DNA from: Planotetraspora mira
GTDB lineage: Bacteria > Actinomycetota > Actinomycetes > Streptosporangiales > Streptosporangiaceae
DNA: 64,000 nt
Assembly (NCBI RefSeq): GCF_016863275.1
Contig: NZ_BOOO01000009.1
Span: forward strand, 186,001-250,000
Direction of reading: 5' to 3'
Shown: positions 1 through 64,000 of the stretch, one piece after another
Layout: each line of letters opens with the position of its first letter
Numbering within the stretch: the first letter of the stretch is position 1
Position numbers and translations under genes: made by a program
Notes under the pieces: generated by a model
The model's database searches: none
The model's input: the letters and a program-made list of their open reading frames with translations, nothing else
Told to the model about the DNA's origin: nothing

Positions 1-517
1 GAGCGGGATCGGCACCATGGCCATCCAGCTCGCCAAGGCGTTCGGCTCGCACGTGCTCGTCACCGCCGGGTCCGACGACAAGGTGCGGCGCTGCCTCGAC
101 CTGGGCGCGGACGAGGGCGTGAACTACCGGGAGGAGGACTTCGCCGAGAAGTTCAAGAACCGGGCCGACGTCATCCTGGACATCATCGGCGCCAAGTACC
201 TCCGCCAGAACGTGGACGCACTCAAGATCGGCGGACGGCTGGTCCTCATCGGCATGCAGGGCGGAACGGTCGGCGAGATCGATCTCGGCAAGCTGATGGG
301 CAAGCGGGCCTCGATCTCCGCGGCCGGTCTGCGCGGACGCCCGGTCGATGAGAAGGGCGCCATCTGCCGCGGCGTCGTGGCCAACGTCTGGCCGCTGATC
401 AGCGCCGGAGCGATCCGTCCCGTGGTGCACGCCGAGGTCCCCATGGCCGACGCCACCGAGGCTCACCGCATGCTCGAGGCGAGCGAGCACATCGGAAAGA
501 TCCTGTTGGTCCGGTGA
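1..517 (+). CDS. NAD(P)H:quinone oxidoreductase, zinc-independent MDR family (5' truncated)
   Basis: This is the C-terminal half of a medium-chain dehydrogenase/reductase, cut by the window edge. The frame is open from base 2. The first residues, SGIGTMAIQLAKAFG, are the nucleotide-binding glycine motif that follows the missing catalytic domain. The rest matches quinone reductase / PIG3-type proteins: an LDIIG segment, a GGRLVLIGMQGG strand and an EAHRMLEASEHIGKILL tail. No zinc ligands are visible in the part present. Such enzymes use NADPH to reduce quinones or enones in the cytoplasm; the substrate cannot be told. The true start lies upstream of the window. Confidence 0.85.
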   Translation, partial: SGIGTMAIQLAKAFGSHVLVTAGSDDKVRRCLDLGADEGVNYREEDFAEKFKNRADVILDIIGAKYLRQNVDALKIGGRLVLIGMQGGTVGEIDLGKLMGKRASISAAGLRGRPVDEKGAICRGVVANVWPLISAGAIRPVVHAEVPMADATEAHRMLEASEHIGKILLVR

Positions 518-633
518 GCTAGGTTGGATCGCGAGAGCAGGAAAGCGAGCCTGGCCGCTCAGCGAAGCAGGCCGCCGACGGCCGGCACGGGGCGGGGCGA
601 GCCAGGAAGCGAATCAGGAGTGGTAATCGACCC

Positions 634-1161
634 ATGAACGCAGACGAGAGCACCCCACAGATCGTGGTCGTGGGGCCCGAGGGCCTCTCGGTCTCCGGCG
701 ATGGCAAGGAGAGCGAGCAGGAGGAACGGTCCGTCGCCGAGCTCGTCGAGCAGCCGGCGAAGGTCATGCGGATCGGCAGCATGATCCGTCAGCTTCTCGA
801 GGAGGTGCGCGCGGCCCCCCTTGACGACGCCAGCCGCAAGCGCCTCAAGGACATCCACCAGAGCTCGATCAAGGAGCTGGAGGACGGGCTCGCCCCAGAG
901 CTCGTCGACGAGCTGGAACGGCTTTCGCTCCCCCTCACCGACGACAACGGCGCCCCCCCGAGCGACGCGGAGCTGAGGGTCGCTCACGCCCAGCTCGTCG
1001 GCTGGCTCGAGGGCCTGTTCCACGGCATCCAGACCACCCTGTTCGCCCAGCAGATGGCCGCACGGGCGCAGCTGGAGCAGATGCGCAGGGCGCTTCCCGG
1101 CGGCATGACCCAGCAGAGCCCCGACGAGGCGACCCACCGCGGCGGCGGCCCCTACCTGTAG
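634..1161 (+). CDS. bpa: Bacterial proteasome activator Bpa/PafE
   Basis: This 175-residue protein matches the actinobacterial proteasome activator family (formerly DUF2587). The family forms an ATP-independent dodecameric ring that docks on the 20S proteasome. A charged, disordered N terminus is followed by a helical bundle (about residues 35-155, with AKVMRIGSMIRQLLEEVR and LVGWLEGLFHGIQTTLFAQQ) and a flexible C terminus. The docking tail, known as GQYL in mycobacteria, reads GPYL here after three glycines, keeping the essential Tyr-Leu end. The ATG follows a purine-rich stretch. No pup or proteasome gene is visible nearby, so it is probably transcribed alone. Confidence 0.9.
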   Translation: MNADESTPQIVVVGPEGLSVSGDGKESEQEERSVAELVEQPAKVMRIGSMIRQLLEEVRAAPLDDASRKRLKDIHQSSIKELEDGLAPELVDELERLSLPLTDDNGAPPSDAELRVAHAQLVGWLEGLFHGIQTTLFAQQMAARAQLEQMRRALPGGMTQQSPDEATHRGGGPYL

Positions 1162-1188
1162 GACTTTCGCACGACGCCCCCGAGCACG

Positions 1189-1983
1189 TCAGAACAGATC
1201 CTCAAGAATCCGGGCGACTCCGTCGTCGTTGTTGGCCGCCGTCACGTGATCGACGGCGGCCAGCACGTCTTTGTGGGCGTTCGCGACGGCGTACGACGTG
1301 CCGGCCCAGGTCAGCATCGGCAGGTCGTTGGGCATGTCCCCGAAGGCGACCACATCAGCCGGCTTGATCCCCAGATCGCCCGCGAGCGCGGCCAGCGCCG
1401 TGGCCTTGGTCACTCCGTGGGCGCTCATCTCGATCAGCCCCCGCCCACTCGAGTGGGTGGGCGTCACGAGATCTCCGACGATGTCGAGCGCCTCGCGGTG
1501 CAGGTCGTCCGGGTGCATCGACGGATGTAGGGCGAGCAGCTTGGCGCACGGCCGGGAGGTCAGCCTCGATGTCTCCACCCGCTGCCCGTTCACCCTCTGA
1601 GCGTCCCAGCCGCCCACCGGGAAGTCCGACTCGTGGGCGAAGCCCTGTTCGTACTCCACGGAGAAGGTCAGGCCGTCGATGTGGCCCCGCAACCGCCGGA
1701 CGGACTCCTCCAGGACGTCAGGGGCGATCAGGTGAGACTCCACGATCGCCTCGGTGTGGAGGTCGTAGACGAGGGCTCCGTTGGCGCAGATCGCCAGCCC
1801 CCGATGTCGTACGGCTCCCGCGACGGCGTGCATCCAGCGGGGCGGCCGCCCGGTGACGAAGACCAGCGTGCCGCCGGCCTCCTCCACTCGCGCGAAGGCG
1901 GCGGCCGTCCGAGCGGAGACGCTGCCGTCGGAGCGCAGCGCGGTGCCGTCGAGATCCGTGGCGACGAGACGAGGGCTGGTCAT
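1189..1983 (-). CDS. HAD-superfamily hydrolase, Cof/IIB type
   Basis: This 264-residue cytoplasmic phosphatase begins MTSPRLVATDLDGTALRSDG, with the nucleophile DxDGT motif at residues 10-14. The family motif II (VFVTGR) and motif III/IV (VVAFGDMPNDLPML, with the Mg-binding aspartates) are present. The cap domain lies in the middle, as in Cof-type (IIB) enzymes, which usually dephosphorylate sugar phosphates or cofactor intermediates. A longer in-frame start 99 bases upstream exists, but that N terminus has no family similarity, so the MTSP start was chosen. The specific substrate cannot be read from the sequence. Confidence 0.85.
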   Translation of the reverse strand: MTSPRLVATDLDGTALRSDGSVSARTAAAFARVEEAGGTLVFVTGRPPRWMHAVAGAVRHRGLAICANGALVYDLHTEAIVESHLIAPDVLEESVRRLRGHIDGLTFSVEYEQGFAHESDFPVGGWDAQRVNGQRVETSRLTSRPCAKLLALHPSMHPDDLHREALDIVGDLVTPTHSSGRGLIEMSAHGVTKATALAALAGDLGIKPADVVAFGDMPNDLPMLTWAGTSYAVANAHKDVLAAVDHVTAANNDDGVARILEDLF

Positions 1984-2225
1984 GACGCGTTCCAGTTTGC
2001 ACGCTGTTATGCGTTGGCACACCTTCGAGGGGTGCCTGGGAGAAGAAATCTCACCCAGAGATGGAACACCAACGCGCGCCATAGTGTTAGATGTGATGGC
2101 GTTGTATTAGCTGTTCCCGTAGCGAAAACCAGCTTGACTGTTATGAGCCACCCGGGGAGCTGTGCGACACACCGGGGCCCACGAGGTGTGGTGCCCCAAG
2201 ATTCACTTCCTTAGGGAGAGCATTA

Positions 2226-2429
2226 ATGGCTCAGGGAACCGTCAAGTGGTTCAACGCTGAGAAGGGCTTCGGCTTCATCGCACCGGACGGCGGCGAGCCC
2301 GACGTGTTCGTGCACTTCTCGGCGATCTCCGGCTCCGGCTACCGCAATCTGGAAGACGGCCAGCGGGTGGAGTTCGAGGTCACCTCGGGCCCCAAGGGTC
2401 CGCAGGCCTCCAACGTGCGGGCGATCTGA
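2226..2429 (+). CDS. Cold-shock protein, CspA family
   Basis: This 67-residue single OB-fold protein binds single-stranded RNA and DNA. Both RNA-binding motifs are intact: KGFGFI (residues 13-18) and VFVHF (27-31). The ATG follows a GGGAG ribosome site. A long stretch upstream, between the HAD gene start and this ATG, could hold the extended 5' leader typical of csp genes. A strong hairpin terminator follows directly, so the gene is monocistronic. Its length equals the usual family length. Confidence 0.95.
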
Positions 2430-2444
2430 CCCACTGACTCACTG

Positions 2445-2476
2445 AAGGCGGGGTTCGCATTGCGAACCCCGCCTTT
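2445..2476 (+). terminator. Rho-independent terminator after the cold-shock gene
   Basis: A 15-bp perfect inverted repeat (AAGGCGGGGTTCGCA and its complement) with a one-base loop lies 16 bases after the csp stop codon and ends in CCTTTGG. Confidence 0.85.
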
Positions 2477-2609
2477 GGTGTGTACGGGCCAGACCATTCG
2501 TCTACTCGTGAACGCTCTCGGGAACACGAAGGAACATGGCGAATCGGTTAGGTACACCGAGTAAACGTTTTTTCGGACCGCTCCATCCGGACACGGACCG
2601 CACTTTCCC

Positions 2610-2644
2610 CGCTTAGCGCGCAATCGCCGATTACGCGCTAAGCG
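2610..2644 (-). terminator. Hairpin downstream of serS
   Basis: An 11-bp perfect inverted repeat, CGCTTAGCGCG (2610-2620) and CGCGCTAAGCG (2634-2644), lies just after the serS stop on the minus strand. Between the csp terminator and this hairpin (2477-2609) no gene is seen; the stretch is relatively AT-rich and contains a T-run at about 2569. Confidence 0.6.
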
Positions 2645-2653
2645 GACAAGAAA

Positions 2654-3931
2654 TCAGCGCGCGACCCGTCCCTTGACCGGCTCGAGGATGTCGAGCCCGA
2701 CATACGGCCGCAGGGCCTTCGGAACGATGACCGAACCATCCGCCTGCTGGTGGTTCTCCAGAATGGCGACGATCCACCGAGTGGTCGCGAGTGTGCCGTT
2801 CAGCGTGGCGACGTGCTGGGGCTTTCCGTCCGCGTCCCGATAGCGGACCCGCAGCCTGCGCGTTTGGAACTCGGTGCAATTGGACGTCGAGGTGAGTTCG
2901 CGATAGCGGCCCTGGCTCGGCACCCAGCCCTCGCAGTCGAACTTCCTGGCGGCGGACATGCCCAGATCACCCGCCGCGACGTCGATCACGCGGTAGGGGA
3001 CCTCGACCTTCTCGAGCATCTCCTTCTCCCAGGCGAGCAGCCTGAGGTGCTCCTCGTGCGCGTCCTCCGGCGGGCAGTACGAGAACATCTCGACCTTGTC
3101 GAACTGGTGGACGCGGATGATGCCCCGCGTGTCCTTGCCGTACGAGCCGGCCTCGCGGCGGAAGCAGGACGACCAGCCCGCGTAGCGCAGCGGCAGCGCA
3201 CGGGGGTCGAGGATCTCGTCGGCGTGGTAGGCCGCGAGCGGCACCTCCGACGTGCCCACGAGGTAGAGATCGTCGTCGGGCAGGCGGTAGATCTCCTTGT
3301 CGTGGGACACGTGGAAGCCGGTGCCCTGCATCGACTCCGGCTTCACCAGCACGGGAGTGATCATCGGGATGAAGCCGGCCTCGACGGCCTGCTGCATCGC
3401 CATGTTCAGCAGGCCCAGCTGGAGCCGCGCGCCGACGCCCTTGAGGAAGAAGAACCGGGCGCCCGACACCTTCGCGCCGCGCTCCACGTCGATCGCGTCG
3501 AGCAGTTCCCCGAGCTCCAGGTGGTCCCGGGGCTCGAAGTCGAATTCCGGCTTGTCCCCGATCTCTTCGAGCACGACGTAGTCGTCCTCGCCGCCGGGGG
3601 GCGCCCCCTCCTCGACGAGGTTGGGCACGCTCAGGGCCAGCCGGTCGAGCTCGTCGCCGAGAGTGGCCGCCTCGGCCTCCGCCGTCTTCACCTGCGAGGC
3701 GAGATCCTTCGCACGGTCGAGCAGCGCCGCGCGCTCCTCGCCCGAGGCCCGCGACACCGACTTGCCGATGCTCTTCTGCTCGGCACGCAACGATTCGAAG
3801 CCACTGAGGGCGCTACGACGGCGCTCATCGAGGGAGAGCAGCGCGTCGACGACCGTGTCGTCCTCGCCCCGAGCGCGCTGCGACGCCCGGAAACGGTCAG
3901 GTTCCTCGCGAAGGGTACGCAGGTCAATCAC
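2654..3931 (-). CDS. serS: Seryl-tRNA synthetase
   Basis: This 425-residue class II aminoacyl-tRNA synthetase charges tRNA-Ser in the cytoplasm. It has the N-terminal coiled-coil tRNA-binding arm (about residues 30-105) and the catalytic core. The core shows the serine-binding [10 protein letters not shown] segment, motif 2 ([17 protein letters not shown]) and motif 3 ([19 protein letters not shown]). The start [11 protein letters not shown] is the standard family N terminus. It lies downstream of pheA on the same strand with an 80-bp gap. A serS-pheA neighbourhood is also familiar from Streptomyces. Confidence 0.97.
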
Positions 3932-4011
3932 GGATCAAGGCTACCGGAGCCGGTACGGCCACCGCCCGCCACCGGCCGTCCGGCCCTCGTCGATCTCCGG
4001 TCGGGGGGACG

Positions 4012-4932
4012 TCAGACCCGGCCCTCGCGGATGCGGCTCAGCCAGCCGGCGGCCTCGGAGAAGTCCGTGTCGGCCGTGCCGCGCTTGATCTGCGTGATGA
4101 CCTGGTCGGCACGGGGATAGCTGCCGAGGAAGCGGACGTCGTCGGACAGGCGGCGCAGACCGGAGATGGCCTCGCCCACCCGCGCGTCGGCGATGTGGCC
4201 TTCACAGTCGAAGTGGAAGAAATACCGGCCGATGCCGTCGCCGGTGGGGCGGGACTCGATCCGGGTCAGGTTGACCCCGCGGACCGCGAACTCGCTCAGC
4301 ATCTCCAGCAGCGCGCCGGGATGGTCGTCCCTGAGGTAGACGACCAGCGAGGTCCGGTCGGCGCCGGTCGGCTGGGGCAGCTCGCCGGGCGGGCTCACCT
4401 TGACGAACCGGGTGACCGTGTCGGACCGGTCGCCGATGCCGGCGGCGACCTGGACCAGCCCGTAGTACTCGCCCGCTATGGCCGGGCTGATCGCCGCGTC
4501 GTACGGCGAGCCGGGAGCGGCCACCTCCTGAGCGGCGGCGGCGGTGGAGGACGACGCGACCACCACGGCGCCGGGCAGTTCGCGCTCGACGAACCCGCGG
4601 CACTGGGTGTGCGCCGCCGGGTGGGTGATGACCCGCTTGATGTGCCGCATCTCGGTGCCGGGACGCGCGAGCAGATAGAACTCGACCGGCAGCAGCAGCT
4701 CTCCGGTGATGAGGAGCGGCTGTCCCCAGGCGAGCTCGTCGAGAGTCTGGGTGATCGCCCCCTCCACCGAGTTCTCCAGGGGGACGACGGCCCCTCCGGC
4801 CTCGCCACGGCGAGCGGCGTCGAGAGCGGCGCCCACGTTGGCGGAGGGCACGCCTTCGGCGTCGGGCGCCAAGATCCGCAGGGCGGCCTCGCAGAAGGTG
4901 CCCTGCGGCCCAAGATAGGCGAGTTTCGACAT
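4012..4932 (-). CDS. pheA: Prephenate dehydratase
   Basis: This 306-residue enzyme converts prephenate to phenylpyruvate in phenylalanine biosynthesis. The periplasmic-binding-like catalytic domain (about 1-185) starts KLAYLGPQGTF and carries PLENSVEGAITQTLD and the catalytic DTVTRF motif. The C-terminal ACT domain (about 195-275) has the phenylalanine-binding ESRPTGDGIGRYFFHFD region, implying feedback inhibition. It is monofunctional; no chorismate mutase domain is present. It stands upstream of serS on the same strand. Confidence 0.95.
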   Translation of the reverse strand: MSKLAYLGPQGTFCEAALRILAPDAEGVPSANVGAALDAARRGEAGGAVVPLENSVEGAITQTLDELAWGQPLLITGELLLPVEFYLLARPGTEMRHIKRVITHPAAHTQCRGFVERELPGAVVVASSSTAAAAQEVAAPGSPYDAAISPAIAGEYYGLVQVAAGIGDRSDTVTRFVKVSPPGELPQPTGADRTSLVVYLRDDHPGALLEMLSEFAVRGVNLTRIESRPTGDGIGRYFFHFDCEGHIADARVGEAISGLRRLSDDVRFLGSYPRADQVITQIKRGTADTDFSEAAGWLSRIREGRV

Positions 4933-5000
4933 ACGACCAGGTTAGCCGCACAGAGGAGTCGCAAGTCGCACCTTCGCAGACCCGCGCCGACCCTCTCCGA

Positions 5001-5441
5001 TCAGCGGGAGGTGACCGTCCATTGACGGCGCGTCCGCTGGGGCTCGACCTCCGGGCCGAGGCCGAGCCGGGCCGCCCGCACGGCCTGCTCCTCCTCGGGC
5101 GAGAGCGGCTGGCCACCCTTGCCGGCGTAAACGGAGCGGACGTAGGTGCGCGTCTCGGACCGGCCGTTGATCGAGGTGAGCACGACGCCGTCACCGAAGC
5201 CGTTGATCAACGCCACGGAGAACGAGAGCCGCCCGGTCATCTCCTCGAGGGCGTCGTACCGGTACACCGCCACATCGCGGATGGCCCTGCTGTCGACGGC
5301 GCCCTCGACCGCGCTGCGCCGGGCCAGGGCGTCGAGACATTCCTCGACGGAGGCTCGCGCACCCCTGAGCGCGAGCAGGCCGATCGCCACACCGGTCGCG
5401 CCCGCGAGGACGCCGACCATCACCACCACGGTAACCAGCAC
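5001..5441 (-). CDS. DUF4446 family protein
   Basis: This 146-residue protein has one N-terminal membrane segment (about residues 2-26). A soluble domain with the family pattern VAVYRYDALEEMTGRLSFSV and VVLTSINGRSETRTYV follows. The family is widespread in Gram-positive bacteria and its function is not known to me. It follows the glycosyltransferase gene upstream on the same strand by 22 bp and is probably cotranscribed with it. Confidence 0.75.
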   Translation of the reverse strand: MLVTVVVMVGVLAGATGVAIGLLALRGARASVEECLDALARRSAVEGAVDSRAIRDVAVYRYDALEEMTGRLSFSVALINGFGDGVVLTSINGRSETRTYVRSVYAGKGGQPLSPEEEQAVRAARLGLGPEVEPQRTRRQWTVTSR

Positions 5442-5463
5442 GCCACCGAGCGTAACTACTCGG

Positions 5464-6738
5464 TCAAGGCGCCGTACGGAGAACCGGAGACCCGACTCGA
5501 TCGGCGTTTCTCCGCCGCGGCAGCCAGGAGGCGAGCAGCCAGACGAGGCCGATCGCGCCGAGGCCGAAGGCGTCCTGCACGATCTTGCCGATGACCGGGC
5601 TCACGACCGGGATCTCCAGGGCCTTGATCGACACGCCCCACCAGGGAATGGGCAGCACGAAGTAGAGCCACGCGCCCGCGGCGACCAGTAGTCGCGTACG
5701 GTCCCTCCCCGAGCCCGCCAGCGCCGCGATCACGATGACGACCCAGGCCAGGTGGTGGATCCACGCCACCGGCGAGAGCAGCACGGCCATCAACCCCGTC
5801 AGCGCGACCCCCCTCATCGGGTCTCCGTCGCGGAACGCCCTGCGGGCGTGGCGGAAGCCGTACCAGCCGATCGCGGCGGCGGCGGCGAGCCAGATCGCGG
5901 CGGTCAGCCAGCCGGGCAGGTAGAGCCTGAGCAACATGCCGCGCAGCGACTGGTTGGTCGTGGCGGCGTTCGCCCCGAGCCGTTCCGAGTCGAGCAGCGC
6001 CGAGAACCAGAAGTCCTTCGCGTCGTCGAAGATGGCCAGGAACGGCAGGATCGTGAGCAGGCCGGCCGTGAAGACCGCCATGTAGAGGGCACGCCTGTGC
6101 TCGGGGTCCCCATCGCGCCGCGGAAAGCCCGTGACGGCCAGGTAGATCAGGAACACACCCGGCGTGAGCTTCACGGCGGTCGCCAGGCCGATCAGCATCC
6201 CGCGGGGCCACCACGGCTTGCGCACCACGCAGTCGAGCAGGCACAGCGCCACCAGGAAGAGGTCGACCTGGCCGAACCTGACCTGGTCCCTGATGGGCAT
6301 CAGGTACATGCACGCGGCGGCCAGCAGGCCGAACAGCACGGGTACGGCCAGGCGCCCGCTGAAGCGCTCGAGCAGGGGCCGGAAGGAGTAGCCCACGGTG
6401 ACGGCGAGGGCCACCACGATGCCGATCGTCCACACCCATTGGGCCGCGGGCCAGGACATCTCGCCCAGCGGAACCGCCAGCATCGCCGAGAACGGCGGAT
6501 AGGTGAAGGGCAGCAACTGCGGCGCGGGAGTGATCACGTCGTAGACGGGCAGGCCGAGCAGGAGCGCCGATCCGCCCGTACGGTAGACGTCCAGGTCGAC
6601 CAGGCGCTGGTCGGCGGGATTGCTCAGCCAGTAGGCGATCAGCGGGGTCGCGGCGACCGCGATGATCAGCAGCGAGACCAGGTACCGGGGCCACCCCCGC
6701 ACCGACCTCGCCACCGCGGTCATCCGGCCAGTCGTCAT
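5464..6738 (-). CDS. GT87-type polyprenyl-phosphate-mannose-dependent glycosyltransferase
   Basis: This polytopic membrane protein of 424 residues has about 10 to 12 hydrophobic segments and the DUF2029/GT87 pattern. An acidic DLDVYRTGG region sits just after the first membrane segment, and YPPFSAMLAVPL and a KLTPGVFLIYL loop follow. GT87 members are GT-C enzymes that transfer mannose or arabinose from a polyprenyl phosphate on the outer face of the membrane. The start MTTGRMTAV was preferred to an upstream in-frame methionine with a polar, unlikely N terminus. The acceptor is unknown. Confidence 0.8.
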   Translation of the reverse strand: MTTGRMTAVARSVRGWPRYLVSLLIIAVAATPLIAYWLSNPADQRLVDLDVYRTGGSALLLGLPVYDVITPAPQLLPFTYPPFSAMLAVPLGEMSWPAAQWVWTIGIVVALAVTVGYSFRPLLERFSGRLAVPVLFGLLAAACMYLMPIRDQVRFGQVDLFLVALCLLDCVVRKPWWPRGMLIGLATAVKLTPGVFLIYLAVTGFPRRDGDPEHRRALYMAVFTAGLLTILPFLAIFDDAKDFWFSALLDSERLGANAATTNQSLRGMLLRLYLPGWLTAAIWLAAAAAIGWYGFRHARRAFRDGDPMRGVALTGLMAVLLSPVAWIHHLAWVVIVIAALAGSGRDRTRLLVAAGAWLYFVLPIPWWGVSIKALEIPVVSPVIGKIVQDAFGLGAIGLVWLLASWLPRRRNADRVGSPVLRTAP

Positions 6739-6859
6739 GATGAGGGAGGCTACCGTGGACTCTGTCCTGTTCCTGTCTCTACGGCGTCCGATCGCCGGCG
6801 CGGATGGCCGCGGTGTTCCGCGTCCCTCCTCCGCCTGACCACCGCCCTCATTGTTCACT

Positions 6860-6917
6860 CGTCCAGCCCGAGATTGTCCGCCCGTCCAGCCGAGATTGTC
6901 CGCCCGTCCAGCCCGAG
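6860..6917. repeat. Short tandem repeat, about 22-23 bp, 2.6 copies
   Basis: CGTCCAGCCCGAGATTGTCC is repeated at 6860 and, with one base missing, at 6883. A third partial copy (CGTCCAGCCCGAG) starts at 6905. The repeat lies directly upstream of the GTG start of the next plus-strand gene. Confidence 0.85.
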
Positions 6918-6935
6918 CCGAGGAGCCCGCGAACC

Positions 6936-9146
6936 GTGCACGGCGCTCAGCGATCCACAGCGGTCCGTCACCTGTTCTTCATCGCGGCCGCGCTCGTCGC
7001 GCTGCTGGCCGCGTTGGGAGCCGGGGTGACCGCCGCCCTGCCCGCCTCCGCGTCGTCCTCCGGCTCTCCCACGGGCCGCGTGGTCCTGATCGGAGTCCCC
7101 GGCCTGCGGTGGGACGACCTCGACTCGGCGCGCACGCCCAACCTGTGGGCCCTCGCGGCGAAGGGCGGCGTGGCGTCGCTCTCCACGAGAACGGTTCCTC
7201 CGGAGGGCCTGCCGGTGACCTGCCCGGCGGGCGGCTGGCTCACGGTGTCGGCAGGCCAGCGGGCGGGAACGGGTGGCGACTCGTGCACGCCTCTTCCCGC
7301 CCCCGTCGCGGCGCCGGACGGCTCGGCGACCGTTCCCGGCTGGGCCGGGCTGGTCGCGTTGCAGCGGGCGGGCTCATACAAGGCGGACATCGGCCTGCTC
7401 GGCCAGACGATCATCGGTGCGGGAGGACGTGTCGCCGCGATCGGGCCGGGGGCCGCTCTCGCGGCAGCCGACAAGTCCGGAAAGATCCAGAAATATGCTG
7501 CCAATCCGGGTGAGCTGCCGGATCTGACCCCGTACACCGTCGTGTTCGCGGAGGCGGGCGAGATCGCCCAGGCCTGGAACCAGGAGGGGGACGCCCGCCG
7601 GAGCGCGGCGGCCGCCGCCGATCGCACGGTCGGCTCGGTCCTCGCTCACGTGCCGGCCGGCTCGACGGTGCTCGTCGCGGGCCTGTCCGACTCCGGCGCC
7701 ACCGCCCATCTTCACGTGGCCATGGCCACCGGCCCCGCCGGGCCCGCGGGCTCTACGGGCTCTACGGCGGGGCTCGAGCCGTACGGAGCGGGGTGGCTGA
7801 CCGCGTCCTCCACCCGGCAGGACGCGCTGGTCACCCTCACCGACCTGACCGCGACCGTCACCCACGTCCTCGGGATCACCACCCCGGAGGGAGTCGTCGG
7901 CCGGCCGTGGCAACCGGACGGCACGGCGGACGGAACGGCGAAGGACTCCGTCGCCCGGCTCGCGGACGCCGATCTCGCCAGCCAGGTGCTCAAGCAGGTG
8001 CGGGAGCCGTTCTTCCTGGTCCTCGTGGTGGCGCAACTGCTCTTCTACGCGCTCGCCGCCGTCGTGATGCGACGGTACCGGCGGATGTTCGTGCCCGCCC
8101 AGATCGTCGCGGTGGTCAGCGCCGCGGTCCCGGTGTCGACCTTCCTGGCGCAACTCGTGCCGTGGTGGAGCCTGGCCCACCCGATGGCCGCGCTGTGCGG
8201 CACGATCCTGGTCATGGCCGGGGCGATCGCCGGGGTGGCCTTCGCCGGGCCGTGGCGGGGGCACGTACTCGGGCCGCTCACCGTGGTCGCAGGGGTGAGC
8301 TCGCTCGCCCTGCTCATCGACGTGATGACGGGGTCGAGACTCCAGGTGAACGCCGTGACGGGGTACGAGCCGGTGACGGGCGGCCGCTTCTACGGCTTCG
8401 GGAACATGGCCTTCGCCGTCTACTCGACCGGCACGATCCTGCTGCTGGCCGGGCTCAGTCAGGCTCTGCGGCGGTGGCGGGTCCCGGCGCTGGTCCTGTG
8501 CCTGGCCTACGGACTGCTGGCGATCGCCGCGGACGGCTGGCCGAACTGGGGGGCCGACTTCGGCGGCGTGCCGTCGTTCATCCTCGGGTTCGCCGTGTTC
8601 ATGTTGCTGGTCACCGGCCGGAGGGTGTCCGTCATCCGGCTGGCGGTGATCGGCGCGGGCGGAGTCCTGGCCGTGGGACTGATCGCCGTCGCCGACTGGA
8701 TGCGGCCGGCTGACCAGAGGACCCACCTCGGGACGTTCGTCCAGCAGGTCGTCGACGGCGAGGGCGCGTCGGTCGTCGGCCGCAAGCTCGGGGCGATGCT
8801 GCACACCCTGGGGAACCTGCCCCTGACCCTGCTCTCGCTGGTCGCCCTGGCCTTCCTGTTCCTTGTGCTCTCCCGGCCCTCGAAGTGGGGGGCGCCGGCG
8901 CTCAGTCAGGCGTACGGCCACGCCTCCGCGTTGCGGGCCGGTCTCCTCGGCACGCTCACCGCGGCCCTGGCCGGATTCCTCCTGAACGACTCCGGCGTCG
9001 CCATCCCGGCGATGGCCCTGACCGTGGCCGTCCCGCTCACGCTGGCCGCGTCCGTGCGCGCGCTCCAGCTCTCCACGCCCACCACGCCAGACCGATCGTC
9101 AGCGCAAGCAGACACCATGGCACGACCTGCGAACGGACCACGGTGA
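6936..9146 (+). CDS. Large membrane protein with an N-terminal alkaline-phosphatase-like ectodomain
   Basis: This protein has 736 residues from the GTG at 6936, which follows GAGGAG and fits a signal-anchor start (RHLFFIAAALVALLAALGAG). Residues about 50-360 form an extracytoplasmic domain starting VVLIGVPGLRWDDLDS. That opening resembles alkaline-phosphatase-superfamily proteins, but a full metal-ligand set is not obvious. About ten membrane segments follow. Similar actinobacterial proteins are annotated only as hypothetical membrane proteins. Genes for polyprenyl-dependent glycosyltransferases on both sides suggest an envelope role, which is inference. The end overlaps the convergent gene by 110 bp. 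An upstream methionine at 6804 would run through the tandem repeat and was not used. Confidence 0.7.
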   Translation: MHGAQRSTAVRHLFFIAAALVALLAALGAGVTAALPASASSSGSPTGRVVLIGVPGLRWDDLDSARTPNLWALAAKGGVASLSTRTVPPEGLPVTCPAGGWLTVSAGQRAGTGGDSCTPLPAPVAAPDGSATVPGWAGLVALQRAGSYKADIGLLGQTIIGAGGRVAAIGPGAALAAADKSGKIQKYAANPGELPDLTPYTVVFAEAGEIAQAWNQEGDARRSAAAAADRTVGSVLAHVPAGSTVLVAGLSDSGATAHLHVAMATGPAGPAGSTGSTAGLEPYGAGWLTASSTRQDALVTLTDLTATVTHVLGITTPEGVVGRPWQPDGTADGTAKDSVARLADADLASQVLKQVREPFFLVLVVAQLLFYALAAVVMRRYRRMFVPAQIVAVVSAAVPVSTFLAQLVPWWSLAHPMAALCGTILVMAGAIAGVAFAGPWRGHVLGPLTVVAGVSSLALLIDVMTGSRLQVNAVTGYEPVTGGRFYGFGNMAFAVYSTGTILLLAGLSQALRRWRVPALVLCLAYGLLAIAADGWPNWGADFGGVPSFILGFAVFMLLVTGRRVSVIRLAVIGAGGVLAVGLIAVADWMRPADQRTHLGTFVQQVVDGEGASVVGRKLGAMLHTLGNLPLTLLSLVALAFLFLVLSRPSKWGAPALSQAYGHASALRAGLLGTLTAALAGFLLNDSGVAIPAMALTVAVPLTLAASVRALQLSTPTTPDRSSAQADTMARPANGPR

Positions 9147-10422
9147 CCGGCCAGTCCAGGCCCTCGGGCTGACCCATCTGCCTCGCCGGCAGATATCCGA
9201 GGGACAACACGGCCAGCCGTACGACGAGGAAGCCGTCGAGCGCCGGGCAGACCACCATCGCGAGCAGGGCGAAGGCCAGCCCGTCGTACCACGGCAGCAC
9301 GTAGGGCGTGGCGAACAGCCAGGCCACGCAGAAGGCGAGAGCCACCCGTGGGGCGTCGAGCTCACCCTCCCGCCGGAAGGCCCTGACCAGCAGGAAGGCC
9401 AGGGCCGCGAGCAGGGCGTAGGAGCCGAGCTGGATCCACACCCGATAGGCGCCCGGACCGATGAGTGACTGGGCCGCGTGCTGGACGAGCTTCCAGGGCG
9501 TCGCCAGCGACAACGACTGACTGGCGTTGCGGACCTGGTCGAGCGAGTCGGGCCCCGCGAGCAGGTAGGCCACGAGCACGGTCAGCGTCGCCGATCCTGC
9601 GACGATCGCCAGCTTCCTCGGCGACCTCCGCAGCTCCCACGCGGGGCCTAAGGCGACGAGGCCGACCGTGACCTTCACCGCGATTCCGAGACCGAGCAGG
9701 ACGCCCTTGCCCCTACCGAGGACGAGGGCGGCGACCATGAAGACGATCGCCAGAGTGTCGAGGTGCATGCCCGCCGCGAGGTGATAGACGACCAGCGGGT
9801 TGACCGTCCACAGCAGAGCCGCGCGGCGTCGCCGTACGGGATCATGCCGGGTGAACCGGTGCAGGAGCAACGCGGTCGCGACGAACGCGGCGGCATTGGC
9901 GAGTTCCATGACGAACACCGTCAACCGGAGCGAGTCGCCGCCGATGAGGGAGGCGAGCGCCTGTACGGCTGTCGCGACCGGCCCGTAAACGCTGGGCGTG
10001 TTCCGCCACTCCTCGACCCACCGGATGACGGGATCGGCGGGCAGATCAGCAGGAACGGTCACATAGGGGTTGTGTCCGAGCGTGACCATGCGCCCGTATG
10101 CCGCGTAGTTGAGATGGTCGGCGGACCCCGACGGCGGCAGGAAGGCGAGGACGACGGCGACGAGGCAGCCGGCGAGCAGGAGCCAGCGCGCGTCGGGCAT
10201 CCGGTGAATGGAGCGCAGGCCCGCCGCCAGGCCGAGCGCGCCCAGGATGATGGCGGCTGCCGCCATGCCGATGACGAGACGGCCGTCGGGCATGACGTCG
10301 AGCGAGTAGGGCGGCTGCCACGGACGTCCCTGCAGCGGAGGCACCATCGCGGACGGCCCGAGCAAGCCGATCGTGATCGTCAGGAGAATCGACGCCGCCC
10401 CGGCCCCCAGCGCGACCCGCAC
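9037..10422 (-). CDS. Polytopic GT-C-type (MptA/B-like) mannosyltransferase
   Basis: About 461 residues with 11 to 13 hydrophobic segments. The luminal-loop signature SGSADHLNYAAYGRM with GHNPYVTVP, and later HLDTLAIVFMVAAL, resemble actinobacterial alpha-1,6-mannopyranosyltransferases and GT87 relatives. Function is assigned by family resemblance only. The start is uncertain. A GTG at 10422 is preceded by GGGAAGGGG. An in-frame ATG at 10446 and further codons to 10503 lie inside the 53-bp repeats of the next feature, and their translation is repeat sequence. The 3' end overlaps the convergent gene. Confidence 0.75.
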   Translation of the reverse strand: MRVALGAGAASILLTITIGLLGPSAMVPPLQGRPWQPPYSLDVMPDGRLVIGMAAAAIILGALGLAAGLRSIHRMPDARWLLLAGCLVAVVLAFLPPSGSADHLNYAAYGRMVTLGHNPYVTVPADLPADPVIRWVEEWRNTPSVYGPVATAVQALASLIGGDSLRLTVFVMELANAAAFVATALLLHRFTRHDPVRRRRAALLWTVNPLVVYHLAAGMHLDTLAIVFMVAALVLGRGKGVLLGLGIAVKVTVGLVALGPAWELRRSPRKLAIVAGSATLTVLVAYLLAGPDSLDQVRNASQSLSLATPWKLVQHAAQSLIGPGAYRVWIQLGSYALLAALAFLLVRAFRREGELDAPRVALAFCVAWLFATPYVLPWYDGLAFALLAMVVCPALDGFLVVRLAVLSLGYLPARQMGQPEGLDWPVTVVRSQVVPWCLLALTIGLAWWAWRAGARARTRPA

Positions 10423-10437
10423 CCCCACCCCTTCCCG

Positions 10438-10939
10438 CGTGATCATGCACAGGTTCCGGGATATGCCACCTGACCAGGCACTTCCCCCGGCGTGATCATG
10501 CACACATTCGGTGGCGGCATGCCTGACCAGGCATTCTTCTCGGCGTGATCATGCGCACATTCCTCTACAACCCCGCTGACCTGGCCCGATGGTATTCGTG
10601 ATCTGGCAATCGAAGATGCGAGCGATCAACGGGGCGCCCCGAGTGACGCGGGTCGGGATCCTCACGCGATCGCATGCGGCGTTTCCGCCGGCGAGGGTAA
10701 CACTAGGAGAACACGTGCATGATCACGACAGGCGTCCTGGCTGGTCGGCGCCGATACGCACGAATCCGTGCATGATCACGAACGGCATACGGCCTGATCG
10801 GAGCGGACGTCCACGAATCCGTGCATGATCACGACCGATGAAAGGGCAGGTCAGACATGCCAACACCGAAGGTGTGCATGATCACGCGCAGGGTTGTGGC
10901 ACTTCAGGGCACACTTTCTCGAACCTGTGCATGATCACG
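10438..10939. repeat. Inverted double array of 53-bp units, locus A
   Basis: Left-arm units start at 10438, 10491, 10544 and (degenerate) 10597. Each begins CGTGATCATGCAC or a variant and they are exactly 53 bp apart. Right-arm units run on the other strand, with motif ends at 10727, 10780, 10833, 10886 and 10939, again exactly 53 bp apart. Inside each unit a TTCGG-like block sits at positions 17-21 and a CTGACCTGC/CTGACCAGG block at positions 33-41. The bases between are variable. The centre (about 10610-10714) is poorly conserved. The left flank is pyrimidine-rich and the right flank purine-rich. The region holds no convincing gene. It fills the gap between two minus-strand genes. Confidence 0.95.
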
Positions 10940-10955
10940 GCGGGAAGGAAGGCGC

Positions 10956-11720
10956 TCAAGGGCGGGGGCGGAAGGCGTCCTTGCCTTGCTTGATGGCTTC
11001 CTTGCCATGCTTGATCGCCGGTTCACGGGCGGCCAGCGCGCGGCCGACGTCGCGGAACTGCTTCGCGCGGTGCATCTGGGCCCGCCAGTCGGTTCCCGTC
11101 GCCCGGTGGGCCATGTCGACCTCCACCTCGACCACGCGGAAGCCCTTGGTGAGCAGGTCGATGGTCATCCCGGTCTCGACACCGAATCCATGGGCGAGCG
11201 GCTGCGCGGCGTCGAACGCGGCCCGTGTCAGGCACCGCTGGCCGTTCAGCGGCTGGGCGGGCTCCCAGCCGGTCAGCCGTTTGATCCCGTCGCGGGCCAG
11301 CCGTACGACGATGCCGTGGCCCCCGAGCTTCACCCGGGTGGCGAAGACCGCGATGGTCATGTCGGCCGCACCGACCCGGACCGGCGTGATCAGCGCATGG
11401 GCCGCCGAAGCCGTCTCACCCAGGTCCGCGTCGAGGAAGAGCAGGTGCCGCGGAACATCCTCATCGAGGAGCTGTACGGCTTCCGCCCCGCTCTCCATCG
11501 CGGCGGCCTTGCCCTTGTTCCTGCTGTGCCGTACGACCCGGGCGCCGGCCGCCCTGGCCACCCGGCCGGTCTCGTCGGCCGAACCGTCGTCGACGACGAC
11601 CACGAGATCCACGCCGGGCAGCTTCAGGGCGGCGGTCACGGTGGCGCCGATCCGGTCGGCCTCGTCCTTGGCCGGGATGACGACCGCGGTGTCCGGCGTC
11701 GGCACCACCAGTTCACTCAT
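10956..11720 (-). CDS. Family 2 glycosyltransferase
   Basis: This 254-residue cytoplasmic GT-A enzyme has the family opening TAVVIPAKDEADRIGATV, the VVVVDDGSADET nucleotide-sugar site, the HLLFLDADLGE metal-binding DxD region and an acceptor region with NGQRCLTRAAF. It resembles dolichyl-phosphate-mannose/glucosyl-3-phosphoglycerate-type synthases. The specific sugar is not readable. The C terminus is Lys-rich with a small internal repeat (KHGKEAIKQGKDA). It lies 6 bp after the STAS gene, so the two are probably cotranscribed. The repeat array A begins 16 bp after its stop. Confidence 0.85.
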   Translation of the reverse strand: MSELVVPTPDTAVVIPAKDEADRIGATVTAALKLPGVDLVVVVDDGSADETGRVARAAGARVVRHSRNKGKAAAMESGAEAVQLLDEDVPRHLLFLDADLGETASAAHALITPVRVGAADMTIAVFATRVKLGGHGIVVRLARDGIKRLTGWEPAQPLNGQRCLTRAAFDAAQPLAHGFGVETGMTIDLLTKGFRVVEVEVDMAHRATGTDWRAQMHRAKQFRDVGRALAAREPAIKHGKEAIKQGKDAFRPRP

Positions 11721-11726
11721 GTTCGG

Positions 11727-12113
11727 CTATCCCTGCTGCTCAGCCGTGAGCAGGTCCGCGGGCACCGTGTCGTGGACGGTGAAGACCGAGTCCAGGCCGG
11801 TGACCTGGAGGATCTTCCGTACCGCGGGTCGAGGCGCCGCCACCTCCAGGCTGCCGCCGCGTTCACGCAGCCGCTTGAGCGCTGACAACAGCACGTTCAT
11901 GCCCGTGGAGTCGCAGAACTCCACTTCGGACATGTCGATGACGACCCGGTCCGGCCCGGTCTCCAGCAGTCGGGTGAACTCCGTCTGCAGCCGGGGAGCG
12001 GTGTACAGGTCGATTTCGCCGGCGACCGCCATAACGGCGTGACCGGCGTGGGATTGCGTCGCGACTTTGAGCTCCACGAGGCGCACACTAGCGCCGTACC
12101 GGCCCCGGGTCAC
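11727..12113 (-). CDS. STAS-domain anti-sigma-factor antagonist
   Basis: This 128-residue protein has one STAS domain. It contains VAGEIDLYTAPRLQTEF and the phosphorylatable-serine region DMSEVEFCDSTGMNVLLSA, in which the Ser of DSTG is the family's kinase target. Such proteins bind and release anti-sigma kinases in partner switching. The start is a GTG preceded by an excellent GGAGGAA site, better supported than the internal GTG at 12086. A separate anti-sigma-type ATPase is encoded at 15502-15954; whether they are partners is inference. Confidence 0.88.
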   Translation of the reverse strand: MTRGRYGASVRLVELKVATQSHAGHAVMAVAGEIDLYTAPRLQTEFTRLLETGPDRVVIDMSEVEFCDSTGMNVLLSALKRLRERGGSLEVAAPRPAVRKILQVTGLDSVFTVHDTVPADLLTAEQQG

Positions 12114-12299
12114 GTTCCTCCGGAATTACCGATGAGTCGTCCGCCCTTTGTCCCCGATTCGGGCAGCGAGTACACGCAGAGTGCGCGAAGCTTGACCGTA
12201 TGCGACACCGGCTTGGCCGGATGGGGGGCCCGGAACCTCCGCGTCTTGGTCGTCACTTCGCGAAGGAGGGCGGGCGCCGAGCACAGTGGGCCCGAGAGC

Positions 12300-12755
12300 A
12301 TGATGAACAGTGAACTTCCCGAGGATCATCAGCGGCGAACGCTCAGGGAGCGGCTTGAGGTCATCCAGGTGCGCACAGAGAAGGCGACGTCGTGGCGTGA
12401 CACGGCCGAACCGCTCCGCTCGCTGATCAATCGCGAGGGATATGTCCCGATCAGCGCGCGACTGGCCGGAGAGGATCTCGAGTTCCTCTCCGAGGCGCGC
12501 GATGAGCTGCTGAACTTCACGGAGCTGGGCATCCGGCTGCTGGATCTCCACCAACCCCGGGACGCCGGAGGGATCACGAGCGACGCCGCCAATCCGATCC
12601 TGCGGTGCAGAAGCTGTATGTGGCGGTGGCCCTGTCCCACGTTCCGCGCCATGGCCGAGGCGTTCACCTTCCGCGAGCCGGGCAGCCGCGGCTCGGAACG
12701 CGACAGCCATCCGGACACGGGTGCCGACGCCGGCCCAGGAGGAGATTCAGCCTGA
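12300..12755 (+). CDS. Hypothetical protein with a Cys-rich C-terminal motif
   Basis: This 151-residue protein was not recognised. The first 100 residues are polar and helical (TLRERLEVIQVRTEKATSWRD, LSEARDELLNFTELGIRLLDLH). A compact Cys/Trp segment follows, LRCRSCMWRWPCPTF, which could bind a metal or take part in redox chemistry. The tail is disordered. The ATG at 12300 is the first plausible start. It is divergent from the STAS gene and its last 9 bp overlap the convergent sensor kinase gene. Confidence 0.6.
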   Translation: MMNSELPEDHQRRTLRERLEVIQVRTEKATSWRDTAEPLRSLINREGYVPISARLAGEDLEFLSEARDELLNFTELGIRLLDLHQPRDAGGITSDAANPILRCRSCMWRWPCPTFRAMAEAFTFREPGSRGSERDSHPDTGADAGPGGDSA

Positions 12756-13865
12756 CAACGGCAACCTGATCTCGAAACGGCAACCGGGGCCCTCGTTGAC
12801 CACGCCGATCATGCCCTGGTGCGCCTCCACGATGCCGCGGGCGATGGCCAGCCCGAGCCCCGCCCCGCCGTACGGGCCGGGAGTGCGGGCGGCCTCGCCG
12901 CGGAACGCCACGTCGAACACCCGCGGCAGGTCGTCCTCGGGGATCCCCCCGCAGCAGTCGAGGACCGACAGGCTGACCGTGTCGCCCTCGGCGACCGCCC
13001 GCACGGAGACGGTTCCGTCCGCGGGAGTGTGGCGGATCGCGTTGACCACTAGATTCCGTACGGCACGGCTCAGCTCACCCGCGTCCGCGTCGACGGGCAG
13101 GACTGCGTCCGCCTCGCCGGACAGGCGGACGCGCTTGGCCCTCGCGAGAGGCTCCACACCCGCAAGGGCGTCGGCGACCAGGTCCGCCAGGCCGACCTTG
13201 CTACGGGAGAGCCGCAGCGTGCCCGCATGGATGCGGGACAGTTCGAAGAGGTCGTCGACCATGCCGGAAAGACGGTCGACCTCGAGCCTGATCTGCGTGT
13301 GGTAGCGCTTGACCGTGTCAGGGTCGTCGGCGACGCCGTCCTCCAGCGCCTCGGCCATGGCGCGCATCCCCGCGAGCGGTGTACGGAGATCATGGCTCAC
13401 CCAGGCGACCAGCTCACGCCGAGCGCTCTCGAGAGTCCGCTCGCGCTCCTGCCCCAGGCGCAGCCGCTCGTACGCCTGCTCCAGAGCCAGGCCGATGGTC
13501 TCGAGCTCGGCGGGCAGCGGACCCTCCGGAGGTACGAACCGGCCGGACGGCGAAACGTCGTCGAGCGCGGCGACCAGCCGTCTGCTCGCCAGCACCACCC
13601 ACCGCGCGTTGACGAGCGCGACGCCCAGTCCCACGAGGCCGCCGATGGCGACGACGGTGAGCACGATGTTCCTCGGCCGGCCCTCGATGATCATTGCCAG
13701 CGTGACCGCGACCACGCCGGCGAGCGTCGCCGCAACCGTAATCACCGCCACGACCGCGAGCATCACGCCGATCGAGTGACGACGGAGAACCCGCAGCAGG
13801 GCGAGCCCCAGACCTGCGATGACCAGGCCCAGTCCCGCGCTCACGGCCATGATCTGGAGGATCAT
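12747..13865 (-). CDS. Two-component sensor histidine kinase
   Basis: This 372-residue membrane kinase has three or four N-terminal membrane segments (about residues 1-100) with little extracytoplasmic sequence. A linker, the H-box VSHDLRTPLAGM with the phosphoacceptor His, and an HATPase domain follow. The HATPase has the N-box NLVVNAIRHTP, a G1 box DCCGGIPEDDLPRVFD and a G2 box GGAGLGLAIARGIVEAHQG. Its ATG overlaps the stop of the response-regulator gene in an ATGA, so the two are translationally coupled. The stimulus is unknown. The short sensor region suggests membrane sensing. Confidence 0.93.
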   Translation of the reverse strand: MILQIMAVSAGLGLVIAGLGLALLRVLRRHSIGVMLAVVAVITVAATLAGVVAVTLAMIIEGRPRNIVLTVVAIGGLVGLGVALVNARWVVLASRRLVAALDDVSPSGRFVPPEGPLPAELETIGLALEQAYERLRLGQERERTLESARRELVAWVSHDLRTPLAGMRAMAEALEDGVADDPDTVKRYHTQIRLEVDRLSGMVDDLFELSRIHAGTLRLSRSKVGLADLVADALAGVEPLARAKRVRLSGEADAVLPVDADAGELSRAVRNLVVNAIRHTPADGTVSVRAVAEGDTVSLSVLDCCGGIPEDDLPRVFDVAFRGEAARTPGPYGGAGLGLAIARGIVEAHQGMIGVVNEGPGCRFEIRLPLSG

Positions 13866-14560
13866 GTCAGCGGCTCGTATCGATAGCCGACCCCCCAGAC
13901 GGTGACGATACGCCGCGGGTCGGTCGGATCCGGTTCGATCTTCTCCCGGAGTCTGCGCACATGGACGGTCACCGTCGACGTGTCGCCGAAGGACCATCCC
14001 CAGACCTGGTCGAGGAGGGCCATGCGGCTGAACGCCTGGCGGGGATTGCGCAGCAGGTAGGCCAGCAGGTCGAACTCTCTGGCGGTCAGGACGATCTCCT
14101 CGCCGCCGACCGTCACCTCGTGCGCGCCCACGTCGACCACGAGATCGCCGTCGCGCAACACGCCGGTGCCGGTAGGCACCAGCGCGCCGCGGGCGCGCCG
14201 GAGCACCGACTGCACCCGGAGGGCGAGTTCCCGAGGGCTGAAGGGCTTGGTGACATAGTCGTCCGCCCCCGTCTCGAGGCCCACGACCCGGTCGATCTCC
14301 TCACCCAGCGCGGTCAGCATGATGACCGGCACCGGCCACCGCTCCCTGAGCTTCCTGCAGACCTGGAGCCCGTCCATCTTCGGCAACATCAGGTCGAGGA
14401 CGAGGAGGTCGGGCGGGTCGGCGAGCGCCCGCCGGAGCGCCTCGGCGCCGTCGCCCACGCATTCGACCTTGTGACCGTCGCGCTCCAGGTAACGGGCGAC
14501 GACCTCTGCCACGGTCGGGTCGTCGTCGACGACCAGGACACGTGCGGGATTTCCAGTCAT
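13862..14560 (-). CDS. Response regulator, OmpR/PhoB family
   Basis: This 232-residue regulator has a receiver domain (ARVLVVDDDPTVAEVV acidic pocket; phosphoacceptor Asp in LLVLDLMLPKMDG; Lys in DYVTKPFS) and a winged-helix DNA-binding domain (LTAREFDLLAYLLRNP, then TVTVHVRRLREKIEPDP). The start MTGNPARVL follows a GAGGAG site. The frame stays open upstream as far as 14782, but that stretch translates through repeat array B and is not protein-like. The operon runs away from array B, whose nearest unit is 118 bp upstream of the start. Confidence 0.95.
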   Translation of the reverse strand: MTGNPARVLVVDDDPTVAEVVARYLERDGHKVECVGDGAEALRRALADPPDLLVLDLMLPKMDGLQVCRKLRERWPVPVIMLTALGEEIDRVVGLETGADDYVTKPFSPRELALRVQSVLRRARGALVPTGTGVLRDGDLVVDVGAHEVTVGGEEIVLTAREFDLLAYLLRNPRQAFSRMALLDQVWGWSFGDTSTVTVHVRRLREKIEPDPTDPRRIVTVWGVGYRYEPLT

Positions 14561-14677
14561 CGGACTCCTCGGGATGGCATATCCCCACGGTATGGCCGCC
14601 CCATCCCGCACTCCGAGGCCCGTCACCAGACCGTAAGAGTTGCCCCACCCCCCTTCCCCCCACCCCCCCACCTCTGC

Positions 14678-15169
14678 CGTGATCATGCACACATTCGGCG
14701 GCGGGGCATCTGACCTGCACAACAACGTTCCGTGATCATGCACAAGTTCGGTCATGTAATACCTGACCTGCAACTTCACCATCCGTGATCATGCACACAT
14801 TCGGCCATGCCCCGTCCGACCTGCGCTTTCACTTATCGTGATCATGCGCAGACTCGCGTGGACACGCCACGACCTGGCCGTACACCCCTCGCGATCATGC
14901 ACGTGGAGCATGCGACCCGCACGGCCCTCTACGGCAGCGCCGCCATGCATGATCACGGAGGACGTACGGCCAGCTCAACGGCGCCTGGCACGAAGCTGTG
15001 CATGATCACGGATCACGAACACGCACGTCAAAGCCCATATCGGCGAACCTGTGCATGATCACGGCGCATGAAGGTGCAGGTCGGATGCCACATTGCCGAA
15101 TCTGCGCATGATCACCAACAAAGGGTGGGCAGGTCAGCGCAGGTGTTCACGAACCTGTGCATGATCACG
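14678..15169. repeat. Inverted double array of 53-bp units, locus B
   Basis: Left-arm units start at 14678, 14731, 14784, 14837 and 14890, exactly 53 bp apart, beginning CGTGATCATGCAC (CGCGATCATGCAC in the fifth). Right-arm units on the other strand have motif ends at 14957, 15010, 15063, 15116 and 15169, also exactly 53 bp apart. The inner units of the two arms overlap, giving an imperfect palindrome centred near 14924. Block two (ATTCGG, positions 16-21) and block three (CTGACCTGC, 33-41) recur in the outer units. The left flank is a C-rich pyrimidine tract and the right flank a purine tract with AAGGAAAAGGAAAGG. No credible gene lies within. The array occupies the divergent interval between the response regulator and a small membrane protein. 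Confidence 0.95.
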
Positions 15170-15328
15170 CCCAAGGAAAAGGAAAGGGGGGTGGATCATG
15201 ATTCACGTGAAACCCATGGGGCGGGAGTGATCGGCCAAGGGAACGGCCGTGCGTCACGGTTGAGACAAGGTGCCGGGTCTTCGTCGATCAACCTCGCGAC
15301 GGTGGGCGTCAGACCGTACCGTGGAGGC

Positions 15329-15496
15329 ATGGCCCGTACTGTGCTGACCGTCGTGGGCGTCATCCTGGCCCTCTGGCTGATCTTCGGATTCGTGATTCCC
15401 GCGGTGTTCGCGACGCTGAAGTTCCTTCTCGTCTTCGCGCTCATCGCCTTGGCGGTCGTCGCGGTGATCACCGTCGTCGGGAAGATGTCCCGCTAG
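15329..15496 (+). CDS. Small hydrophobic membrane protein
   Basis: This 55-residue protein is almost entirely two adjoining hydrophobic segments (about residues 3-25 and 28-48), with a basic end GKMSR. The ATG at 15329 follows GTGGAGG. It has no recognised family. The open frame upstream runs into repeat array B and is rejected as coding. A 159-bp gap separates it from the array. Confidence 0.65.
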   Translation: MARTVLTVVGVILALWLIFGFVIPAVFATLKFLLVFALIALAVVAVITVVGKMSR

Positions 15497-15501
15497 GACC
15501 G

Positions 15502-15954
15502 TTATCCGACCTCACGCAGAGCCGGGGTTTCGGTCGTTCTAGGGGTTGCGTTTCGGGCCTGCCAGGAAACATGGACGACAGCCCAGACCGTGGTCGAGTC
15601 GCCCTCGTGACGGACCCCCCAGCGGTCGGCGATGTACTCGACGATGCCGAGTCCACGCCCGCCGAGTGACGAGAGCGTGGGGCGGCCGGCACGCGGCTCC
15701 GTGGTGGCGCCCCCGTCGCTCACCGACACCTCGACCTGATCGTCGGAACAGGTCCAGGCAACCCTGAGCTGGCCGGACGGCAGCGGGTGGGCATGTCGGA
15801 GGGAGTTACTCAGGAGCTCGCTCAACACGAGGACCACGTCGTCCACAGCGCCGATGAGCATTCCCCCCGCCAGCATTTCGGCACTGAGGCGTTGGCGTGC
15901 GGCGGCGACGCTGGACAGTGCGTAGGGCAACATCACGACGCTCGACGCACTCAC
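15502..15954 (-). CDS. Anti-sigma-factor-type ATP-binding protein (HATPase_c_2)
   Basis: This 150-residue protein has a lone GHKL ATPase fold. It has the N-box VLSELLSNSLRHAHP, a VSVSDGGATTEP G1 region and a GGRGLGIVEYIADRWG G2 region. It lacks a histidine phosphoacceptor domain, which is typical of RsbW/SpoIIAB-like regulators of actinomycetes. Such proteins bind sigma factors or STAS antagonists. It converges on the small membrane protein gene with a 5-bp gap. The STAS protein at 11727-12113 is a possible partner. Confidence 0.85.
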   Translation of the reverse strand: MSASSVVMLPYALSSVAAARQRLSAEMLAGGMLIGAVDDVVLVLSELLSNSLRHAHPLPSGQLRVAWTCSDDQVEVSVSDGGATTEPRAGRPTLSSLGGRGLGIVEYIADRWGVRHEGDSTTVWAVVHVSWQARNATPRTTETPALREVG

Positions 15955-16076
15955 CTCCCCGATTCCCGTTCCCCCTGCGGAGACGAGTCTCCCAGTAGGA
16001 CCGAAATGCCCCGTTCGACAGTCCAGGAAACCGTGCCCCGATCACAGCTTGTGCACATTGGACAATAGATCAGCTC

Positions 16077-17978
16077 TTACGTGGCGACCTCGTTACCCCA
16101 CCGGTGTGTCGGATCAGGTAATGGGCCGGCACCTGTCAGAGCGACCCGCATCCGGGTGCCTCCGCCGGGCCGGGGAAGTACGGTGACGTCGCCTCCCTGG
16201 GCTCTCGCCAGGCTGCGCACGATGTAGAGGCCGAGGCCGACGCCGCCGAATCTGCGCCGGTTTCCACTGTCCGCCTGGACGAACCGCTCGAAGACCCGCT
16301 CCCGGTCCGCCGGCGCGATGCCGACGCCCTCGTCGTCGACCACGAGGACGACCCGTTCGTCCTCGGCCCAGGCCTCGACCCGGATGAGCCCTCCGTCGGG
16401 GGAGTACTTGAAGGCGTTCTCCAGCAACTGGCCGAGGACGATGTCGGTCGCCAGCGCATCGCCGTAGACGGCCGGGAGGTCGACGGGGATGTCCACCTCG
16501 ACCCGGTGCCGATCGGACAGGACCGGCAGGCCCAGGGTCGCCGCACGGACCCGTTCGCCCAGGTCGAAGACCTCCACCTTGACCTTCAGCTCGTCGGCGC
16601 CGGCGCGCGAGCCGAGCAGCAGGTGGTCCATGAGCTGGCCGAGCGATCTGGCACGTTCCGCGATGGTGTGTACGGCGGAGCGGCGTTCGCCGTCGGACAG
16701 GTGGTCCCACCGGGAGTCGAGCGTGCTGGCGAAGCCGCGCACGATCGTGATGGGAGTGCGCAACTCGTGGCTGGTGGTGGCGAGGAACAGGTCCTTGGCC
16801 TCCTCCAGCTCCTTCGCCCTGGTCACGTCGCGGAAGTCGACGACGCTCTCGCCGGTCTCGGGGATCTCCGCGCACAACACGTCGAGCCAGCGGCCCGACG
16901 ACAGCTGGATGGTGAGCTTCTCGCCGGGGGCGGGCAGCGGGAAGGGCGGCGGACCCCCGATCAGCTCGCGCGCACGCAGGCCGGTCAACTCGGCGGCGGC
17001 GGGGTTCCACTGGATGACCAGGCCCGCTCCGTCGAGCACGGCGATGCCGTCGGCGCTCGCGTCGAAGACGGCACGCTCATGGGCGCGCTGCCGTACGGCG
17101 TCCTGGTAGGCCATCGCGTTGCCGACGGCGATGCCGGCGTGTCCCGCGAGCAGCTCAAGGAGCTCGAGCTCCAGATGGCTCGCCTTGTTCGAGGCGAACA
17201 GGGCGTAGAGCGCTCCATAGGGGCGCCCGCCGACGGCGGCGATGCCGACGGCGATGGTGTGCAGCCCGCCGAGGCGGGCCCAGATGAGGTCCTGGAATCC
17301 CTCGGGGCCCGTCTCCAGCAGCACGGTCTTGCCGGTGCGCAGGAGCTTGCCGACGAGGCTGGTGTGCAGGTCGGCGGTCATCCCCCGCATCGACTCCGGC
17401 AGTTCGTGCACGCCGACGAGCCGGAGACGGTCTCCTTCGATCGACACGAAACCACCCGCGTCGGCCCCGGTGAGCTCGGTGAGGCTGGCGGCGATGCGGT
17501 CCAGGACGACGGGCAGGTCCAGCTCGGCGTTGATGTCGCCGACGACGTCGGTCAGGCGGCTGACCAGCCTGGCCCGCCTCGCGACGCGACCGCGGGCGGC
17601 GTCGTCGTCCTGGGTGGAGTGGAACACGTTGACATAGCCGAGGAGCGCTCCGGTGTCCGTCCGCAGCGCGCTGGTGTCCACGCGCAGATCGAGGAGCCGG
17701 CCGTCCCGGTGGAACCGCCGGGTGCGTAGCGACACGGGACCCCCGGTGCGGACGCGCTCGAGCACCGCGTTGTGCTCGGCCATCAGCTCGGCGGGGACGA
17801 TGGGCGCTCTCCTGCCCATGAGCTGGTCGGCCGGCCAGCCGAAGAGCCGCTCGGCGGCGGCGTTCCAGATCAGGACCGCCATGTCCCGGTCGAGGGCGAC
17901 GATCGCGTCGGGAGAACTCGCGACGACCGCACGGGCGATCTCGTCGTCACCGCCGTCGTACGCCCTGGTATCACCCAC
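16077..17978 (-). CDS. PAS-GAF-PAS sensor histidine kinase, cytoplasmic
   Basis: This 633-residue kinase has no membrane segment. A PAS domain (about 15-125, VASSPDAIVALDRD) is followed by a GAF domain (about 140-300) and a second, shorter PAS region (about 305-390, VFDASADGIAVLDGAG). The kinase core has the H-box TTSHELRTPITIVRG, N-box LLENAFKYSP, G1 VVDDEGVGIAP and G2 FGGVGLGLYIVRSLA. The start is a GTG at 17978. No response regulator is adjacent, so it is an orphan kinase. A soluble redox, light or ligand signal is possible, but no cofactor residue is evident. Confidence 0.92.
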   Translation of the reverse strand: MGDTRAYDGGDDEIARAVVASSPDAIVALDRDMAVLIWNAAAERLFGWPADQLMGRRAPIVPAELMAEHNAVLERVRTGGPVSLRTRRFHRDGRLLDLRVDTSALRTDTGALLGYVNVFHSTQDDDAARGRVARRARLVSRLTDVVGDINAELDLPVVLDRIAASLTELTGADAGGFVSIEGDRLRLVGVHELPESMRGMTADLHTSLVGKLLRTGKTVLLETGPEGFQDLIWARLGGLHTIAVGIAAVGGRPYGALYALFASNKASHLELELLELLAGHAGIAVGNAMAYQDAVRQRAHERAVFDASADGIAVLDGAGLVIQWNPAAAELTGLRARELIGGPPPFPLPAPGEKLTIQLSSGRWLDVLCAEIPETGESVVDFRDVTRAKELEEAKDLFLATTSHELRTPITIVRGFASTLDSRWDHLSDGERRSAVHTIAERARSLGQLMDHLLLGSRAGADELKVKVEVFDLGERVRAATLGLPVLSDRHRVEVDIPVDLPAVYGDALATDIVLGQLLENAFKYSPDGGLIRVEAWAEDERVVLVVDDEGVGIAPADRERVFERFVQADSGNRRRFGGVGLGLYIVRSLARAQGGDVTVLPRPGGGTRMRVALTGAGPLPDPTHRWGNEVAT

Positions 17979-18000
17979 GCCCCCATCGTGCCTTCTTTCA

Positions 18001-18016
18001 CATCGTGATCATGGGC
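18001..18016 (+). other. Solitary match to the 53-bp unit core motif
   Basis: The string CGTGATCATG, which matches the first ten bases of the array units, occurs here once in the divergent gap between the PAS kinase and ogt. The downstream blocks two and three are not present, so it may be chance. Confidence 0.3.
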
Positions 18017-18078
18017 TTTTCCGCTGGGTCGGGACTCCTCCGATACGCTTCACCCACGTAGTGAGAGGAAGTGGGTCC

Positions 18079-18675
18079 ATGTCCACTGGGGACCTTGAAG
18101 CCCTGCTACGCGTGACCGCGCCGGGGTACGTCGGCGAGGCCCCGCCGGATGTCGCCTTCGGCACCACCGACACCCCAGTGGGACGCCTGACCCTCGCGGT
18201 GGCCGGCCGCGGCGTGCTGGCCTGCAGCTACGACGACGAGCACGCGGTCTTCCTCCGCGTGTCGAGGGCCATCGGATCGTTCATCGGTCCCGACCCCCGG
18301 CGACTGGACCCGGTGAAGCGGGAGCTCGAGGCGTATTTCGCGGGAAGGGTGCGGGCCTTCTCGACCCAGGTGGACTTCCAGCTCGTCACCGGTTTCACCC
18401 GGACGGTCATGCAGATGATGCTGGCCGTGCCGTACGGCAGCGTCACGACATATCAGGAGATCGCCGATCGGATCGGGCGGCCACAGGCGCTGCACGCGGT
18501 GGCAAACGCGCTCACCGGCAATCCCGTGTGCGTCTTCGCCCCGTGCCATCGCGTGGTCGACTCCTCGGGCGCGCTCGGCTCCTACGCGGGAGGGGCCGCC
18601 GCGAAGGAGCACCTGCTCAGCCTCGAAGGCCTCTCCCCGCACTCCTTCGGCACCCCGGACCGCCCGCGCGCGTGA
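18079..18675 (+). CDS. ogt: Methylated-DNA-[protein]-cysteine S-methyltransferase
   Basis: This 198-residue suicide enzyme repairs O6-alkylguanine. The active site is FAPCHRVVDSSGALGSYAGG, with the acceptor Cys and the recognition helix YGSVTTYQEIADRIGRPQA before it. The N-terminal half is the variable ribonuclease-like domain. The ATG at 18079 was chosen because the frame upstream is antisense to the kinase gene. It is probably monocistronic. Confidence 0.92.
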   Translation: MSTGDLEALLRVTAPGYVGEAPPDVAFGTTDTPVGRLTLAVAGRGVLACSYDDEHAVFLRVSRAIGSFIGPDPRRLDPVKRELEAYFAGRVRAFSTQVDFQLVTGFTRTVMQMMLAVPYGSVTTYQEIADRIGRPQALHAVANALTGNPVCVFAPCHRVVDSSGALGSYAGGAAAKEHLLSLEGLSPHSFGTPDRPRA

Positions 18676-18713
18676 CGTCGCCCCTGGCCGCGCGCGTGAC
18701 GTCGCCCGTGGCC
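18667..18713 (+). repeat. 24-bp direct repeat, two copies
   Basis: CGCGCGTGACGTCGCCC recurs at 18667 and 18691. It covers the last codons of ogt and the following bases. No function is evident. Confidence 0.8.
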
Positions 18714-18740
18714 GGGCGCGAGACACGCCCGGCCGCGACC

Positions 18741-19298
18741 TCACTGGCCCGGTGGCCGCCGGCGGGAGCGGAAGGCGGCCGCCTTCTCCCGGTTGCCGCA
18801 CTCGCGCATGCCGCACCAGCGGCGTGAGCCGCCCCTCGACGTGTCGACGTAGAGCCGGGTGCACGGCGCGCTCTCACACTCACGGACACGCGCGGCGTCG
18901 GGCCCGCCCAGAAGATCCGCCGCGGACCGCGCGAGGTCCGCGAGAACCTCGCCCATCGTGCCGGTACGGCTCAGCCGCAACTCTCCGATACCGCCCACGA
19001 CAAGCTCCGGTCGCACCGGGGCGGGACCTGCGAACTCGTTGACCACCGCCACGTCCTCCGCCGTCCGCGCCCACCCCCGCAGCGGCGCCGCCGCGAGGCG
19101 ATAGACCGCCTCGCGCAGCCGTACGGCCTGGGCGTGATCGTGTTCGTCCAGCACCGGCGGCTCGTCCAGGAGCCCGGCGGCCGTCACCCAGTCGGCGAGC
19201 AGCCCTGGGCTGCCGACGAGCTCCTGCCGATCGGTGTCGCGATGCCCAACCGTGCCCGCGAAGTCCAGGGCCAGGTTGCCGCTCCAGAAGGTGAACAC
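18741..19298 (-). CDS. CGNR zinc-finger / ABATE-domain transcriptional regulator
   Basis: This 185-residue protein has an N-terminal stress-response ABATE-type domain (WSGNLALDFAGTVGHRD) and a C-terminal CGNR zinc finger. The finger has CESAPCTRLYVDTSRGG, then RRWCGMRECGNREKAAAF. The GTG at 19298 is favoured because the frame upstream of it covers the paired operator repeats. Such proteins are DNA-binding regulators. It is divergent from the EamA transporter and probably controls it and itself through the two repeats between them. Confidence 0.85.
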   Translation of the reverse strand: MFTFWSGNLALDFAGTVGHRDTDRQELVGSPGLLADWVTAAGLLDEPPVLDEHDHAQAVRLREAVYRLAAAPLRGWARTAEDVAVVNEFAGPAPVRPELVVGGIGELRLSRTGTMGEVLADLARSAADLLGGPDAARVRECESAPCTRLYVDTSRGGSRRWCGMRECGNREKAAAFRSRRRPPGQ

Positions 19299-19307
19299 GT
19301 CCCCATA

Positions 19308-19368
19308 GTAACCGGCTTGACAGGTTATCGACTGGGCCGACAGTGTAGTAACCACCTTGAATGGTTAT
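19308..19368. promoter_or_regulatory. Paired operators between the CGNR regulator and EamA transporter genes
   Basis: Two copies of an imperfect palindrome, GTAACC-N2-CTTGA-N2-GGTTAT, lie at 19308-19328 and 19348-19368. Their centres are 40 bp apart. They occupy nearly the whole divergent promoter region. The second ends 11 bp before the transporter ATG. This layout suits autoregulated repression by the CGNR protein. Confidence 0.75.
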
Positions 19369-19379
19369 TGGAGGACGGC

Positions 19380-20306
19380 ATGGTCACCACGCGAAGCGTG
19401 TCCGCGGAACCCGGGACGCGCCTCGGCCGGCTGTCCGGGGCGACGACCCCCGGGGCGTTCGTCGTGTTGTGGAGCAGCGCGTTCATCGCGGGGGTGATCG
19501 GGCTCGGTGCCGCGCCGCCGCTGCTGCTGACCTTGTGCCGCTTCGCGCTCGCGGGCGTCCTGCTGGCCGTCGCGGCCCTTGCCGTACGGGCTCCGTGGCC
19601 CAGGGGAAAGGCGCTCGGGCATGTCGTCGTGGCCGGCCTGCTGCTGCAGGCGGTGCAGTTCGGCGCGTTCTACACCGCCATGTCGCTGGGCGTGACCGGA
19701 TCCATGGCGGCCCTCGTCCAGGGCCTCCATCCGGTGCTCACCGCGATCCTCGCCGTGCCGCTTCTCGGCGAGCGCGTGAGCCTCCGGCAGTGGGCGGGCT
19801 TCGGGCTGGGAGCCCTGGGCGTCGTCCTCGCCGTGGTCGAGAAGTTGTCGTCCGCGGGTCCCGCGCTGCTCCTGTGCGTGGGCGGCCTGCTCGGGCTCAG
19901 CCTCGGCACCCTCTACCAGAAGCGGTTCTGCGCCGACATGGACCTGCGCAGCGGGCAGGCCGTCCAGTTGCTCGCGAGCGTGCCGGTCATCGGCGTGCTC
20001 GCGCTGACGGTGGAAAGCCCCCACGTTTCCGCGTGGGGGCCGTTCACCGCGGCGGTGTCGTGGCTGGCCCTGGTGAACTCGATCGGCGCGTTCTCCCTGC
20101 TCTACCTCATGCTGCGCAGGTCGCAGGCGAGCCGGGCCAGCAGCCTGTTCTTCCTCACGCCCTCGGTCACGGCCGTGATGGCCTGGGTGATCCTGGACCA
20201 GCCGTTGAGCCCGCTCATCGTGCTGGGCCTGGTGGTCAGCGGTTCGGGAGTCGCTCTGGCGACACGTTCGAGGTCCGCCGGCTCAGCCGCCCCAGCGCGA
20301 TCGTGA
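19380..20306 (+). CDS. EamA/DMT-family transporter
   Basis: This 308-residue membrane protein has ten predicted membrane segments arranged as two EamA repeats (VLWSSAFIAGVIGLGAAPP at the start; VQGLHPVLTAILAVPLLGE and FFLTPSVTAVMAWVILDQP at the repeat ends). The family exports amino acids or metabolites. The ATG at 19380 follows GGAGGAC. The last 71 bp overlap the convergent permease gene. A compound sensed by the divergent CGNR regulator is the likely substrate (inference). Confidence 0.88.
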   Translation: MVTTRSVSAEPGTRLGRLSGATTPGAFVVLWSSAFIAGVIGLGAAPPLLLTLCRFALAGVLLAVAALAVRAPWPRGKALGHVVVAGLLLQAVQFGAFYTAMSLGVTGSMAALVQGLHPVLTAILAVPLLGERVSLRQWAGFGLGALGVVLAVVEKLSSAGPALLLCVGGLLGLSLGTLYQKRFCADMDLRSGQAVQLLASVPVIGVLALTVESPHVSAWGPFTAAVSWLALVNSIGAFSLLYLMLRRSQASRASSLFFLTPSVTAVMAWVILDQPLSPLIVLGLVVSGSGVALATRSRSAGSAAPARS

Positions 20307-21597
20307 ACAGTCCGGCGACGAGGAAGGCGGCCAGCGCCGCGTTCATCCACGGCTGGTGGGAGAACCCGATGGCGGTGCGGACGTTCTCCCAGATCGTGTC
20401 CCACCAGCCGACCGTCGACGTCGCGGTGACGATCCAGTAGGCGCAGAAGCCGAGGATCCACGGCACCACCATGAGCCACCTCGACGGGGCGTCGGCCGCC
20501 GTGTTCCAGCGCGAGGCGCCCCCGAGGAGGAAGTAGTCGACGACGAGCACGGCGAACATCGGCACGAACACCGCGCCGATCACGCTCAGGAACGCGCCGT
20601 AGGAGTTCACGTCGACGAGAAGGGCGATCCCGGTCGTGAGCACGCCGATCGCCACCGAGATGACCCTGCGGTCCACGCGCGGCATGAGGTTCTGGAGCGA
20701 CACCGTCGTCGAGTACACGTTGGCGAACGACTGGTCCGCCTCCCGCAACACGAGGATGCCGAAGAAGAACGCGCCCAGCGGCGCGGCCACGAACGGGTCC
20801 CACACCTTGTCCGTGTCGTTCCCGACCAGGGCCAGCGCGGCGATGCCGAGCGCGAGGCAGGCGACCTGCGCGATCGTGTAGCCGCCCACCACTCCGGCGA
20901 AGGCCGTACGGCTCGACTTGGAGTGCCTGGCGTAGTCGGCGGCCATGGGCACCCAGGAGACCGACAGCGCGATCACGTAGTCGACCGCCGGCGCGAAGGC
21001 GTCCCATGAGCCCCCGGTGAGCGAAGGACCACGGCTGAACAGCGCCACGGTCAACCAGATCATCGAGACCACCACGCCGGCCGTGACGTAGCGCCGCAGC
21101 AGCCGGACCGCCCCCAGCGGCCAGATCGTGAGCGCGATCGTCACCAGCCCGGCCAGCGTCGCCCAGACCCCGTACGGCACGGCCGTGCCGAACACGGCCT
21201 GCGCGCCGGTGGCGATGACCCAGAGTTCGAACGCCCCCCAGCCGAGCATCTGCACGATGTTGAGCACGGTCGGGACGTAGGACAGGCGTGCGCCGAACAG
21301 GCCTCGAAGGAGCACCATCGAGGGCCGGCCCGTGCGAACGCCGGGGATCGCGGCCAGGCCGACCATCGCCGTGCCGATGAGGCTGCCGACGACGGCCGCC
21401 AGGACCGCGCCCGTGAAGGTCAGCGGCTTGCCGCCCAGCGGATCGAGGAGGAACAGCGCCCCGGAGAATCCCAGAAGGCTGACTCCGAGGTTGGCCCAGA
21501 AGGCGCCCTGGTCCAGCAGGCCGAGGGTCTTCGGAGCCTCTTCGTCGAGGGTCAGCGGCACTTCCGCGTGCTGCGGATCGACAAGGGCGGACGTCAT
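20236..21597 (-). CDS. cytX: NCS1-family permease, probable hydroxymethylpyrimidine transporter CytX
   Basis: This 453-residue permease has 12 membrane segments with the NCS1 pattern (QGAFWANLGVSLLGFSGALF; VSWVPMAADYARH; GAVFVPMFAVLVVDYFL). The family includes cytosine, purine and hydroxymethylpyrimidine carriers. A TPP riboswitch directly upstream points to uptake of the thiamine pyrimidine moiety (inference supported by regulation). The ribosome site GGGAG is the 3' end of the riboswitch, so control is probably at translation initiation. It overlaps the convergent EamA gene by 71 bp. Confidence 0.88.
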   Translation of the reverse strand: MTSALVDPQHAEVPLTLDEEAPKTLGLLDQGAFWANLGVSLLGFSGALFLLDPLGGKPLTFTGAVLAAVVGSLIGTAMVGLAAIPGVRTGRPSMVLLRGLFGARLSYVPTVLNIVQMLGWGAFELWVIATGAQAVFGTAVPYGVWATLAGLVTIALTIWPLGAVRLLRRYVTAGVVVSMIWLTVALFSRGPSLTGGSWDAFAPAVDYVIALSVSWVPMAADYARHSKSSRTAFAGVVGGYTIAQVACLALGIAALALVGNDTDKVWDPFVAAPLGAFFFGILVLREADQSFANVYSTTVSLQNLMPRVDRRVISVAIGVLTTGIALLVDVNSYGAFLSVIGAVFVPMFAVLVVDYFLLGGASRWNTAADAPSRWLMVVPWILGFCAYWIVTATSTVGWWDTIWENVRTAIGFSHQPWMNAALAAFLVAGLFTIALGRLSRRTSNVSPERLPNR

Positions 21598-21604
21598 CGC
21601 ACAC

Positions 21605-21700
21605 TCCCTACGCCGGCATTATCCGGACAGGTTCATGCGGTCGGCGGCACGCCTCGTGGAGGAGCCGCCCTCTCAGCCCGGTATCGCCCGAGCTCCCGCG
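21605..21700 (-). promoter_or_regulatory. TPP (thiamine pyrophosphate) riboswitch
   Basis: On the minus strand the conserved thi-box elements appear in order: GGGCTGAGAGGG (CUGAGA at 21671-21676), a P3 stem-loop, GACCGCATGAACCTG and TCCGGATAATGCCGGCGTAG, ending in GGGAG. The terminal GGGAG is also the ribosome-binding site of the permease gene, 8 bases before its ATG. Binding of TPP would hide it. Confidence 0.95.
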
Positions 21701-21755
21701 GTATTTAAATGTCGAACCGGATTATGACATCTGATCCCCGATTGTCCAAAGGTGC

Positions 21756-22079
21756 TCAGGCGACGTACGGCGGCTGAGCGGTCTCGCTCACCATCGGAAG
21801 GCCCGAGGCCGCCCAGGACTGCATGCCGCCGTCGACGTTGATCGCCTCCCAGCCGACATGGTTGAGCCAGGTGGTCGCATGGGCGGACCGGCCGCCCACC
21901 CGGCAGATCACGTAGACCGGCCGGCCCTGGGGCACCTCGCCGACCCTGTTCTGCAGATCACCCAGGGGAATATGCGTGGCTGTCGGGGCATGGCCCGCCC
22001 GCCACTCGTCGACCTCGCGCACGTCGAGCAGGTACGCGTCGTCGGGAACGGCTTTCGCCTCAACCTCAGGCATCGTCAT
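21756..22079 (-). CDS. Rhodanese-like sulfurtransferase domain protein
   Basis: This 107-residue single-domain rhodanese has the active-site loop VICRVGGRSA with the catalytic cysteine. It also has LLDVREVDEWRAGHAPTATHIPLG at the front. It moves sulfane sulfur to acceptors such as cyanide or thiolates in the cytoplasm. The start MTMPEVEAK was preferred over an upstream methionine with an Arg-rich extension. It stands alone between the TPP-controlled permease and the DNA glycosylase genes. Confidence 0.88.
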   Translation of the reverse strand: MTMPEVEAKAVPDDAYLLDVREVDEWRAGHAPTATHIPLGDLQNRVGEVPQGRPVYVICRVGGRSAHATTWLNHVGWEAINVDGGMQSWAASGLPMVSETAQPPYVA

Positions 22080-22280
22080 GAGTTCATTGTGGCGCTTTGG
22101 GTGACGAGCTTGGGCCGCCTTGGCCCGACGGTCGCGCCGCAGCGCGAAATGGAACGCGCCAGGACCGTTCGTCCTCCCCATCGGACCGCCCGGAAACCCT
22201 GTCCGACCAGCTGGAGCTCCCGAAATGACCTACCGGAGCGCGGCGAGGAGCGTCGCGATCCGCCTCGTCTGCGCCGTGGC

Positions 22281-23159
22281 CTACTTGAGCAACTTGGACA
22301 GTCGGCGGTCCGCGAGCGGCTTGCCGCCCGTCTGGCAGGTCGGGCAGTACTGCAGGGACGAATCGGCGAACGACACCTCACGGATCGTGTCGCCGCACAC
22401 GTCGCACTTCTCCCCCGTACGGGCGTGCACGCGTAGGCCGGACTTCTTCTCCGCCTTGAGGTCCTTGGCGGCGAGCCCCCTGGCCCGCCCGACCGCGTCG
22501 CGGAGGGTCGTCACGATCGCCTCGTGAAGACCGGTGATCTGCTCGTCGGTCAGCGTCGCGGCGATCTTGAACGGCGACATCCTGGCCACGTGCAGAACCT
22601 CGTCGGAGTACGCGTTGCCGATCCCCGCGATCACCTTCTGGTCGCGGAGCAGTCCCTTGATCTGCGTACGGCTCCCGCCCACGATCTCCTTGAGCGCCTC
22701 GGGGGTGAACTCCTCGGAGAGCGGATCGGGACCGAGGGCGGCGATGCCGGGGACCTCAGCCGGATCTCTCACCACGTAGACGGCCAGACGCTTCTGCGTG
22801 CCGGCCTCGGTGAGCTCGAACCCGGGCGCCTGCCCGTCCTCGCCGGGCGACAGCCGTACGCGCACGGCGAGGGGACCCTTGCCCGGGCGGACAGGTTTCG
22901 CGCCCGAGAGGTCGTCGCGCCAGCGCAGCCAGCCGCCGCGGGCGAGGTGCGTGATGAAGTGCGGGCCGTCGCAGTCGATGTCCAGGAACTTGCCGTGCCG
23001 GGTCACCCCGGTGACGGTCAGCCCGCCGAGCGCGCTCACCGGCGGATCGACCGTCTTCAGCGCCTGGAAGGCCACCACGTCGACGCCAAGGACGGCACGC
23101 CCGACGGCACGCTCGCGGAGGAACTCGGCGAGCGCCTCCACCTCGGGTAGCTCCGGCAT
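22281..23159 (-). CDS. Formamidopyrimidine/endonuclease VIII-like DNA glycosylase
   Basis: This 292-residue base-excision repair enzyme has the catalytic N terminus MPELPEVEALAEFL, with Pro and Glu after Met removal. It has the helix-two-turn-helix (KGLLRDQKVIAGIGNAYSDEVL) and a C-terminal zinc finger with four cysteines (CDVCGDTIREV and YCPTCQTGG). The finger end carries RRLSKLL rather than the standard Fpg tail, so it is better called an Fpg/Nei-family protein than MutM itself. It excises oxidised bases and nicks the strand. Confidence 0.9.
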   Translation of the reverse strand: MPELPEVEALAEFLRERAVGRAVLGVDVVAFQALKTVDPPVSALGGLTVTGVTRHGKFLDIDCDGPHFITHLARGGWLRWRDDLSGAKPVRPGKGPLAVRVRLSPGEDGQAPGFELTEAGTQKRLAVYVVRDPAEVPGIAALGPDPLSEEFTPEALKEIVGGSRTQIKGLLRDQKVIAGIGNAYSDEVLHVARMSPFKIAATLTDEQITGLHEAIVTTLRDAVGRARGLAAKDLKAEKKSGLRVHARTGEKCDVCGDTIREVSFADSSLQYCPTCQTGGKPLADRRLSKLLK

Positions 23160-23250
23160 GCCCCCACAGTAATCCGCGGACGTCCACGTCGGCGAGAACC
23201 CGGCGCACAAGCCCCGCTCCGGCGTACGCCGCAGAGCGGTCAGCCGGGTG

Positions 23251-23862
23251 TCAGGGGACGTCCCAGAAGGCGAGCTCGTGCCGCATGCCCTCGGTGAACA
23301 GGGCCGCCGCCCGGCCGGGATCGGGCGCCGCCTCGTCGATCATCACGGCGATCCGCGCGGTCAGCGCCGCGAACCCGGGATCGGCGTAGGTGTCCACCCA
23401 GGCCCGGTACCGCGGCTCGGCGGGCGGCTTGTCGGCCAGCACACGGCCCAGCGTCGAGTACCCCCACATGCAGGGATAGAGCGCGGCCAGGCCGTCGGCG
23501 TAGTCGGCGGCCGACCGCAGCAGGAAATCCGTGTACGCGGCGCAGGCGGGGCCCTTCGTCGCCGCTTCGAGGTCCGCGCCGAACTCGGCGGACATCGACC
23601 GGTGCAGGGAGAGCTCGTCGTGCCAGGTCGCGTGGGCGAGGTCCACGAGGTCGCCGAGATGGCCGTCGGGAGCCTGCCAGGCCAGCCGGGAGAACACCCT
23701 GACGTAGTCGAGCAGGAACAGGTAGTCCTGCTCCAGCCACGAGCGGAACACCGGCTCGGGGAGGTCGCCCGCCGCGATGCCCCGGACCGTGGGGTGTGCC
23801 AGTTGGGCGTCGAGCAGAGGTCGCCCGATCGCGTGCAGTTCCTGTGAGATCCCCATGATCAC
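23251..23862 (-). CDS. tenA: Aminopyrimidine aminohydrolase TenA (thiaminase II)
   Basis: This 203-residue all-helical enzyme hydrolyses aminomethyl- or formylaminomethyl-pyrimidine to hydroxymethylpyrimidine for thiamine salvage. The family Cys sits in LYPCMWGYSTLG and the catalytic Glu near the C terminus in GMRHELAFWD. The early part has SWLEQDYLFLLDYVRVF. The TPP-regulated permease 1.7 kb away would bring in its substrate or product, which fits a salvage route. No riboswitch is visible directly upstream of tenA. Confidence 0.92.
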   Translation of the reverse strand: MIMGISQELHAIGRPLLDAQLAHPTVRGIAAGDLPEPVFRSWLEQDYLFLLDYVRVFSRLAWQAPDGHLGDLVDLAHATWHDELSLHRSMSAEFGADLEAATKGPACAAYTDFLLRSAADYADGLAALYPCMWGYSTLGRVLADKPPAEPRYRAWVDTYADPGFAALTARIAVMIDEAAPDPGRAAALFTEGMRHELAFWDVP

Positions 23863-23907
23863 CGGGCCGTTCGTTCTCGCATGACGAAGAAGGACGTGCT
23901 TGCACAG

Positions 23908-23941
23908 GTGCGGGGCCGTCCCCGAGGGAACGGCCCCGCAC
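23908..23941 (-). terminator. Hairpin terminator after the LCP gene
   Basis: An inverted repeat with 12 paired bases, GTGCGGGGCCGT (23908-23919) and ACGGCCCCGCAC (23930-23941), lies just downstream of the LCP stop codon. Confidence 0.7.
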
Positions 23942-23947
23942 CCCGCA

Positions 23948-25429
23948 TCACTTGGTGATGGTGTCCTTCGGGATGGGCTTGTCCTCTGCGAGGGCGTCGA
24001 ACAGGCGCACGGCCTTGGCCGTGTCCCACTTCACGACGGCCGCGCCGTTGATCGTGGGCAGCGAGCCGATGGGCACGGCCGTGGTCACCGGACCGCCCTT
24101 CATCGCGAGGCCGACCGAGAGCAGGTTGAACAGGCCCGTGTCCGGGTCGACGGCGACCGAGTCGGCCGCGCTCAGCGCCAGCGGGACGGACGTGAACGGG
24201 TTGAGGAGCGTGCCGGGGCTCGCCGCCTTCTGCACGACCGCGGAGAAGAACTGGCGCTGCCGCTGGGTGCGGTCGAAGTCGGGGATGGCGCCGGTCTTAC
24301 GCGTCCGGACGAAGCCGAGCGCGGTCCCGCCGTCCATGTCCTGGCAACCCTTCTTCAGGTTGATCCCGGCCTTCTTGTCCTTGATGTTCTGCTTCACGCA
24401 GATGTTCACGCCGCCGACCGCGTCGACGATGCCGACGAACCCGCCGAAGCCGATCTCCATGTAGTGGTCGATCCGGATACCGGTGACCTGCTCCACGGTC
24501 CTGGTCAGCAGCTTCGGGCCGCCGTAGGCGTAGGCCGCGTTCAGCTTGTCGCTGCCGTGCCCGGCGATCGGCACGTACGAGTCTCGGGGCAGGCTCACGA
24601 GCGTCGGCTGGCCGCTGTCCGGAATGTGGAGCAACATCATGGTGTCGGTCCGCTTGCCCACGGCCTTGCCGGTGGCGAGCTTCTTCCGCTGCTCCGCCGA
24701 CAACCCCGCCCGGCTGTCCGAGCCGACGAGCAGCCAGTCCTCACCCGGGGTGGCCGCGGGTCTGCCGCTGTAGTCCGTGAACGCCTCGACCGTCTGCAGC
24801 TTGGAACCGATCCAGAAATATCCGCCTACAGCGGCGACGATCAGGACGACCAGCAGAACGGCGACGGACCGGAGCACGATCTTGCCGATGTTCCTGGGGC
24901 GCCTGACGCCCCCGGAACCGCCGCCGCCCGGCGACCCCGGCACGTCTCCGCCGGGTGGCCCACCACGCTGACCGCCGAGCGGGCGGACGGGCGCCTGGCC
25001 CGATCGCGGCTTGCCGTACACCTTGGAGGTGACCCGGGGGGTGGTGTTCCCCAAGTCGTCGCTCTCCGCGTTCGAGGCGGTCCCGCGAAAGGCCTCGGGG
25101 ACGCGGTGGGCGGGCTGCCCGGCGGACGTCCAGGCTTCGTCCGCGGGCTGTCGCGCCGCCGCCCACGGATCATCAGCGGACGGCGCGGGCTTCCGGGGGT
25201 CATTCGCGGTCGGTCCCGCCTGCCACGGATCGTCGGCGGGCCGCCCCGCCGGCCGGGGATCCGGCGCGGATCCCCCACGCGCCCACGGATCGTCCCGTCC
25301 CACCGGCCGGGGATCTTGAGGAGACCCGCCACGCGCCCACGGATCGTCGGCGGGCCGTCCCGCCGGTCTCGGACCGCCACCCCCGGGGCGGCGAAGCGCG
25401 CGAGTGGCGTCGTCGTCGTCCTCGGCCAC
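23948..25429 (-). CDS. LytR-CpsA-Psr (LCP) family cell-wall glycopolymer ligase
   Basis: This 493-residue protein has a long disordered cytoplasmic N terminus (1-175) rich in Pro and repeats of the type DDPWARGGS-DPRP. One membrane anchor follows (about 180-205, LRSVAVLLVVLIVAAVGGYFW). The extracytoplasmic LCP domain has LLVGSDSRAGL, TDTMMLLHI, LPRDSYVPI, DHYMEIGFGGFVGIVDAVGG and FVRTRKTGAIPDFDRTQRQR, carrying the Arg/Asp residues that bind polyprenyl pyrophosphate. It attaches teichoic-acid-like or arabinogalactan-like polymers to peptidoglycan. The repeated N-terminal tail is unusually long. Confidence 0.92.
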   Translation of the reverse strand: MAEDDDDATRALRRPGGGGPRPAGRPADDPWARGGSPQDPRPVGRDDPWARGGSAPDPRPAGRPADDPWQAGPTANDPRKPAPSADDPWAAARQPADEAWTSAGQPAHRVPEAFRGTASNAESDDLGNTTPRVTSKVYGKPRSGQAPVRPLGGQRGGPPGGDVPGSPGGGGSGGVRRPRNIGKIVLRSVAVLLVVLIVAAVGGYFWIGSKLQTVEAFTDYSGRPAATPGEDWLLVGSDSRAGLSAEQRKKLATGKAVGKRTDTMMLLHIPDSGQPTLVSLPRDSYVPIAGHGSDKLNAAYAYGGPKLLTRTVEQVTGIRIDHYMEIGFGGFVGIVDAVGGVNICVKQNIKDKKAGINLKKGCQDMDGGTALGFVRTRKTGAIPDFDRTQRQRQFFSAVVQKAASPGTLLNPFTSVPLALSAADSVAVDPDTGLFNLLSVGLAMKGGPVTTAVPIGSLPTINGAAVVKWDTAKAVRLFDALAEDKPIPKDTITK

Positions 25430-25722
25430 GTGAATCCCCGTCCTTCAACTGCCTTGACCTCGATGTGGGCGGTGACCGCCCCTGACTTGAACGGTACGTC
25501 TCCATCCTCGCGGGAACGCAGATCGCTCACCAAGCTTTTCCCGCGAAAGGTACCCAGACCCTCTCGTAGCGACCAACTAACGAGACACCGGAAACACCTG
25601 AGCCGACGCAGCCGTTACGGTATTAGACCTCCGCTCGAAAGGATTACCGTGTCCGGCTCGGACCCGTGGAGTACTTGCCCGTGCGTGTGCACGGGGTCGC
25701 ATGATCATTCGGTTGGCGCACG

Positions 25723-27168
25723 ATGACCGCCGCCGCAGGCCTACTGGCCGTTCTCATCCTGACTTTCGCCACTGGTTACTTCGTCGCGCAGGAGTTCGCC
25801 TTCGTGGCGGCCGATCGCGGCACACTCCGTGACCAGGCGGCGAGTGGCGACGCCGCCGCCCAGCGGGCCCTCGAGGTCACCGGCCGCCTGTCCTTCATGT
25901 TGTCGGGCGCGCAACTGGGCATCACCGTGACCACCCTGCTCGTGGGCTTCGTCGCCCAACCGGCGATCGCCGACGTCATCCGGGGCCCGTTGCAAGACGT
26001 GGGGGTGCCGGACACGATGGTGACCGGCTTCGCCGTCGCCATCGGTGTCGCCATCGCGACGATCATACAGATGATCTTCGGCGAGCTCGCCCCGAAGAAC
26101 GTGGGCATCGCCCGCCCGGAAGCGGTGGCGAAGTTCCTGTCCCGCTCGACGTTGCTCTATCTGAAGATCGCCGGCCCGGTGATCCACCTGTTCGACGCGG
26201 CCGCGACCAGGCTCGTCCGCCTCGTGGGCATCGAGCCCGTCGAGGAGCTCGAACACGGTGCGACGCCCGATGAGCTGTCCCGCATCGTGGCGGACTCCGC
26301 CACGGCCGGCGAGGTGCCGCCGCGGCTGGCCGAGCTCCTGAAGCGTTCGCTCGAGTTCGGCGACCACGTGGCCGAGGACGTCATGGTCCCCCGCCCCCGC
26401 GTGGTGTCGCTGCGCGCGGACCGGCCGATCGCCGACCTGCTCCACAGCCTGCGGGAGCAGGGCCACTCGCGCTATCCCGTGCTCGGCACCGGCACCGACG
26501 ACGTGGTCGGCGTCACCGGCGTGCGGGAGTACCTGGAGGCCGGGTCTCCCGCGAACGGCCTGATCGGCGACCTCACCCACCCGCCGCTCCTCGTCCCCAC
26601 GACGCTCCCGTTGCCGCAGTTGCTGCGGCGCATGTCCGCGTCGGGCAAGACGTTCGCGTGTGTGATCGACGAGTACGGCGGCCTGGCCGGCGTGCTGACC
26701 ATGGAGGACCTCGCCGAGGAGCTCGTCGGCGAACTGGTGGACGAGAACGACCCCGAGCCGCTCGGCGTCGTCCGCCACCGGGACGGAACCTGGGACGTGC
26801 CGGGCACGCTCCGCCTCGACGAGGTCGAGCGCGCCACCGGCGTCGCCCTTCCCGAGAGCGAGGACTACGAGACGATCGCCGGGCTGGTGCTCGCCTCCCT
26901 CAGCCGGATCGCCGAGCCCGGCGACGAGGTCTCCACCGGCGTGGCCCGGGAGGCCGACCTGTTCGGCGACGACGAGCCGGACACCCACCGGGCAAGGCTC
27001 ACGGTCCTGAGCGTCCACCGCCACGTCCCCGAGTGGGTACGGCTCGCGCTCCACGATGAGGAGCCCGGCGAGGGCCGGACCGGCGAGGAGACGGCCGGCG
27101 ATCACCACGCCCGGGTCGACTACGCCCCCGAGCTCTTCTCCGCCCTGTTCCAGGGGAGGCCCGCATGA
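25723..27168 (+). CDS. HlyC/CorC (CNNM) family protein with DUF21, CBS pair and CorC domain
   Basis: This 481-residue integral membrane protein has an N-terminal DUF21/CNNM domain with about four membrane segments (LLAVLILTFATGYFVAQEFAFV; QLGITVTTLLVGFVAQPAI; MIFGELAPKN). A tandem CBS domain region follows (EDVMVPRPRVVSL; FACVIDEYGGLAGVLTMEDLAEELVGE), then a CorC_HlyC domain. The family handles Mg2+ or Co2+ efflux and homeostasis. The stop overlaps the next gene's ATG by 4 bp, giving a coupled pair. Confidence 0.92.
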   Translation: MTAAAGLLAVLILTFATGYFVAQEFAFVAADRGTLRDQAASGDAAAQRALEVTGRLSFMLSGAQLGITVTTLLVGFVAQPAIADVIRGPLQDVGVPDTMVTGFAVAIGVAIATIIQMIFGELAPKNVGIARPEAVAKFLSRSTLLYLKIAGPVIHLFDAAATRLVRLVGIEPVEELEHGATPDELSRIVADSATAGEVPPRLAELLKRSLEFGDHVAEDVMVPRPRVVSLRADRPIADLLHSLREQGHSRYPVLGTGTDDVVGVTGVREYLEAGSPANGLIGDLTHPPLLVPTTLPLPQLLRRMSASGKTFACVIDEYGGLAGVLTMEDLAEELVGELVDENDPEPLGVVRHRDGTWDVPGTLRLDEVERATGVALPESEDYETIAGLVLASLSRIAEPGDEVSTGVAREADLFGDDEPDTHRARLTVLSVHRHVPEWVRLALHDEEPGEGRTGEETAGDHHARVDYAPELFSALFQGRPA

Positions 27169-28169
27169 GCGAGTTCGGCTCGATCCTGCTCGGTGTGATC
27201 CTGCTGATCGCCAACGGCTTCTTCGTGGCCACGGAGTTCGCCCTGGTCTCGTCCAAGCGGCATCGGCTGGAGGAGGCCGCCCTCTCCGGCGGCCGGCTGG
27301 TCAAGGTGGCCGCGCGCGGGGCGGTCCGCGGCGGCCGGCAGCTGCCGTTGATGCTCGCGGGCGCCCAACTCGGCATCACGCTGTCCTCCCTGGGCCTCGG
27401 CATGGTCGCGGAGCCGGCCATCGAGCACCTGCTGGAGCCGGTCCTGGGGCTGCTTCCCGAGTCGCTGCGCACCCCGGTGACCTACGTGGTGGCGCTCGCC
27501 CTGGTGACCTTCCTCCACATGGTGGTCGGAGAGATGGCGCCCAAGTCGTGGGCGCTGACGCGCCCCGAGCGCGTGGCGATGGCACTCGCCCTGCCGTTCC
27601 GCGGTTTCACGTGGATCGTCCGCCCGGTGCTCGCCGTCCTGAACGGCGCGACCAACGGACTGCTGCACCTGTTCGGGGTCCGGCCACGCGACGAGCTGGC
27701 CACCACGCGCACGCCGCACCAGCTCGCCATGCTGGTCGCCGAGTCGGGCCGGATGGGCATGCTCGACCGGGACGAGCACGATCTGCTCACGCGGGCCCTG
27801 CGGGTCCAGTCCCAGTCGATCGAGCGGCTGATGGTGCCGCTCGACGAGGCGCCCGCGGTGCCCGTGGACGCGGACGACTTCCTGGCACGCGAGACGGCGG
27901 CCCGCAGCGGGCATCTCCGCATGTTCGTCGTCTCGCCTCAGGACGTGGTCGGGGTCCTGCACATCCGGGACGTCCTGGTCCAGCCGGGACGGCCCCTGGC
28001 CGAGCTCGCCACGCCCGCCCCCCGCCTCTCCGGCGGGACGACGGTGCCCGACGCCGTGACCGTTCTCCAGGACGCCCACGCGGAGCTGGGACTGGTGATC
28101 GACAAGAACGGCGAGGCGATCGGAATGATCAGTCTGGCGACACTGGTCGGCGAACTGCTGGCCGCCTGA
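27165..28169 (+). CDS. HlyC/CorC (CNNM) family protein, second copy, no CorC domain
   Basis: This 334-residue paralogue of the preceding gene has a DUF21/CNNM membrane domain (LLIANGFFVATEFALVSSKR; MLAGAQLGITLSSLGLGMVAEP; MVVGEMAPKSWAL) and a CBS pair (SIERLMVPLDEAPAVPV; ELGLVIDKNGEAIGMISLATLVGELLAA). The C-terminal CorC domain is missing, making it about 150 residues shorter. The two proteins probably form a heteromeric transporter. The 3' end overlaps the convergent MFS gene by 41 bp. Confidence 0.92.
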   Translation: MSEFGSILLGVILLIANGFFVATEFALVSSKRHRLEEAALSGGRLVKVAARGAVRGGRQLPLMLAGAQLGITLSSLGLGMVAEPAIEHLLEPVLGLLPESLRTPVTYVVALALVTFLHMVVGEMAPKSWALTRPERVAMALALPFRGFTWIVRPVLAVLNGATNGLLHLFGVRPRDELATTRTPHQLAMLVAESGRMGMLDRDEHDLLTRALRVQSQSIERLMVPLDEAPAVPVDADDFLARETAARSGHLRMFVVSPQDVVGVLHIRDVLVQPGRPLAELATPAPRLSGGTTVPDAVTVLQDAHAELGLVIDKNGEAIGMISLATLVGELLAA

Positions 28170-29331
28170 TCATCGGCACGCCGGGTGTCGCGACCGACGC
28201 GGCCAGCGCCAGCGCCCCGGCGAGGGCGAAGGCCGTGCCGAACCCGGCGTGCGTGATCAGGGCGCCGAGAACCGGGGGCGTGCCGGCGGCGATCAGGTTC
28301 TGCCCCGTGTTCTGCGCCCCCATGGCCCGGCCCGCCCAGGCCGGGCCGGCGAGCTCGGAGACGGCGGTGAAGGCGAGGCCGTTGCCGCTCATCGAGATCA
28401 CCAGCGCCGCGACGAGAAGCGCGGAGCCGGCGGCGTTCCCGGCCTGTACGGCCATCGCCAGCACGAGCATGACCACGGCGTTGACCAGGGCGAGCCGCCG
28501 CATGGGACCGACCCGGCTCCCGGCGAGGTCCGACCACCGGCCGCACAGCAGCCTGCCCCCCGCGCCGGCGAGCTGGGCGGCCGCGATCACCTGACTGGCC
28601 GTCGCGGCCGCCCAGTGGCGCTCGGCCACCAGGTAGGTCAGCGCGAAGGCGGCCGTGGCGAACTGGGGGACGACGAGCAACATGCTGGCCGCGTGCACCC
28701 GCCAGAGCGCCGGCTCGGTGTACGGCGACGCGGAACGCGTGCCGGCGGACGTCTCCGGCCGGGGTGGATCCACCACCATCAGCCCGACACAGCACGTCGT
28801 GACAAGACAGATCGCGGTCATCGCCAGAAGGGCGCCGCGCACGCCTCCCAGGTGGAGGGCGGGCGGGGCGATCACTCCGGCGAGCGCCACGCCGAGAGGC
28901 TGGGCGGTCTGCCGCCAGCCCATCGCGACCCCGCGCCGCTCCTTCGGGAACCAGCCGAGGACGACCCGGCCGCTCGAGGCGTTCGCCGAGGCGCCGGCCG
29001 CTCCGGCCAGCCCCAGCAGGACCGCGAGCACGGCGGGATGGGTGGCGAACGCGGCGGATCCCAGGAAGACCGTGGCCAGAGCCAGTCCGCTGGTCATGGC
29101 GATCCGCTCGCCGTACCTGTCGGCGACCCAGCCCCACGCGATGAGGGTGAAGAGCATGCCCGCGCTGGGCGCCCCGACGATGACGCCGGCCTCGGCGAGC
29201 GTGAGCCCGTGTTCGGCCTCGAGAGCCGGGAGCAGGAACGGCAGGCCGTACATGAACACACATCCGGCGCCCTGCGCCGCCACGCCAAGGCTCAGCATGG
29301 CCCAGCGATTCGGTCTCCCCATGCCGGGCAT
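28129..29331 (-). CDS. MFS transporter
   Basis: This 400-residue protein has 12 membrane segments and the MFS loop 2-3 pattern (WGWVADRYGERIAM). The N-terminal half is GLPFLLPALEAEHGLTLAEAGVIVG. The second half has LLCGRWSDLAGSRVGPMRRL. The substrate is unknown. It resembles CynX/NarK-type or sugar/acid carriers only loosely. The start may be at 29331 or at the second Met (29322). An AT-rich upstream region (29335-29380) with an imperfect inverted repeat around TCTCTCATAT and ATATAGTGAGA could be an operator. Confidence 0.85.
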   Translation of the reverse strand: MPGMGRPNRWAMLSLGVAAQGAGCVFMYGLPFLLPALEAEHGLTLAEAGVIVGAPSAGMLFTLIAWGWVADRYGERIAMTSGLALATVFLGSAAFATHPAVLAVLLGLAGAAGASANASSGRVVLGWFPKERRGVAMGWRQTAQPLGVALAGVIAPPALHLGGVRGALLAMTAICLVTTCCVGLMVVDPPRPETSAGTRSASPYTEPALWRVHAASMLLVVPQFATAAFALTYLVAERHWAAATASQVIAAAQLAGAGGRLLCGRWSDLAGSRVGPMRRLALVNAVVMLVLAMAVQAGNAAGSALLVAALVISMSGNGLAFTAVSELAGPAWAGRAMGAQNTGQNLIAAGTPPVLGALITHAGFGTAFALAGALALAASVATPGVPMIRRPAVRRPVSPD

Positions 29332-29381
29332 GTTAGACCGTATCTCTCATATTAAGACGAATCAGATCATATAGTGAGACA

Positions 29382-29636
29382 CATGGAAAAGTGATCTAAG
29401 CGCCCCGCTGGGGGTAAGGGAGATCGCAAGCCAGACGAAAGTGAAGTGAAAGGTGGGTCAGGAGAATCGTGAGCGCACGCTGGCCGGACACCGAGGAAGG
29501 GACGATGATGATTGACAAGAGCGCGGTCCCCTCCTGCCCGGACTCGTCCGGTGGGCTCGCTCAGCAAGGGATCTCAGCGGCCGCCACCATGGAACCGATG
29601 AAAACAGGACCCATGTCACACGATGTGATCCAAAAG
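29382..29636. other. Intergenic stretch without a recognised gene
   Basis: This 255-bp stretch between the MFS promoter and the tRNA terminator has only short frames. One plus-strand frame continues through the antisense of the tRNA and is not credible. No repeat or RNA family was recognised. Confidence 0.5.
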
Positions 29637-29637
29637 A

Positions 29638-29686
29638 AAGGGCCTCAGTGCGGAAGCTTCGCTTCCGGCCACCTGAGGCCACTGAT
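29638..29686 (-). terminator. Terminator hairpin downstream of tRNA-Leu
   Basis: A nested hairpin (outer arms GGCCTCAG and CTGAGGCC, inner arms CGGAAGC and GCTTCCG) lies directly after the tRNA on the minus strand. It is followed in that direction by CTTTTGG. Confidence 0.75.
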
Positions 29687-29693
29687 ATTTCTG

Positions 29694-29776
29694 TGGGCAA
29701 GGGGGGAGTTGAACCCCCACGTCCTTTCGGACACACGGACCTGAACCGTGCGCGTCTGCCATTCCGCCACTTGCCC
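29694..29776 (-). tRNA. tRNA-Leu (anticodon CAG)
   Basis: On the minus strand a full class II tRNA folds. The acceptor stem is GGGCAAG/CTTGCCC and the D-arm has TGGCGGAATGGCAGACGC. The anticodon stem is CACGG/CCGTG with loop TTCAGGT, anticodon CAG. A variable arm GTCC-GAAA-GGAC and the T-arm GGGGGTTCAACTCCCCC follow. The discriminator is A and CCA is not encoded. It reads CUG, the main leucine codon of GC-rich genomes. Confidence 0.97.
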
Positions 29777-29934
29777 TTTGCGGGTGCTCCCATCGCTGGG
29801 TGCCTGGAAAGGTTAGCACGCAACCGCTGGTGCTACCGAACCCGGATACGATCCTTCTAGACGACGGAGCGAAGGAGCTCGCTGCAGCGCCGGAGCGGGT
29901 CGCGACCATAGACAGAATGGAAGGGAGGTAGCCG

Positions 29935-30675
29935 GTGGGAGTCCTTCAGCGCTTCGAGCGCAGGCTCGAAGGCTTGGTTGAGGGTGCCTTTGCGCGGGCC
30001 TTCAAGTCCGACCTCCAGCCGGTCGAGGTTGCCAGCGCCGTGCAGAGGGAGATGGACGAACGGGCGGCGATCGTCGCCCAAGGTCGAACTCTCGTGCCGA
30101 ACGACTTCGTGGTGGAGCTCTCGACTACCGACAGCGAGCGCCTAGAGGTGTACGCCGACAGCATCGGCCACGAACTGGCCAACCTCGCGAGGGAATACGC
30201 CACGGAACAGGGCTACTCGTTCGTGGGGCCGGTCCGGATGCGGTTCGAGACGGCCGACGACCTCGCGGTCGGGCTGTTCCGGATCCGTTCGGGCGTCATC
30301 CGGGGGGCGACGGTCGAGCAGGACGAGATCCGCCAGCCGGTGAGCGACCTGCCCGCGGGCCGTCCCGGCGCGTTCGGCGGGCGTCCTCGGCTGCTGGTCT
30401 CCACCCAGGACGACCCGCAGGGCCAGCGGTCCTACGAACTGACCACGCCGGTCACGCTGCTCGGCCGGGGGACCGATTGCGATCTGCGGTTGGTGGATCC
30501 CGGCGTCTCGCGGCATCATGCCGAGCTACGAGTTGAGGGACAGCAGGTCGTTCTCGTCGACCTGGGTTCCACGAACGGCACCTTCATCAACGGCCAGCCG
30601 ATCCGCAGGATCGAGATGCAGGACGGCACGAGGGTGACGTTGGGCCGCACGACACTGGTGTTCCGGCGCGATTAG
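29935..30675 (+). CDS. fhaA: FhaA: DUF3662 and FHA domain protein
   Basis: This 246-residue protein has an N-terminal DUF3662 domain (about 1-120, GVLQRFERRLEGLVEGAFARAF) and a C-terminal phosphothreonine-binding FHA domain (about 155-245). The FHA domain has VTLLGRGTDCDLRLVDPGVSRHHAEL and DLGSTNGTFINGQ. In mycobacteria FhaA binds PknB-phosphorylated MviN and modulates peptidoglycan precursor export. The GTG start follows a strong GGGAGGT. It is the first gene of the cell-wall signalling cluster. Confidence 0.95.
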   Translation: MGVLQRFERRLEGLVEGAFARAFKSDLQPVEVASAVQREMDERAAIVAQGRTLVPNDFVVELSTTDSERLEVYADSIGHELANLAREYATEQGYSFVGPVRMRFETADDLAVGLFRIRSGVIRGATVEQDEIRQPVSDLPAGRPGAFGGRPRLLVSTQDDPQGQRSYELTTPVTLLGRGTDCDLRLVDPGVSRHHAELRVEGQQVVLVDLGSTNGTFINGQPIRRIEMQDGTRVTLGRTTLVFRRD

Positions 30676-30692
30676 AGGTAGACAAACCGTCC

Positions 30693-31157
30693 ATGTCCGA
30701 GCTAACGCTGCTGCTGATCCGGCTCGCCTTTCTGGCGGCGCTGTGGTTCTTCGTGATTGCCGCGGTCGGCGTCATCCGGACAGACTTGTTCGGCCCCCGT
30801 ACGGCGCCCGCGCCCGCACGGAAGCCTGCCAAAGTGGTCAAACCCCCGTCCCGGGCCAAGAAGGGGGATCCTCGTCAGCTGATCGTCACCGGTGGCCCCC
30901 TGCAAGGGACCATCATCAACCTCACGGAGACTCCCATCACCATCGGCCGAGCGAACGACGCCACGCTGGTTCTCAGCGATGACTACGCTTCGAGCCGGCA
31001 CGCCCGGCTCTTTCCCCAGGACGGCCAGTGGATCGTGGAAGATCTCGGCTCGACCAACGGCACGTTCCTTGAACGCTCTAAAGTGACCCGCCCGACCCCG
31101 GTGCCTCTCGGAGTTCCGATCCGCATCGGCAAGACCGTCATCGAATTGCGCAAATGA
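30693..31157 (+). CDS. fhaB: FhaB (FipA-type): membrane-anchored FHA protein
   Basis: This 154-residue protein has an N-terminal membrane segment (about 5-27, LLLIRLAFLAALWFFVIAAV) and a basic linker. A C-terminal FHA domain follows, with ITIGRANDATLVLSDDYASSRHARL and EDLGSTNGTFL. It reads phosphothreonines made by PknB and supports septal peptidoglycan synthesis. Its stop overlaps the ATG of pstP by 4 bp. Confidence 0.95.
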   Translation: MSELTLLLIRLAFLAALWFFVIAAVGVIRTDLFGPRTAPAPARKPAKVVKPPSRAKKGDPRQLIVTGGPLQGTIINLTETPITIGRANDATLVLSDDYASSRHARLFPQDGQWIVEDLGSTNGTFLERSKVTRPTPVPLGVPIRIGKTVIELRK

Positions 31158-32437
31158 CAATCGCACTCCGCTACGCCGCCCGCTCGGACGTCGGACTCCT
31201 CCGCGAAGGCAACGAGGACTCCGCGTACGCCAGCGGCCGCCTGCTCGCCGTCGCCGACGGCATGGGCGGGCATGCTCACGGCGAGGTGGCCAGCTCGGTC
31301 GCCATCGCCGCCATGTCGTCCCTTGACCAGGACGCATTCGGGGGTGACCTGCTCACCGAAATCGAGGCGGCGGTCCGTGACGCCAACCATCAGCTGCACG
31401 CGATGGTGGCCCGGGACCCGAGCCTCAAGGGCATGGGCACCACCCTCACCGCGATGCTCTGGAACGGGCCCCGGTTCGCGCTGATCCACGTGGGCGACTC
31501 CCGCGCGTATCTGCTGCGCAACGGCGAGCTTTACCAGATCACGCACGACCACACCCTCGTGCAGTCGTTGGTGGATGACGGCCGCATCACCCAGGAGGAG
31601 GCCGCCAACCACCCGCAGCGGTCCATCCTGCTGCGCGCCCTGGACGGCAGCGGCGAGGTCGACCCCGACCTGCAGGACCGGGAGGCCCAGGTGGGCGACC
31701 GGTATCTGCTGTGCTCGGACGGCCTGTCCACCGTGGTCAGCGCGGAGACCCTGCACCACACGCTCAGCACGGTCGAGGATCCGGAAGAGGTCGTCCGCCA
31801 GCTCATCGACCTGGCGAACAGGGGCGGCGGGCCGGACAACATCACCTGTGTGCTGGCCGACGTGGTCGAGGTGGACGAGACGCAGCCGCCGCTCGCGACG
31901 GCGGCGGTCGTCGGAGCCGCCGGGTCCGGACGCGTGCGCGGCGTGCCGCCCGACACGCCGGCGGGCCGAGCCACCGTCGTCACGGCTCCGCAACCCGTGA
32001 TCGTGGACGAGGACCTCGACGGCGAGCCGCTGCCCGAGTCACGGGCGGCGGCGCGCCGCCCCAAGAAACGCCGGTCCTGGCCGCTGGTGACCACGCTGGT
32101 CGTGATCGTGGCCGCCGTGCTCGGGGCCGGCGGCTACTTCGGCTACCAGTGGACCCAGGACCAGTTCTACGTCGGCGCGAGCGGGGGCGAGCTGGTGGTG
32201 TTCCAGGGCCCCAACGCGCAGCTGGGGCCCTTGACCCTCAGAAAGGTCGCCTACACCGAGCACGTGAAGCTCTCCTCCCTGTCCCCTGTGCAGCAGGACC
32301 TGATCCATACCGAGATCTCGGTCGACACCCTCCAGGCCGGCATCGCCAGGCTCAAGGGCTTCGCCTCCGGGACGGCCACGAGCACGACCCCGCAGGACGC
32401 CGGCACGACGCCGACCCCGTCGAGGTCCGCTAAGTGA
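31154..32437 (+). CDS. pstP: PP2C-family Ser/Thr protein phosphatase PstP
   Basis: This 427-residue phosphatase has a cytoplasmic PP2C domain (1-235) with metal-ligand motifs EGNEDSAYA, VADGMGGHAHGEVASS, HVGDSRAYLLRNG, LCSDGLSTVV and GGPDNITCVLADV. A linker, one membrane segment (about 308-328) and an extracytoplasmic tail (TQDQFYVGASGGELVVFQG) follow. It reverses PknB phosphorylation. It overlaps both fhaB and rodA, so the cluster is translationally coupled. Confidence 0.96.
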   Translation: MTIALRYAARSDVGLLREGNEDSAYASGRLLAVADGMGGHAHGEVASSVAIAAMSSLDQDAFGGDLLTEIEAAVRDANHQLHAMVARDPSLKGMGTTLTAMLWNGPRFALIHVGDSRAYLLRNGELYQITHDHTLVQSLVDDGRITQEEAANHPQRSILLRALDGSGEVDPDLQDREAQVGDRYLLCSDGLSTVVSAETLHHTLSTVEDPEEVVRQLIDLANRGGGPDNITCVLADVVEVDETQPPLATAAVVGAAGSGRVRGVPPDTPAGRATVVTAPQPVIVDEDLDGEPLPESRAAARRPKKRRSWPLVTTLVVIVAAVLGAGGYFGYQWTQDQFYVGASGGELVVFQGPNAQLGPLTLRKVAYTEHVKLSSLSPVQQDLIHTEISVDTLQAGIARLKGFASGTATSTTPQDAGTTPTPSRSAK

Positions 32438-33807
32438 GTGCTGTCGACGGCGCTCCCGTCCCCATGACCGCGAAGCGGCGCGGGGCCCAGCTGGCGATGC
32501 TGGCCTTCGCCGTGCTGATCGTCATGGGCGCCTATGCCAGCGTCGGTCTCGGACTCAAGGACGAGATCCCCTCCGGCATGCTGACCTACGGTCTCGGTCT
32601 CGGCGCGCTGATGCTCGCCGCCTACCTCGTGCTCGCGAAATTCGCCCCCTGGGCCGATCCGCTCCTGCTTCCCCTCGTGACCCTGGTCAACGGCATCGGG
32701 ATCGTCATGATCTACCGGCTGGAGCAGGCCCCCATGCCCGGCGCCAACGCCACGACCCAGCTGATGTGGACGGCACTCGGCGTCGTGATGTTCTCCGCCA
32801 CTTTGATCGTGTTGAAGGACCAGCGCGCCTTGCAGCGCCTGACGTACACCGCCGGTTTCGCCGGAGTGATCCTTCTGGCGATCCCCGCCGTTCTGCCCTC
32901 CAGCCTGAGCGAGGTGCAGGGCGCGAAGATCTGGATCCGCCTGGGCGAGTTCTCCATCCAGCCGGGCGAGTTCGCCAAGCTCGCGCTCGTCGTCTTCTTC
33001 GCCGGGTACCTCGTCGCCAAGCGCGACGTTCTCGCCCTCGCCGGCCGCCGTCTGCTGTTCATCGACCTGCCCAGAGCCCGCGACCTCGGTCCCGTTCTGA
33101 TCACGTGGGGATTCGCGATCGCCACCCTGATCCTGGAGAAGGACCTCGGCACCTCGCTGCTGCTGTTCGGCACGTTCATCGCGATGTTGTACATCGCCAC
33201 CCAGCGCACCTCGTGGGTGCTCATCGGGATCCTGCTCTTCGCCGGCGGCGCCGTACTGGCCGGGATGGCCTTCAGCCACGTCGAGGCCCGCTTCGACGCC
33301 TGGCTGCACGCGGACTCGCCGGAACTCTACGAGACCGCCGGTTTCCAGCTCATGCAGGGCCTGTTCGCCATGGGCTCGGGAGGCATCCTCGGCACAGGTC
33401 TCGGGCAGGGTCACCCCAACCTGATCCCGCTGGCGTTCTCGGACTTCATCTTCCCCGCGACGGGCGAGGAACTCGGCCTCACCGGCCTGATGGCCCTCCT
33501 CCTGGTCTACGCGCTGATCGTCCAGCGCGGGCTGCGGACGGCGATTGCGGCCCGCGACCCGTTCTCCAAGCTGCTGGCCGGCGGCCTGTCCTTCATCCTC
33601 GCCTGGCAGGTCTTCATCATCGTCGGCGGCGTGACCAGGCTGATCCCGCTCACCGGCCTGGTGACGCCGTTCATGTCCGCGGGAGGATCGGCCCTGCTGG
33701 CTAACTGGATGCTTATCGCTGTTCTGGTACGCATGTCGGACGCGGCCCGCCGGCCGCCGCCACAGGCCATCCAGGACGAGGGGCTCACCCAGGTGATGCA
33801 GCGATGA
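32434..33807 (+). CDS. rodA: RodA/FtsW-family peptidoglycan glycosyltransferase (SEDS)
   Basis: This 457-residue polytopic membrane protein has about 12 membrane segments and the SEDS signatures IRLGEFSIQPGEFAKLALVVFFAGYL, MGSGGILGTGLGQGH and FIFPATGEELGLTGL. It polymerises lipid II glycan strands with its PBP partner, encoded next. The start is GTG, overlapping the pstP stop by 4 bp. Confidence 0.96.
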   Translation: MSAVDGAPVPMTAKRRGAQLAMLAFAVLIVMGAYASVGLGLKDEIPSGMLTYGLGLGALMLAAYLVLAKFAPWADPLLLPLVTLVNGIGIVMIYRLEQAPMPGANATTQLMWTALGVVMFSATLIVLKDQRALQRLTYTAGFAGVILLAIPAVLPSSLSEVQGAKIWIRLGEFSIQPGEFAKLALVVFFAGYLVAKRDVLALAGRRLLFIDLPRARDLGPVLITWGFAIATLILEKDLGTSLLLFGTFIAMLYIATQRTSWVLIGILLFAGGAVLAGMAFSHVEARFDAWLHADSPELYETAGFQLMQGLFAMGSGGILGTGLGQGHPNLIPLAFSDFIFPATGEELGLTGLMALLLVYALIVQRGLRTAIAARDPFSKLLAGGLSFILAWQVFIIVGGVTRLIPLTGLVTPFMSAGGSALLANWMLIAVLVRMSDAARRPPPQAIQDEGLTQVMQR

Positions 33808-35261
33808 ACGGCACGCTCAAGCGAGCCGCGGTGGCCTGCCTGCTCATGTTCGGCCTCCTCATGGCCAACGTGACCTATCTCGGGGCGGTGAAGGGCGACA
33901 GCCTGCGCCACGACAACCGCAACGTGCGGTCCTTCTACGAGCGCTACGCCGTCGACCGCGGATGGATCACCGCCGACAACGGCAAGGTGACGCTGGCCAA
34001 GACCGTCGACACCGGGGACCCCACGTACCGGTTCGAACGGAGGTATCCGCAGGGCAAGGCGTTCACCCACGTCGTCGGTTACTTCGCGCCCGAGAGCGCC
34101 ACGGGGATCGAGGGCGCGGAGAGCAAGTACCTCGACGGCAGCCACCCCGACCTCGTCGTCCGGCGCGCGATCGACCTGATCACCAACAAGCCGGCCAAGG
34201 GCGCCAGCGTCGACCTGGCGCTCAACGTCGCCGCCCAGCAGATCGCGTACAAGGACCTGGCGAACACGGGCAGGCGCGGAGCGGTCGTGGCGCTCGACCC
34301 CCGGTCGGGGGCGATCCTGACGATGGTCTCGGTCCCCTCCTACGACCCCAACCCCCTCGCGGTGGCCAACAAGGACAACGTCAACAAGGCCTACGCCAAG
34401 CTCGACAAGGATCCGAACAAGCCGCTGCTCGACCGGGCCATCGATCTGACCTACGCGCCGGGCTCCACGTTCAAGACGATCACGTCGGCGGCCTTCCTCA
34501 GCGACAACTCGTCCAGGAGCGCCGAGACCATGGTCGACGCGCCCGACTCGAAGACCTTCAAGGACAGCAACACGCCGCTGGTCAACTACCACGGTGAGTC
34601 CTGCGGTGGCCGGGCCACGCTGCTCGATGCGCTGACCATCTCCTGCAACACGGCCTTCGGCATCATCGGCGTCGGACTCGGCTACGACAAGCTGAAGGAG
34701 CAGGCGGCGAAGTTCGGCATCGGCACGAAGCTCGCCATCCCGTTGAGCGTCGCGGGAAGCAGCATCGGTCCCGACGAGGGCGAGACCGCGCTCGCCCAGA
34801 CCTCCATCGGGCAGCGCAGCAACCAGATGACGCCGATGCAGATGGCCATGGTCGCCGCCGGGATCGCGAACAAGGGCACGGTCATGAAGCCCTACCTCGT
34901 CAACAAGGTCATGGGACCGGACGGCAGCGAGGTCACCGCCGCCGAGCCCGAGGAGTTCTCCGAGGCGACCAGCCCCGAGGTGGCCGCCGAGCTCACGAAG
35001 ATGATGGTGAACGTGGTGCGGTCCGGCACCGGCACCGCGGCCCAGTTGCCCGGCATCACGGTGGCCGGCAAGACCGGCACCGCCGAGACCGCACCCGGCC
35101 AGGCGGCGCACGCGTGGTTCATCTCGTTCGCGCCCGCGGACAACCCACGGGTGGCCGTGGCCGTCTTCGTCGAGTCGGGAAGCGCCGGAACCGACGCGTC
35201 GGGCGGAACCGTCGCCGCCCCGATCGCCCGTGACGTCATGCAGGCGGTACTCAAGAAATGA
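33804..35261 (+). CDS. pbpA: Class B penicillin-binding protein PbpA
   Basis: This 485-residue transpeptidase has a signal anchor (about 6-28, RAAVACLLMFGLLMANVTYL), a dimerisation domain and a transpeptidase domain. The three catalytic motifs are present: SxxK in APGSTFKTI, SxN as SCN in LTISCNTAFG, and KTG in VAGKTGTAET. It crosslinks peptidoglycan with RodA outside the membrane. It overlaps rodA by 4 bp. Confidence 0.96.
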   Translation: MNGTLKRAAVACLLMFGLLMANVTYLGAVKGDSLRHDNRNVRSFYERYAVDRGWITADNGKVTLAKTVDTGDPTYRFERRYPQGKAFTHVVGYFAPESATGIEGAESKYLDGSHPDLVVRRAIDLITNKPAKGASVDLALNVAAQQIAYKDLANTGRRGAVVALDPRSGAILTMVSVPSYDPNPLAVANKDNVNKAYAKLDKDPNKPLLDRAIDLTYAPGSTFKTITSAAFLSDNSSRSAETMVDAPDSKTFKDSNTPLVNYHGESCGGRATLLDALTISCNTAFGIIGVGLGYDKLKEQAAKFGIGTKLAIPLSVAGSSIGPDEGETALAQTSIGQRSNQMTPMQMAMVAAGIANKGTVMKPYLVNKVMGPDGSEVTAAEPEEFSEATSPEVAAELTKMMVNVVRSGTGTAAQLPGITVAGKTGTAETAPGQAAHAWFISFAPADNPRVAVAVFVESGSAGTDASGGTVAAPIARDVMQAVLKK

Positions 35262-35503
35262 TCTCGATGAAATCGTTGTCGGACAGGTCCCCAGGCAGGA
35301 CGTGCGCGATCGCCACTCACGTGACGTCGGCACTCCCGTACGGGACGCCTTCGGCTATGGTAAGCACCTCGGCACCATCCACCCGGACGCCCACACCGGC
35401 TCCTACCCCCAGTCAGACGCCCGCCTCAACCGCGACGCCAGGTGACACTCCCGGTCCCCCGGGGTCCCCAATCGGCACAAGACCTCTGATTGAGGAGACG
35501 TGA
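35258..35503 (+). CDS. Doubtful Pro/Thr-rich small frame between pbpA and pknB
   Basis: This 81-codon frame has an ATG that overlaps the pbpA stop (ATGA), so it could be coupled. Its second half is APSTRTPTPAPTPSQTPAST-like low-complexity sequence. It has no domain, and no clear ribosome site beyond coupling. It may be a remnant or noncoding. Between pbpA and pknB (35262-35570) nothing else was recognised. Confidence 0.25.
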   Translation: MISMKSLSDRSPGRTCAIATHVTSALPYGTPSAMVSTSAPSTRTPTPAPTPSQTPASTATPGDTPGPPGSPIGTRPLIEET

Positions 35504-35570
35504 TGGGGAAAGGGGCCGATGATGGACAGCGGTGGCACCCCAAGATGAACGGCAAGGGACAGTGCAGGAA

Positions 35571-37421
35571 ATGACTCAGCCACGACTTCTCGGTGGACGC
35601 TATCAGCTCGACGGTGTCGTCGGGCGGGGCGGCATGGCCGAGGTGTATCGCGCCCGGGACATCCGGCTGGACCGTATTGTCGCGATCAAGACGCTCCGGT
35701 CCGACCTGGCGAGAGACCACACCTTCCAGGCGAGGTTCCGCCGGGAGGCCCAGTCGGCCGCCTCGCTGAACCACCCATCGGTCGTCGCCGTGTACGACAC
35801 GGGCGAAGACATGATGGAAGCGACGCCGGTGCCGTACATCGTCATGGAGTACGTCGACGGGCGGACGCTGCGCGACCTGCTGCGCGCCGACAGGCGGCTG
35901 CTGCCCGAACGCGCCACGGAGCTGGTGGACGGCATCCTCAGGGCCCTCGACTACAGCCACAGGGGCGGCATCGTCCACCGGGACATCAAACCGGCGAACA
36001 TCATGGTGACCCGCAACGGCGAGGTCAAGGTCATGGACTTCGGCATCGCCCGCGCGATGGCGGACTCCGCCGCGACGATGACGCAGACCGCCCAGGTGAT
36101 CGGCACCGCGCAGTACCTGTCCCCCGAGCAGGCCCGCGGCGAGCGCGTCGACGCCCGCAGCGACATCTACTCGACCGGCTGCGTGCTCTACGAGCTGCTG
36201 ACCGGCCAGCCTCCCTTCACCGGCGACTCGCCCGTGGCCATCGCCTACCAGCATGTCCGTGAGGACCCGATCCCGCCGTCGCGGATCGACCCGGAGATCC
36301 CCAAGTGGGCCGACGCCATCGTGCTCAAGGCCATGGCGAAGGACCCCGTCCAGCGCTACCAGAGCGCCGAGGAGATGCGCCAGGACATCCAGCGCGCGAT
36401 GTCCGGCATGCCGGTCGACCCGCAGACGATGGCGATGGCCAGCAACTACGGCGCGTACGGCGGGGCGGACCGCACCCGGACGATGTCCACGGGGGCGGGG
36501 CCCAACGGGCAGGGCACCCGGGGCATCCCGCAGTACAACTACGGGCCGGAGGAGCGGGGCGGCCGCTATGACGGTCACCGGCGCCAGGCCGACGACAACA
36601 AGGCGCTCAAGACGACCCTGTGGATCGTCATCCCGCTGCTGATCATCGGAGCCTTCGTCGGGGTCGGGTGGCTCGCCTTCGGCGGCGGCAATGACACGCC
36701 CGCCGCGAAGATCAAGGTTCCGTCGGTCGTGGGCCAGACGAAGGAGGCCGCCGAGCAGGCGCTGAACGCGGCCCCGCTCAAGTTCACCTACGGAGACGAT
36801 GCGTACAGCGACGAAGTGCCGAAGGGAACGGTGATCAGCACCGACCCGGCGGCGGACACCGAGGTCGACCCGAACTCCTCCGTCACCATCGTCTTGTCCA
36901 AGGGCCAGGAGCAGATCGAGGTCCCGGACGATCTGATCGGCAAGTCTCCGGATGAGGCCCGGGCGGAACTGGAGGACCTCGGCCTCAAGGGCACCGTGGT
37001 GCCCGCGCAGTCCAACGCGCCGCAGGACCAGGTCTTCAAGATCTCCCCGAGGGCCGGCAGCAAGGTCGACAAGGGCTCTCCCGTGAAGCTCTACGTGCCG
37101 AAGGCGATGACCGACGTTCCGCCCGTCATCGGACTGACGCAGCAGGACGCGAGGAACACGCTCACCGGGGCGGGCTTCAAGGTCAAGATCGTCACCCAGG
37201 AGAGCGATTCGGTGCCCGCCGGAAACGTGATCGACCAGTCGCCGCAGAGCGGCAAGCTGGCTCCTGGCACCACGATCACGCTCACGGTCTCCAGCGGAGC
37301 GCCCGCGGCTCCGCCGCCGCCCCCGCCGACGACGCCCGACCCGGGCCAGACGCCCGACCCGGGCCAGACGCCCGATCCGGGTCAGACCCCGGACCCGGGG
37401 ACCGGAGGCACCGGCCAGTAG
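35571..37421 (+). CDS. pknB: Ser/Thr protein kinase PknB with three PASTA domains
   Basis: This 616-residue receptor kinase has a kinase domain (about 8-275) with GRGGMAEVY, AIKTL, VHRDIKPANIMV and KVMDFGIARAM, plus activation-loop threonines in TMTQTAQVIGTAQYLSPE. A juxtamembrane linker, one membrane segment (about 350-372) and three extracellular PASTA repeats follow (starting KVPSVVGQT, VPDDLIGKS and VPPVIGLT). The tail is four PDPGQT-type repeats. PASTA domains sense muropeptides and lipid II. The ATG before TQPRLLGGRY was chosen over an upstream GTG at 35532. A perfect terminator follows. Confidence 0.95.
   Translation: MTQPRLLGGRYQLDGVVGRGGMAEVYRARDIRLDRIVAIKTLRSDLARDHTFQARFRREAQSAASLNHPSVVAVYDTGEDMMEATPVPYIVMEYVDGRTLRDLLRADRRLLPERATELVDGILRALDYSHRGGIVHRDIKPANIMVTRNGEVKVMDFGIARAMADSAATMTQTAQVIGTAQYLSPEQARGERVDARSDIYSTGCVLYELLTGQPPFTGDSPVAIAYQHVREDPIPPSRIDPEIPKWADAIVLKAMAKDPVQRYQSAEEMRQDIQRAMSGMPVDPQTMAMASNYGAYGGADRTRTMSTGAGPNGQGTRGIPQYNYGPEERGGRYDGHRRQADDNKALKTTLWIVIPLLIIGAFVGVGWLAFGGGNDTPAAKIKVPSVVGQTKEAAEQALNAAPLKFTYGDDAYSDEVPKGTVISTDPAADTEVDPNSSVTIVLSKGQEQIEVPDDLIGKSPDEARAELEDLGLKGTVVPAQSNAPQDQVFKISPRAGSKVDKGSPVKLYVPKAMTDVPPVIGLTQQDARNTLTGAGFKVKIVTQESDSVPAGNVIDQSPQSGKLAPGTTITLTVSSGAPAAPPPPPPTTPDPGQTPDPGQTPDPGQTPDPGTGGTGQ
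37335..37400 (+). repeat. 18-bp tandem repeat in the pknB tail
   Basis: Units starting CCCGACCCGGGCCAGACG begin at 37335, 37353, 37371 and (degenerate) 37389. They encode the PDPGQT repeats at the C terminus. Confidence 0.85.
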
Positions 37422-37431
37422 ATCCTCAGCG

Positions 37432-37467
37432 CGAGAGGGCCCGTCAGTTTTCTGACGGGCCCTCTCG
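37432..37467 (+). terminator. Rho-independent terminator after pknB
   Basis: A perfect 16-bp stem, CGAGAGGGCCCGTCAG and its complement, encloses a TTTT loop 11 bases after the pknB stop codon. Confidence 0.9.
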
Positions 37468-37590
37468 TCGTTCCGGTCACGATGGGGAACGGCGGTCCCG
37501 GCGTCGGAGCGCACCGTCCGAAGGGGGAAACCGTGATCGCGGGCGGTGCCGTCGCGGGAGAGCCTGACCATGTGGCCGGGGACAGCAAAA

Positions 37591-37629
37591 GAGAGCCTCC
37601 GCCACTCGGGGGCAATGGCGGAGGCTCTC
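37591..37629 (-). terminator. Rho-independent terminator after pabA
   Basis: A 14-bp stem, GAGAGCCTCCGCCA and its complement, is followed on the minus strand by TTTTGC. It lies downstream of the pabA stop at 37661. Confidence 0.9.
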
Positions 37630-37660
37630 ATCTGTATGTTCGCCGGGCGGCGGGAAAGCG

Positions 37661-38239
37661 TTACACGATTTCCCGAAGCCAGTTGCCGAGCAGTCGGTGG
37701 CCGTGCTCGGACACCACCGACTCCGGGTGGAACTGCACCCCTTCGATGGGCGCGCTCCGGTGGCGCAGCCCCATGACGACACCTTCGGGAGTGGTCGCGG
37801 TGATCTCGAGGACGTCCGGCACGGTCTCGGGCACGACCGCCAGCGAGTGGTAACGGGTCATCGTCACCGGTGAGGGAATGGCCGCGAAGACGCCCCTGCC
37901 GTCGTGGGAGATCAGGCTCGTACGGCCATGCATCAGCTCGGGAGCCCGCGTGACGGTCCCGCCGTAGGCGACCGCGATGGCCTGGTGGCCCAGGCAGACC
38001 CCCAGGAGCGGGAGCCCACGTTCCGCGCAGTGCCGTACGAGGGGGACGCTCACCCCGGCGGCCTCGGGAGTGCCCGGTCCGGGAGAGATCAGGACGCCGT
38101 CGAAGCCGTCCGCGTCCTCGACCGTGACGTGGTCGCGTGGCCGGACGTCGCATTCGGCGCCCAGTTCACGGAGGTACTGGACGATCGTGTGGACGAAACT
38201 GTCGTGATTGTCCACCACGAGGACACGGATCGCGGTCAT
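37661..38239 (-). CDS. pabA: Glutamine amidotransferase component of aminodeoxychorismate/anthranilate synthase
   Basis: This 192-residue class I amidotransferase has VDNHDSFVHTIVQYL, the SPGPGTP oxyanion region, the catalytic Cys in GVCLGHQAIA and the His-Glu pair in GVQFHPESV. It feeds ammonia from glutamine to a chorismate-using partner, making p-aminobenzoate or anthranilate. In actinomycetes the copy beside crgA/pknB is usually named trpG or pabA. The partner is not in this window, so the pathway is not certain. Confidence 0.92.
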   Translation of the reverse strand: MTAIRVLVVDNHDSFVHTIVQYLRELGAECDVRPRDHVTVEDADGFDGVLISPGPGTPEAAGVSVPLVRHCAERGLPLLGVCLGHQAIAVAYGGTVTRAPELMHGRTSLISHDGRGVFAAIPSPVTMTRYHSLAVVPETVPDVLEITATTPEGVVMGLRHRSAPIEGVQFHPESVVSEHGHRLLGNWLREIV

Positions 38240-38463
38240 GTCTCCCCAGGGACCGAGAACTCGATGGTCACGACGCCAGACTATGGCAATTCAGGCATCT
38301 CACTGCGGAAAGGTCTGGATCATCCCAGATCAGGCAGGCCTGGTGTGCGGGGATCGCCCTGGAACGGCCACGCCGACTATTCTTACTCCGGACTCCGTCC
38401 GAACAGCGGTTACGCTACTGACAAAGCCCGCACAACCGCGCGGGTGCCCACCAGGAGAACTCC

Positions 38464-38709
38464 GTGCCCAAGTCCAAGACCCGCAAGAAGGCCGTCTACA
38501 CGGCGCCGCAGAAGACGCAGTCGGTCAAGGTCAGCCCGCGCTGGCTCGCGCCGGTCATGGTCGCCTCCTGGCTCATCGGCATCGTCTGGATCGCAACGTA
38601 TTACGTGGTTCCCGACATGCCGGGCCTGTCCACGCTGTCGAACTGGAACCTGCTGATCGGGTTCGGGTTCATCATCGTCGGCGTGGTCCTGTCGACCAGA
38701 TGGCGCTGA
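38464..38709 (+). CDS. crgA: Cell division protein CrgA
   Basis: This 81-residue protein has a Lys-rich cytoplasmic start (PKSKTRKKAVYT) and two membrane segments (about 27-48 and 60-78). Between them lies the family VPDMPGLSTLSNWN loop. CrgA is the actinobacterial divisome protein that interacts with FtsZ, FtsI and FtsQ. The start is a GTG. It stands between pabA and the rhomboid gene, in the order typical of actinomycetes. Confidence 0.96.
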   Translation: MPKSKTRKKAVYTAPQKTQSVKVSPRWLAPVMVASWLIGIVWIATYYVVPDMPGLSTLSNWNLLIGFGFIIVGVVLSTRWR

Positions 38710-38860
38710 TCCAGGCCTGCCGGGCAGCGCGCCCGAAGCCGTCCGGCGTCCAGGCCTCCGGGAGGCCGTGACGCCGCCGGCCTGCGCGGCGACCATCTCG
38801 GCACTTCCCGGAGAGTTTCTTTCCACAGGCTTTATCCACAGCCTGTGGGCAGGACGAATC

Positions 38861-39751
38861 TCACAGACCTGGTATGGCGAGTGGGGGCAACTGGGTCACG
38901 AGCAGGACGAGGACCACGAGGACGGCGGCCGCGGCGCCGAACTGCACCACGGTGCGGTTCTTCGCCGGAGCGTAGGCGAACGCGGCGGCGACCAGCGTTC
39001 CGGTCACGAGGCCGCCCAGGTGCCCCTGCCAGCTGATTCCAGGGAACACGAACGTGATGGCGACGTTGATGGCGATCAGCCACAGGACGCCGCGCGCGTC
39101 GAACCCGAGCCGCTTCGAGACCACGAACAGCGCGCCGAACAGGCCGTAGATCGCGCCCGAGGCGCCGACCGTCATCGCCAAGCCGCCGAACAGGTAGACC
39201 GCGACCGAGCCGCCGATCGCGGACAGCAGGTACAACATCGCGAACCGGACGGAGCCCAGCCTCCGCTCGAGCTCCGGACCGATCACATACAGGGCCCACA
39301 TGTTGAACACGATGTGGGTGAAGGAGAACGAGCCTTCGAGTGGGCTCGCGTGGAGGAAGGCGCCAGTGATCAGGCGCCACCACTCGCCGGAATAAATCTC
39401 CAGCGCAGACGTCCCGAACCGGCGGAGGATATCCGGCCACAGGTATTCCAGGCCGTAAGCCAAGACGTTGAGGATGAGCAGCGCCCAGGTGACCCTCGGC
39501 TTGGCGACCGCGGCACCGCCCAGCGGGGCCTGCGCCTGCCGTACGGACTGGTTGCCCTCGCGGACACACTCGACGCACTGGTGACCGACGGCTGCCTCAC
39601 GCATGCAGTCCGGGCAGATCGGCCGGTCGCAGCGCTGGCAGCGCACGTAGGTCTCGCGGCCGGGGTGCCGGTAGCACGTGGGCACGGCTTCGGCGCCCGG
39701 CTGGACCGGCGGTTGCTCGGAAGGAGACGGCGGCGGGGGCTGGGAGGTCAT
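38861..39751 (-). CDS. Rhomboid-family intramembrane serine protease with N-terminal zinc ribbon
   Basis: This 296-residue protein has a Pro-rich start and a B-box-like Cys/His zinc motif (CYRHPGRETYVRCQRCDRP, then CPDCMREAAVGHQCVECV). Six or seven membrane segments follow. The catalytic Ser is in TVGASGAIYGLFGA and the His in WQGHLGGLVTG. HIVFNMWALYVIGPELE is the family motif. It cleaves transmembrane substrates, which are unknown. The fused zinc domain is common in actinobacterial rhomboids. Confidence 0.92.
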   Translation of the reverse strand: MTSQPPPPSPSEQPPVQPGAEAVPTCYRHPGRETYVRCQRCDRPICPDCMREAAVGHQCVECVREGNQSVRQAQAPLGGAAVAKPRVTWALLILNVLAYGLEYLWPDILRRFGTSALEIYSGEWWRLITGAFLHASPLEGSFSFTHIVFNMWALYVIGPELERRLGSVRFAMLYLLSAIGGSVAVYLFGGLAMTVGASGAIYGLFGALFVVSKRLGFDARGVLWLIAINVAITFVFPGISWQGHLGGLVTGTLVAAAFAYAPAKNRTVVQFGAAAAVLVVLVLLVTQLPPLAIPGL

Positions 39752-39815
39752 GAAGTCCTCTCAAAGGGCAGGTCAATCCCTCCCAGCCTATAAGCCGCTG
39801 ACGCTGGGGAGCGGT

Positions 39816-40346
39816 TCAGGAACGCTCGATCGTGACCTCTTCGATGATCACGTCGTTGACGGGACGGTCGCGGCCGTCGGTCTCGGTCGTGGCGATCTCG
39901 TCCACGACCTTGGAGCCGTCGATGACCTCACCGAAGATGGTGTGGCCCTGGTTGAGGTGCGGAGTCGGCCCGACCGTGATGAAGAACTGCGAGCCGTTGG
40001 TGCCCTTGCCGAACCGCTTGCCCGCGTTGGCCATGGCCAGCAGGTAGGGCCGGTTGAACTGGTTGTCGACGTGGATCTCGTCGTCGAAGCTGTAGCCGGG
40101 GCCCCCGATGCCCTGGCCCAGCGGGTCGCCGCCCTGGATCATGAAGCCGCTGATGACCCGATGGAAGATCGTGCCGTCGTACAGCTTGTCGGTGGTCTTC
40201 GCGCCGGTCTCCGGGTGGGTCCATTCGCGGGTGCCCTCGGCGAGCTCCACGAAGTTCCGCACCGTCTTGGGCGCCTGGTTGGGGAAGAGCTTGACACGGA
40301 TCGTGCCGCGGTTGGTGCGCAGGTTCGCGATGAGGTTCTCAGCCAC
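39816..40346 (-). CDS. Peptidyl-prolyl cis-trans isomerase, cyclophilin type
   Basis: This 176-residue cytoplasmic cyclophilin has the catalytic and cyclosporin-site residues in YDGTIFHRVISGFMIQGGDP, NGSQFFITVGPTPHLNQGHTIFG and the start LIANLRTNRGTIRVKLFP. No signal peptide is present. A GTG at 40346 gives the usual family length. The longer frame from 40439 has no similarity and covers the promoter region. Confidence 0.93.
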   Translation of the reverse strand: MAENLIANLRTNRGTIRVKLFPNQAPKTVRNFVELAEGTREWTHPETGAKTTDKLYDGTIFHRVISGFMIQGGDPLGQGIGGPGYSFDDEIHVDNQFNRPYLLAMANAGKRFGKGTNGSQFFITVGPTPHLNQGHTIFGEVIDGSKVVDEIATTETDGRDRPVNDVIIEEVTIERS

Positions 40347-40487
40347 GAAGGCCGCCCCCTTATATGCAGGTGTTAGTTGTCCGTTGAACAGGGTATCCAG
40401 CGCGCCTCGCATACCTGTCCATGATTGAGCCGCAATCACACGGGAAGGGGGTCGTCAACAGGGCCCCGTCGACAGGGGAGGTTGATT

Positions 40488-40985
40488 GTGTCCCTGACAA
40501 TGAAGAAGAGGCGCCACGCCGAGGCGATGGTGCCGCAGGCGTGGCTCGGGCTGATGAAAGGGCAGGCCAGGAAGGCCGGTCGCAGAGTGAGCCCGATGGC
40601 GGAGACAGCTCGCGATGTGGCCGCCCATCGCCTCGAGGATGCCAGGATCTGGGCGGCACCCAAGCTCGACCAGGCCTCGCATTCCGTCGAGGAGCAGTTC
40701 GCGCCGATGGTCAGCGCGTTCCTCGCCGAGATGTCCCGCCGGGTGGACGTGTCGCCCGTGAAGTCCCGCCGACGTTGGCCGATGCTCGCGCTGCTCACCG
40801 GCGCGGTGATCGGTGCCGTCGGCGCCGTGATGTACCGCAACAACGCCCAGCGTTGGACGGACACCATGAAGGACAACATGCGGGAGGGTGTGTCCGACAC
40901 GGCGAAATGGACCGGAGAAAAGGCCAGGGAGACCGCCGACAAGGTGGGCAAGAAGAGCGACGACATCTCCGGCAAGATCTCCTGA
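40488..40985 (+). CDS. Conserved actinobacterial small membrane protein (YtxH-like)
   Basis: This 165-residue protein has a basic, amphipathic first half (KAGRRVSPMAETARDVAAHR) and one membrane segment (about 103-122, WPMLALLTGAVIGAVGAVMY). A charged tail of apolipoprotein-like helices follows (SDTAKWTGEKARETADKVGK), as in YtxH/general-stress proteins. The GTG at 40488 follows GGGGAGG and is better than an in-frame codon upstream. Function is unknown. Confidence 0.7.
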   Translation: MSLTMKKRRHAEAMVPQAWLGLMKGQARKAGRRVSPMAETARDVAAHRLEDARIWAAPKLDQASHSVEEQFAPMVSAFLAEMSRRVDVSPVKSRRRWPMLALLTGAVIGAVGAVMYRNNAQRWTDTMKDNMREGVSDTAKWTGEKARETADKVGKKSDDISGKIS

Positions 40986-41024
40986 CGCTGTCCCCGCCGG
41001 TTTTCCGGCGATGTTCTAAACCTG

Positions 41025-41060
41025 GTACGGCCGGCACCGATCGAGGCGCCGGCCGTACCT
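41025..41060. terminator. Bidirectional hairpin terminator
   Basis: A 12-bp perfect stem (GGTACGGCCGGC and its complement) with a 12-base loop lies in the convergent gap between the YtxH-like gene and the helicase gene. Confidence 0.75.
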
Positions 41061-41074
41061 GCATGTCGGAGTCG

Positions 41075-43345
41075 TCATCCCGGGCTTGCGGTGAGCCTTT
41101 CGAGCATCTCGGGCAACGCGCCCTCGTAGACCACGGTCAACCTCCGGGTCGCTCTCGTGATCGCCACGTACAGGTCCTGACCGCCCTTGGCCGACTGGCC
41201 CAGGATCGTGCCGGGGTCGACCACCACGACCGCGTCGAACTCCAGCCCCTTGCACTGCACGACCGTGAGCACCGCCACCGTGGCGTCGAGCGGGTCGCTC
41301 ACCTCGGGGAACAGTGCCGCGACCTCGGCGCGGCGGGCGTCTGGCGTCACGATCGCGAGGCGGCCCTCCCCGATCTGGCGGAGCTCGGACTCCACCAGGT
41401 GGCGCAGGTCGGTGTCGGCGGCCCGCACGGCGCGCGGCGCGGCCTCGCCGTACCGGACGGACTCCGGAGGCGCCTGGCCGGGCGCCACCGCACGCAGGAC
41501 GTCCGCGGCGACATCCATGATCTCCACGGGTGTGCGGTAGTTCACGAGCAGCCGCTCCTCCCGCCAGCGACCCTTCACGTAGCGGTCGAGCATCTCGCCC
41601 CATGAGCGGGCGCCCGCGGCGGAGCCGGTCTGGGCGATGTCCCCGACGACGGTCAGCGAGCGCGTGGGGACCCGGCGCATGACGGTCCGCCAGGCCATCG
41701 CCGACAACTCCTGCGCCTCGTCCACGATGACGTGGCCGTACGCCCAGTCACGGTCGCGGACGGCCCTGTCGGCGGTCGTGACCGGGGGACCGCCGTCGCG
41801 GTGCCGATCGGCGACGTCCGACGCCACCATCAGCTCGCCGAGGTCGTTGATCGCCAGAACCCCCTCGGCGTACGTCTCCTCGGCCTGACGTCTCCGCTCG
41901 GCCAGCCGTTCGCGCCTCCTGGCGGGCCCGTCGTCCTCGCCGAGGAACTCCGCGGCCTCGTCGAGCAGCGGGACGTCCCCAGCCGTCCACGGCGCGTCGT
42001 GCGCGCGAAGCAGGACCGCGCGCTCCGCCTCCGTGAGGTACGGCTCGGCGGCCGATCGCAACAGTTCCTCGTCGGAGAGCAACTCGCCGATCAGGCCTTC
42101 CGGTGTGAGTTCCGGCCACAGACGGTCGACGGCGTCGCGGACGGTCCGGTGCTGCCAGAGGTTCTTCGCCGAATGCCGCAGGTCCTCCTCATCCACCGGG
42201 CGGTCGAGTTGTGCGGCCTCATCACGGGCGAGCGCGTCGAGCAGTTGACGGACGAAGGCGGCGCGCGCGAGGTTGTGCGGCCGGAGAAGGGATCGTGCCC
42301 GGTCGCGGGCCCGGACGCAGGCGGCGTGGCCCGTCCGGACGGTCATCTCCTCGACCACGACCTCGACGCCGTCACGCAGGGACGTCCGCACGGGGACGGC
42401 GATCTCGAGGTCGCCGGGGGGCACGCGCTGCCGGTCGGCCACCGCCTTCTCCACCACGGCCGCCATGCGCAGGTCGCCCTTGACGACGGCCGCCGCTGGG
42501 AGATCCTCCTCGGTGGCGTGCACGCCGGGATGGAGTTCGCCCGTGCTGGACAACACCACCTCGGTCTCACCGAGGGACGGCAGGACCTGGCTGATGTAGC
42601 GGGAGAACATGGCGTTGGGGCCGATGACGAGCACGCCCCGCCGCTCCAGCGTGGCACGGTGGGCGTAGAGCAGGTAGGCGGCGCGGTGCAGCGCGGCCAC
42701 CGTCTTGCCCGTCCCCGGGCCGCCTTGGACGACCAGGACCCCGGGGAGGCCGGAGCGGATGACCCGGTCCTGCTCGGTCTGGATCGTGGCGACCACGTCT
42801 CCCATTCGGCCGGTGCGCCCGCGCCTGAGTGAGGCCAGGAGGGCGGCCTCGCCGACCAGGGTGCGGCGATCGACCTCGCTCATCATGTCCAGGTCGAAGA
42901 CCTCGTCGTCGATGCCGGTGACCGTACGGTGGCGGAGGTGGAGATGGCGGCGCCGTACGAGGGGCCCTGGGTCGGCCGGCGTGGCGACGTAGAACGGGCG
43001 TGCGGCGGGCGCCCTCCAGTCGATCAGCTTCGACTCGTGCTCGTCGTCGCGCAGGCCGATCCTGCCGATGTAGAGGGTTTCGCCACCGGTGTCGTCGATG
43101 CGCCCGAAGCACAGGCCGCGCTCGACGGCGGAGAGTTGGGAGAGGCGTCGCGCGTGTTCGTCCGCGGCCACCTCGCGCTCGAACGCCGCCTGCCGGGTGC
43201 CGGACGCACCCCGGGCCAGGACTTCGCGGAGGGCCTCCTCCGTCCGGTCTCGAACGGTGTCGAGTCTTTCGTAGAGCATGGAGACGTAGGACTGCTCCAT
43301 CCGCAAAGCTTCGGCGCGCACGGTTTCGGATTGACGTCGCTCCAT
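41075..43345 (-). CDS. HelD/HelR-like superfamily 1 helicase
   Basis: This 756-residue protein has an N-terminal coiled-coil arm (about 1-75, MEQSYVSMLYERLDTVRDRT) and UvrD-like helicase motifs. These are Walker A QGGPGTGKTVAALHRAAYL, motif II VIVDEAQELSAM, motif III VGDIAQTGS and motif VI YVAITRATRRLTVVYEG. Such proteins dissociate RNA polymerase from stalled complexes; the HelR subgroup also protects it from rifamycins. Which subgroup this belongs to is not settled by eye, and no obvious rifamycin-associated element was seen upstream. The ATG is preceded by AAAGGAG about 13 bases away. Confidence 0.85.
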   Translation of the reverse strand: MERRQSETVRAEALRMEQSYVSMLYERLDTVRDRTEEALREVLARGASGTRQAAFEREVAADEHARRLSQLSAVERGLCFGRIDDTGGETLYIGRIGLRDDEHESKLIDWRAPAARPFYVATPADPGPLVRRRHLHLRHRTVTGIDDEVFDLDMMSEVDRRTLVGEAALLASLRRGRTGRMGDVVATIQTEQDRVIRSGLPGVLVVQGGPGTGKTVAALHRAAYLLYAHRATLERRGVLVIGPNAMFSRYISQVLPSLGETEVVLSSTGELHPGVHATEEDLPAAAVVKGDLRMAAVVEKAVADRQRVPPGDLEIAVPVRTSLRDGVEVVVEEMTVRTGHAACVRARDRARSLLRPHNLARAAFVRQLLDALARDEAAQLDRPVDEEDLRHSAKNLWQHRTVRDAVDRLWPELTPEGLIGELLSDEELLRSAAEPYLTEAERAVLLRAHDAPWTAGDVPLLDEAAEFLGEDDGPARRRERLAERRRQAEETYAEGVLAINDLGELMVASDVADRHRDGGPPVTTADRAVRDRDWAYGHVIVDEAQELSAMAWRTVMRRVPTRSLTVVGDIAQTGSAAGARSWGEMLDRYVKGRWREERLLVNYRTPVEIMDVAADVLRAVAPGQAPPESVRYGEAAPRAVRAADTDLRHLVESELRQIGEGRLAIVTPDARRAEVAALFPEVSDPLDATVAVLTVVQCKGLEFDAVVVVDPGTILGQSAKGGQDLYVAITRATRRLTVVYEGALPEMLERLTASPG

Positions 43346-43432
43346 CTCTTTGATATACTCCTTTTGGATTACTTGTGTGCTTCACCAGAAATCGACAGAG
43401 TATTCCAGCATAGGTCACAGAGCTCCCGCTGC

Positions 43433-43463
43433 GCGTGTTCGCGCGCCGGGAGTTTTCGTTTTG
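43433..43463 (+). terminator. Orphan plus-strand rho-independent terminator
   Basis: Arms CTCCCG and CGGGAG, with inner GCGCG and CGCGC and a short bulge, are followed by TTTTCGTTTT. No plus-strand gene ends before it, so it may end a small RNA or act as an attenuator for the region downstream. Confidence 0.55.
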
Positions 43464-43759
43464 TATGCCCGCACTCGCCCGGCTCCTCCGCCTGCCGGAG
43501 TGACGCGCCGGCAGGTGCCCGTTTGTTTCCGAATTGACTCTGGGTGTTGTCGATAAAACGCAGAGTGAGAATTCGATAGGGAAGAGATATCGGTCACATC
43601 CGGGGAAATTCACATCGGCTTCGAGCCGACTTGACCTGCCGTAACGGGGATGTCCCACCCTCGCCGATGATCGCCGTCCGACTTGATATCGGAAATTCCC
43701 AGCTTTATCGGGTGAACCCCTGTGACTATCGGGGCGTCTTTTGTGTCAAGGAGGCCCGG
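43464..43759. other. Relatively AT-rich intergenic stretch
   Basis: This stretch is less GC-rich than its surroundings. It holds no credible gene. A small stem (ACCCC and CGGGG) with CGTCTTTT after it lies at about 43718-43745, just before the small frame below. Confidence 0.45.
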
Positions 43760-43867
43760 ATGGACGTCCTCGACGGGCTCGTGGACGAGGAGCTCCGCTT
43801 GGAGCTGATCCTTGTTCAGGCTCTTCATGAAGAGGCGGAACGGCTGGCCGCCCCAACCGTCCGCTGA
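43760..43867 (+). CDS. Candidate 35-residue small protein
   Basis: The start MDVLDGLVDEELRLELILVQ is preceded by a near-perfect AAGGAGG seven bases before the ATG, and the frame ends shortly before a strong terminator hairpin. The peptide is acidic and predicted helical and has no family I recognise. Strong ribosome site plus terminator argues for a translated small gene. The larger frame from 43631 has no such support. Confidence 0.5.
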   Translation: MDVLDGLVDEELRLELILVQALHEEAERLAAPTVR

Positions 43868-43881
43868 ACCCCTCGAAGCCC

Positions 43882-43914
43882 GCCGCCTTCCCCCACGGAA
43901 GGCGGCGGGCGTTG
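43882..43914 (+). terminator. Hairpin terminator after the 35-residue frame
   Basis: Arms GCCCGCCGCCTTCC and GGAAGGCGGCGGGC, 14 bp, with a short CCCA-type loop. It may serve both this frame and the convergent dehydrogenase gene. Confidence 0.8.
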
Positions 43915-43934
43915 ATCGGAACCGCCCGGGCGCG

Positions 43935-45110
43935 CTACATGTCAGGCCGGAAGACCACCCGGACGCAACCGTCCTTCTTCTCCTTGAACATGTCGTATCC
44001 GAGGGGAGCCTCGTCGAGCGACATGATGTGCGTGGCGAGATGGGAGGTCACCAGCTCTCCCCTGGCCACCCGGTCGAGCAGCATCGGGATGTACCGGTGA
44101 CCGTGCTGCTGCGCCCCGCGGACCGTCAGGCCCTTGTTCATCATGGCGCCGAGCGGGAACCGGTTCACCGTGCCGGAGAAGACCCCCAGGATGAACACCG
44201 ACCCTCCCGGCCGGCAGGCGAAGATCGCCTCCCGGACGGCGAACGGACGCTCCTGCTCGATCTTCAGCTGATGCTTGGCCTGCTCGTACAGCTGGTCGGG
44301 TCCGAGGCCGTGTGCCTCCATCCCGACCGCCTCGATGCAGACGTCCGGCCCTCTGCCCCCGGTCCGTTCGCGCAGCTCGGCAAGGACGTCGGTGGCCGTG
44401 TAGTCGATGACCTCCGAGCCGACGTGGCGTGCCGTCATCGCCAGGCGCTCGGGGAACCGGTCGATCGAGATGACGCGTTCGGCGCCGAGCAACATCGCCG
44501 CGCGCGCCGCCATCTGGCCGACCCCGCCGCACCCCCAGACGGCGACCACGTCACCGGGCTTCACTCCGCCGAGGTCGGCGCCCATCCACCCGGTGGGTGC
44601 GGCGTCCGACGTGAACAGCGCGCTCGTGTCCTCCACGCCCTCGGGCACCGGGAACGCGTTGTGGTCGGCGAAGGGCACGCGGATGAACTCCGCGTGGCTT
44701 CCGTGGAAGCCGCCCATCATGTGGGAGAAGCCGAAGACCCCGGCGGTGGATCCGCCCCAGAGCGTCTCCGCGAGGTCCGGCGTGGGGTTGCTGTTCTCAC
44801 ACAGGGACCACAGGTCGTGCCGGCAGGCCCAGCACCGCCCGCAGCCGATGATCGAGCACACGACGACGCGGTCGCCCGGCCTGTGCCGCCGGACGTCGGG
44901 CCCGGTCTCGACGATCTCGCCGAGGAACTCGTGGCCGATGACGTCGCCCGGGCGCATCGCCGAGACGTAGCCGCCCAGCAGATGGAGATCGGAACCGCAG
45001 GTGGTGGTCGCGAGGACCTTGACGATCGCGTCCTGACCGTTGAGGATCCCGGGATCCGGCACCCGCTCGACCGTCAACTCGTCGACGCCCTGCCAGCAGA
45101 CCGCCTTCAC
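43935..45110 (-). CDS. Zinc-dependent alcohol/formaldehyde-type dehydrogenase
   Basis: This 391-residue MDR enzyme has catalytic zinc ligands Cys in TTTCGSDLHLLGG and His-Glu in VIGHEFLGE. The structural zinc cysteines are in IGCGRCWACRHDLWSLCEN. The NAD fold has VWGCGGVGQMAARAAMLLGA. The insertion between the zinc loop and the fold (WGGSTAGVFGFSHMMGGFHG) is typical of glutathione-independent formaldehyde dehydrogenase-like proteins. Substrate is inferred by family only. Its ATG overlaps the preceding gene's stop. Confidence 0.9.
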   Translation of the reverse strand: MKAVCWQGVDELTVERVPDPGILNGQDAIVKVLATTTCGSDLHLLGGYVSAMRPGDVIGHEFLGEIVETGPDVRRHRPGDRVVVCSIIGCGRCWACRHDLWSLCENSNPTPDLAETLWGGSTAGVFGFSHMMGGFHGSHAEFIRVPFADHNAFPVPEGVEDTSALFTSDAAPTGWMGADLGGVKPGDVVAVWGCGGVGQMAARAAMLLGAERVISIDRFPERLAMTARHVGSEVIDYTATDVLAELRERTGGRGPDVCIEAVGMEAHGLGPDQLYEQAKHQLKIEQERPFAVREAIFACRPGGSVFILGVFSGTVNRFPLGAMMNKGLTVRGAQQHGHRYIPMLLDRVARGELVTSHLATHIMSLDEAPLGYDMFKEKKDGCVRVVFRPDM

Positions 45111-45598
45111 AGCCGCTCCTCCCCCGCGGCACGCGCGAGCGCCATGTCGACCACCTTGGCCCTCGCCCTTCCGGCCCTGGCAGGCCGCTCTCTGGTGAGA
45201 TCCGGGTCGGGACGCAGCACCTCACCGGTCTCGATGAGGGATTTCACCTGGCGCAGAGCCGTTCTGACCATCTCGCGGGGATGGTCGCCGCGGAGCCGGG
45301 CCAGGACGGCGGCGCGTCCCGTCGGCACGGGCGCGCGGGGACGTGCGTAGAGTTCCGTGCCCCGGTCTCCGGGCGCCTTCTCCACGCGCACCTCGACGTC
45401 GAGTTGGGCCAGCGGTCGCGGCAGACGGCCGTCGGGCGCCACGTCATCGGGGTGGCAGTTGATGGTGACCGCCATCCATCGGTGTTGCGCCCTCGGGTCC
45501 TTGACCGGCGAGGAAGCACGGCGCCGCGACGCGAGCCAGCGCCCCACCACCACCCCGGTACCTGCCACGCTCACCACGCCGATGACGACACGTTTCAT
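45107..45598 (-). CDS. Hypothetical membrane-anchored protein, coupled to the dehydrogenase
   Basis: This 163-residue protein has an N-terminal hydrophobic segment (about 3-21, RVVIGVVSVAGTGVVVGRWL) and a soluble part (QHRWMAVTINCHPDDVAPDG) ending in a basic tail. Its central region resembles cyclase/dehydrase-type hypothetical proteins only faintly, so no function is given. The ATG follows GGGGGCG, and the stop overlaps the dehydrogenase ATG in an ATGA. Confidence 0.65.
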   Translation of the reverse strand: MKRVVIGVVSVAGTGVVVGRWLASRRRASSPVKDPRAQHRWMAVTINCHPDDVAPDGRLPRPLAQLDVEVRVEKAPGDRGTELYARPRAPVPTGRAAVLARLRGDHPREMVRTALRQVKSLIETGEVLRPDPDLTRERPARAGRARAKVVDMALARAAGEERL

Positions 45599-45941
45599 AG
45601 TTCGCCCCCTTTGGACGGGTAAGTCCTTGGGAGGGCTACCCACCGCCCGCGCGTGGCTATCTCCGCTTGAGGTCGCGTGAGCCGGGAGTTGGACAGTGCG
45701 GGACCGAGGCCGCCGGGCGCTCGCGATCCCCTGACCGCGAAGAGGGTTTGCCGAGCCCGGAGCCCACCTGTCCCCACGGCCCCGAGTGTGTCCGGTGATC
45801 TCGCGACACCATCCGATGTCGAACGACAGGAAAGCCGTGTCCGCCCACCGCGTGCCTAGGTAATCTCGCGCCAGGCGAGCTCACGGAGGTTCGGTGCGAC
45901 CTGATTCGTCGGCCCCGCCAGGAGCCGCGGCGCCGGCGACG
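45599..45941. other. Intergenic stretch without a recognised gene
   Basis: This 343-bp stretch between the membrane-anchored protein gene and the ArsR gene contains no convincing frame, repeat or RNA. It should contain the promoter of the dehydrogenase operon. Confidence 0.45.
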
Positions 45942-46298
45942 TCAGTCGTGGCGGGGCGTTCCGGTCACCTCGTGGTCGGCGTGGAACAGCGCCTCCGCGA
46001 TGAGTGCCCTGACGTGGGCGTCGCGGGCCCGGTAGACGACGCGGCGGCCGTCCCTGCGGGTGTGCACCAGACCGGCGAGCCGGAGCTTGGCCAGATGCTG
46101 GGAGACCAGAGGCCGTGCCACGGCGATCGTCTCGGCCAGGGAACCCACGTCGTACTCGCCATGGGAGAGCAGCCACATCAGGCGGAGCCGGGTGGCATCG
46201 CTGAGCATGCGAAAGGCGTCGACTGCGGCGTTCACGCGATCGGCCGCCGGTTGCTCCTGCAAGGGGTTGGCACCTGATTCGTTGTCGCGTGCGTACAT
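45942..46298 (-). CDS. ArsR/SmtB-family metal-responsive repressor
   Basis: This 118-residue winged-helix protein has the family core VDAFRMLSDATRLRLMWLLSHGEYDVGSLAETIAVARPLVSQHLAKLRLAGLVHTRRDGRRVVYRARD in condensed form (LSDATRLRLMWLL; RPLVSQHLAKLRLAGLV; GRRVVYRARD). The C-terminal helix EALFHADHE, with a His-Asp-His-Glu cluster, resembles the alpha-5 zinc or nickel site. It is divergent from a CDF efflux pump and is probably its repressor. Confidence 0.9.
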   Translation of the reverse strand: MYARDNESGANPLQEQPAADRVNAAVDAFRMLSDATRLRLMWLLSHGEYDVGSLAETIAVARPLVSQHLAKLRLAGLVHTRRDGRRVVYRARDAHVRALIAEALFHADHEVTGTPRHD

Positions 46299-46320
46299 GA
46301 CTACATATACTCGCGGGACA
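46285..46320. promoter_or_regulatory. Divergent promoter/operator of the metal-efflux pair
   Basis: An AT-rich island (ACATGACTACATATACTCG) interrupts GC-rich sequence across the ArsR start codon. It includes a TATACT-like element. Its place between repressor and pump suggests the ArsR operator. Confidence 0.45.
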
Positions 46321-46345
46321 ACGTGCCTTCCGCAAGCGAGGGATC

Positions 46346-47545
46346 ATGTCCGACACGCGGCCACCGGCGTCGACGCCGTCCGACCATCGTCACGAGGCCC
46401 CTTCCCGCGACCGGCCGGGGCGAGAGCACGGGCACGGAGACGGTCATGGGCACGGGCATGGTCACGGACACGCTCACGGACATGGTCCGGGGGGTCACGG
46501 GCACGCTCATCCGCACGAGAGCGCCCATGAGGACGCCGACGGCGGGAGTGGGCGCTTCGGCCGGATGGCGTCCGCGGTCCGGCACACGTTCGCGCCGCAC
46601 AGCCATGACAGCGCCGACAAGACCGACGCGGCGCTCGAGTCGAGCGCCCGCGGCCTGCGTGTGCTCGGCGTCTCGTTCGCCGTCCTCGTCGTGGCGGCGG
46701 CGATACAGGCGGTCATCGTGGCGATGTCCGGTTCGGTGGCTCTGCTCGGCGACTCGTTGCACAACGTCGCCGACGCGCTGACCGCCGTCCCGCTGGCCAT
46801 CGCCTTCTCCGTCGGCCGCCGTCATGCCAGCCGCCGTTTCACCTACGGGTACGGCCGGGCCGAGGACCTCGCCGGGATCGTCATCGTGTTGATCATCGCG
46901 ATATCGGGTGGGCTCGCCGGTTACGCGGCCGTCGTGCGACTGCTCGATCCCCAGGGCGTACGGGCTCTGGGCTGGGTCGCCGCGGCGGCGATCGTCGGCT
47001 TCGTGGCGAACGAGTGGGTCGCCCGCTTCCGCATCAAGGTGGGGCGCGAGATCGGCTCGGCCGCGTTGGTCGCCGACGGACTGCACGCCCGCGCCGACGG
47101 TTTCACCTCGCTCGCCGTGCTGATCGGTGCGGCCGCCACGGCGCTCGGCCTCCCTATCGCGGACCCGATCGTCGGCCTGCTCATCACGGTCGCGATCCTC
47201 TATGTGCTCCGCGACGCGGCGCGTGAGATCTACCGGCGGCTGATGGACGCCGTCGACCCCGGCCTGATCGACCAGGCCGAACAGATCATCGCCGGCACGG
47301 ACGGCGTGCTGGGGATCGGTTCGGTGCGCCTACGCTGGATCGGCCATGCATTGCGCGCCGAGGTGGACATCGTCGTCGGGCATGACCTGTCCCTGGTCGA
47401 GGCGCACGCGGTCGCCGTGGAAACCGAGCATCGGCTCATGCACGCCCTGCCCCGCCTGCGCGCGGCGACCGTGCACGCCGATCCGGACAGCCCGGACGGG
47501 ACCGATCACCACGCCCCGCTCGTCAGTCACCGGAACGCCGCCTGA
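46346..47545 (+). CDS. Cation diffusion facilitator (CDF) metal efflux transporter
   Basis: This 399-residue protein has a very His-rich cytoplasmic N terminus (repeats of HGHGHGHAHGHG, about residues 25-65) and a second His loop. Six membrane segments follow, with metal-site residues in SVALLGDSLHNVADAL and VADGLHARADGFTSL. A C-terminal ferredoxin-like domain (LIDQAEQIIAGTDGVLGI) and a His tail complete it. It exports Zn2+, Co2+ or Ni2+ in exchange for protons. The divergent ArsR gene supports metal-responsive control. Confidence 0.95.
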   Translation: MSDTRPPASTPSDHRHEAPSRDRPGREHGHGDGHGHGHGHGHAHGHGPGGHGHAHPHESAHEDADGGSGRFGRMASAVRHTFAPHSHDSADKTDAALESSARGLRVLGVSFAVLVVAAAIQAVIVAMSGSVALLGDSLHNVADALTAVPLAIAFSVGRRHASRRFTYGYGRAEDLAGIVIVLIIAISGGLAGYAAVVRLLDPQGVRALGWVAAAAIVGFVANEWVARFRIKVGREIGSAALVADGLHARADGFTSLAVLIGAAATALGLPIADPIVGLLITVAILYVLRDAAREIYRRLMDAVDPGLIDQAEQIIAGTDGVLGIGSVRLRWIGHALRAEVDIVVGHDLSLVEAHAVAVETEHRLMHALPRLRAATVHADPDSPDGTDHHAPLVSHRNAA

Positions 47546-47635
47546 GCGCACCGGACGGGACGAGCCCGCCGAGGCTCGGCCGTTCGCACTCGTGCGCGGG
47601 ATCTTCCCCCACCATCACCAAGGAGCGCCCTCAAG

Positions 47636-48544
47636 GTGACCGCTCGTTCCGTGCTCCCGCACGCCGTCGTCGAATCTCTGGCCGCGGGAGCTCCGAGCTC
47701 TCACATGGACGCCGCCGTGGTGGCCGTCGTGCTGGGAGCGGCTCTCCTTCACGCGACCTGGAACGCCATCGCCCATGGCTCGCCCGACCGGTTGACCGGC
47801 TTCGCCCTCATCGGGATCCCCTTCACCGCGATCGGGGCGATCGGTGTCGCGGTCAACGGTCTGCCGCCGGCCGACGCCTGGCCGTTCATCGTCATCTCCT
47901 CGATCCTCACGGTCACCTACCAACTCCTCCTGCTGGCCAGTTACCAACTCGGACAGTTCAGCCAGACGTATCCGCTCGCCCGGGGCACCTCGCCGTGGGT
48001 CGTGGCGGTGGTGAGCGTGACCCTGCTCGGCCAGGAGCTTTCCTGGACGGAGGCGGCCGGCGTCGCGGTCGTCTCCATCGGGCTGATGGGCCTGGTCTTC
48101 ATCGGCGGGCTGCCCGACCGGGCGAGCATGCCCGCGCTCGCCGCGGCCTTCGCCACCGGGGTCATGATCGCCGCCTACACGACCGTCGACGGCGTCGGCG
48201 TCCGGCACGCGCCGGTGCTCACCTATGCCTCGTGGTTGTTCCTGTTCCAGGGGCCGGCGCTGCCCCTGATCGCCGTGGTCCGGCGCGGCCGTGCGCTGCC
48301 CGGGCTGATGCGCCCTTCGCTCGCGGCCGGTCTCGGCGGAGGAGCGGCGTCGGTGCTGGCGTACGGGCTGGTGTTGTGGGCCCAGACACGGGGTGCGCTC
48401 GCGCCGATCGCCGCGCTCCGGGAGACCAGCATCATCTTCGGCGCGATCATCGGTGCGGTGTTCCTCGGCGAACGGTTCGGTTCGAAGCGGGCCCTCGCCA
48501 GTGTCGTCGTCGTGGCCGGGATCGTCCTGATCAACCTGTCGTAG
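47636..48544 (+). CDS. EamA/DMT-family transporter
   Basis: This protein of about 302 residues has ten membrane segments in two EamA halves (ALLHATWNAIAHGSPD; SQTYPLARGTSPWVVAVVSV; LRETSIIFGAIIGAVFLGERF). The GTG at 47636 follows AAGGAGCG. An ATG at 47705 just before the first membrane segment is an alternative start. Substrate is unknown. Its last 14 bp overlap the convergent gene. Confidence 0.88.
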   Translation: MTARSVLPHAVVESLAAGAPSSHMDAAVVAVVLGAALLHATWNAIAHGSPDRLTGFALIGIPFTAIGAIGVAVNGLPPADAWPFIVISSILTVTYQLLLLASYQLGQFSQTYPLARGTSPWVVAVVSVTLLGQELSWTEAAGVAVVSIGLMGLVFIGGLPDRASMPALAAAFATGVMIAAYTTVDGVGVRHAPVLTYASWLFLFQGPALPLIAVVRRGRALPGLMRPSLAAGLGGGAASVLAYGLVLWAQTRGALAPIAALRETSIIFGAIIGAVFLGERFGSKRALASVVVVAGIVLINLS

Positions 48545-49229
48545 CGGCGGTCTCGCGCGCACGCTCGATGTCCGGGCCGCGGTAGAGGTGTTCGGGTATG
48601 CGCGCGAGGGTCGAGGGATGCACCTGCGGGCCCAGGCCGTACAACTTCTGGAAGCTCATGATCAGCGGCCGCCACGCGTCGGGGTCGATCCGGTCGGCCG
48701 TGCCGGCCATCCGTATCTCCTCGTGGACGTACACCCGCTGGACGCGTACCTCGATCGCCACGATCCCGCCGCGCTGGGCCTCGTCGTCGTCGGCCACGGG
48801 ATGCACCCCCTCGACGACCACCTCCATGTTCACCGGGCACTCGGCGACTCTCGGCGGGCCCACCGTCTCGGACGCGACAGGCGTGAGGCCGGCGCGGCCG
48901 AACTTGTCGGCCACGAAGTGGTACCCGCGCCTGCGCTTGGTCGGCGGCACGGGATCCGAACCCGTCGTCAGCGCCAGCCGGTCGACGGCCGGGGCGAGCG
49001 AGTCCGACGGCAGGTTCAGCACGCCCTCGCGGGTCCTGAGCAGATTCTGCGCGGTCTTCGAGCGGGCGCCGAGGCCGAGCACGGCCCGCCAGCCGAGCCA
49101 GAAGGCGGACGACATCGGCGCCAGATTGGCGGACCCGTCCTCGTTGAGGGTGGAGATCAGCACCACCGGGGTGCCGAAATAGAGGATTCCGGGTTCGATC
49201 CGCGTGTGCGACGGGGTGGTCATAGCCAT
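48531..49229 (-). CDS. Flavin reductase-like FMN-binding split-barrel protein
   Basis: This protein has about 232 residues with a split-barrel flavin-binding fold. It has ILYFGTPVVLISTLNEDGSANLAPMSSAFWLGWRAVL in condensed form (FGTPVVLISTLNEDG; NLAPMSSAFWLGWR), then LNLPSDSLAPAVD. A C-terminal extension (MSFQKLYGLGPQVHPSTLA) is longer than in simple flavin reductases. It is probably an NAD(P)H:FMN reductase or flavin-dependent oxidoreductase. The start is the first or third Met of MAMTTPSHT. Confidence 0.75.
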   Translation of the reverse strand: MAMTTPSHTRIEPGILYFGTPVVLISTLNEDGSANLAPMSSAFWLGWRAVLGLGARSKTAQNLLRTREGVLNLPSDSLAPAVDRLALTTGSDPVPPTKRRRGYHFVADKFGRAGLTPVASETVGPPRVAECPVNMEVVVEGVHPVADDDEAQRGGIVAIEVRVQRVYVHEEIRMAGTADRIDPDAWRPLIMSFQKLYGLGPQVHPSTLARIPEHLYRGPDIERARETAATTG

Positions 49230-49315
49230 GCGGACCAGTGTCTTTCCGCCTCCGGATCCACGCTGGCGGCAATCAGACGTCGCGTTGGGCCCTGTCACTC
49301 GAAGACGATGTGCGC

Positions 49316-49345
49316 CGCGCCCCGCCGTATGAGCGACGGGGCGCG
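49316..49345 (-). terminator. Hairpin terminator after the MDR gene
   Basis: Arms CGCGCCCCG and CGGGGCGCG surround a 12-base loop. It separates the three-gene oxidoreductase operon upstream from the flavin-reductase gene. Confidence 0.65.
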
Positions 49346-49367
49346 GGCGCCGGCCGGGAGCTCCCGA

Positions 49368-50378
49368 TCAGGACGACGTGCCCGGCCGATCGAAGGCGAA
49401 GAGCACCTTGCCCGAGCGCTCGGGCCGCTGGGCGTGCGCGATGGCCTCGCGGTACTGGTCGAGCGAGTAGGTGGCCTCGACCGAGACGTTGAGCACACCC
49501 TCCTCGACGAGCCCGGCGAGCTCCGCGTAGACCTTCTCGATCTCCTCGCGCGGAGCATTCCAGACCCAGTTGATCACGAACAGGCCGTGGACGGAGATCT
49601 CGCGGTAGACGAGTTCGCCGAGCGGCATGACCGGCGGCTGACCGGTCATGGCAGAGAAGGTGACGAAGGCCCCGCCGGTCTCGATCGAAGGCGCCACCTG
49701 GGCGGCGACGTCGGGGCCGCCGATCCCGTCCAGGAGCAGCCGCAGCTTCGCGCCGTCGAGAGCCTGGGCGACCCGATCACCGAGGTTCTCCCCGTCGTCG
49801 ACGATGACGACGTCGGCGCCGTGCTTCCTCACCTGCTCGGCCGCCTCCTCGCGGCGCACGATGCCGAGGATTTTGACGCCGGCCCGCCTGGCGAGGGCGA
49901 TCACGGCCTGGGCAATCGCGGAGTTGGCCAGCGTGAGGCCTACCCAGTCGCCCGGCCGCAGAGAGACATAACGGTTGAGCAGGTGGTAGGCGGTCGGCGG
50001 GTTGATCCCGAGCATGGCGAGCTGGAGGGCGTCGGCCGTCTCCCCGACGGTGACCACGTTGCGGGCGGGAACGACGACCCTGTCCGCCCAGGTGCCCTGC
50101 TCGTATGTCGGGAGGATGAGCACGCGGCGCCCGACCAGCGCCTGGCCGGCCGCGGACCCGGCCTCGAGCACGCGGCCGACGCCCTCCGCCCCCATGGCGA
50201 AGGGGAACTCGGGCTGCACGGCGTACCAGCCGTTGGACAGCAGGAAGTCGGCCGGATTGATGGGAGCGGCCTCGATGGCGACGAGCAGGTCGTCGGGGCC
50301 GAGAGGCCGGTCGGGCTCGTCGTCGAGGCGGAACGATTCGGCGTCGGAGCCGAGCTTGGTGAGAAAGATCCTGCTCAT
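49368..50378 (-). CDS. Zinc-independent MDR oxidoreductase (enoyl reductase/quinone reductase-like)
   Basis: This 336-residue enzyme has the MDR start (LLVAIEAAPINPADFLLSNG), FAMGAEGVGRVLEAG and a TLANSAIAQAVIALARRAG nucleotide-binding segment in which the usual glycine motif is replaced. It lacks the zinc-binding Cys and His residues, as in mitochondrial-type 2-enoyl reductases. It is the third gene of the operon that begins with the zinc ADH gene at 51935. Confidence 0.85.
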   Translation of the reverse strand: MSRIFLTKLGSDAESFRLDDEPDRPLGPDDLLVAIEAAPINPADFLLSNGWYAVQPEFPFAMGAEGVGRVLEAGSAAGQALVGRRVLILPTYEQGTWADRVVVPARNVVTVGETADALQLAMLGINPPTAYHLLNRYVSLRPGDWVGLTLANSAIAQAVIALARRAGVKILGIVRREEAAEQVRKHGADVVIVDDGENLGDRVAQALDGAKLRLLLDGIGGPDVAAQVAPSIETGGAFVTFSAMTGQPPVMPLGELVYREISVHGLFVINWVWNAPREEIEKVYAELAGLVEEGVLNVSVEATYSLDQYREAIAHAQRPERSGKVLFAFDRPGTSS

Positions 50379-50479
50379 AGGGAACTGCTCCTCATTGAGG
50401 TCATGGGTGATTGCATGGCCGCCCTCGCCGCGGCCGGGGGCCGCGCCGCGCGGCCGGTGGGACGGTGCGGGATTGGGGG

Positions 50480-50881
50480 CTAGGACTGCTTCGCGAGCGC
50501 GGCCCGCAGGACCGGCGCGTCCAGGTACACCTCGAAGGTGAGGATCTTCCCGTCGCGCACGTGCCAGACGTTGACCTCCCGCGCGTCGAACGGCGCGCCG
50601 TTGGCCCGTAGGGTGCCGTGCGCACGGCCGACTCCCACGACGCGTTCGCCGGCCTCGAAGACGGCGTCCATCTCGAGCGTGCTGTCCATCGCGCCGGCGA
50701 CCCGGCCGAGGAACTCCTTGAACTCCTCGATCCCGTCGTAGACGCCGCCCCAGGGCACGTCCTTCGCCGCGTGATAGACCCGGACATCCGGGTGGATCAG
50801 GTCGAGGAGGCCGTGAAGGTCACCGGCCGTGAGGGCCCGATAGGCGGCCTCGACCGTCTCGATGTCGCTTCTCTGGCTCAT
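50480..50881 (-). CDS. SnoaL-like / NTF2-fold protein
   Basis: This 133-residue protein has the SnoaL pattern: VEAAYRALTAGDLHGLLDLIHPDVRVY at the front, DGIEEFKEFLGRVAG in the middle and NVWHVRDGKILTFEVYLD at the end. Such folds act as small isomerases, cyclases or hydrolases. It sits between two oxidoreductase genes on the same strand, probably in one operon. Confidence 0.85.
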   Translation of the reverse strand: MSQRSDIETVEAAYRALTAGDLHGLLDLIHPDVRVYHAAKDVPWGGVYDGIEEFKEFLGRVAGAMDSTLEMDAVFEAGERVVGVGRAHGTLRANGAPFDAREVNVWHVRDGKILTFEVYLDAPVLRAALAKQS

Positions 50882-50918
50882 TTCGATCTCCCGAGCACGG
50901 CTTTCGCGGGCATCTCGC

Positions 50919-51935
50919 TCAGGCCTTCGTGTCCAGGACGACGCGGAACCGGGCCTTGCCGGAGATCATGCGTTCGTACGCCTCAGGTGCGGCCGACAGC
51001 GGGAGCGTCTCGATCATCGGCCGGATGGCGTGCCGCTGACTGAAGTCGAGGTTGTCCTCGTTCTCGATCGAGCTGCCGGTGAGGCTGCCGGTGATCGTGC
51101 GTGTCCCGAAGGTGAGGTCCAGCGTGCTGACGGAGATGGGATCCGAGCCGACTCCGACGACCACCATGCGGCCGCGCGGCGCGAGCCCGGGGACCAGCGC
51201 GCTCATCGACGCCCCGCTGGCGGCCGTCGCGATGATCGCGGCCGCGCCGCCGAGCTCGACCAGTGCGGCGCCCGGGTCGTTCTCGGTGCTGTCGATGTAG
51301 TGGTCGGCGCCCAGCCGCCGTGCCAGCTCGGCCTTGCCCGCACCTCGGGCGATGGCGGCGACGCGGTAGCCGAGCTTCGCGGCGTACTGCACGCCGAGGT
51401 GGCCGAGACCTCCGATCCCCTGGACCGCGACGAGGTCTCCCGGACGGCTGTTCACCTGCTGCAGCGCCTTGAACGTCGTGAGACCGGCGCACAACAACGG
51501 CGCCGCCTCGGCGGAGTCCATCGCCTCGGGGATGCGCACGAGCCCGCTGGTCCTGGCGAAGGCCACCTCGGCGTAGCCGCCGTCCGTGGTCATTCCCACG
51601 TTCTGCTGATCGGTGCAGTTGACGAAATCGCCCCGCCTGCAGCGGTCGCACTCTCCGCAGTGACCCCCGAGGAAGCCCACGCCGACGCGCTCACCTATCC
51701 GCCAGTTGCGCACACCGTCGCCGACCGCGTCGATGACTCCGACGATCTCGTGGCCGGGAATGAGGGGCAGGCCCGGGTCCGCTCGATGGCCTTCCACGGT
51801 GACGGCATCCGTATGGCAGACGCCACAGCTCTCGACCCGGATCCGCACGTGACCCGCCGCCGGCTGCGTGAGCTCGCGCTCCACAAGCTCGAACTGGCGT
51901 GATCCGGTCACTTCGAAGGCACGGTAGGTGGACAT
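50919..51935 (-). CDS. Zinc-dependent alcohol dehydrogenase
   Basis: This 338-residue MDR enzyme has catalytic zinc ligands in ESCGVCHTDAVT and IPGHEIVGVI, and structural cysteines in GHCGECDRCRRGDFVNC. The NAD fold is VQGIGGLGHLGVQYAAKLGY. It oxidises alcohols or reduces aldehydes; the substrate is not known. The start MSTYRAFEV follows GGAGAA. It leads a three-gene operon and is divergent from a TetR gene. Confidence 0.92.
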   Translation of the reverse strand: MSTYRAFEVTGSRQFELVERELTQPAAGHVRIRVESCGVCHTDAVTVEGHRADPGLPLIPGHEIVGVIDAVGDGVRNWRIGERVGVGFLGGHCGECDRCRRGDFVNCTDQQNVGMTTDGGYAEVAFARTSGLVRIPEAMDSAEAAPLLCAGLTTFKALQQVNSRPGDLVAVQGIGGLGHLGVQYAAKLGYRVAAIARGAGKAELARRLGADHYIDSTENDPGAALVELGGAAAIIATAASGASMSALVPGLAPRGRMVVVGVGSDPISVSTLDLTFGTRTITGSLTGSSIENEDNLDFSQRHAIRPMIETLPLSAAPEAYERMISGKARFRVVLDTKA

Positions 51936-52008
51936 GGTTCTCCTCGCATGGGATTCGACGCCGGGCGGCTCGCTGTCCGATGGGTCGGCAGGCACCCGGC
52001 GCGGTTCT

Positions 52009-52026
52009 CAATATGACCGGTCGTCT
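52009..52026. promoter_or_regulatory. TetR operator copy 1 (oxidoreductase-operon side)
   Basis: CAATATGACCGGTCGTCT, 74 bp upstream of the zinc ADH start. It is repeated in inverted orientation at 52091-52108 with one internal mismatch. The core ACCGGT is palindromic. Confidence 0.75.
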
Positions 52027-52090
52027 TAGACGATGTCAAACGATGCCCGAATGTGGACAGGATCACCTGATCCCGATTTGACGAACGGGG

Positions 52091-52108
52091 AGACGACCGG
52101 CCATATTG
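52091..52108. promoter_or_regulatory. TetR operator copy 2 (regulator side)
   Basis: AGACGACCGGCCATATTG is the reverse complement of copy 1 except for one base. It lies 22 bp before the tetR start, so the regulator probably represses itself and the divergent operon. Confidence 0.75.
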
Positions 52109-52129
52109 GATGCGGAAGAGGGAGCGATC

Positions 52130-52702
52130 ATGGCCAGGCCCAGCATGCGCAAGGAGATCGTCGAGGCTGCGCTGGAGCAGTTCCACACCCGGGGCTTCAA
52201 CGCCGCCGGGGTGAAGGACATCACCGATCGCGCCGGCGTGCCGAAGGGGTCGTTCTACAACCACTTCGAGAGCAAGGAAGCCCTCGCGATCGTCGCCCTG
52301 GAGGAGTACGGCGTCAGCCGTCGCCTGCAGGACCTCGCCGATCCCACCGTGGAGCCCCTGACCCGCCTGCGGAGGCATTTCGAGTCCTTCCGGGACGAGA
52401 TCCTGGGTCACGGAATCACCCGTGGCTGCCTTTTCGGCAATTTCGGCGCGGAGATCGCCGATCACAGCGAGGCCATCCGGACGGCCGTGAGCCAGGGCTT
52501 CGACGCGTGGCTCGTCGCGGTGACCGCGGCGATCACCGAAGCCCAGCGTGCGGGAGCCGTACGCTCCGATCTCGACCCCGAGACGACCGCGCGCTTCCTC
52601 CTCAACGCATGGGAGGGCACCCTGATCATGGCCAGGACCGACCGGTCGGCGGTGGCCTTCGACTCGTTCTTCGCCATCGCGTTCGGCACGCTGCTCGTCT
52701 GA
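52130..52702 (+). CDS. TetR-family transcriptional regulator
   Basis: This 190-residue repressor has an N-terminal helix-turn-helix (KEIVEAALEQFHTRGFNAAGVKDITDRAGVPKGSFYNHF in condensed form: ALEQFHTRGFNAAGV; AGVPKGSFYNHFESKEALA) and a ligand-binding domain. The C-terminal part, with TRGCLFGNFGAEIADHSEAI, matches the YxaF/LmrA-type C-domain. The ATG at 52130 follows GGGAG. Two operators in the divergent gap suggest it controls the ADH operon. Confidence 0.92.
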   Translation: MARPSMRKEIVEAALEQFHTRGFNAAGVKDITDRAGVPKGSFYNHFESKEALAIVALEEYGVSRRLQDLADPTVEPLTRLRRHFESFRDEILGHGITRGCLFGNFGAEIADHSEAIRTAVSQGFDAWLVAVTAAITEAQRAGAVRSDLDPETTARFLLNAWEGTLIMARTDRSAVAFDSFFAIAFGTLLV

Positions 52703-52800
52703 CGGTGACCCCTAAGCCGAAAATGCGGCTCGATCACCGTTCCGTGAACATTTCGCGTCACACGAGCGAATAGAGATCGTTTTTCCTAAATTCCACATAA

Positions 52801-52839
52801 GTTGAGCCATCCGGCGGTCGCGTCGCCGGATGGCTCAAC
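52801..52839 (+). promoter_or_regulatory. Strong 16-bp hairpin upstream of the secreted protein gene
   Basis: GTTGAGCCATCCGGCG (52801-52816) pairs perfectly with CGCCGGATGGCTCAAC (52824-52839), loop 7. No T-run follows. It could terminate tetR transcription, shield the 5' end of the next mRNA or control its translation. Confidence 0.7.
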
Positions 52840-52856
52840 CAGGGAATGGAACGATC

Positions 52857-54083
52857 TTGGCTCTCCGCTCCAAGCGCGCACGTATCGTGCGTGCCGCCTC
52901 CACCATCACGGCGCTGGTCGTCGCCGCCGGCGTGACCATGGCCGGCTCGGCCAACGCGTATCCGTCCAGCTACGACCGCTGCCCGAAGGGCTACTTCTGC
53001 CTCTTCAGCGGCCTGGACGGCAAGGGCACCGTCTGGAAGTTCCGGACGGACCAGCACGATCTGGGCTTCGCCGGCAGGCACGCGACCTCATTCACCAACC
53101 GGACCGCGGGCTATGCCTGCCTGTTCGGCGGCAAGGACTACACCACTGAGGACGATCGCACCATCTTCAGCATGGACTCCTGGGGCTCCGGGGGCATGAA
53201 CATGACGAGCGAGGTCGCCCAGTGGCGCAACCACATGGGTTCGCTCAACCTCGCACCCACCTGGCACGAGTGCTCAAGCAGGGTGCAGTACGTCGACTGG
53301 ACCCGGCCGGCGAACGAACCGGACGGCACGCCGAAGCCGTTCGGCTCCTTCCTCGGCGACGGCCACAGCCAGATGCTGATGCGCTCCCCCCAGGGCCGCC
53401 TGTGGGTGCTTCCCGGCGACGGCAACACGCCGATCGACCTCGGCGAGCGGCTGAAGGGCATGACCACGCTGGTCAGGCATGGCGACTACAGCGGCGACGG
53501 CCGGGAGGACATCATCGCCCGCGACGCCAAGGGCGTGCTCTGGCTCTATCCCGGCAACGGCAAGAAGGCCCTGGGCGCCAGGAAGCTGATCGCCTACGGG
53601 TGGAACAAGATGAGCCTCATCTCGGCTGCCGGAGACCTCACAGGCGACACGAAGAACGACCTCGTGGCGCGCGACACCAAGGGCGACCTATGGCTCTACC
53701 CCGGCAACGGCAAGGGGGGCTTCGGCAAGCGGCAGCGGATCGGGCGCGGCTGGAACAACAAGACGGCCGTCGTCGGCATCGGAGACCTCACCGGTGACCA
53801 CAAGGACGACCTTGTGGCCCGCGACACCAAGGGCGACCTCTGGCTCTACCCGCGCACCGGCAAGGGCGTGTTCGCCGCCCGCCGCATCGTCGGCCACAGG
53901 TTCTCCAAGACCTGGCGCCTGTTCGCCATCGGAGACGTCAACGGCGACCGCAGGAACGACCTCTACACGTCGGGCAACAACGACCTGCGTCTCTACCTGG
54001 GCACCACCAAGGGCACCCTCAAGCAGAGCTCCGCCTGGGGGATCGTCAACAACGGCATCGAGCCCAGCGAAGTCGTCTTCTGA
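52857..54083 (+). CDS. Secreted peptidase-inhibitor-like (I36) and FG-GAP/VCBS repeat protein
   Basis: This protein of about 408 residues has a signal peptide (ALRSKRARIVRAASTITALV to AGSANA). A Cys-containing domain with CPKGYFCLFSGLDGKGTVW resembles the inhibitor I36 / crystallin-like fold. It is followed by at least four FG-GAP repeats of the type GDLTGDTKNDLVARDTKGDL, which bind Ca2+ in beta-propellers. The TTG at 52857 is preceded by GGGAATGGA. An in-frame ATG at 52830 lies inside the hairpin stem. It is exported; its target is unknown. Confidence 0.82.
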   Translation: MALRSKRARIVRAASTITALVVAAGVTMAGSANAYPSSYDRCPKGYFCLFSGLDGKGTVWKFRTDQHDLGFAGRHATSFTNRTAGYACLFGGKDYTTEDDRTIFSMDSWGSGGMNMTSEVAQWRNHMGSLNLAPTWHECSSRVQYVDWTRPANEPDGTPKPFGSFLGDGHSQMLMRSPQGRLWVLPGDGNTPIDLGERLKGMTTLVRHGDYSGDGREDIIARDAKGVLWLYPGNGKKALGARKLIAYGWNKMSLISAAGDLTGDTKNDLVARDTKGDLWLYPGNGKGGFGKRQRIGRGWNNKTAVVGIGDLTGDHKDDLVARDTKGDLWLYPRTGKGVFAARRIVGHRFSKTWRLFAIGDVNGDRRNDLYTSGNNDLRLYLGTTKGTLKQSSAWGIVNNGIEPSEVVF

Positions 54084-54169
54084 CCCGTTCGTCCGGCCGG
54101 CCGCGTGACGCAGGTCGCGTGGCCGGCCGTACACACCAGAGTCGTCCGCATCGTGGTGAGGCTGAACAC

Positions 54170-54619
54170 ATGATCCATGTCGAGGCTCCCGAGGAGTTCG
54201 GCGGCCGGACGCGCAGCGTGTTCCTCGCGGGCGGCATCACCGACTGCCCGGACTGGCAGTCGGAGGCCGCCGCGAGCTTGGCCGACCTCCCCGTCGCCGT
54301 ACTCAACCCTCGTCGTGCGAGGTTCAAGGACTCCCCCGGCGCGGCGGCCGAGCAGATCGACTGGGAGTACCGCCATCTGGTCATCGCCGATGTGATCCTC
54401 TTCTGGTTCCCCGGCGGCCCGGCCGTACAACCGATCGCTCTGTACGAACTGGGCGCGTGGGCGGCGAGCACCAAGCCGATCGTGGTCGGCGCCGACCCCG
54501 CCTACAACCGCCGCCTGGACGTGGAGCTTCAACTGTCACATGTACGGCCGGGCCTCGACGTGCACACGACCCTGAACGCCACGTCGCAGGCCGCGCGGGC
54601 GGTGCTCGAACGATTCTGA
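54170..54619 (+). CDS. Nucleoside 2-deoxyribosyltransferase-like protein
   Basis: This 149-residue protein has a Rossmann-like nucleoside deoxyribosyltransferase fold. It has RSVFLAGGITDCPDWQSEAA at the front, then QIDWEYRHLVIADVILFWFP and the catalytic-type QPIALYELGAWAAS with its glutamate. It may act on nucleosides or nucleotides. The ATG follows GAGGCTGA. It stands alone after the secreted protein gene. Confidence 0.78.
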   Translation: MIHVEAPEEFGGRTRSVFLAGGITDCPDWQSEAAASLADLPVAVLNPRRARFKDSPGAAAEQIDWEYRHLVIADVILFWFPGGPAVQPIALYELGAWAASTKPIVVGADPAYNRRLDVELQLSHVRPGLDVHTTLNATSQAARAVLERF

Positions 54620-54646
54620 TTGAACATTTCGTTTAAAACGCTGTGT

Positions 54647-54676
54647 TGACAATTATCCGTGTGTAGCAGCATATTG
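54647..54676 (+). promoter_or_regulatory. Consensus-like promoter of the HTH gene
   Basis: TTGACA is followed after about 17 bases by CATATT, unusually close to the vegetative consensus for this GC-rich sequence. The ATG follows a few bases downstream, suggesting a leaderless or nearly leaderless mRNA. Confidence 0.55.
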
Positions 54677-54681
54677 TCTGC

Positions 54682-55107
54682 ATGACGTCCGAGTCGATCG
54701 ATCCCTTCACGCCGCCGAATCCGGACCAGGTTCGCGCACACCGCGTGCACGCCGCTCTCGCCCGCATCGCCGAACGGCATGCGGCCACGGAGGACCAGCG
54801 TTCCCGGCAGGTCCACCCCCATGTCCTCGGGCCGCACGAGGCCATCAGGCTGGTGTCGCTGCTCGCGAGCGGGACCGCCCAGCGCGAGGAGGCGGAGCCG
54901 GAGGTGGACGCCGCCGACATCACCGCCGCCCTGACCCTCGTTCCGCTGGCACGCGGCGAGATGGACCAGTTGGAGACGGCGCTCCTTCTCATGGCACGAG
55001 GCCGCGGGCTCACCTGGCAGGAGATCGCGTTCGGTCTCGGGCTCGGCACCGCGCAGGCCGCCAGGCAGCGGTATGAGCGACTGGCCGGACGCCTCGGAAC
55101 CGATTGA
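54682..55107 (+). CDS. Hypothetical protein with C-terminal helix-turn-helix
   Basis: This 141-residue protein is helical throughout (DQVRAHRVHAALARIAERHA). Its C terminus, RGLTWQEIAFGLGLGTAQAARQRYERL, is a recognisable helix-turn-helix like those of small actinobacterial regulators. An AT-rich promoter-like stretch lies upstream (TTGACAATTATCC, then a TATTGT element near 54670). Its target is unknown. Confidence 0.7.
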   Translation: MTSESIDPFTPPNPDQVRAHRVHAALARIAERHAATEDQRSRQVHPHVLGPHEAIRLVSLLASGTAQREEAEPEVDAADITAALTLVPLARGEMDQLETALLLMARGRGLTWQEIAFGLGLGTAQAARQRYERLAGRLGTD

Positions 55108-55121
55108 CCCCTCGCTTTATT

Positions 55122-55135
55122 AGACCGCTCGTTCT
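55122..55135. promoter_or_regulatory. Candidate TetR operator
   Basis: AGACCG-N2-CGTTCT, an imperfect palindrome in an AT-rich setting, lies 16 bp upstream of the tetR start. It is of the type bound by many TetR regulators. Confidence 0.5.
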
Positions 55136-55150
55136 TGATACGGTGCGGGC

Positions 55151-55732
55151 ATGGCGAGGACGAAAGAGTTCGATCCCGACGTGGCGCTGCAGGCCGCACT
55201 CGACCTGTTCTGGGAGCGGGGCTACGAGGCGACGTCGATGGCCGACCTGGTGGAAGAACTGGGGATAGCGCGCGCCAGTCTGTACTCGACCTTCGGCAAC
55301 AAGCGCGACCTGTATCTGAAGGCGCTCGAGCGCTACCTGGAGACCAGGAACCCGTCCCCCATCGAGATCCTCTCGCAGCCGGGTCCCGCACTGCCGGCCG
55401 TACGGGCCCTGGTCGAGTTCTACGTCACCGACGCCATCGCCGACACACGGCGGCGCGGCTGCATGATCGTGAACGCGGCGGCGGAGATGCTTCCCGGGGA
55501 CCCCGAGGTCTCGCGCCTGCTCGACACCAACTGGAGCGCACTGGAAGCGGCGCTGACCTCGGCGCTGATCAGAGCCCGAGGCGAGGGCGACCTGCCCGCC
55601 GATCGCGATCCGCGGGCGCTCGCCCGGTTCCTGCTCGTCTTCCTCCAGGGGCTGCGACTGGTGAGCAAGGGCTCCTCTGACGCGAAGCGCCTGCGCGAGG
55701 CGGCCGCCGAGGCTCTCACCGTCCTCCGCTGA
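55151..55732 (+). CDS. TetR-family transcriptional regulator
   Basis: This 193-residue repressor has the helix-turn-helix (ALDLFWERGYEATSMADLVEELGIARASLYSTFGNK in condensed form: LFWERGYEATSMADL; GIARASLYSTFGNKRDLYL). A C-domain with RRRGCMIVNAAAEMLPGDPEV resembles the AcrR/YxaF group. The next gene, an SDR, follows 37 bp downstream on the same strand and is probably cotranscribed. Confidence 0.92.
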   Translation: MARTKEFDPDVALQAALDLFWERGYEATSMADLVEELGIARASLYSTFGNKRDLYLKALERYLETRNPSPIEILSQPGPALPAVRALVEFYVTDAIADTRRRGCMIVNAAAEMLPGDPEVSRLLDTNWSALEAALTSALIRARGEGDLPADRDPRALARFLLVFLQGLRLVSKGSSDAKRLREAAAEALTVLR

Positions 55733-55769
55733 CGGCCCGATATCGGGAACGATCGATCTCGAAAGGAAC

Positions 55770-56525
55770 ATGATGAAGTTCGCCGGCAAGGTGGTCCTGG
55801 TCACCGGAGGGGGCTCGGGCATAGGCCGGGCGGTCGCCCTCGGCTTCGCCCGGGAGGGGGCCCTGGTCACAGTCGCAGGGCGACGCGCGGAACCGCTGGA
55901 CGACACCGTGAAGCTCATCGACGCCGCGGGCGGGCACGCCGCGGCGACCACCGCCGACCTGACCCGGTCAGGAGACGCGGCCCGGATGGTCGGCGAGATC
56001 GTGCGGCGGCACGGCAGGCTCGACATCGCCGTCAACAACGCCGGGGTCTTCACCACGGCCAAGGTCGCCGACATCGACGAGGACGACTGGACGCGCACGC
56101 TCGACGGCAACGTCACCGGCGTCTTCCTGTCCATGAAGCACGAGATCGCCGCCATGCGCCGTACGGGCGCGGGAGTGATCGTCAACGTGGCCTCCCAGAT
56201 CGGCGCGCACCGGCGGGTGCCCGGCCTCGGCGCGTACGGCGCGGCCAAGGCGGCGGTCGCGGTCCTGAGTCGTACGGCGGCGCTGGAGTACATCCGCGAG
56301 GGCATCCGGATCAACGTGGTCAGCCCCGGGCCGCACGACACGCCGATGTCCATGCGTCCCGGCGAGAGCGTGGCCGACCGGACCGCACGGGTGAAGGAAC
56401 AACTGCCGATCGGGCGGGTCGGCACGCTCGACGAGATCACCGCCACCGTCCTGTGGCTGGCCTCGGACGACGCGGGCTTCGCCGTCGGCCACGACCTGGT
56501 CGTCGACGGAGGCTCCGCCGCCTGA
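55770..56525 (+). CDS. Short-chain dehydrogenase/reductase (SDR)
   Basis: This 251-residue classical SDR has the coenzyme motif VTGGGSGIGRAVALGF, the NNAG motif (VNNAGVF), the catalytic Ser in NVASQIGAH and the Tyr-Lys pair in YGAAKAAV. It also has the SPGPHDTPM loop and a C-terminal VVDGGSAA. The Arg in the early AGRRAEP segment suggests preference for NADP(H). It is probably controlled by the upstream TetR protein. Confidence 0.93.
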   Translation: MMKFAGKVVLVTGGGSGIGRAVALGFAREGALVTVAGRRAEPLDDTVKLIDAAGGHAAATTADLTRSGDAARMVGEIVRRHGRLDIAVNNAGVFTTAKVADIDEDDWTRTLDGNVTGVFLSMKHEIAAMRRTGAGVIVNVASQIGAHRRVPGLGAYGAAKAAVAVLSRTAALEYIREGIRINVVSPGPHDTPMSMRPGESVADRTARVKEQLPIGRVGTLDEITATVLWLASDDAGFAVGHDLVVDGGSAA

Positions 56526-56558
56526 CCACACCCGGCGTCATCACGCGAAATCAGGTTC

Positions 56559-56775
56559 ATGGCCGGGCACACCCCGGACGAGCTGTCCACCCGGACCTCC
56601 ACGAGCGTGCCGGCAACTCGGCAGGTCCGCAGGGTGGGCGTCCGGATCTATCTGTCCGTGGGGCCGGGCAACCCGCCGCCCACCGACTTCACCATCGAGT
56701 CACTCACCGCGCAGCGCTCGCCGACCGGCCCGGTAGCGGCGATCTCGCCTGCCCTGATGAGCCTCGACCGGATGA
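56559..56775 (+). pseudogene. Fragment resembling the core of an actinobacterial secreted DUF916-like protein
   Basis: In this frame the segment VGVRIYLSVGPGNPPPTDFT followed by IESLTAQRSPTGPV has the look of an exported beta-domain protein. Upstream and downstream parts are missing, and the frame then becomes antisense to the next gene. A truncated relic is the simplest reading. Similarity is by eye only. Confidence 0.4.
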
Positions 56776-57219
56776 TCAGACTGCCTGGCGCCGCCGAAGC
56801 CGCGAGACGACCCATCCGGCTACACCCACCACGAACAGGCCGATCGCCGCGTAGAGGACGGGATTGACGTATGCGGGCACCAGGTCCACCGGCACGCCCC
56901 CGGACGCACAGGTGTGATTGTGCAGGGGCCACATGCTCGACGGCTCGGGCGAATCGGAGTACGACAGCCCGGACATATGGCACAGGTCGTCGGGATCGGA
57001 CATCCACATGAGGTTGCCCACCCACAGCCCGATTCCGTACACCGCCAGGCCGACGCACAGCGAGATCGCCGTGAGCCTTGCCCACAGGGCCGCCGTCCGT
57101 GGCCGCCTCCCCCGTGTCGTGACGACGACGGTGTGCACGACCAGTCCGGCGGCCACGATGAGCAACACCGGCGACAGGAGCGGGAGAATTATGAGGAAGA
57201 AGAACAAGGCCTCAAGCAT
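56776..57219 (-). CDS. Hypothetical membrane protein
   Basis: This 147-residue protein has three or four membrane segments (ALFFFLIILPLLSPVLLIVAAG; ALWARLTAISLCVGLAVYG; YVNPVLYAAIGLFVVGVAGW). An extracytoplasmic loop with two Cys, two His and several Asp (SDPDDLCHMSG, WPLHNHTCASG) lies between them. No family was recognised. The ATG at 57219 is preferred over a TTG three codons upstream. Confidence 0.6.
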   Translation of the reverse strand: MLEALFFFLIILPLLSPVLLIVAAGLVVHTVVVTTRGRRPRTAALWARLTAISLCVGLAVYGIGLWVGNLMWMSDPDDLCHMSGLSYSDSPEPSSMWPLHNHTCASGGVPVDLVPAYVNPVLYAAIGLFVVGVAGWVVSRLRRRQAV

Positions 57220-57508
57220 GATGGGCAACGGTATCGACCGCTATGTCGCATCAGGCCAGCTCGTGCCGTCTTTCGACGCCATCTGCACATGTCCTGCACA
57301 CGCGGCATCAGGGGCGTGAAGGATTCTTCGCGGGCCATCCCGGCGACCCCGGACGCGTCCTCCCAGATGTGGACGAGGTCTCCGGCATGTCCGCGTCCGT
57401 GTAGGAGCGCATCCTCATCATGGTGGCCTGTGTAGTGCATCCGGACGCCGGGCCGCACATGGTTATCCGCCCAGCCGGGGCGTCCTCTTCGTACGTCGCG
57501 GTGAGCCG
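57220..57508. other. Intergenic stretch without a convincing gene
   Basis: One minus-strand frame (57189-57458) runs through it but has no ribosome site or family resemblance. No hairpin or repeat of note was seen. Confidence 0.4.
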
Positions 57509-57928
57509 TCAGCCGGGGAACATGTAGTCGGCGGCGATGCGGCCGTCCTCGTCGAGCACGAGGACCTCCAGGCCCCCGCCCACCGCCTCACCGCCACCGG
57601 CGGGCACGGTGTCCCAGTTGAACCTGACGATGTCGTGGAGCAGGACGGCGTTGCCCTGCGGCCGGAAACTCACCTGGCCGGACGCGACGAACCGTTCATG
57701 ACTGCGGCTCACCCGGACCTCGATGCTGTCGTGTCCGCGGGCTTCGAGGGTCGAGGAGTCGAAGCCCAACTCCGCGGCGATCTCCCGGATCTCCTGCGGT
57801 GGGTGAAGGATGTGGGCACCGCCCTCGGCCCAGAGTTCGTGAATGGCTTCGCGCCGCAGTTCGGCGTCCGGCTCGTTCCAGAGGGCGACGTAGCGGGCGG
57901 CAAGGTCCTGGGGATCGATATCGGTCAT
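57509..57928 (-). CDS. SnoaL-like / NTF2-fold protein
   Basis: This 139-residue NTF2-like protein has LAARYVALWNEPDAELRREAIHELWAEGGAH at the front (condensed: ARYVALWNEPD; HELWAEGGAHILHP) and VLLHDIVRFNWDTVP at the end. ATG at 57928 follows AAGGAGAAG, which settles the start over a longer frame. It is divergent from the membrane protein below. Function is unknown. Confidence 0.8.
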   Translation of the reverse strand: MTDIDPQDLAARYVALWNEPDAELRREAIHELWAEGGAHILHPPQEIREIAAELGFDSSTLEARGHDSIEVRVSRSHERFVASGQVSFRPQGNAVLLHDIVRFNWDTVPAGGGEAVGGGLEVLVLDEDGRIAADYMFPG

Positions 57929-58068
57929 TTGCTTCTCCTTCTGGTTTCCTGCCAAACCATGCGGGAAGCGGCTATCGACTGACAATTCCCCCAAAGGAAT
58001 GCCCCATACGACGCGAACAGGCAGTGCGACGTCGGTTCGCCCATATTGGTGTGATTTAGTCATGCACC

Positions 58069-58896
58069 ATGTTGATCACCCCCCCTGCCACCGGCAGCCT
58101 TCGTCGCGCATGGATACCCCTTGCGCTCTCCTATGCCATCGCACAGCCCCTTGAGGTCTTCCTGCATGAGTTCTCCCATGCCGTGGCCGCGCGGGCGCTG
58201 GGGTACCAGACGACGATCGGCCAGTTCGTGGAGGACAACCCGGCGGCCGAGTCCGGGACTCACGAGGCGATCATCGCCGCGGCCGGCCCCGTCGGCAGTG
58301 TGGTGATGGGGTTGGTGTTCTTGGCGATCTACCGGCGGTCGATCCGGAGCCAGAGCTTCGGCAACCTGCTGCTGATGTGGCTGGCCATGACGGGCCTGGT
58401 CGGCGGCATCGGCTATCTGGCGGTGATGCCGATCCTCGCCGATGGCGACACGGCGGTCCTGGCCAGGATCCTGGGAATCCCCATGGTCCTGCAGATCGTC
58501 ATCGCCGTCGGCTCCGTGGGGGCCCTCTACTTCCTGACGAGACCACTGAGCACGATGTACCTGGACACCCTGCCGCCGGAGACGCCCCTGGAAACGGCCT
58601 TCGACCGCGCGAGGAGCGTCACCCGGCTGTGGACACCCTTCGCGCTGGGTTTCCTCCTGCTCATCCCCGCCGCCATCGGCGGTGATCCGCTGATCGTGTT
58701 CTACGGCCTGTTCGGCGCCTGGGGACCCGGCATGGCGCTGGTCGGCTTCATGACCTTGGGCGCTCGCAGGCCGTACGAACGACCCGTCTCATCCGGGACG
58801 GGATCCACATGGCACACGCCGGCCTGGGGTTACGTTCTGTACGCGGCCGTCGTGCTCTTCTACGTTCTGGCTCTGCGCCCGGGCCTGCCCTTCTGA
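58069..58896 (+). CDS. Putative M50-like membrane metalloprotease
   Basis: This 275-residue protein has six or seven hydrophobic segments and an HExxH zinc motif at residues 33-37 (HEFSHAVAARALGY) within the first membrane helix, as in site-2-protease-like families. The Asp-containing third ligand motif usual in M50 enzymes was not found with confidence. The protein may therefore be a distant or inactive relative. It is divergent from the SnoaL-like gene. Confidence 0.6.
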   Translation: MLITPPATGSLRRAWIPLALSYAIAQPLEVFLHEFSHAVAARALGYQTTIGQFVEDNPAAESGTHEAIIAAAGPVGSVVMGLVFLAIYRRSIRSQSFGNLLLMWLAMTGLVGGIGYLAVMPILADGDTAVLARILGIPMVLQIVIAVGSVGALYFLTRPLSTMYLDTLPPETPLETAFDRARSVTRLWTPFALGFLLLIPAAIGGDPLIVFYGLFGAWGPGMALVGFMTLGARRPYERPVSSGTGSTWHTPAWGYVLYAAVVLFYVLALRPGLPF

Positions 58897-58962
58897 TTCC
58901 CTCTCGACGGCGCGGCCCGACCGGCACCGGGGGCCGCGCCCAGTCGACGATCAAGCTCGTGA

Positions 58963-59034
58963 CGACGCGATCAGTCCGGTTCTTCGGCGCACCCGTCCCG
59001 AGAGGAACTCGTCCGATCCACGAGGCACAAGCCC
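58963..59034 (-). pseudogene. HEPN toxin remnant (partner of the MNT relic)
   Basis: On the minus strand an ATG overlapping the last codons of the MNT relic gives MQREGLCLVDRTSSSRDGCA and then stops. The opening is that of HEPN/DUF86 proteins (usually MQRE-LYLVDI). The body of the gene is absent. Confidence 0.4.
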
Positions 59035-59190
59035 TCACGCTGCATAGAGAACCTCAGCGTCATTGAGAACCTGGTCGCGAATCACCCAGTGGAGGCCTTT
59101 TTTGGATACCACGTCCACCTTGCGACCGAGTAGATCTTCGAGTTCCTCCTGAAAGCCGAAGAACTCAAGCCCGCTATCGCTGCTCGCTGA
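59035..59190 (-). pseudogene. MNT nucleotidyltransferase antitoxin remnant
   Basis: The minus-strand frame reads LEFFGFQEELEDLLGRKVDV, then VSKKGLHWVIRDQVLNDAEV and LYAA before a stop. This is the C-terminal half of a minimal nucleotidyltransferase (MntA-type). The catalytic GSxxxGxxxxxSDxD part is missing, except for a stray SDSG. The frame upstream is short, so the gene is truncated. Confidence 0.55.
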
Positions 59191-59223
59191 GCTCACGCTC
59201 CACGATGGTGTTCAGCCCACGTC

Positions 59224-60407
59224 CTAGCCTGTGACCTCTGAGAGCGGGATCCGCGCAAACGTGACGGTCGTGTTGGCGTTCCAGTCACCGGTCTCGTACA
59301 GCAGCCCGATCGTTGCGTCGTTCATCTGGACCAGGTCCGAGTACGCCGCGGGGAGACCGGAAACCGGGTAGCCGATCGTCCACGTGCGGCCGTTGTCGTC
59401 ACTGACGCGAATCGTCATCCCGGCACGCTCCGTCGGGTGTACCGGGCCGGAGTAGAGGAGACGTCCGTCAGTGAGAGCGATGACGCTGCCCTCCACGATG
59501 GGGCCGGCGATGGTGGCCTGTGGCCGGTACGACTTCTCCAGGGTCTGCCCGTTGGCGCTGTAGCCGTCGACCCGGCTGATCTGCAGCGATCCGTTCTGGT
59601 TGCGCGCGTTCACGTACAGGCGGCCGTCGGCGAGCTCGGTGATGGTCGACTCGTTTTCGTTGAGTTCGCCGTTCGGGTTGGAGCTTTGGGCACCGACCGA
59701 CCAGGTGTGGCCGCTGTCGTCGGAGTACAGGAGGTGCCCGCCGTAGTACTTCGCCTCGGATCCCAGGTCGGTGCCGGTCGGCGGCTTGGAGTGGTTCGCG
59801 GGGATGACCAGCCGGCCGATGTTGGTGCCCTTGGCCTTGGCGACGCCGTGCCCGGGCCCGGTGGCGTACCACCGCCATCCTGCCGGCCTCACCTCGTCGG
59901 TGATCTCGACCGGCGCGGACCAGGATGCCCCGTCATCCGTTGACCGCTGGACGTAGACGCGCCGGGCGGCGGCCTTGCCTTGCATGATCTGCGCCTCGGT
60001 CGCCGCGGCGGCGTTGCGGCACGACAGCAGCACGATCTCACCCGAGGCGGGGTCGACCACCGCGGTGGGGTTGCCCGCCGTGTCGGCTCCCTGGGAGGTG
60101 ACGACGCTCTGAGCACCCCAGGTCGCTCCGCCGTCGGTGGAGCGTTTGGCGACGATATCGATGTTCCCCCCGTCGGCGGCCGAGGCGTGCCGGCCTTCGG
60201 CGAGCGCGACCAGGACGCCGTTGCTGTAGACGATGGACGGAATGCGGTAGGTGTCGTACCCGCCGGCCCCGGCCTGCCAGACGACACTCGTGATGGCGGT
60301 CAATGATCTGGCGTCCCCGGTCACGGTGATGAGTGGCGCCGCAACAAGCACGGACGCGGTGAGTGATCGAGTAACTACTGTTCGCATCCGGTCAGGGAAC
60401 CCCATGC
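59224..60407 (-). CDS. Secreted exo-alpha-sialidase (BNR repeat, GH33-like)
   Basis: This protein of about 394 residues has a signal peptide (MRTVVTRSLTASVLVAAPLI), the sialidase RIP motif (DTYRIPSIVYSNG) and at least four Asp-boxes (STDGGATW, STDDGASW, SDDSGHTW, SDDNGRTW). It also has the Arg/Glu/Tyr region typical of the six-bladed propeller. It would release sialic acids from glycoconjugates outside the cell. The start is at 60407 or 60389. No sialate catabolic genes are adjacent. Confidence 0.88.
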
Positions 60408-60620
60408 TCGGCGTTCTCGTCCCGCAAACCCCACCGTCCGCCCGTGCGGGTATGCCTGCGCGCACCTCTCCACCGCATGGTTAAGTTCCTCGGGCGGTCA
60501 CCGTGTCCGCATCCGTCCCAGGAAGCGATCCCTGAGCCGGTTTCCGGCACGAGGGACCGAGTGAGCGAGAAGCGGCCCCCTTGCCGGCGTCCGTGACCGC
60601 CGGACGGGGACGGTCCGTTC

Positions 60621-61847
60621 TCAGCCCGGGGCGATGCCGTCGAACTCGACGAGGAGATGACGGGGACCGCGCAGGAACGGGTGCTGCCGGTAGGGAGGCG
60701 GATCGGCGACGAGCCGCGGATTGACCAGCCGGCGAGCGAGCGCGGTCAACGCGAGTTGCGTCTCCAGCCGGGCCAGGGGGGCGCCGAAGCAGTAGTGGAT
60801 GCCGCCGCCGAAGCCGAGATGCTGGTTGTCCTTCCGCTCGGGATCGAAGTGGTCCGGGTCGTCGAAACGGTTGGGGTCGCGGCTGCCCGCGGCCAGAACC
60901 AGAGTGACCACGGCGCCCCTGGGAATCGTGGTCCCGGCGATGTCGATGTCGGCCAGCACGTTCCTTCCCGTGCCCAGCGCCTGAACCGGCGGGTCGTAGC
61001 GCAGGAGCTCTTCGACCAGGCCGGCGGCCAGACCGGGCTCGCCGCGCAGCCGCTCCAGCAGATGGGGGTGGCGCAGCAGCAGGAGGACACCGTTGGAGAT
61101 GAGGTTGACGGTGGTCTCGTGACCGGCGACGAGCAGGAGTGCGGCCGTGCTCAGCAGGTCGCCCGGCGGCATCTCCTCGTCCGTGGCGAGGTCGGAGAGC
61201 AGGTCGTCTCCCGGATTGCGGCGATGGACGTCCACCAGTCCCTGCAGATAGCGGCTCAGCTCGGCCGTCGCGGCCACCCGCCGTCGACGCCGCTCGTCCA
61301 TCGGGCCGGTCGTCTGGTCGTTGGCCTCGATGATCGTCCGGGACCACCGATGGAATTGCCTGTCGTCTTCGCGCGGAACCCCCAGCAGCTCGCAGATCAC
61401 GGTGACGGGAAGGGGGTAGGCGAAGTTGTTGACGATGTCGGCCTGAGTCCGGCCGGCGAACCCGTCGATCAGCCCGGTGATGATCTCGGTCATCCTCGGC
61501 GCCATGCCGGTGATCCGGCCGGGAGCGTCGGGAGGCCCGAAATGCCGCATGGCGACCGATCTGAGCCTGTCGTGGTCGGGCGGGTTGAGCCGGATGAAGG
61601 CCGACGGCAGTTCCGGGGTCTCCTCACCCGGTGACGGGCCCACCATCGTCGGCTCCGGAGTGTCCCGTGGGTCGGAGCTCACGCGGGGGTCGTGCAGCAG
61701 CGCGACGATCTCCCGATAGGTGCTGACCACGTAGCTGCCGTCCGGTTGTCGTTCCACCGGGGTCTTGCGGAGCTCCGCGAACAGGGGATACGGGTCGGCG
61801 CGGTTGGAGTAGTCGAGGATCTGTTCAAAGACGGTGCCGTCCTCCAT
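60621..61847 (-). CDS. Cytochrome P450
   Basis: This 408-residue soluble bacterial P450 has the I-helix LLVAGHETTVNLI (acid-alcohol pair replaced by HE-TT), the ExxR motif in EELLRYDPPVQ, HLGFGGGIHYCFGAPLARLE with the heme-ligand Cys, and a PERKD segment. It has no membrane anchor, as in CYP105/107-like bacterial forms. The ATG follows AAGGAG. It lies 44 bp downstream of the ferredoxin/reductase fusion gene, so the pair is probably one operon. Confidence 0.95.
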   Translation of the reverse strand: MEDGTVFEQILDYSNRADPYPLFAELRKTPVERQPDGSYVVSTYREIVALLHDPRVSSDPRDTPEPTMVGPSPGEETPELPSAFIRLNPPDHDRLRSVAMRHFGPPDAPGRITGMAPRMTEIITGLIDGFAGRTQADIVNNFAYPLPVTVICELLGVPREDDRQFHRWSRTIIEANDQTTGPMDERRRRRVAATAELSRYLQGLVDVHRRNPGDDLLSDLATDEEMPPGDLLSTAALLLVAGHETTVNLISNGVLLLLRHPHLLERLRGEPGLAAGLVEELLRYDPPVQALGTGRNVLADIDIAGTTIPRGAVVTLVLAAGSRDPNRFDDPDHFDPERKDNQHLGFGGGIHYCFGAPLARLETQLALTALARRLVNPRLVADPPPYRQHPFLRGPRHLLVEFDGIAPG

Positions 61848-61891
61848 GACCTCATCTCCTTGACGTGCGCGCTCCTCGGCGGCTCCCGCGG

Positions 61892-63547
61892 TCAGTGATT
61901 CCGGTGGACGAGGGTGGCGCGCCGCTCGTCCGGGTTGTGGCCGGTCACCACGACCGTGGCCCCCTGGAAGGCGGAGACCCGGTCCGGGGCCTCCGCCGGG
62001 ACGACCCGCATCTCTTCCGGCCCGCCGACCATGCCGAAGGCGGGCGGGAACGGCGCGGCCTGCTCGATCAGGTCCTGGTAGAACTCCAGCCACATCGCCT
62101 GATCGAAGGCGACCGCGGCGGTGATGCGGCCGCGGTAGCCGTACGCGGCGACGAAACGCCGGTCCGCGACGGAACCCTGCGTGATGGCGACCTGGTCGGC
62201 GAAGGTCGGCACACCGACGGACTTGATGTTGGTGCCGAACTGGGCGGACCAGAAGACGGGCAGGGACAGGTGGGGCCAGCGCTCCGCCGCAGGACTGATC
62301 ATGTTGTGCGCCGCCACCTGCGCCTGATTGACCGCGTTCCCCCAGTGTTCGAGTGCCAGGAACTGGTAGCCGTACACGGGATGGGGGAAACGTGCCACGT
62401 CACCGGCCACGAAGATGTCGTCGGACACCACCCCGTTGACGTCGAAGGCACGGCATCCCGCGTCGCAGGAGACCCCCCACACTCCGGCGGCGAGACCCGA
62501 ACCCTCCAGCCACTCGACGTTGCGTTCCGCGCCGAGCGCGGCCACCGCGACCTGGACGTCGACCACGCTGCCATCGGACAGGTGCGCGCAGCGGAGCCGT
62601 CCGTCGCCGTCGCCTTCGAGCGCGGTGACCGTGAGGCCGCAGCGCAGATCGACGCCGTGCTCGCGCTGCATCTCGGCCGCGATGCCACCGATCACCCCGC
62701 CCAGCGCCCCGACGAGCGGCGCGGATCCGCGCTCGACGACGGTGACCCGCAGGCCGAGGTCCCGGCAGGCGGAAGCGATCTCCGACCCGGTGAAACCGGC
62801 GCCGATCACCAGCACCCGGCCCGGTCCGGCCGCCAGTCGCTCGTGCAGGCGGGCCGCGTCCTCACGGGTGCGCAACACGAACACCCCGTCCAAAGCGCCC
62901 TCCGCCGCGTTCGGCCAGGGCCGGGCTCGCGCCCCCGTGGCGATCAGCAGACGGTCGAAACCGACATGCCCGCCGTCGGACAGGTGCACCTGTTTGGCGG
63001 CCAGGTCCAGCCCGGTCGCGGGTTTGCCTCGCAACCATTCCGCGTCGAGATCACCGCGGCGGGGCAACATGGTGTGACCTGCGGTGATCTGCCCGCTCAG
63101 GACCTGTTTCGACAACGGCGGCCGATCGTAGGGCTCGCACGGCTCGTCCCCGATCAAGGTCAGCGACCCGTCGTACCCTTCCCTGCGCAGGGTGGCCGCG
63201 GCCCGCAGGCCGGCGAGCGAGGCGCCGACGATGACGACGCGACGGACCCGCTCGGACGACTTCGGGCCGCGGATCCGACCGGCCCGAGCCGGAGCGCCGT
63301 CCTCGGGGGTTCCACCGGCCCGCGCGGCGTCGGCCGTCTTCGGGCGCCCCAGCGTTCCCATCTGGTCGACCACTATGGCCTGGACCGGGCAGGCCGCGAC
63401 CGCCCGCAGGACCTGCTCACGCTCCTCGTCGTCCGCGTGCAGTTCGTACATCAGTGCTTCCGCGCGGCTCATCCTGAAGACGCCGGGTGCGAGGAAGGCG
63501 CACTGCCCGTATCCCTGGCAACGCGTGAGATCGACGACGACTCTCAT
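61892..63547 (-). CDS. Fused [3Fe-4S] ferredoxin and FAD-dependent ferredoxin reductase
   Basis: This 551-residue protein has an N-terminal ferredoxin (about 1-65) with cluster cysteines C10, C16 and C53 (TRCQGYGQC and AACPVQAI). A Tyr at position 13 marks the 3Fe-4S type. A linker follows, then a pyridine-nucleotide reductase with FAD motif VVIVGASLAGLRAA, NAD motif VLVIGAGFTGSEIA and VAGDVARFPH. Together these pass electrons from NAD(P)H to the adjacent P450. Such genes are usually separate; the fusion is unusual. Confidence 0.92.
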   Translation of the reverse strand: MRVVVDLTRCQGYGQCAFLAPGVFRMSRAEALMYELHADDEEREQVLRAVAACPVQAIVVDQMGTLGRPKTADAARAGGTPEDGAPARAGRIRGPKSSERVRRVVIVGASLAGLRAAATLRREGYDGSLTLIGDEPCEPYDRPPLSKQVLSGQITAGHTMLPRRGDLDAEWLRGKPATGLDLAAKQVHLSDGGHVGFDRLLIATGARARPWPNAAEGALDGVFVLRTREDAARLHERLAAGPGRVLVIGAGFTGSEIASACRDLGLRVTVVERGSAPLVGALGGVIGGIAAEMQREHGVDLRCGLTVTALEGDGDGRLRCAHLSDGSVVDVQVAVAALGAERNVEWLEGSGLAAGVWGVSCDAGCRAFDVNGVVSDDIFVAGDVARFPHPVYGYQFLALEHWGNAVNQAQVAAHNMISPAAERWPHLSLPVFWSAQFGTNIKSVGVPTFADQVAITQGSVADRRFVAAYGYRGRITAAVAFDQAMWLEFYQDLIEQAAPFPPAFGMVGGPEEMRVVPAEAPDRVSAFQGATVVVTGHNPDERRATLVHRNH

Positions 63548-63681
63548 GCTGGACCGTCCCCTCCAGAGGGGCGACCGGGCGGCGGCCCGGCCGCGCACCC
63601 CGCGGACGGACGTTGCAGATGACCCGTCAGGGGCGCCGGAATCGTGCCTGAATGCCTAGTTCGAGGCTAGCAACCCGCCGC

Positions 63682-64000
63682 TCACGACCCGGAGGGGGAG
63701 GCGCGGCGGGCCAGCAGGACATGGGTCTCGCCATGTGACCGTACGATCCCGCCGAGGTTCTCGATCGCGGCGTGCAGCGCACGCTGAAGCACAGTGAGCC
63801 GTTCGGGCCCGAGGCGCTGGTGATCGCTGTACGTCGCCACCAGCCCCACCCACTCATCGGCGCTGAACGTGTCCTCCCAGCGGTAATTCCTCGTCTCGAC
63901 CGAGGAGAACGCGTCGCTCTCCGTGAACGGGTCCACCGGGGGGCTCTTCACGGCGTTGCGCCCGTGCACCTGCGCATCCGGCGCGTACTGGCGGTAGACC
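63682..64000 (-). CDS. Class I SAM-dependent methyltransferase (C-terminal part)
   Basis: The window edge cuts this gene. The part seen, about 106 residues, has YAPDAQVHGRNAVKSPPVDP, NYRWEDTFSADEWVGLVATYSDHQRLGPERL in condensed form (RWEDTFSADEWVGLV; SDHQRLGPERLTVL) and a C-terminal GGIVRSHGETHVLLARR. This pattern is the tail of UbiE/Methyltransf_11-type methyltransferases. The substrate is unknown. Confidence 0.75.
   Translation of the reverse strand, partial: VYRQYAPDAQVHGRNAVKSPPVDPFTESDAFSSVETRNYRWEDTFSADEWVGLVATYSDHQRLGPERLTVLQRALHAAIENLGGIVRSHGETHVLLARRASPSGS

What the first reader, a model, noticed from the sequence alone, without database searches (positions are those of the whole stretch)
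14678..15169. Locus B: second inverted double array with the same architecture
Five left-arm and five right-arm units, all 53 bp apart, show the same consensus, the same flank polarity and near-equal length to locus A (492 against 502 bp). The 10-bp difference, about one helical turn, lies in the centre. Two independent copies with one design argue for selected function rather than chance.
Basis: seen in the sequence. Interest (0 to 1): 0.9.

Follow-up and report, generated by a model that had tools for sequence, protein, structure and literature searches.

The report
Genome-wide inverted 53-bp protein-docking arrays
The spot is one of many ruler-spaced DNA arrays placed between genes in soil bacteria of the genus Planotetraspora and some relatives; their fixed letters are kept while the letters between them drift, and one part is spelled differently in different lineages, which points to an undescribed chromosome-wide protein-docking system.

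Summary
Locus B is one of 39 array loci found in 1.65 Mb of its genome (217 units, none in a reversed control); 149 of 151 steps are exactly 53 bp. Each arm is B1-(L-B1)n: a 'post' CGTGATCATGCA alternating with a 'link' carrying TTCG and GACCTGC. In 105 of 109 arms from three species the inner end closes with an extra post; none of 109 opens with one. Arms lie between genes, often at gene 3' ends. Post positions 2-11 hardly change between orthologous units while spacers diverge by about a third; in another species two link positions differ in 13 of 13 units. Window-species arrays are mostly shared (17/18 and 11/12 loci), but 8 of 18 arrays of the more distant species lack a counterpart. Pairs of posts at 53 bp occur in four more genera with other link spellings. 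Best reading: docking arrays for a sequence-specific nucleoprotein complex. The post contains GATCWT, the motif of the nucleoid protein Gbn: a lead, not tested. Binder and role (boundary or nucleoid anchor) are inferred. Six paper searches aimed at such arrays found no description.

The parts
14678..14889 (+). Locus B, left arm: four full post-plus-link units of 53 bp (14678, 14731, 14784, 14837)
14890..14901 (+). Locus B, left terminal post (CGCGATCATGCA, no link motifs after it)
14902..14945 (.). Locus B, centre between the two facing terminal posts (5' ends 67 bp apart)
14946..14957 (-). Locus B, right terminal post (CGTGATCATGCA on the minus strand)
14958..15169 (-). Locus B, right arm: four full units (5' ends 15010, 15063, 15116, 15169)
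10438..10596 (+). Locus A, left arm: three full units (10438, 10491, 10544)
10597..10608 (+). Locus A, left terminal post, decayed (CGTGATCTGGCA)
10716..10727 (-). Locus A, right terminal post
10728..10939 (-). Locus A, right arm: four full units (5' ends 10780, 10833, 10886, 10939)
15199..15214 (+). parS-like site TGATTCACGTGAAACC just outside locus B; its 14-bp core is present beside the array site in all five species searched
13862..14560 (-). Left neighbour of B: response regulator (Response_reg, Trans_reg_C)
12747..13865 (-). Partner histidine kinase (HisKA, HATPase_c)
15341..15496 (+). Right neighbour of B: short predicted gene (start approximate); no Pfam hit for the enclosing ORF
10956..11720 (-). 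Right neighbour of A: glycosyltransferase family 2; its 3' end lies about 17 bp from the array
9037..10446 (-). Left neighbour of A: GT87-like glycosyltransferase (predicted start overlaps the first unit by 9 bp; start uncertain)

Best explanation
Locus B is one member of a chromosome-wide set of docking arrays for a sequence-specific DNA-binding complex. Shown: each arm is B1-(L-B1)n on a 53-bp (five-turn) lattice, 22 of 39 loci with two arms facing inward; arrays sit between genes, often at 3' ends; post positions 2-11 are strongly conserved while spacers drift; the first part of the link differs between lineages. Inferred: the post is bound by a conserved GATCWT-reading protein (a Gbn-type nucleoid protein is the best named lead), the link by a second domain or partner whose specificity changes between lineages; because the motifs are about whole helical turns apart the proteins form a straight cooperative rod along each arm, and two inward arms make a symmetrical assembly that acts as a boundary between transcription units and/or a local anchor of the nucleoid. 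My confidence by step: selected protein-docking arrays about 0.85; boundary or nucleoid role about 0.4; Gbn family as post reader about 0.3. The figure below is for the statement as a whole (lowered from 0.45 after one search showed that many arrays of G001 have no counterpart in G000).
For: Genome-wide: 882 places against 4 for the reversed pattern; 217 matrix hits in 1.646 Mb, 0 in the reversed control at the threshold used (at a lower threshold 1 control hit in 0.85 Mb); steps of 53 bp in 149/151, 52 in 2/151. Post and link: extra inner post in 58/60 (G000), 26/27 (G001), 21/22 (G003) arms, outer extra post 0/109; link score -14.5 after terminal posts against +16.4 in full units; terminal posts conserved at positions 1-12 only. 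Placement: 130 of 8692 unit bases in predicted genes; of 61 arm outer ends 38 face a gene 3' end (8 supply its TGA stop, 21 more lie 10-27 bp away) and 23 a 5' end (19 of them at 49 bp or more); gene ends in CGTGA are 84/1433 overall against 8/38 here, p 0.001. Conservation: 47 orthologous pairs, positions 2-11 0-4%, spacers 31-36%. In-place shift: link positions 13 and 15 differ in 13/13 G000-G001 pairs with positions 1-11 unchanged (consensus; alignment); terminal posts of G001 do not carry the shift. Dialects: 9 genomes in 4 other genera hold 2-257 post pairs at 53 bp, reversed controls 0; g69 and g65 loci found by a single-site pattern show 53-bp steps independently of that search. GATCWT is the Gbn motif (PMC9239103); extra GATC at 22/23 in 29/205 own units, about 2.9 expected, but only 6/78 in G001 and 7/65 in G003.
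Against: No binding protein was identified and no Gbn sequence was available to test; Gbn is reported at single GATCWT sites throughout a Streptomyces genome, and the paper's text has no word beginning 'Streptosporang'. No expression, ChIP or Hi-C data. Retention is lopsided: own arrays are mostly found in the relatives (17/18, 11/12), but of 18 placed G001 arrays 8 have none opposite in G000, and 4 of 11 none in G003, so arrays have been gained or lost often. The class bias depends on the background: against junctions of 150 bp or more convergent 12/39 v 57/467 (p 0.001) and divergent 4/39 v 163/467 (p 0.0004); by intergenic bases p 0.03 and 0.005; against all 1313 junctions p 0.10 and 0.21. 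Phasing of the two arms is only suggestive (10.5 bp: p 0.014 in 22 centres of G000, six sharing one value; 0.81 in 7 of G001; 0.08 in 7 of G003). Convergent pairing of one-armed loci: 5/6 in G000, 3/8 in G001, counted. G002 has few intact sites (98 exact, others 308-677), and 63 of 68 genera of the family gave no hit with the pattern.
Confidence: 0.42

Rival explanations
1. A selfish interspersed repeat family (MITE- or REP-like) copied in trans by a transposase; gene-end placement reflects selection against disruptive insertions. (Raised from 0.2 to 0.25.)
For: Hundreds of copies, intergenic; 8 of 18 placed G001 arrays have no counterpart in G000; patchy occurrence across genera; unit copying within arrays, also between opposite arms (identity up to 0.96; mean 0.44 for same rank against 0.37 between arrays).
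Against: Own loci are mostly shared (17/18, 11/12); four occupied/empty alignments show no target duplication, and one empty site keeps a degenerate post-like stretch, so some empty sites may be losses (intergenic sequence diverged, so weak); seven stretches between or around close single arms hold ordinary-looking genes and one transposase-like fragment, judged by eye; posts conserved while spacers drift, not expected of dead copies; no match to locus B in phage or plasmid records.
Confidence: 0.25
2. Operators of one transcription factor regulating many genes.
For: Sequence-specific, cooperative-looking phased sites; two-component genes beside locus B.
Against: More arm ends face 3' than 5' gene ends (38 v 23), and those facing 5' ends lie 49 bp or more away in 19 of 23; no common function of neighbours was apparent in the genes looked at, not tested systematically.
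Confidence: 0.12
3. RNA elements: bidirectional terminators or processing hairpins formed by the inverted arms.
For: Placement at 3' ends; inverted arms can pair.
Against: 17 of 39 loci have one arm, and between tandem genes these point either way (7 with the outer end facing the upstream gene's 3' end, 4 the other way, counted); no pairing signal inside units, the strongest dependences being mainly between neighbouring letters; symmetry just inside the terminal posts no better than shuffled over 30 centres, p 0.33; no Rfam match at the arrays.
Confidence: 0.08
4. CRISPR arrays.
For: Regular repeats with about 33-bp variable stretches and one more post than links; a published table gives 3-64 'CRISPRs' for five Planotetraspora species (PMC11431748, passages seen), some of which may be these arrays (inference).
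Against: The 'spacers' hold a GACCTGC-like element at a fixed place, are alignable at orthologous loci, and arms of 2-6 units occur at 39 loci in 1.65 Mb, 22 of them as inverted pairs.
Confidence: 0.01
5. Recognition tags for DNA transfer, comparable to uptake sequences with species dialects.
For: Lineage-specific spellings fixed across the genome resemble DUS dialects of Neisseriaceae (PMC3630211, abstract read).
Against: Sites occur as phased arrays, with only 5 weak lone units among 217; I know of no natural competence in this group (recalled).
Confidence: 0.05

Closest known systems
Gbn (SCO1839), GATCWT-binding nucleoid protein of Streptomyces (PMC9239103; abstract, sections 5 and 18 and passages read)
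   Same: The core of the spellings read here, GATCAT or GATCTT, is GATCWT; the paper reports the family in several mycelial actinobacterial genera.
   Different: Gbn is reported at single sites throughout the genome; nothing I read there describes 53-bp lattices, links or inverted arms. Its presence in these genomes was not tested.
REP/BIME elements of enterobacteria (recalled)
   Same: Interspersed, intergenic, near 3' ends, inverted arrangement, protein-binding.
   Different: No palindromic 20-40 nt unit; here a 53-bp lattice of post and link, and lineage spellings.
MIRU of mycobacteria (recalled)
   Same: Intergenic repeats, about 53 bp in one class, can overlap gene ends.
   Different: MIRU are head-to-tail whole-unit repeats; here only about half of each unit is conserved, arms are often inverted pairs, and an extra post closes nearly every arm.
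DUS dialects in Neisseriaceae (PMC3630211, abstract read)
   Same: Genome-wide short sites whose spelling differs as a set between related species while a core is kept.
   Different: DUS are short sites for DNA uptake; here 53-bp phased arrays in actinobacteria.
CTCF site clusters of animals (recalled; analogy only)
   Same: Inward-pointing polar sites at boundaries between transcription units.
   Different: No evidence of loop extrusion; no homology claimed.

Membership tests
CRISPR array | Spacers unrelated to one another | tested here: not met
   GACCTGC-like element at positions 34-41 of the unit consensus
CRISPR array | Adjacent cas genes | not tested
   Pfam was run on ten ORFs around A and B only; no cas family among them
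REP/BIME | Palindromic unit able to form a hairpin | tested here: not met
   No intra-unit base-pair signal in 209 units; the post is not a palindrome
REP/BIME | Intergenic placement near 3' ends | tested here: met
   130 of 8692 unit bases in predicted genes; 38 of 61 arm ends face a 3' end
REP/BIME | Associated RAYT (TnpA-REP) transposase | not tested
   No search with that family was made
MIRU-type tandem repeat | Whole-unit similarity between copies | tested here: not met
   Spacer identity 0.42 between adjacent units, 0.37 between arrays
MITE or other transposable element | Target-site duplication at occupied against empty sites | tested here: inconclusive
   Four occupied/empty alignments, none seen, but the intergenic sequence is diverged
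MITE or other transposable element | Presence/absence at orthologous sites | tested here: met
   8 of 18 placed G001 arrays have none opposite in G000
MITE or other transposable element | Autonomous partner with the same ends | tested here: inconclusive
   Genes in seven stretches between or around close single arms read by eye: one transposase-like fragment, no full element; most of the genome not seen
Gbn binding sites | GATCWT core | tested here: met
   read in printed matches, whose pattern required it; motif from PMC9239103
Gbn binding sites | Bound by Gbn; gbn gene present | not testable with these tools
   No Gbn sequence or family model at hand
Known structured RNA | Match to an Rfam family | tested here: not met
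   Window hits at gathering scores are a TPP riboswitch and a tRNA only

The most novel reading that the evidence does not exclude
A bacterial boundary-element system: a conserved post-reading protein and a fast-evolving link-reading partner build phased nucleoprotein rods at some two hundred intergenic places per chromosome (extrapolated from 39 in 1.65 of 9.03 Mb), and the link code has been rewritten in place across the set in one lineage (13 of 13 orthologous units here), so that related species carry different chromosome 'dialects'.
Probability: 0.3. Interest if true: 0.93.

Novelty: new variant of a known kind. Interest (0 to 1): 0.8.

Why it matters
How bacteria insulate neighbouring genes and fold chromosomes with sequence-specific sites is largely open. 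Here is a natural system with hundreds of ruler-spaced sites, a readable grammar (post, link, terminal post), related genomes with many or few arrays, and two species whose link code differs at the same loci. That makes the binder findable by affinity capture and its code testable by swapping dialects. It also shows a set of DNA sites changing together in place, a textbook problem of binding-site coevolution, in a tractable group.

Tried and rejected
Intra-unit RNA or cruciform pairing: mutual information on 209 units gives mainly neighbour dependence and no pairing signal. Palindromic centre between terminal posts: single cases are striking, but over 30 centres the symmetry is 3.1 against 2.97 in shuffles, p 0.33. 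Helical phasing of arms: suggestive only. Convergent pairing of one-armed loci: 5/6 in G000, 3/8 in G001, not claimed. Viral, phage or plasmid origin: four viral contigs had one weak matrix match position each, no array; locus B has no match in the phage and plasmid records. Searches with the Planotetraspora spelling first suggested a genus-only element; the matrix scan of stray hits overturned that and led to the dialects. Class-wide: 5 of 246 genomes hit (G000 and G111 among them); G712 (5 pairs, GTGATCATGCAGATC-TGGG type, no GACCTG element) may be related, G761 (1 pair) and G134 (2 pairs, different build) are doubtful; the four other members of G712's family have none. Paper searches aimed at such arrays gave no description; listings are capped (in one search, 15 of 60 papers shown, titles look unrelated). 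Searches were about Gbn and DUS. A first count of 'loci kept' in one direction only was corrected.

Full report
What was claimed and what is there. Locus B holds ten copies of CGTGATCATGCA or close variants, five per strand, all in 53-bp steps, over 492 bp. Locus A is the same design with a shorter left arm and one decayed post.

It is a genome-wide set. The own genome (9.03 Mb, 100 contigs, window = C9:186001-250000) has 882 places of GTGATCATGCRCA with up to one mismatch, against 4 for the reversed pattern. Named records with such arrays belong to Planotetraspora kaengkrachanensis, P. silvatica and P. phitsanulokensis. In 1.646 Mb of the own genome (C1 and C5 whole, most of C2 and C4, 244 of 338 kb of C9, 60 of 86 kb of C3) a 41-position matrix finds 217 units and none in the reversed sequence; the matrix was trained on units from C1, part of C4 and the window, so those parts are not independent. 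At a lower threshold the reversed control gave 1 hit in 0.85 Mb. Steps within arms are 53 bp in 149 of 151 cases and 52 in two; there are 61 arms of two or more units, 22 two-armed and 17 one-armed loci, and 5 lone weak units; the stretches of C3 and C5 hold none.

Grammar. The unit reads CGTGATCATGCRCR-NN-TTCG-N13-YGACCTGC-N12. In 58 of 60 arms one further post (at least 8 of 10 core letters) lies 53 bp inside the last full unit, without link motifs after it (link score -14.5 against +16.4); on the outer side none of 60 has one, and 106 bp inside only 2 of 60. Two other species agree: 26/27 and 21/22 inner, 0/27 and 0/22 outer. So an arm is B1-(L-B1)n. Terminal posts are conserved at positions 1-12 only, which separates the post CGTGATCATGCA from the link that starts with CANNTTCG. 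Post, TTCG and GACCTGC lie about one and two helical turns apart and the period is about five turns, so the contacts could fall on one face (inference). Mean unit scores fall from the outer to the inner end (49.1, 47.4, 44.7, 41.1). The distance between facing terminal posts is 36 bp in 6 of 21 two-armed loci with both terminal posts in G000, otherwise 25 to 165.

Placement. 130 of 8692 unit bases overlap genes predicted by my own codon-usage gene finder. Of 61 arm outer ends, 38 face a gene 3' end and 23 a 5' end. In 8 of the 38 the TGA inside CGTGATCA is, by coordinates, the gene's stop (84 of 1433 predicted genes end in CGTGA; p 0.001); 21 more lie 10-27 bp from the stop; two overlap a predicted gene end more deeply and seven lie farther off. 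Of the 23 facing a 5' end, 19 lie 49 bp or more away. Convergent junctions: 12/39, divergent 4/39. Against junctions of 150 bp or more (57 and 163 of 467) this gives p 0.001 and 0.0004 (two of the 39 junctions are shorter than 150 bp, and arrays themselves lengthen junctions); by share of intergenic bases p 0.03 and 0.005; against all 1313 junctions p 0.10 and 0.21. So the 3'-end preference is clear, the class bias moderate. Locus B is one of the four divergent cases.

Evolution. Loci A and B exist in all five species of the genus searched; in one (G002) most of B is deleted. Of 18 own loci with orthologous flanks in the fetched part of G003, 17 carry an array; of 12 in G001, 11. The other way round the picture is lopsided: of 16 placed G003 arrays 15 have one opposite in G000, but of 18 placed G001 arrays only 10 do, and 7 of 11 against G003. 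Four occupied/empty alignments show the intergenic stretch replaced between stop codon and next gene, without a visible target duplication; one empty site keeps a degenerate post-like stretch. So arrays are long-lived but gained or lost between the two lineages. In 47 orthologous unit pairs (G000-G003) positions 4-8, 10 and 11 never differ, positions 2, 3 and 9 differ in 2-4%, positions 1 and 12 in 19% and 26%, and the spacers in 31-36%. Units were found with a block matrix, which inflates block conservation. Within arrays, units are sometimes copied: spacer identity 0.42 for adjacent units, 0.44 for opposite arms at the same rank, 0.37 between arrays.

A set-wide change in place. In G001 the link begins GAAGTTCG: in 72 units position 13 is G in 92%, 15 is A in 90%, 16 is G in 82%; in the window's genome position 13 is C in 97% of 146. 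In 13 orthologous unit pairs between G000 and G001 positions 13 and 15 differ in 13 of 13, positions 1-11 in none, the spacers in 27-39%; the same 13 of 13 holds for 13 G003-G001 pairs. At locus A neighbouring spacer letters can still be aligned. Terminal posts of G001 show no preference for the new letters. The G001 units had first been found with the other species' matrix, which disfavours the change.

Dialects beyond the genus. A matrix scan of stray single-site hits showed 53-bp steps in other genera; loci of g69 and g65 were read. A family-wide search for two posts GTGATCWTGYA exactly 53 bp apart found 14 of 341 genomes, in 5 of 68 genera, all reversed controls zero: the five Planotetraspora (82-660), G105 of genus g65 (257), five of the fifteen genomes of g69 (2-135), both genomes of g80 (22 and 121), G130 of g72 (2). 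Post and spacing are required by that pattern; what varies is read from the printed matches (a capped list): g65 GTGATCATGCACA..TTCCCG, g69 GTGATCTTGTAGTTTGTCGCA, g80 GTGATCTTGCAGAAACTCGCA, g72 GTGATCTTGCAGGAATTCCCG, with GACCTG-like letters at the same place in most rows. Spellings outside the pattern would have been missed. Pairs in G712 of another family (5) may be related but lack the GACCTG element.

What binds. Nothing in the tools names the protein. The literature gives one precise lead: Gbn (SCO1839), a 73-residue actinobacterial nucleoid protein, binds GATCWT (PMC9239103; abstract, sections 5 and 18 and passages read). The spellings read here keep that core, and an extra GATC appears at positions 22 or 23 in 29 of 205 own units against about 2.9 expected, less clearly in G001 (6 of 78) and G003 (7 of 65). 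This is a resemblance, not a test: six letters, no Gbn sequence at hand, and Gbn is described at single sites.

How it most likely works (inferred). A post reader and a link reader, or one protein with both domains, lay down a straight cooperative rod along each arm; two inward-facing rods form a symmetrical assembly between transcription units. Placement at gene ends suits a boundary, a roadblock against read-through, or a nucleoid anchor better than an operator. G002, with 98 exact sites and 224 with up to one mismatch, against 308-677 and 612-792 in the other four, may be losing the system; the ratio of the two counts is also high in G003 (612 to 308), so this is not firm.

Known or new. 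Paper searches aimed at such arrays turned up no description; papers outside the held library are not covered. A 2024 comparison of Planotetraspora genomes lists 4, 15, 3, 18 and 64 'CRISPRs' for five species (PMC11431748, passages seen); I suspect that some are such arrays, an inference. As a DNA element it is a new variant of interspersed intergenic repeats; its post-and-link grammar and spellings match no family I tested.

A neighbour worth noting. Just outside locus B lies TGATTCACGTGAAACC, two letters off the parS consensus (recalled); such a match is expected 0.05 times in the window, 5 of 100 shuffles had one. Its core GATTCACGTGAAAC is kept beside the array site in all five species, whereas four perfect copies cluster at G000:C10:38877-41394; in G004 both lie on one contig, 162-165 kb apart.

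Noticed in passing
15199-15214: parS-like site TGATTCACGTGAAACC beside locus B; 14-bp core kept in all five species, 162-165 kb from the cluster of perfect parS-like sites on the G004 contig.
   Followed up: partly
21587-21709: TPP riboswitch on the minus strand, Rfam RF00059.
   Followed up: no
53481-53963: Tandem repeats of about 150 bp, perhaps repeated protein domains in a long ORF.
   Followed up: no
25241-25348: Two tandem copies of a 54-bp unit.
   Followed up: no
G002 (same genus): Far fewer intact array sites than its four relatives and a mostly deleted locus B: a possible natural loss of the binder.
   Followed up: partly
G000:C4:253-426 kb, C9:42-190 kb, C3:1-60 kb, C5: Long stretches without any array, so the arrays may be unevenly spread along the chromosome.
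   Followed up: no
L150 and L175 (genus g56): Facing single posts (GTGATCATGCA, GTGATCTTGCA) without clear 53-bp neighbours; perhaps remnants or a simpler form.
   Followed up: no
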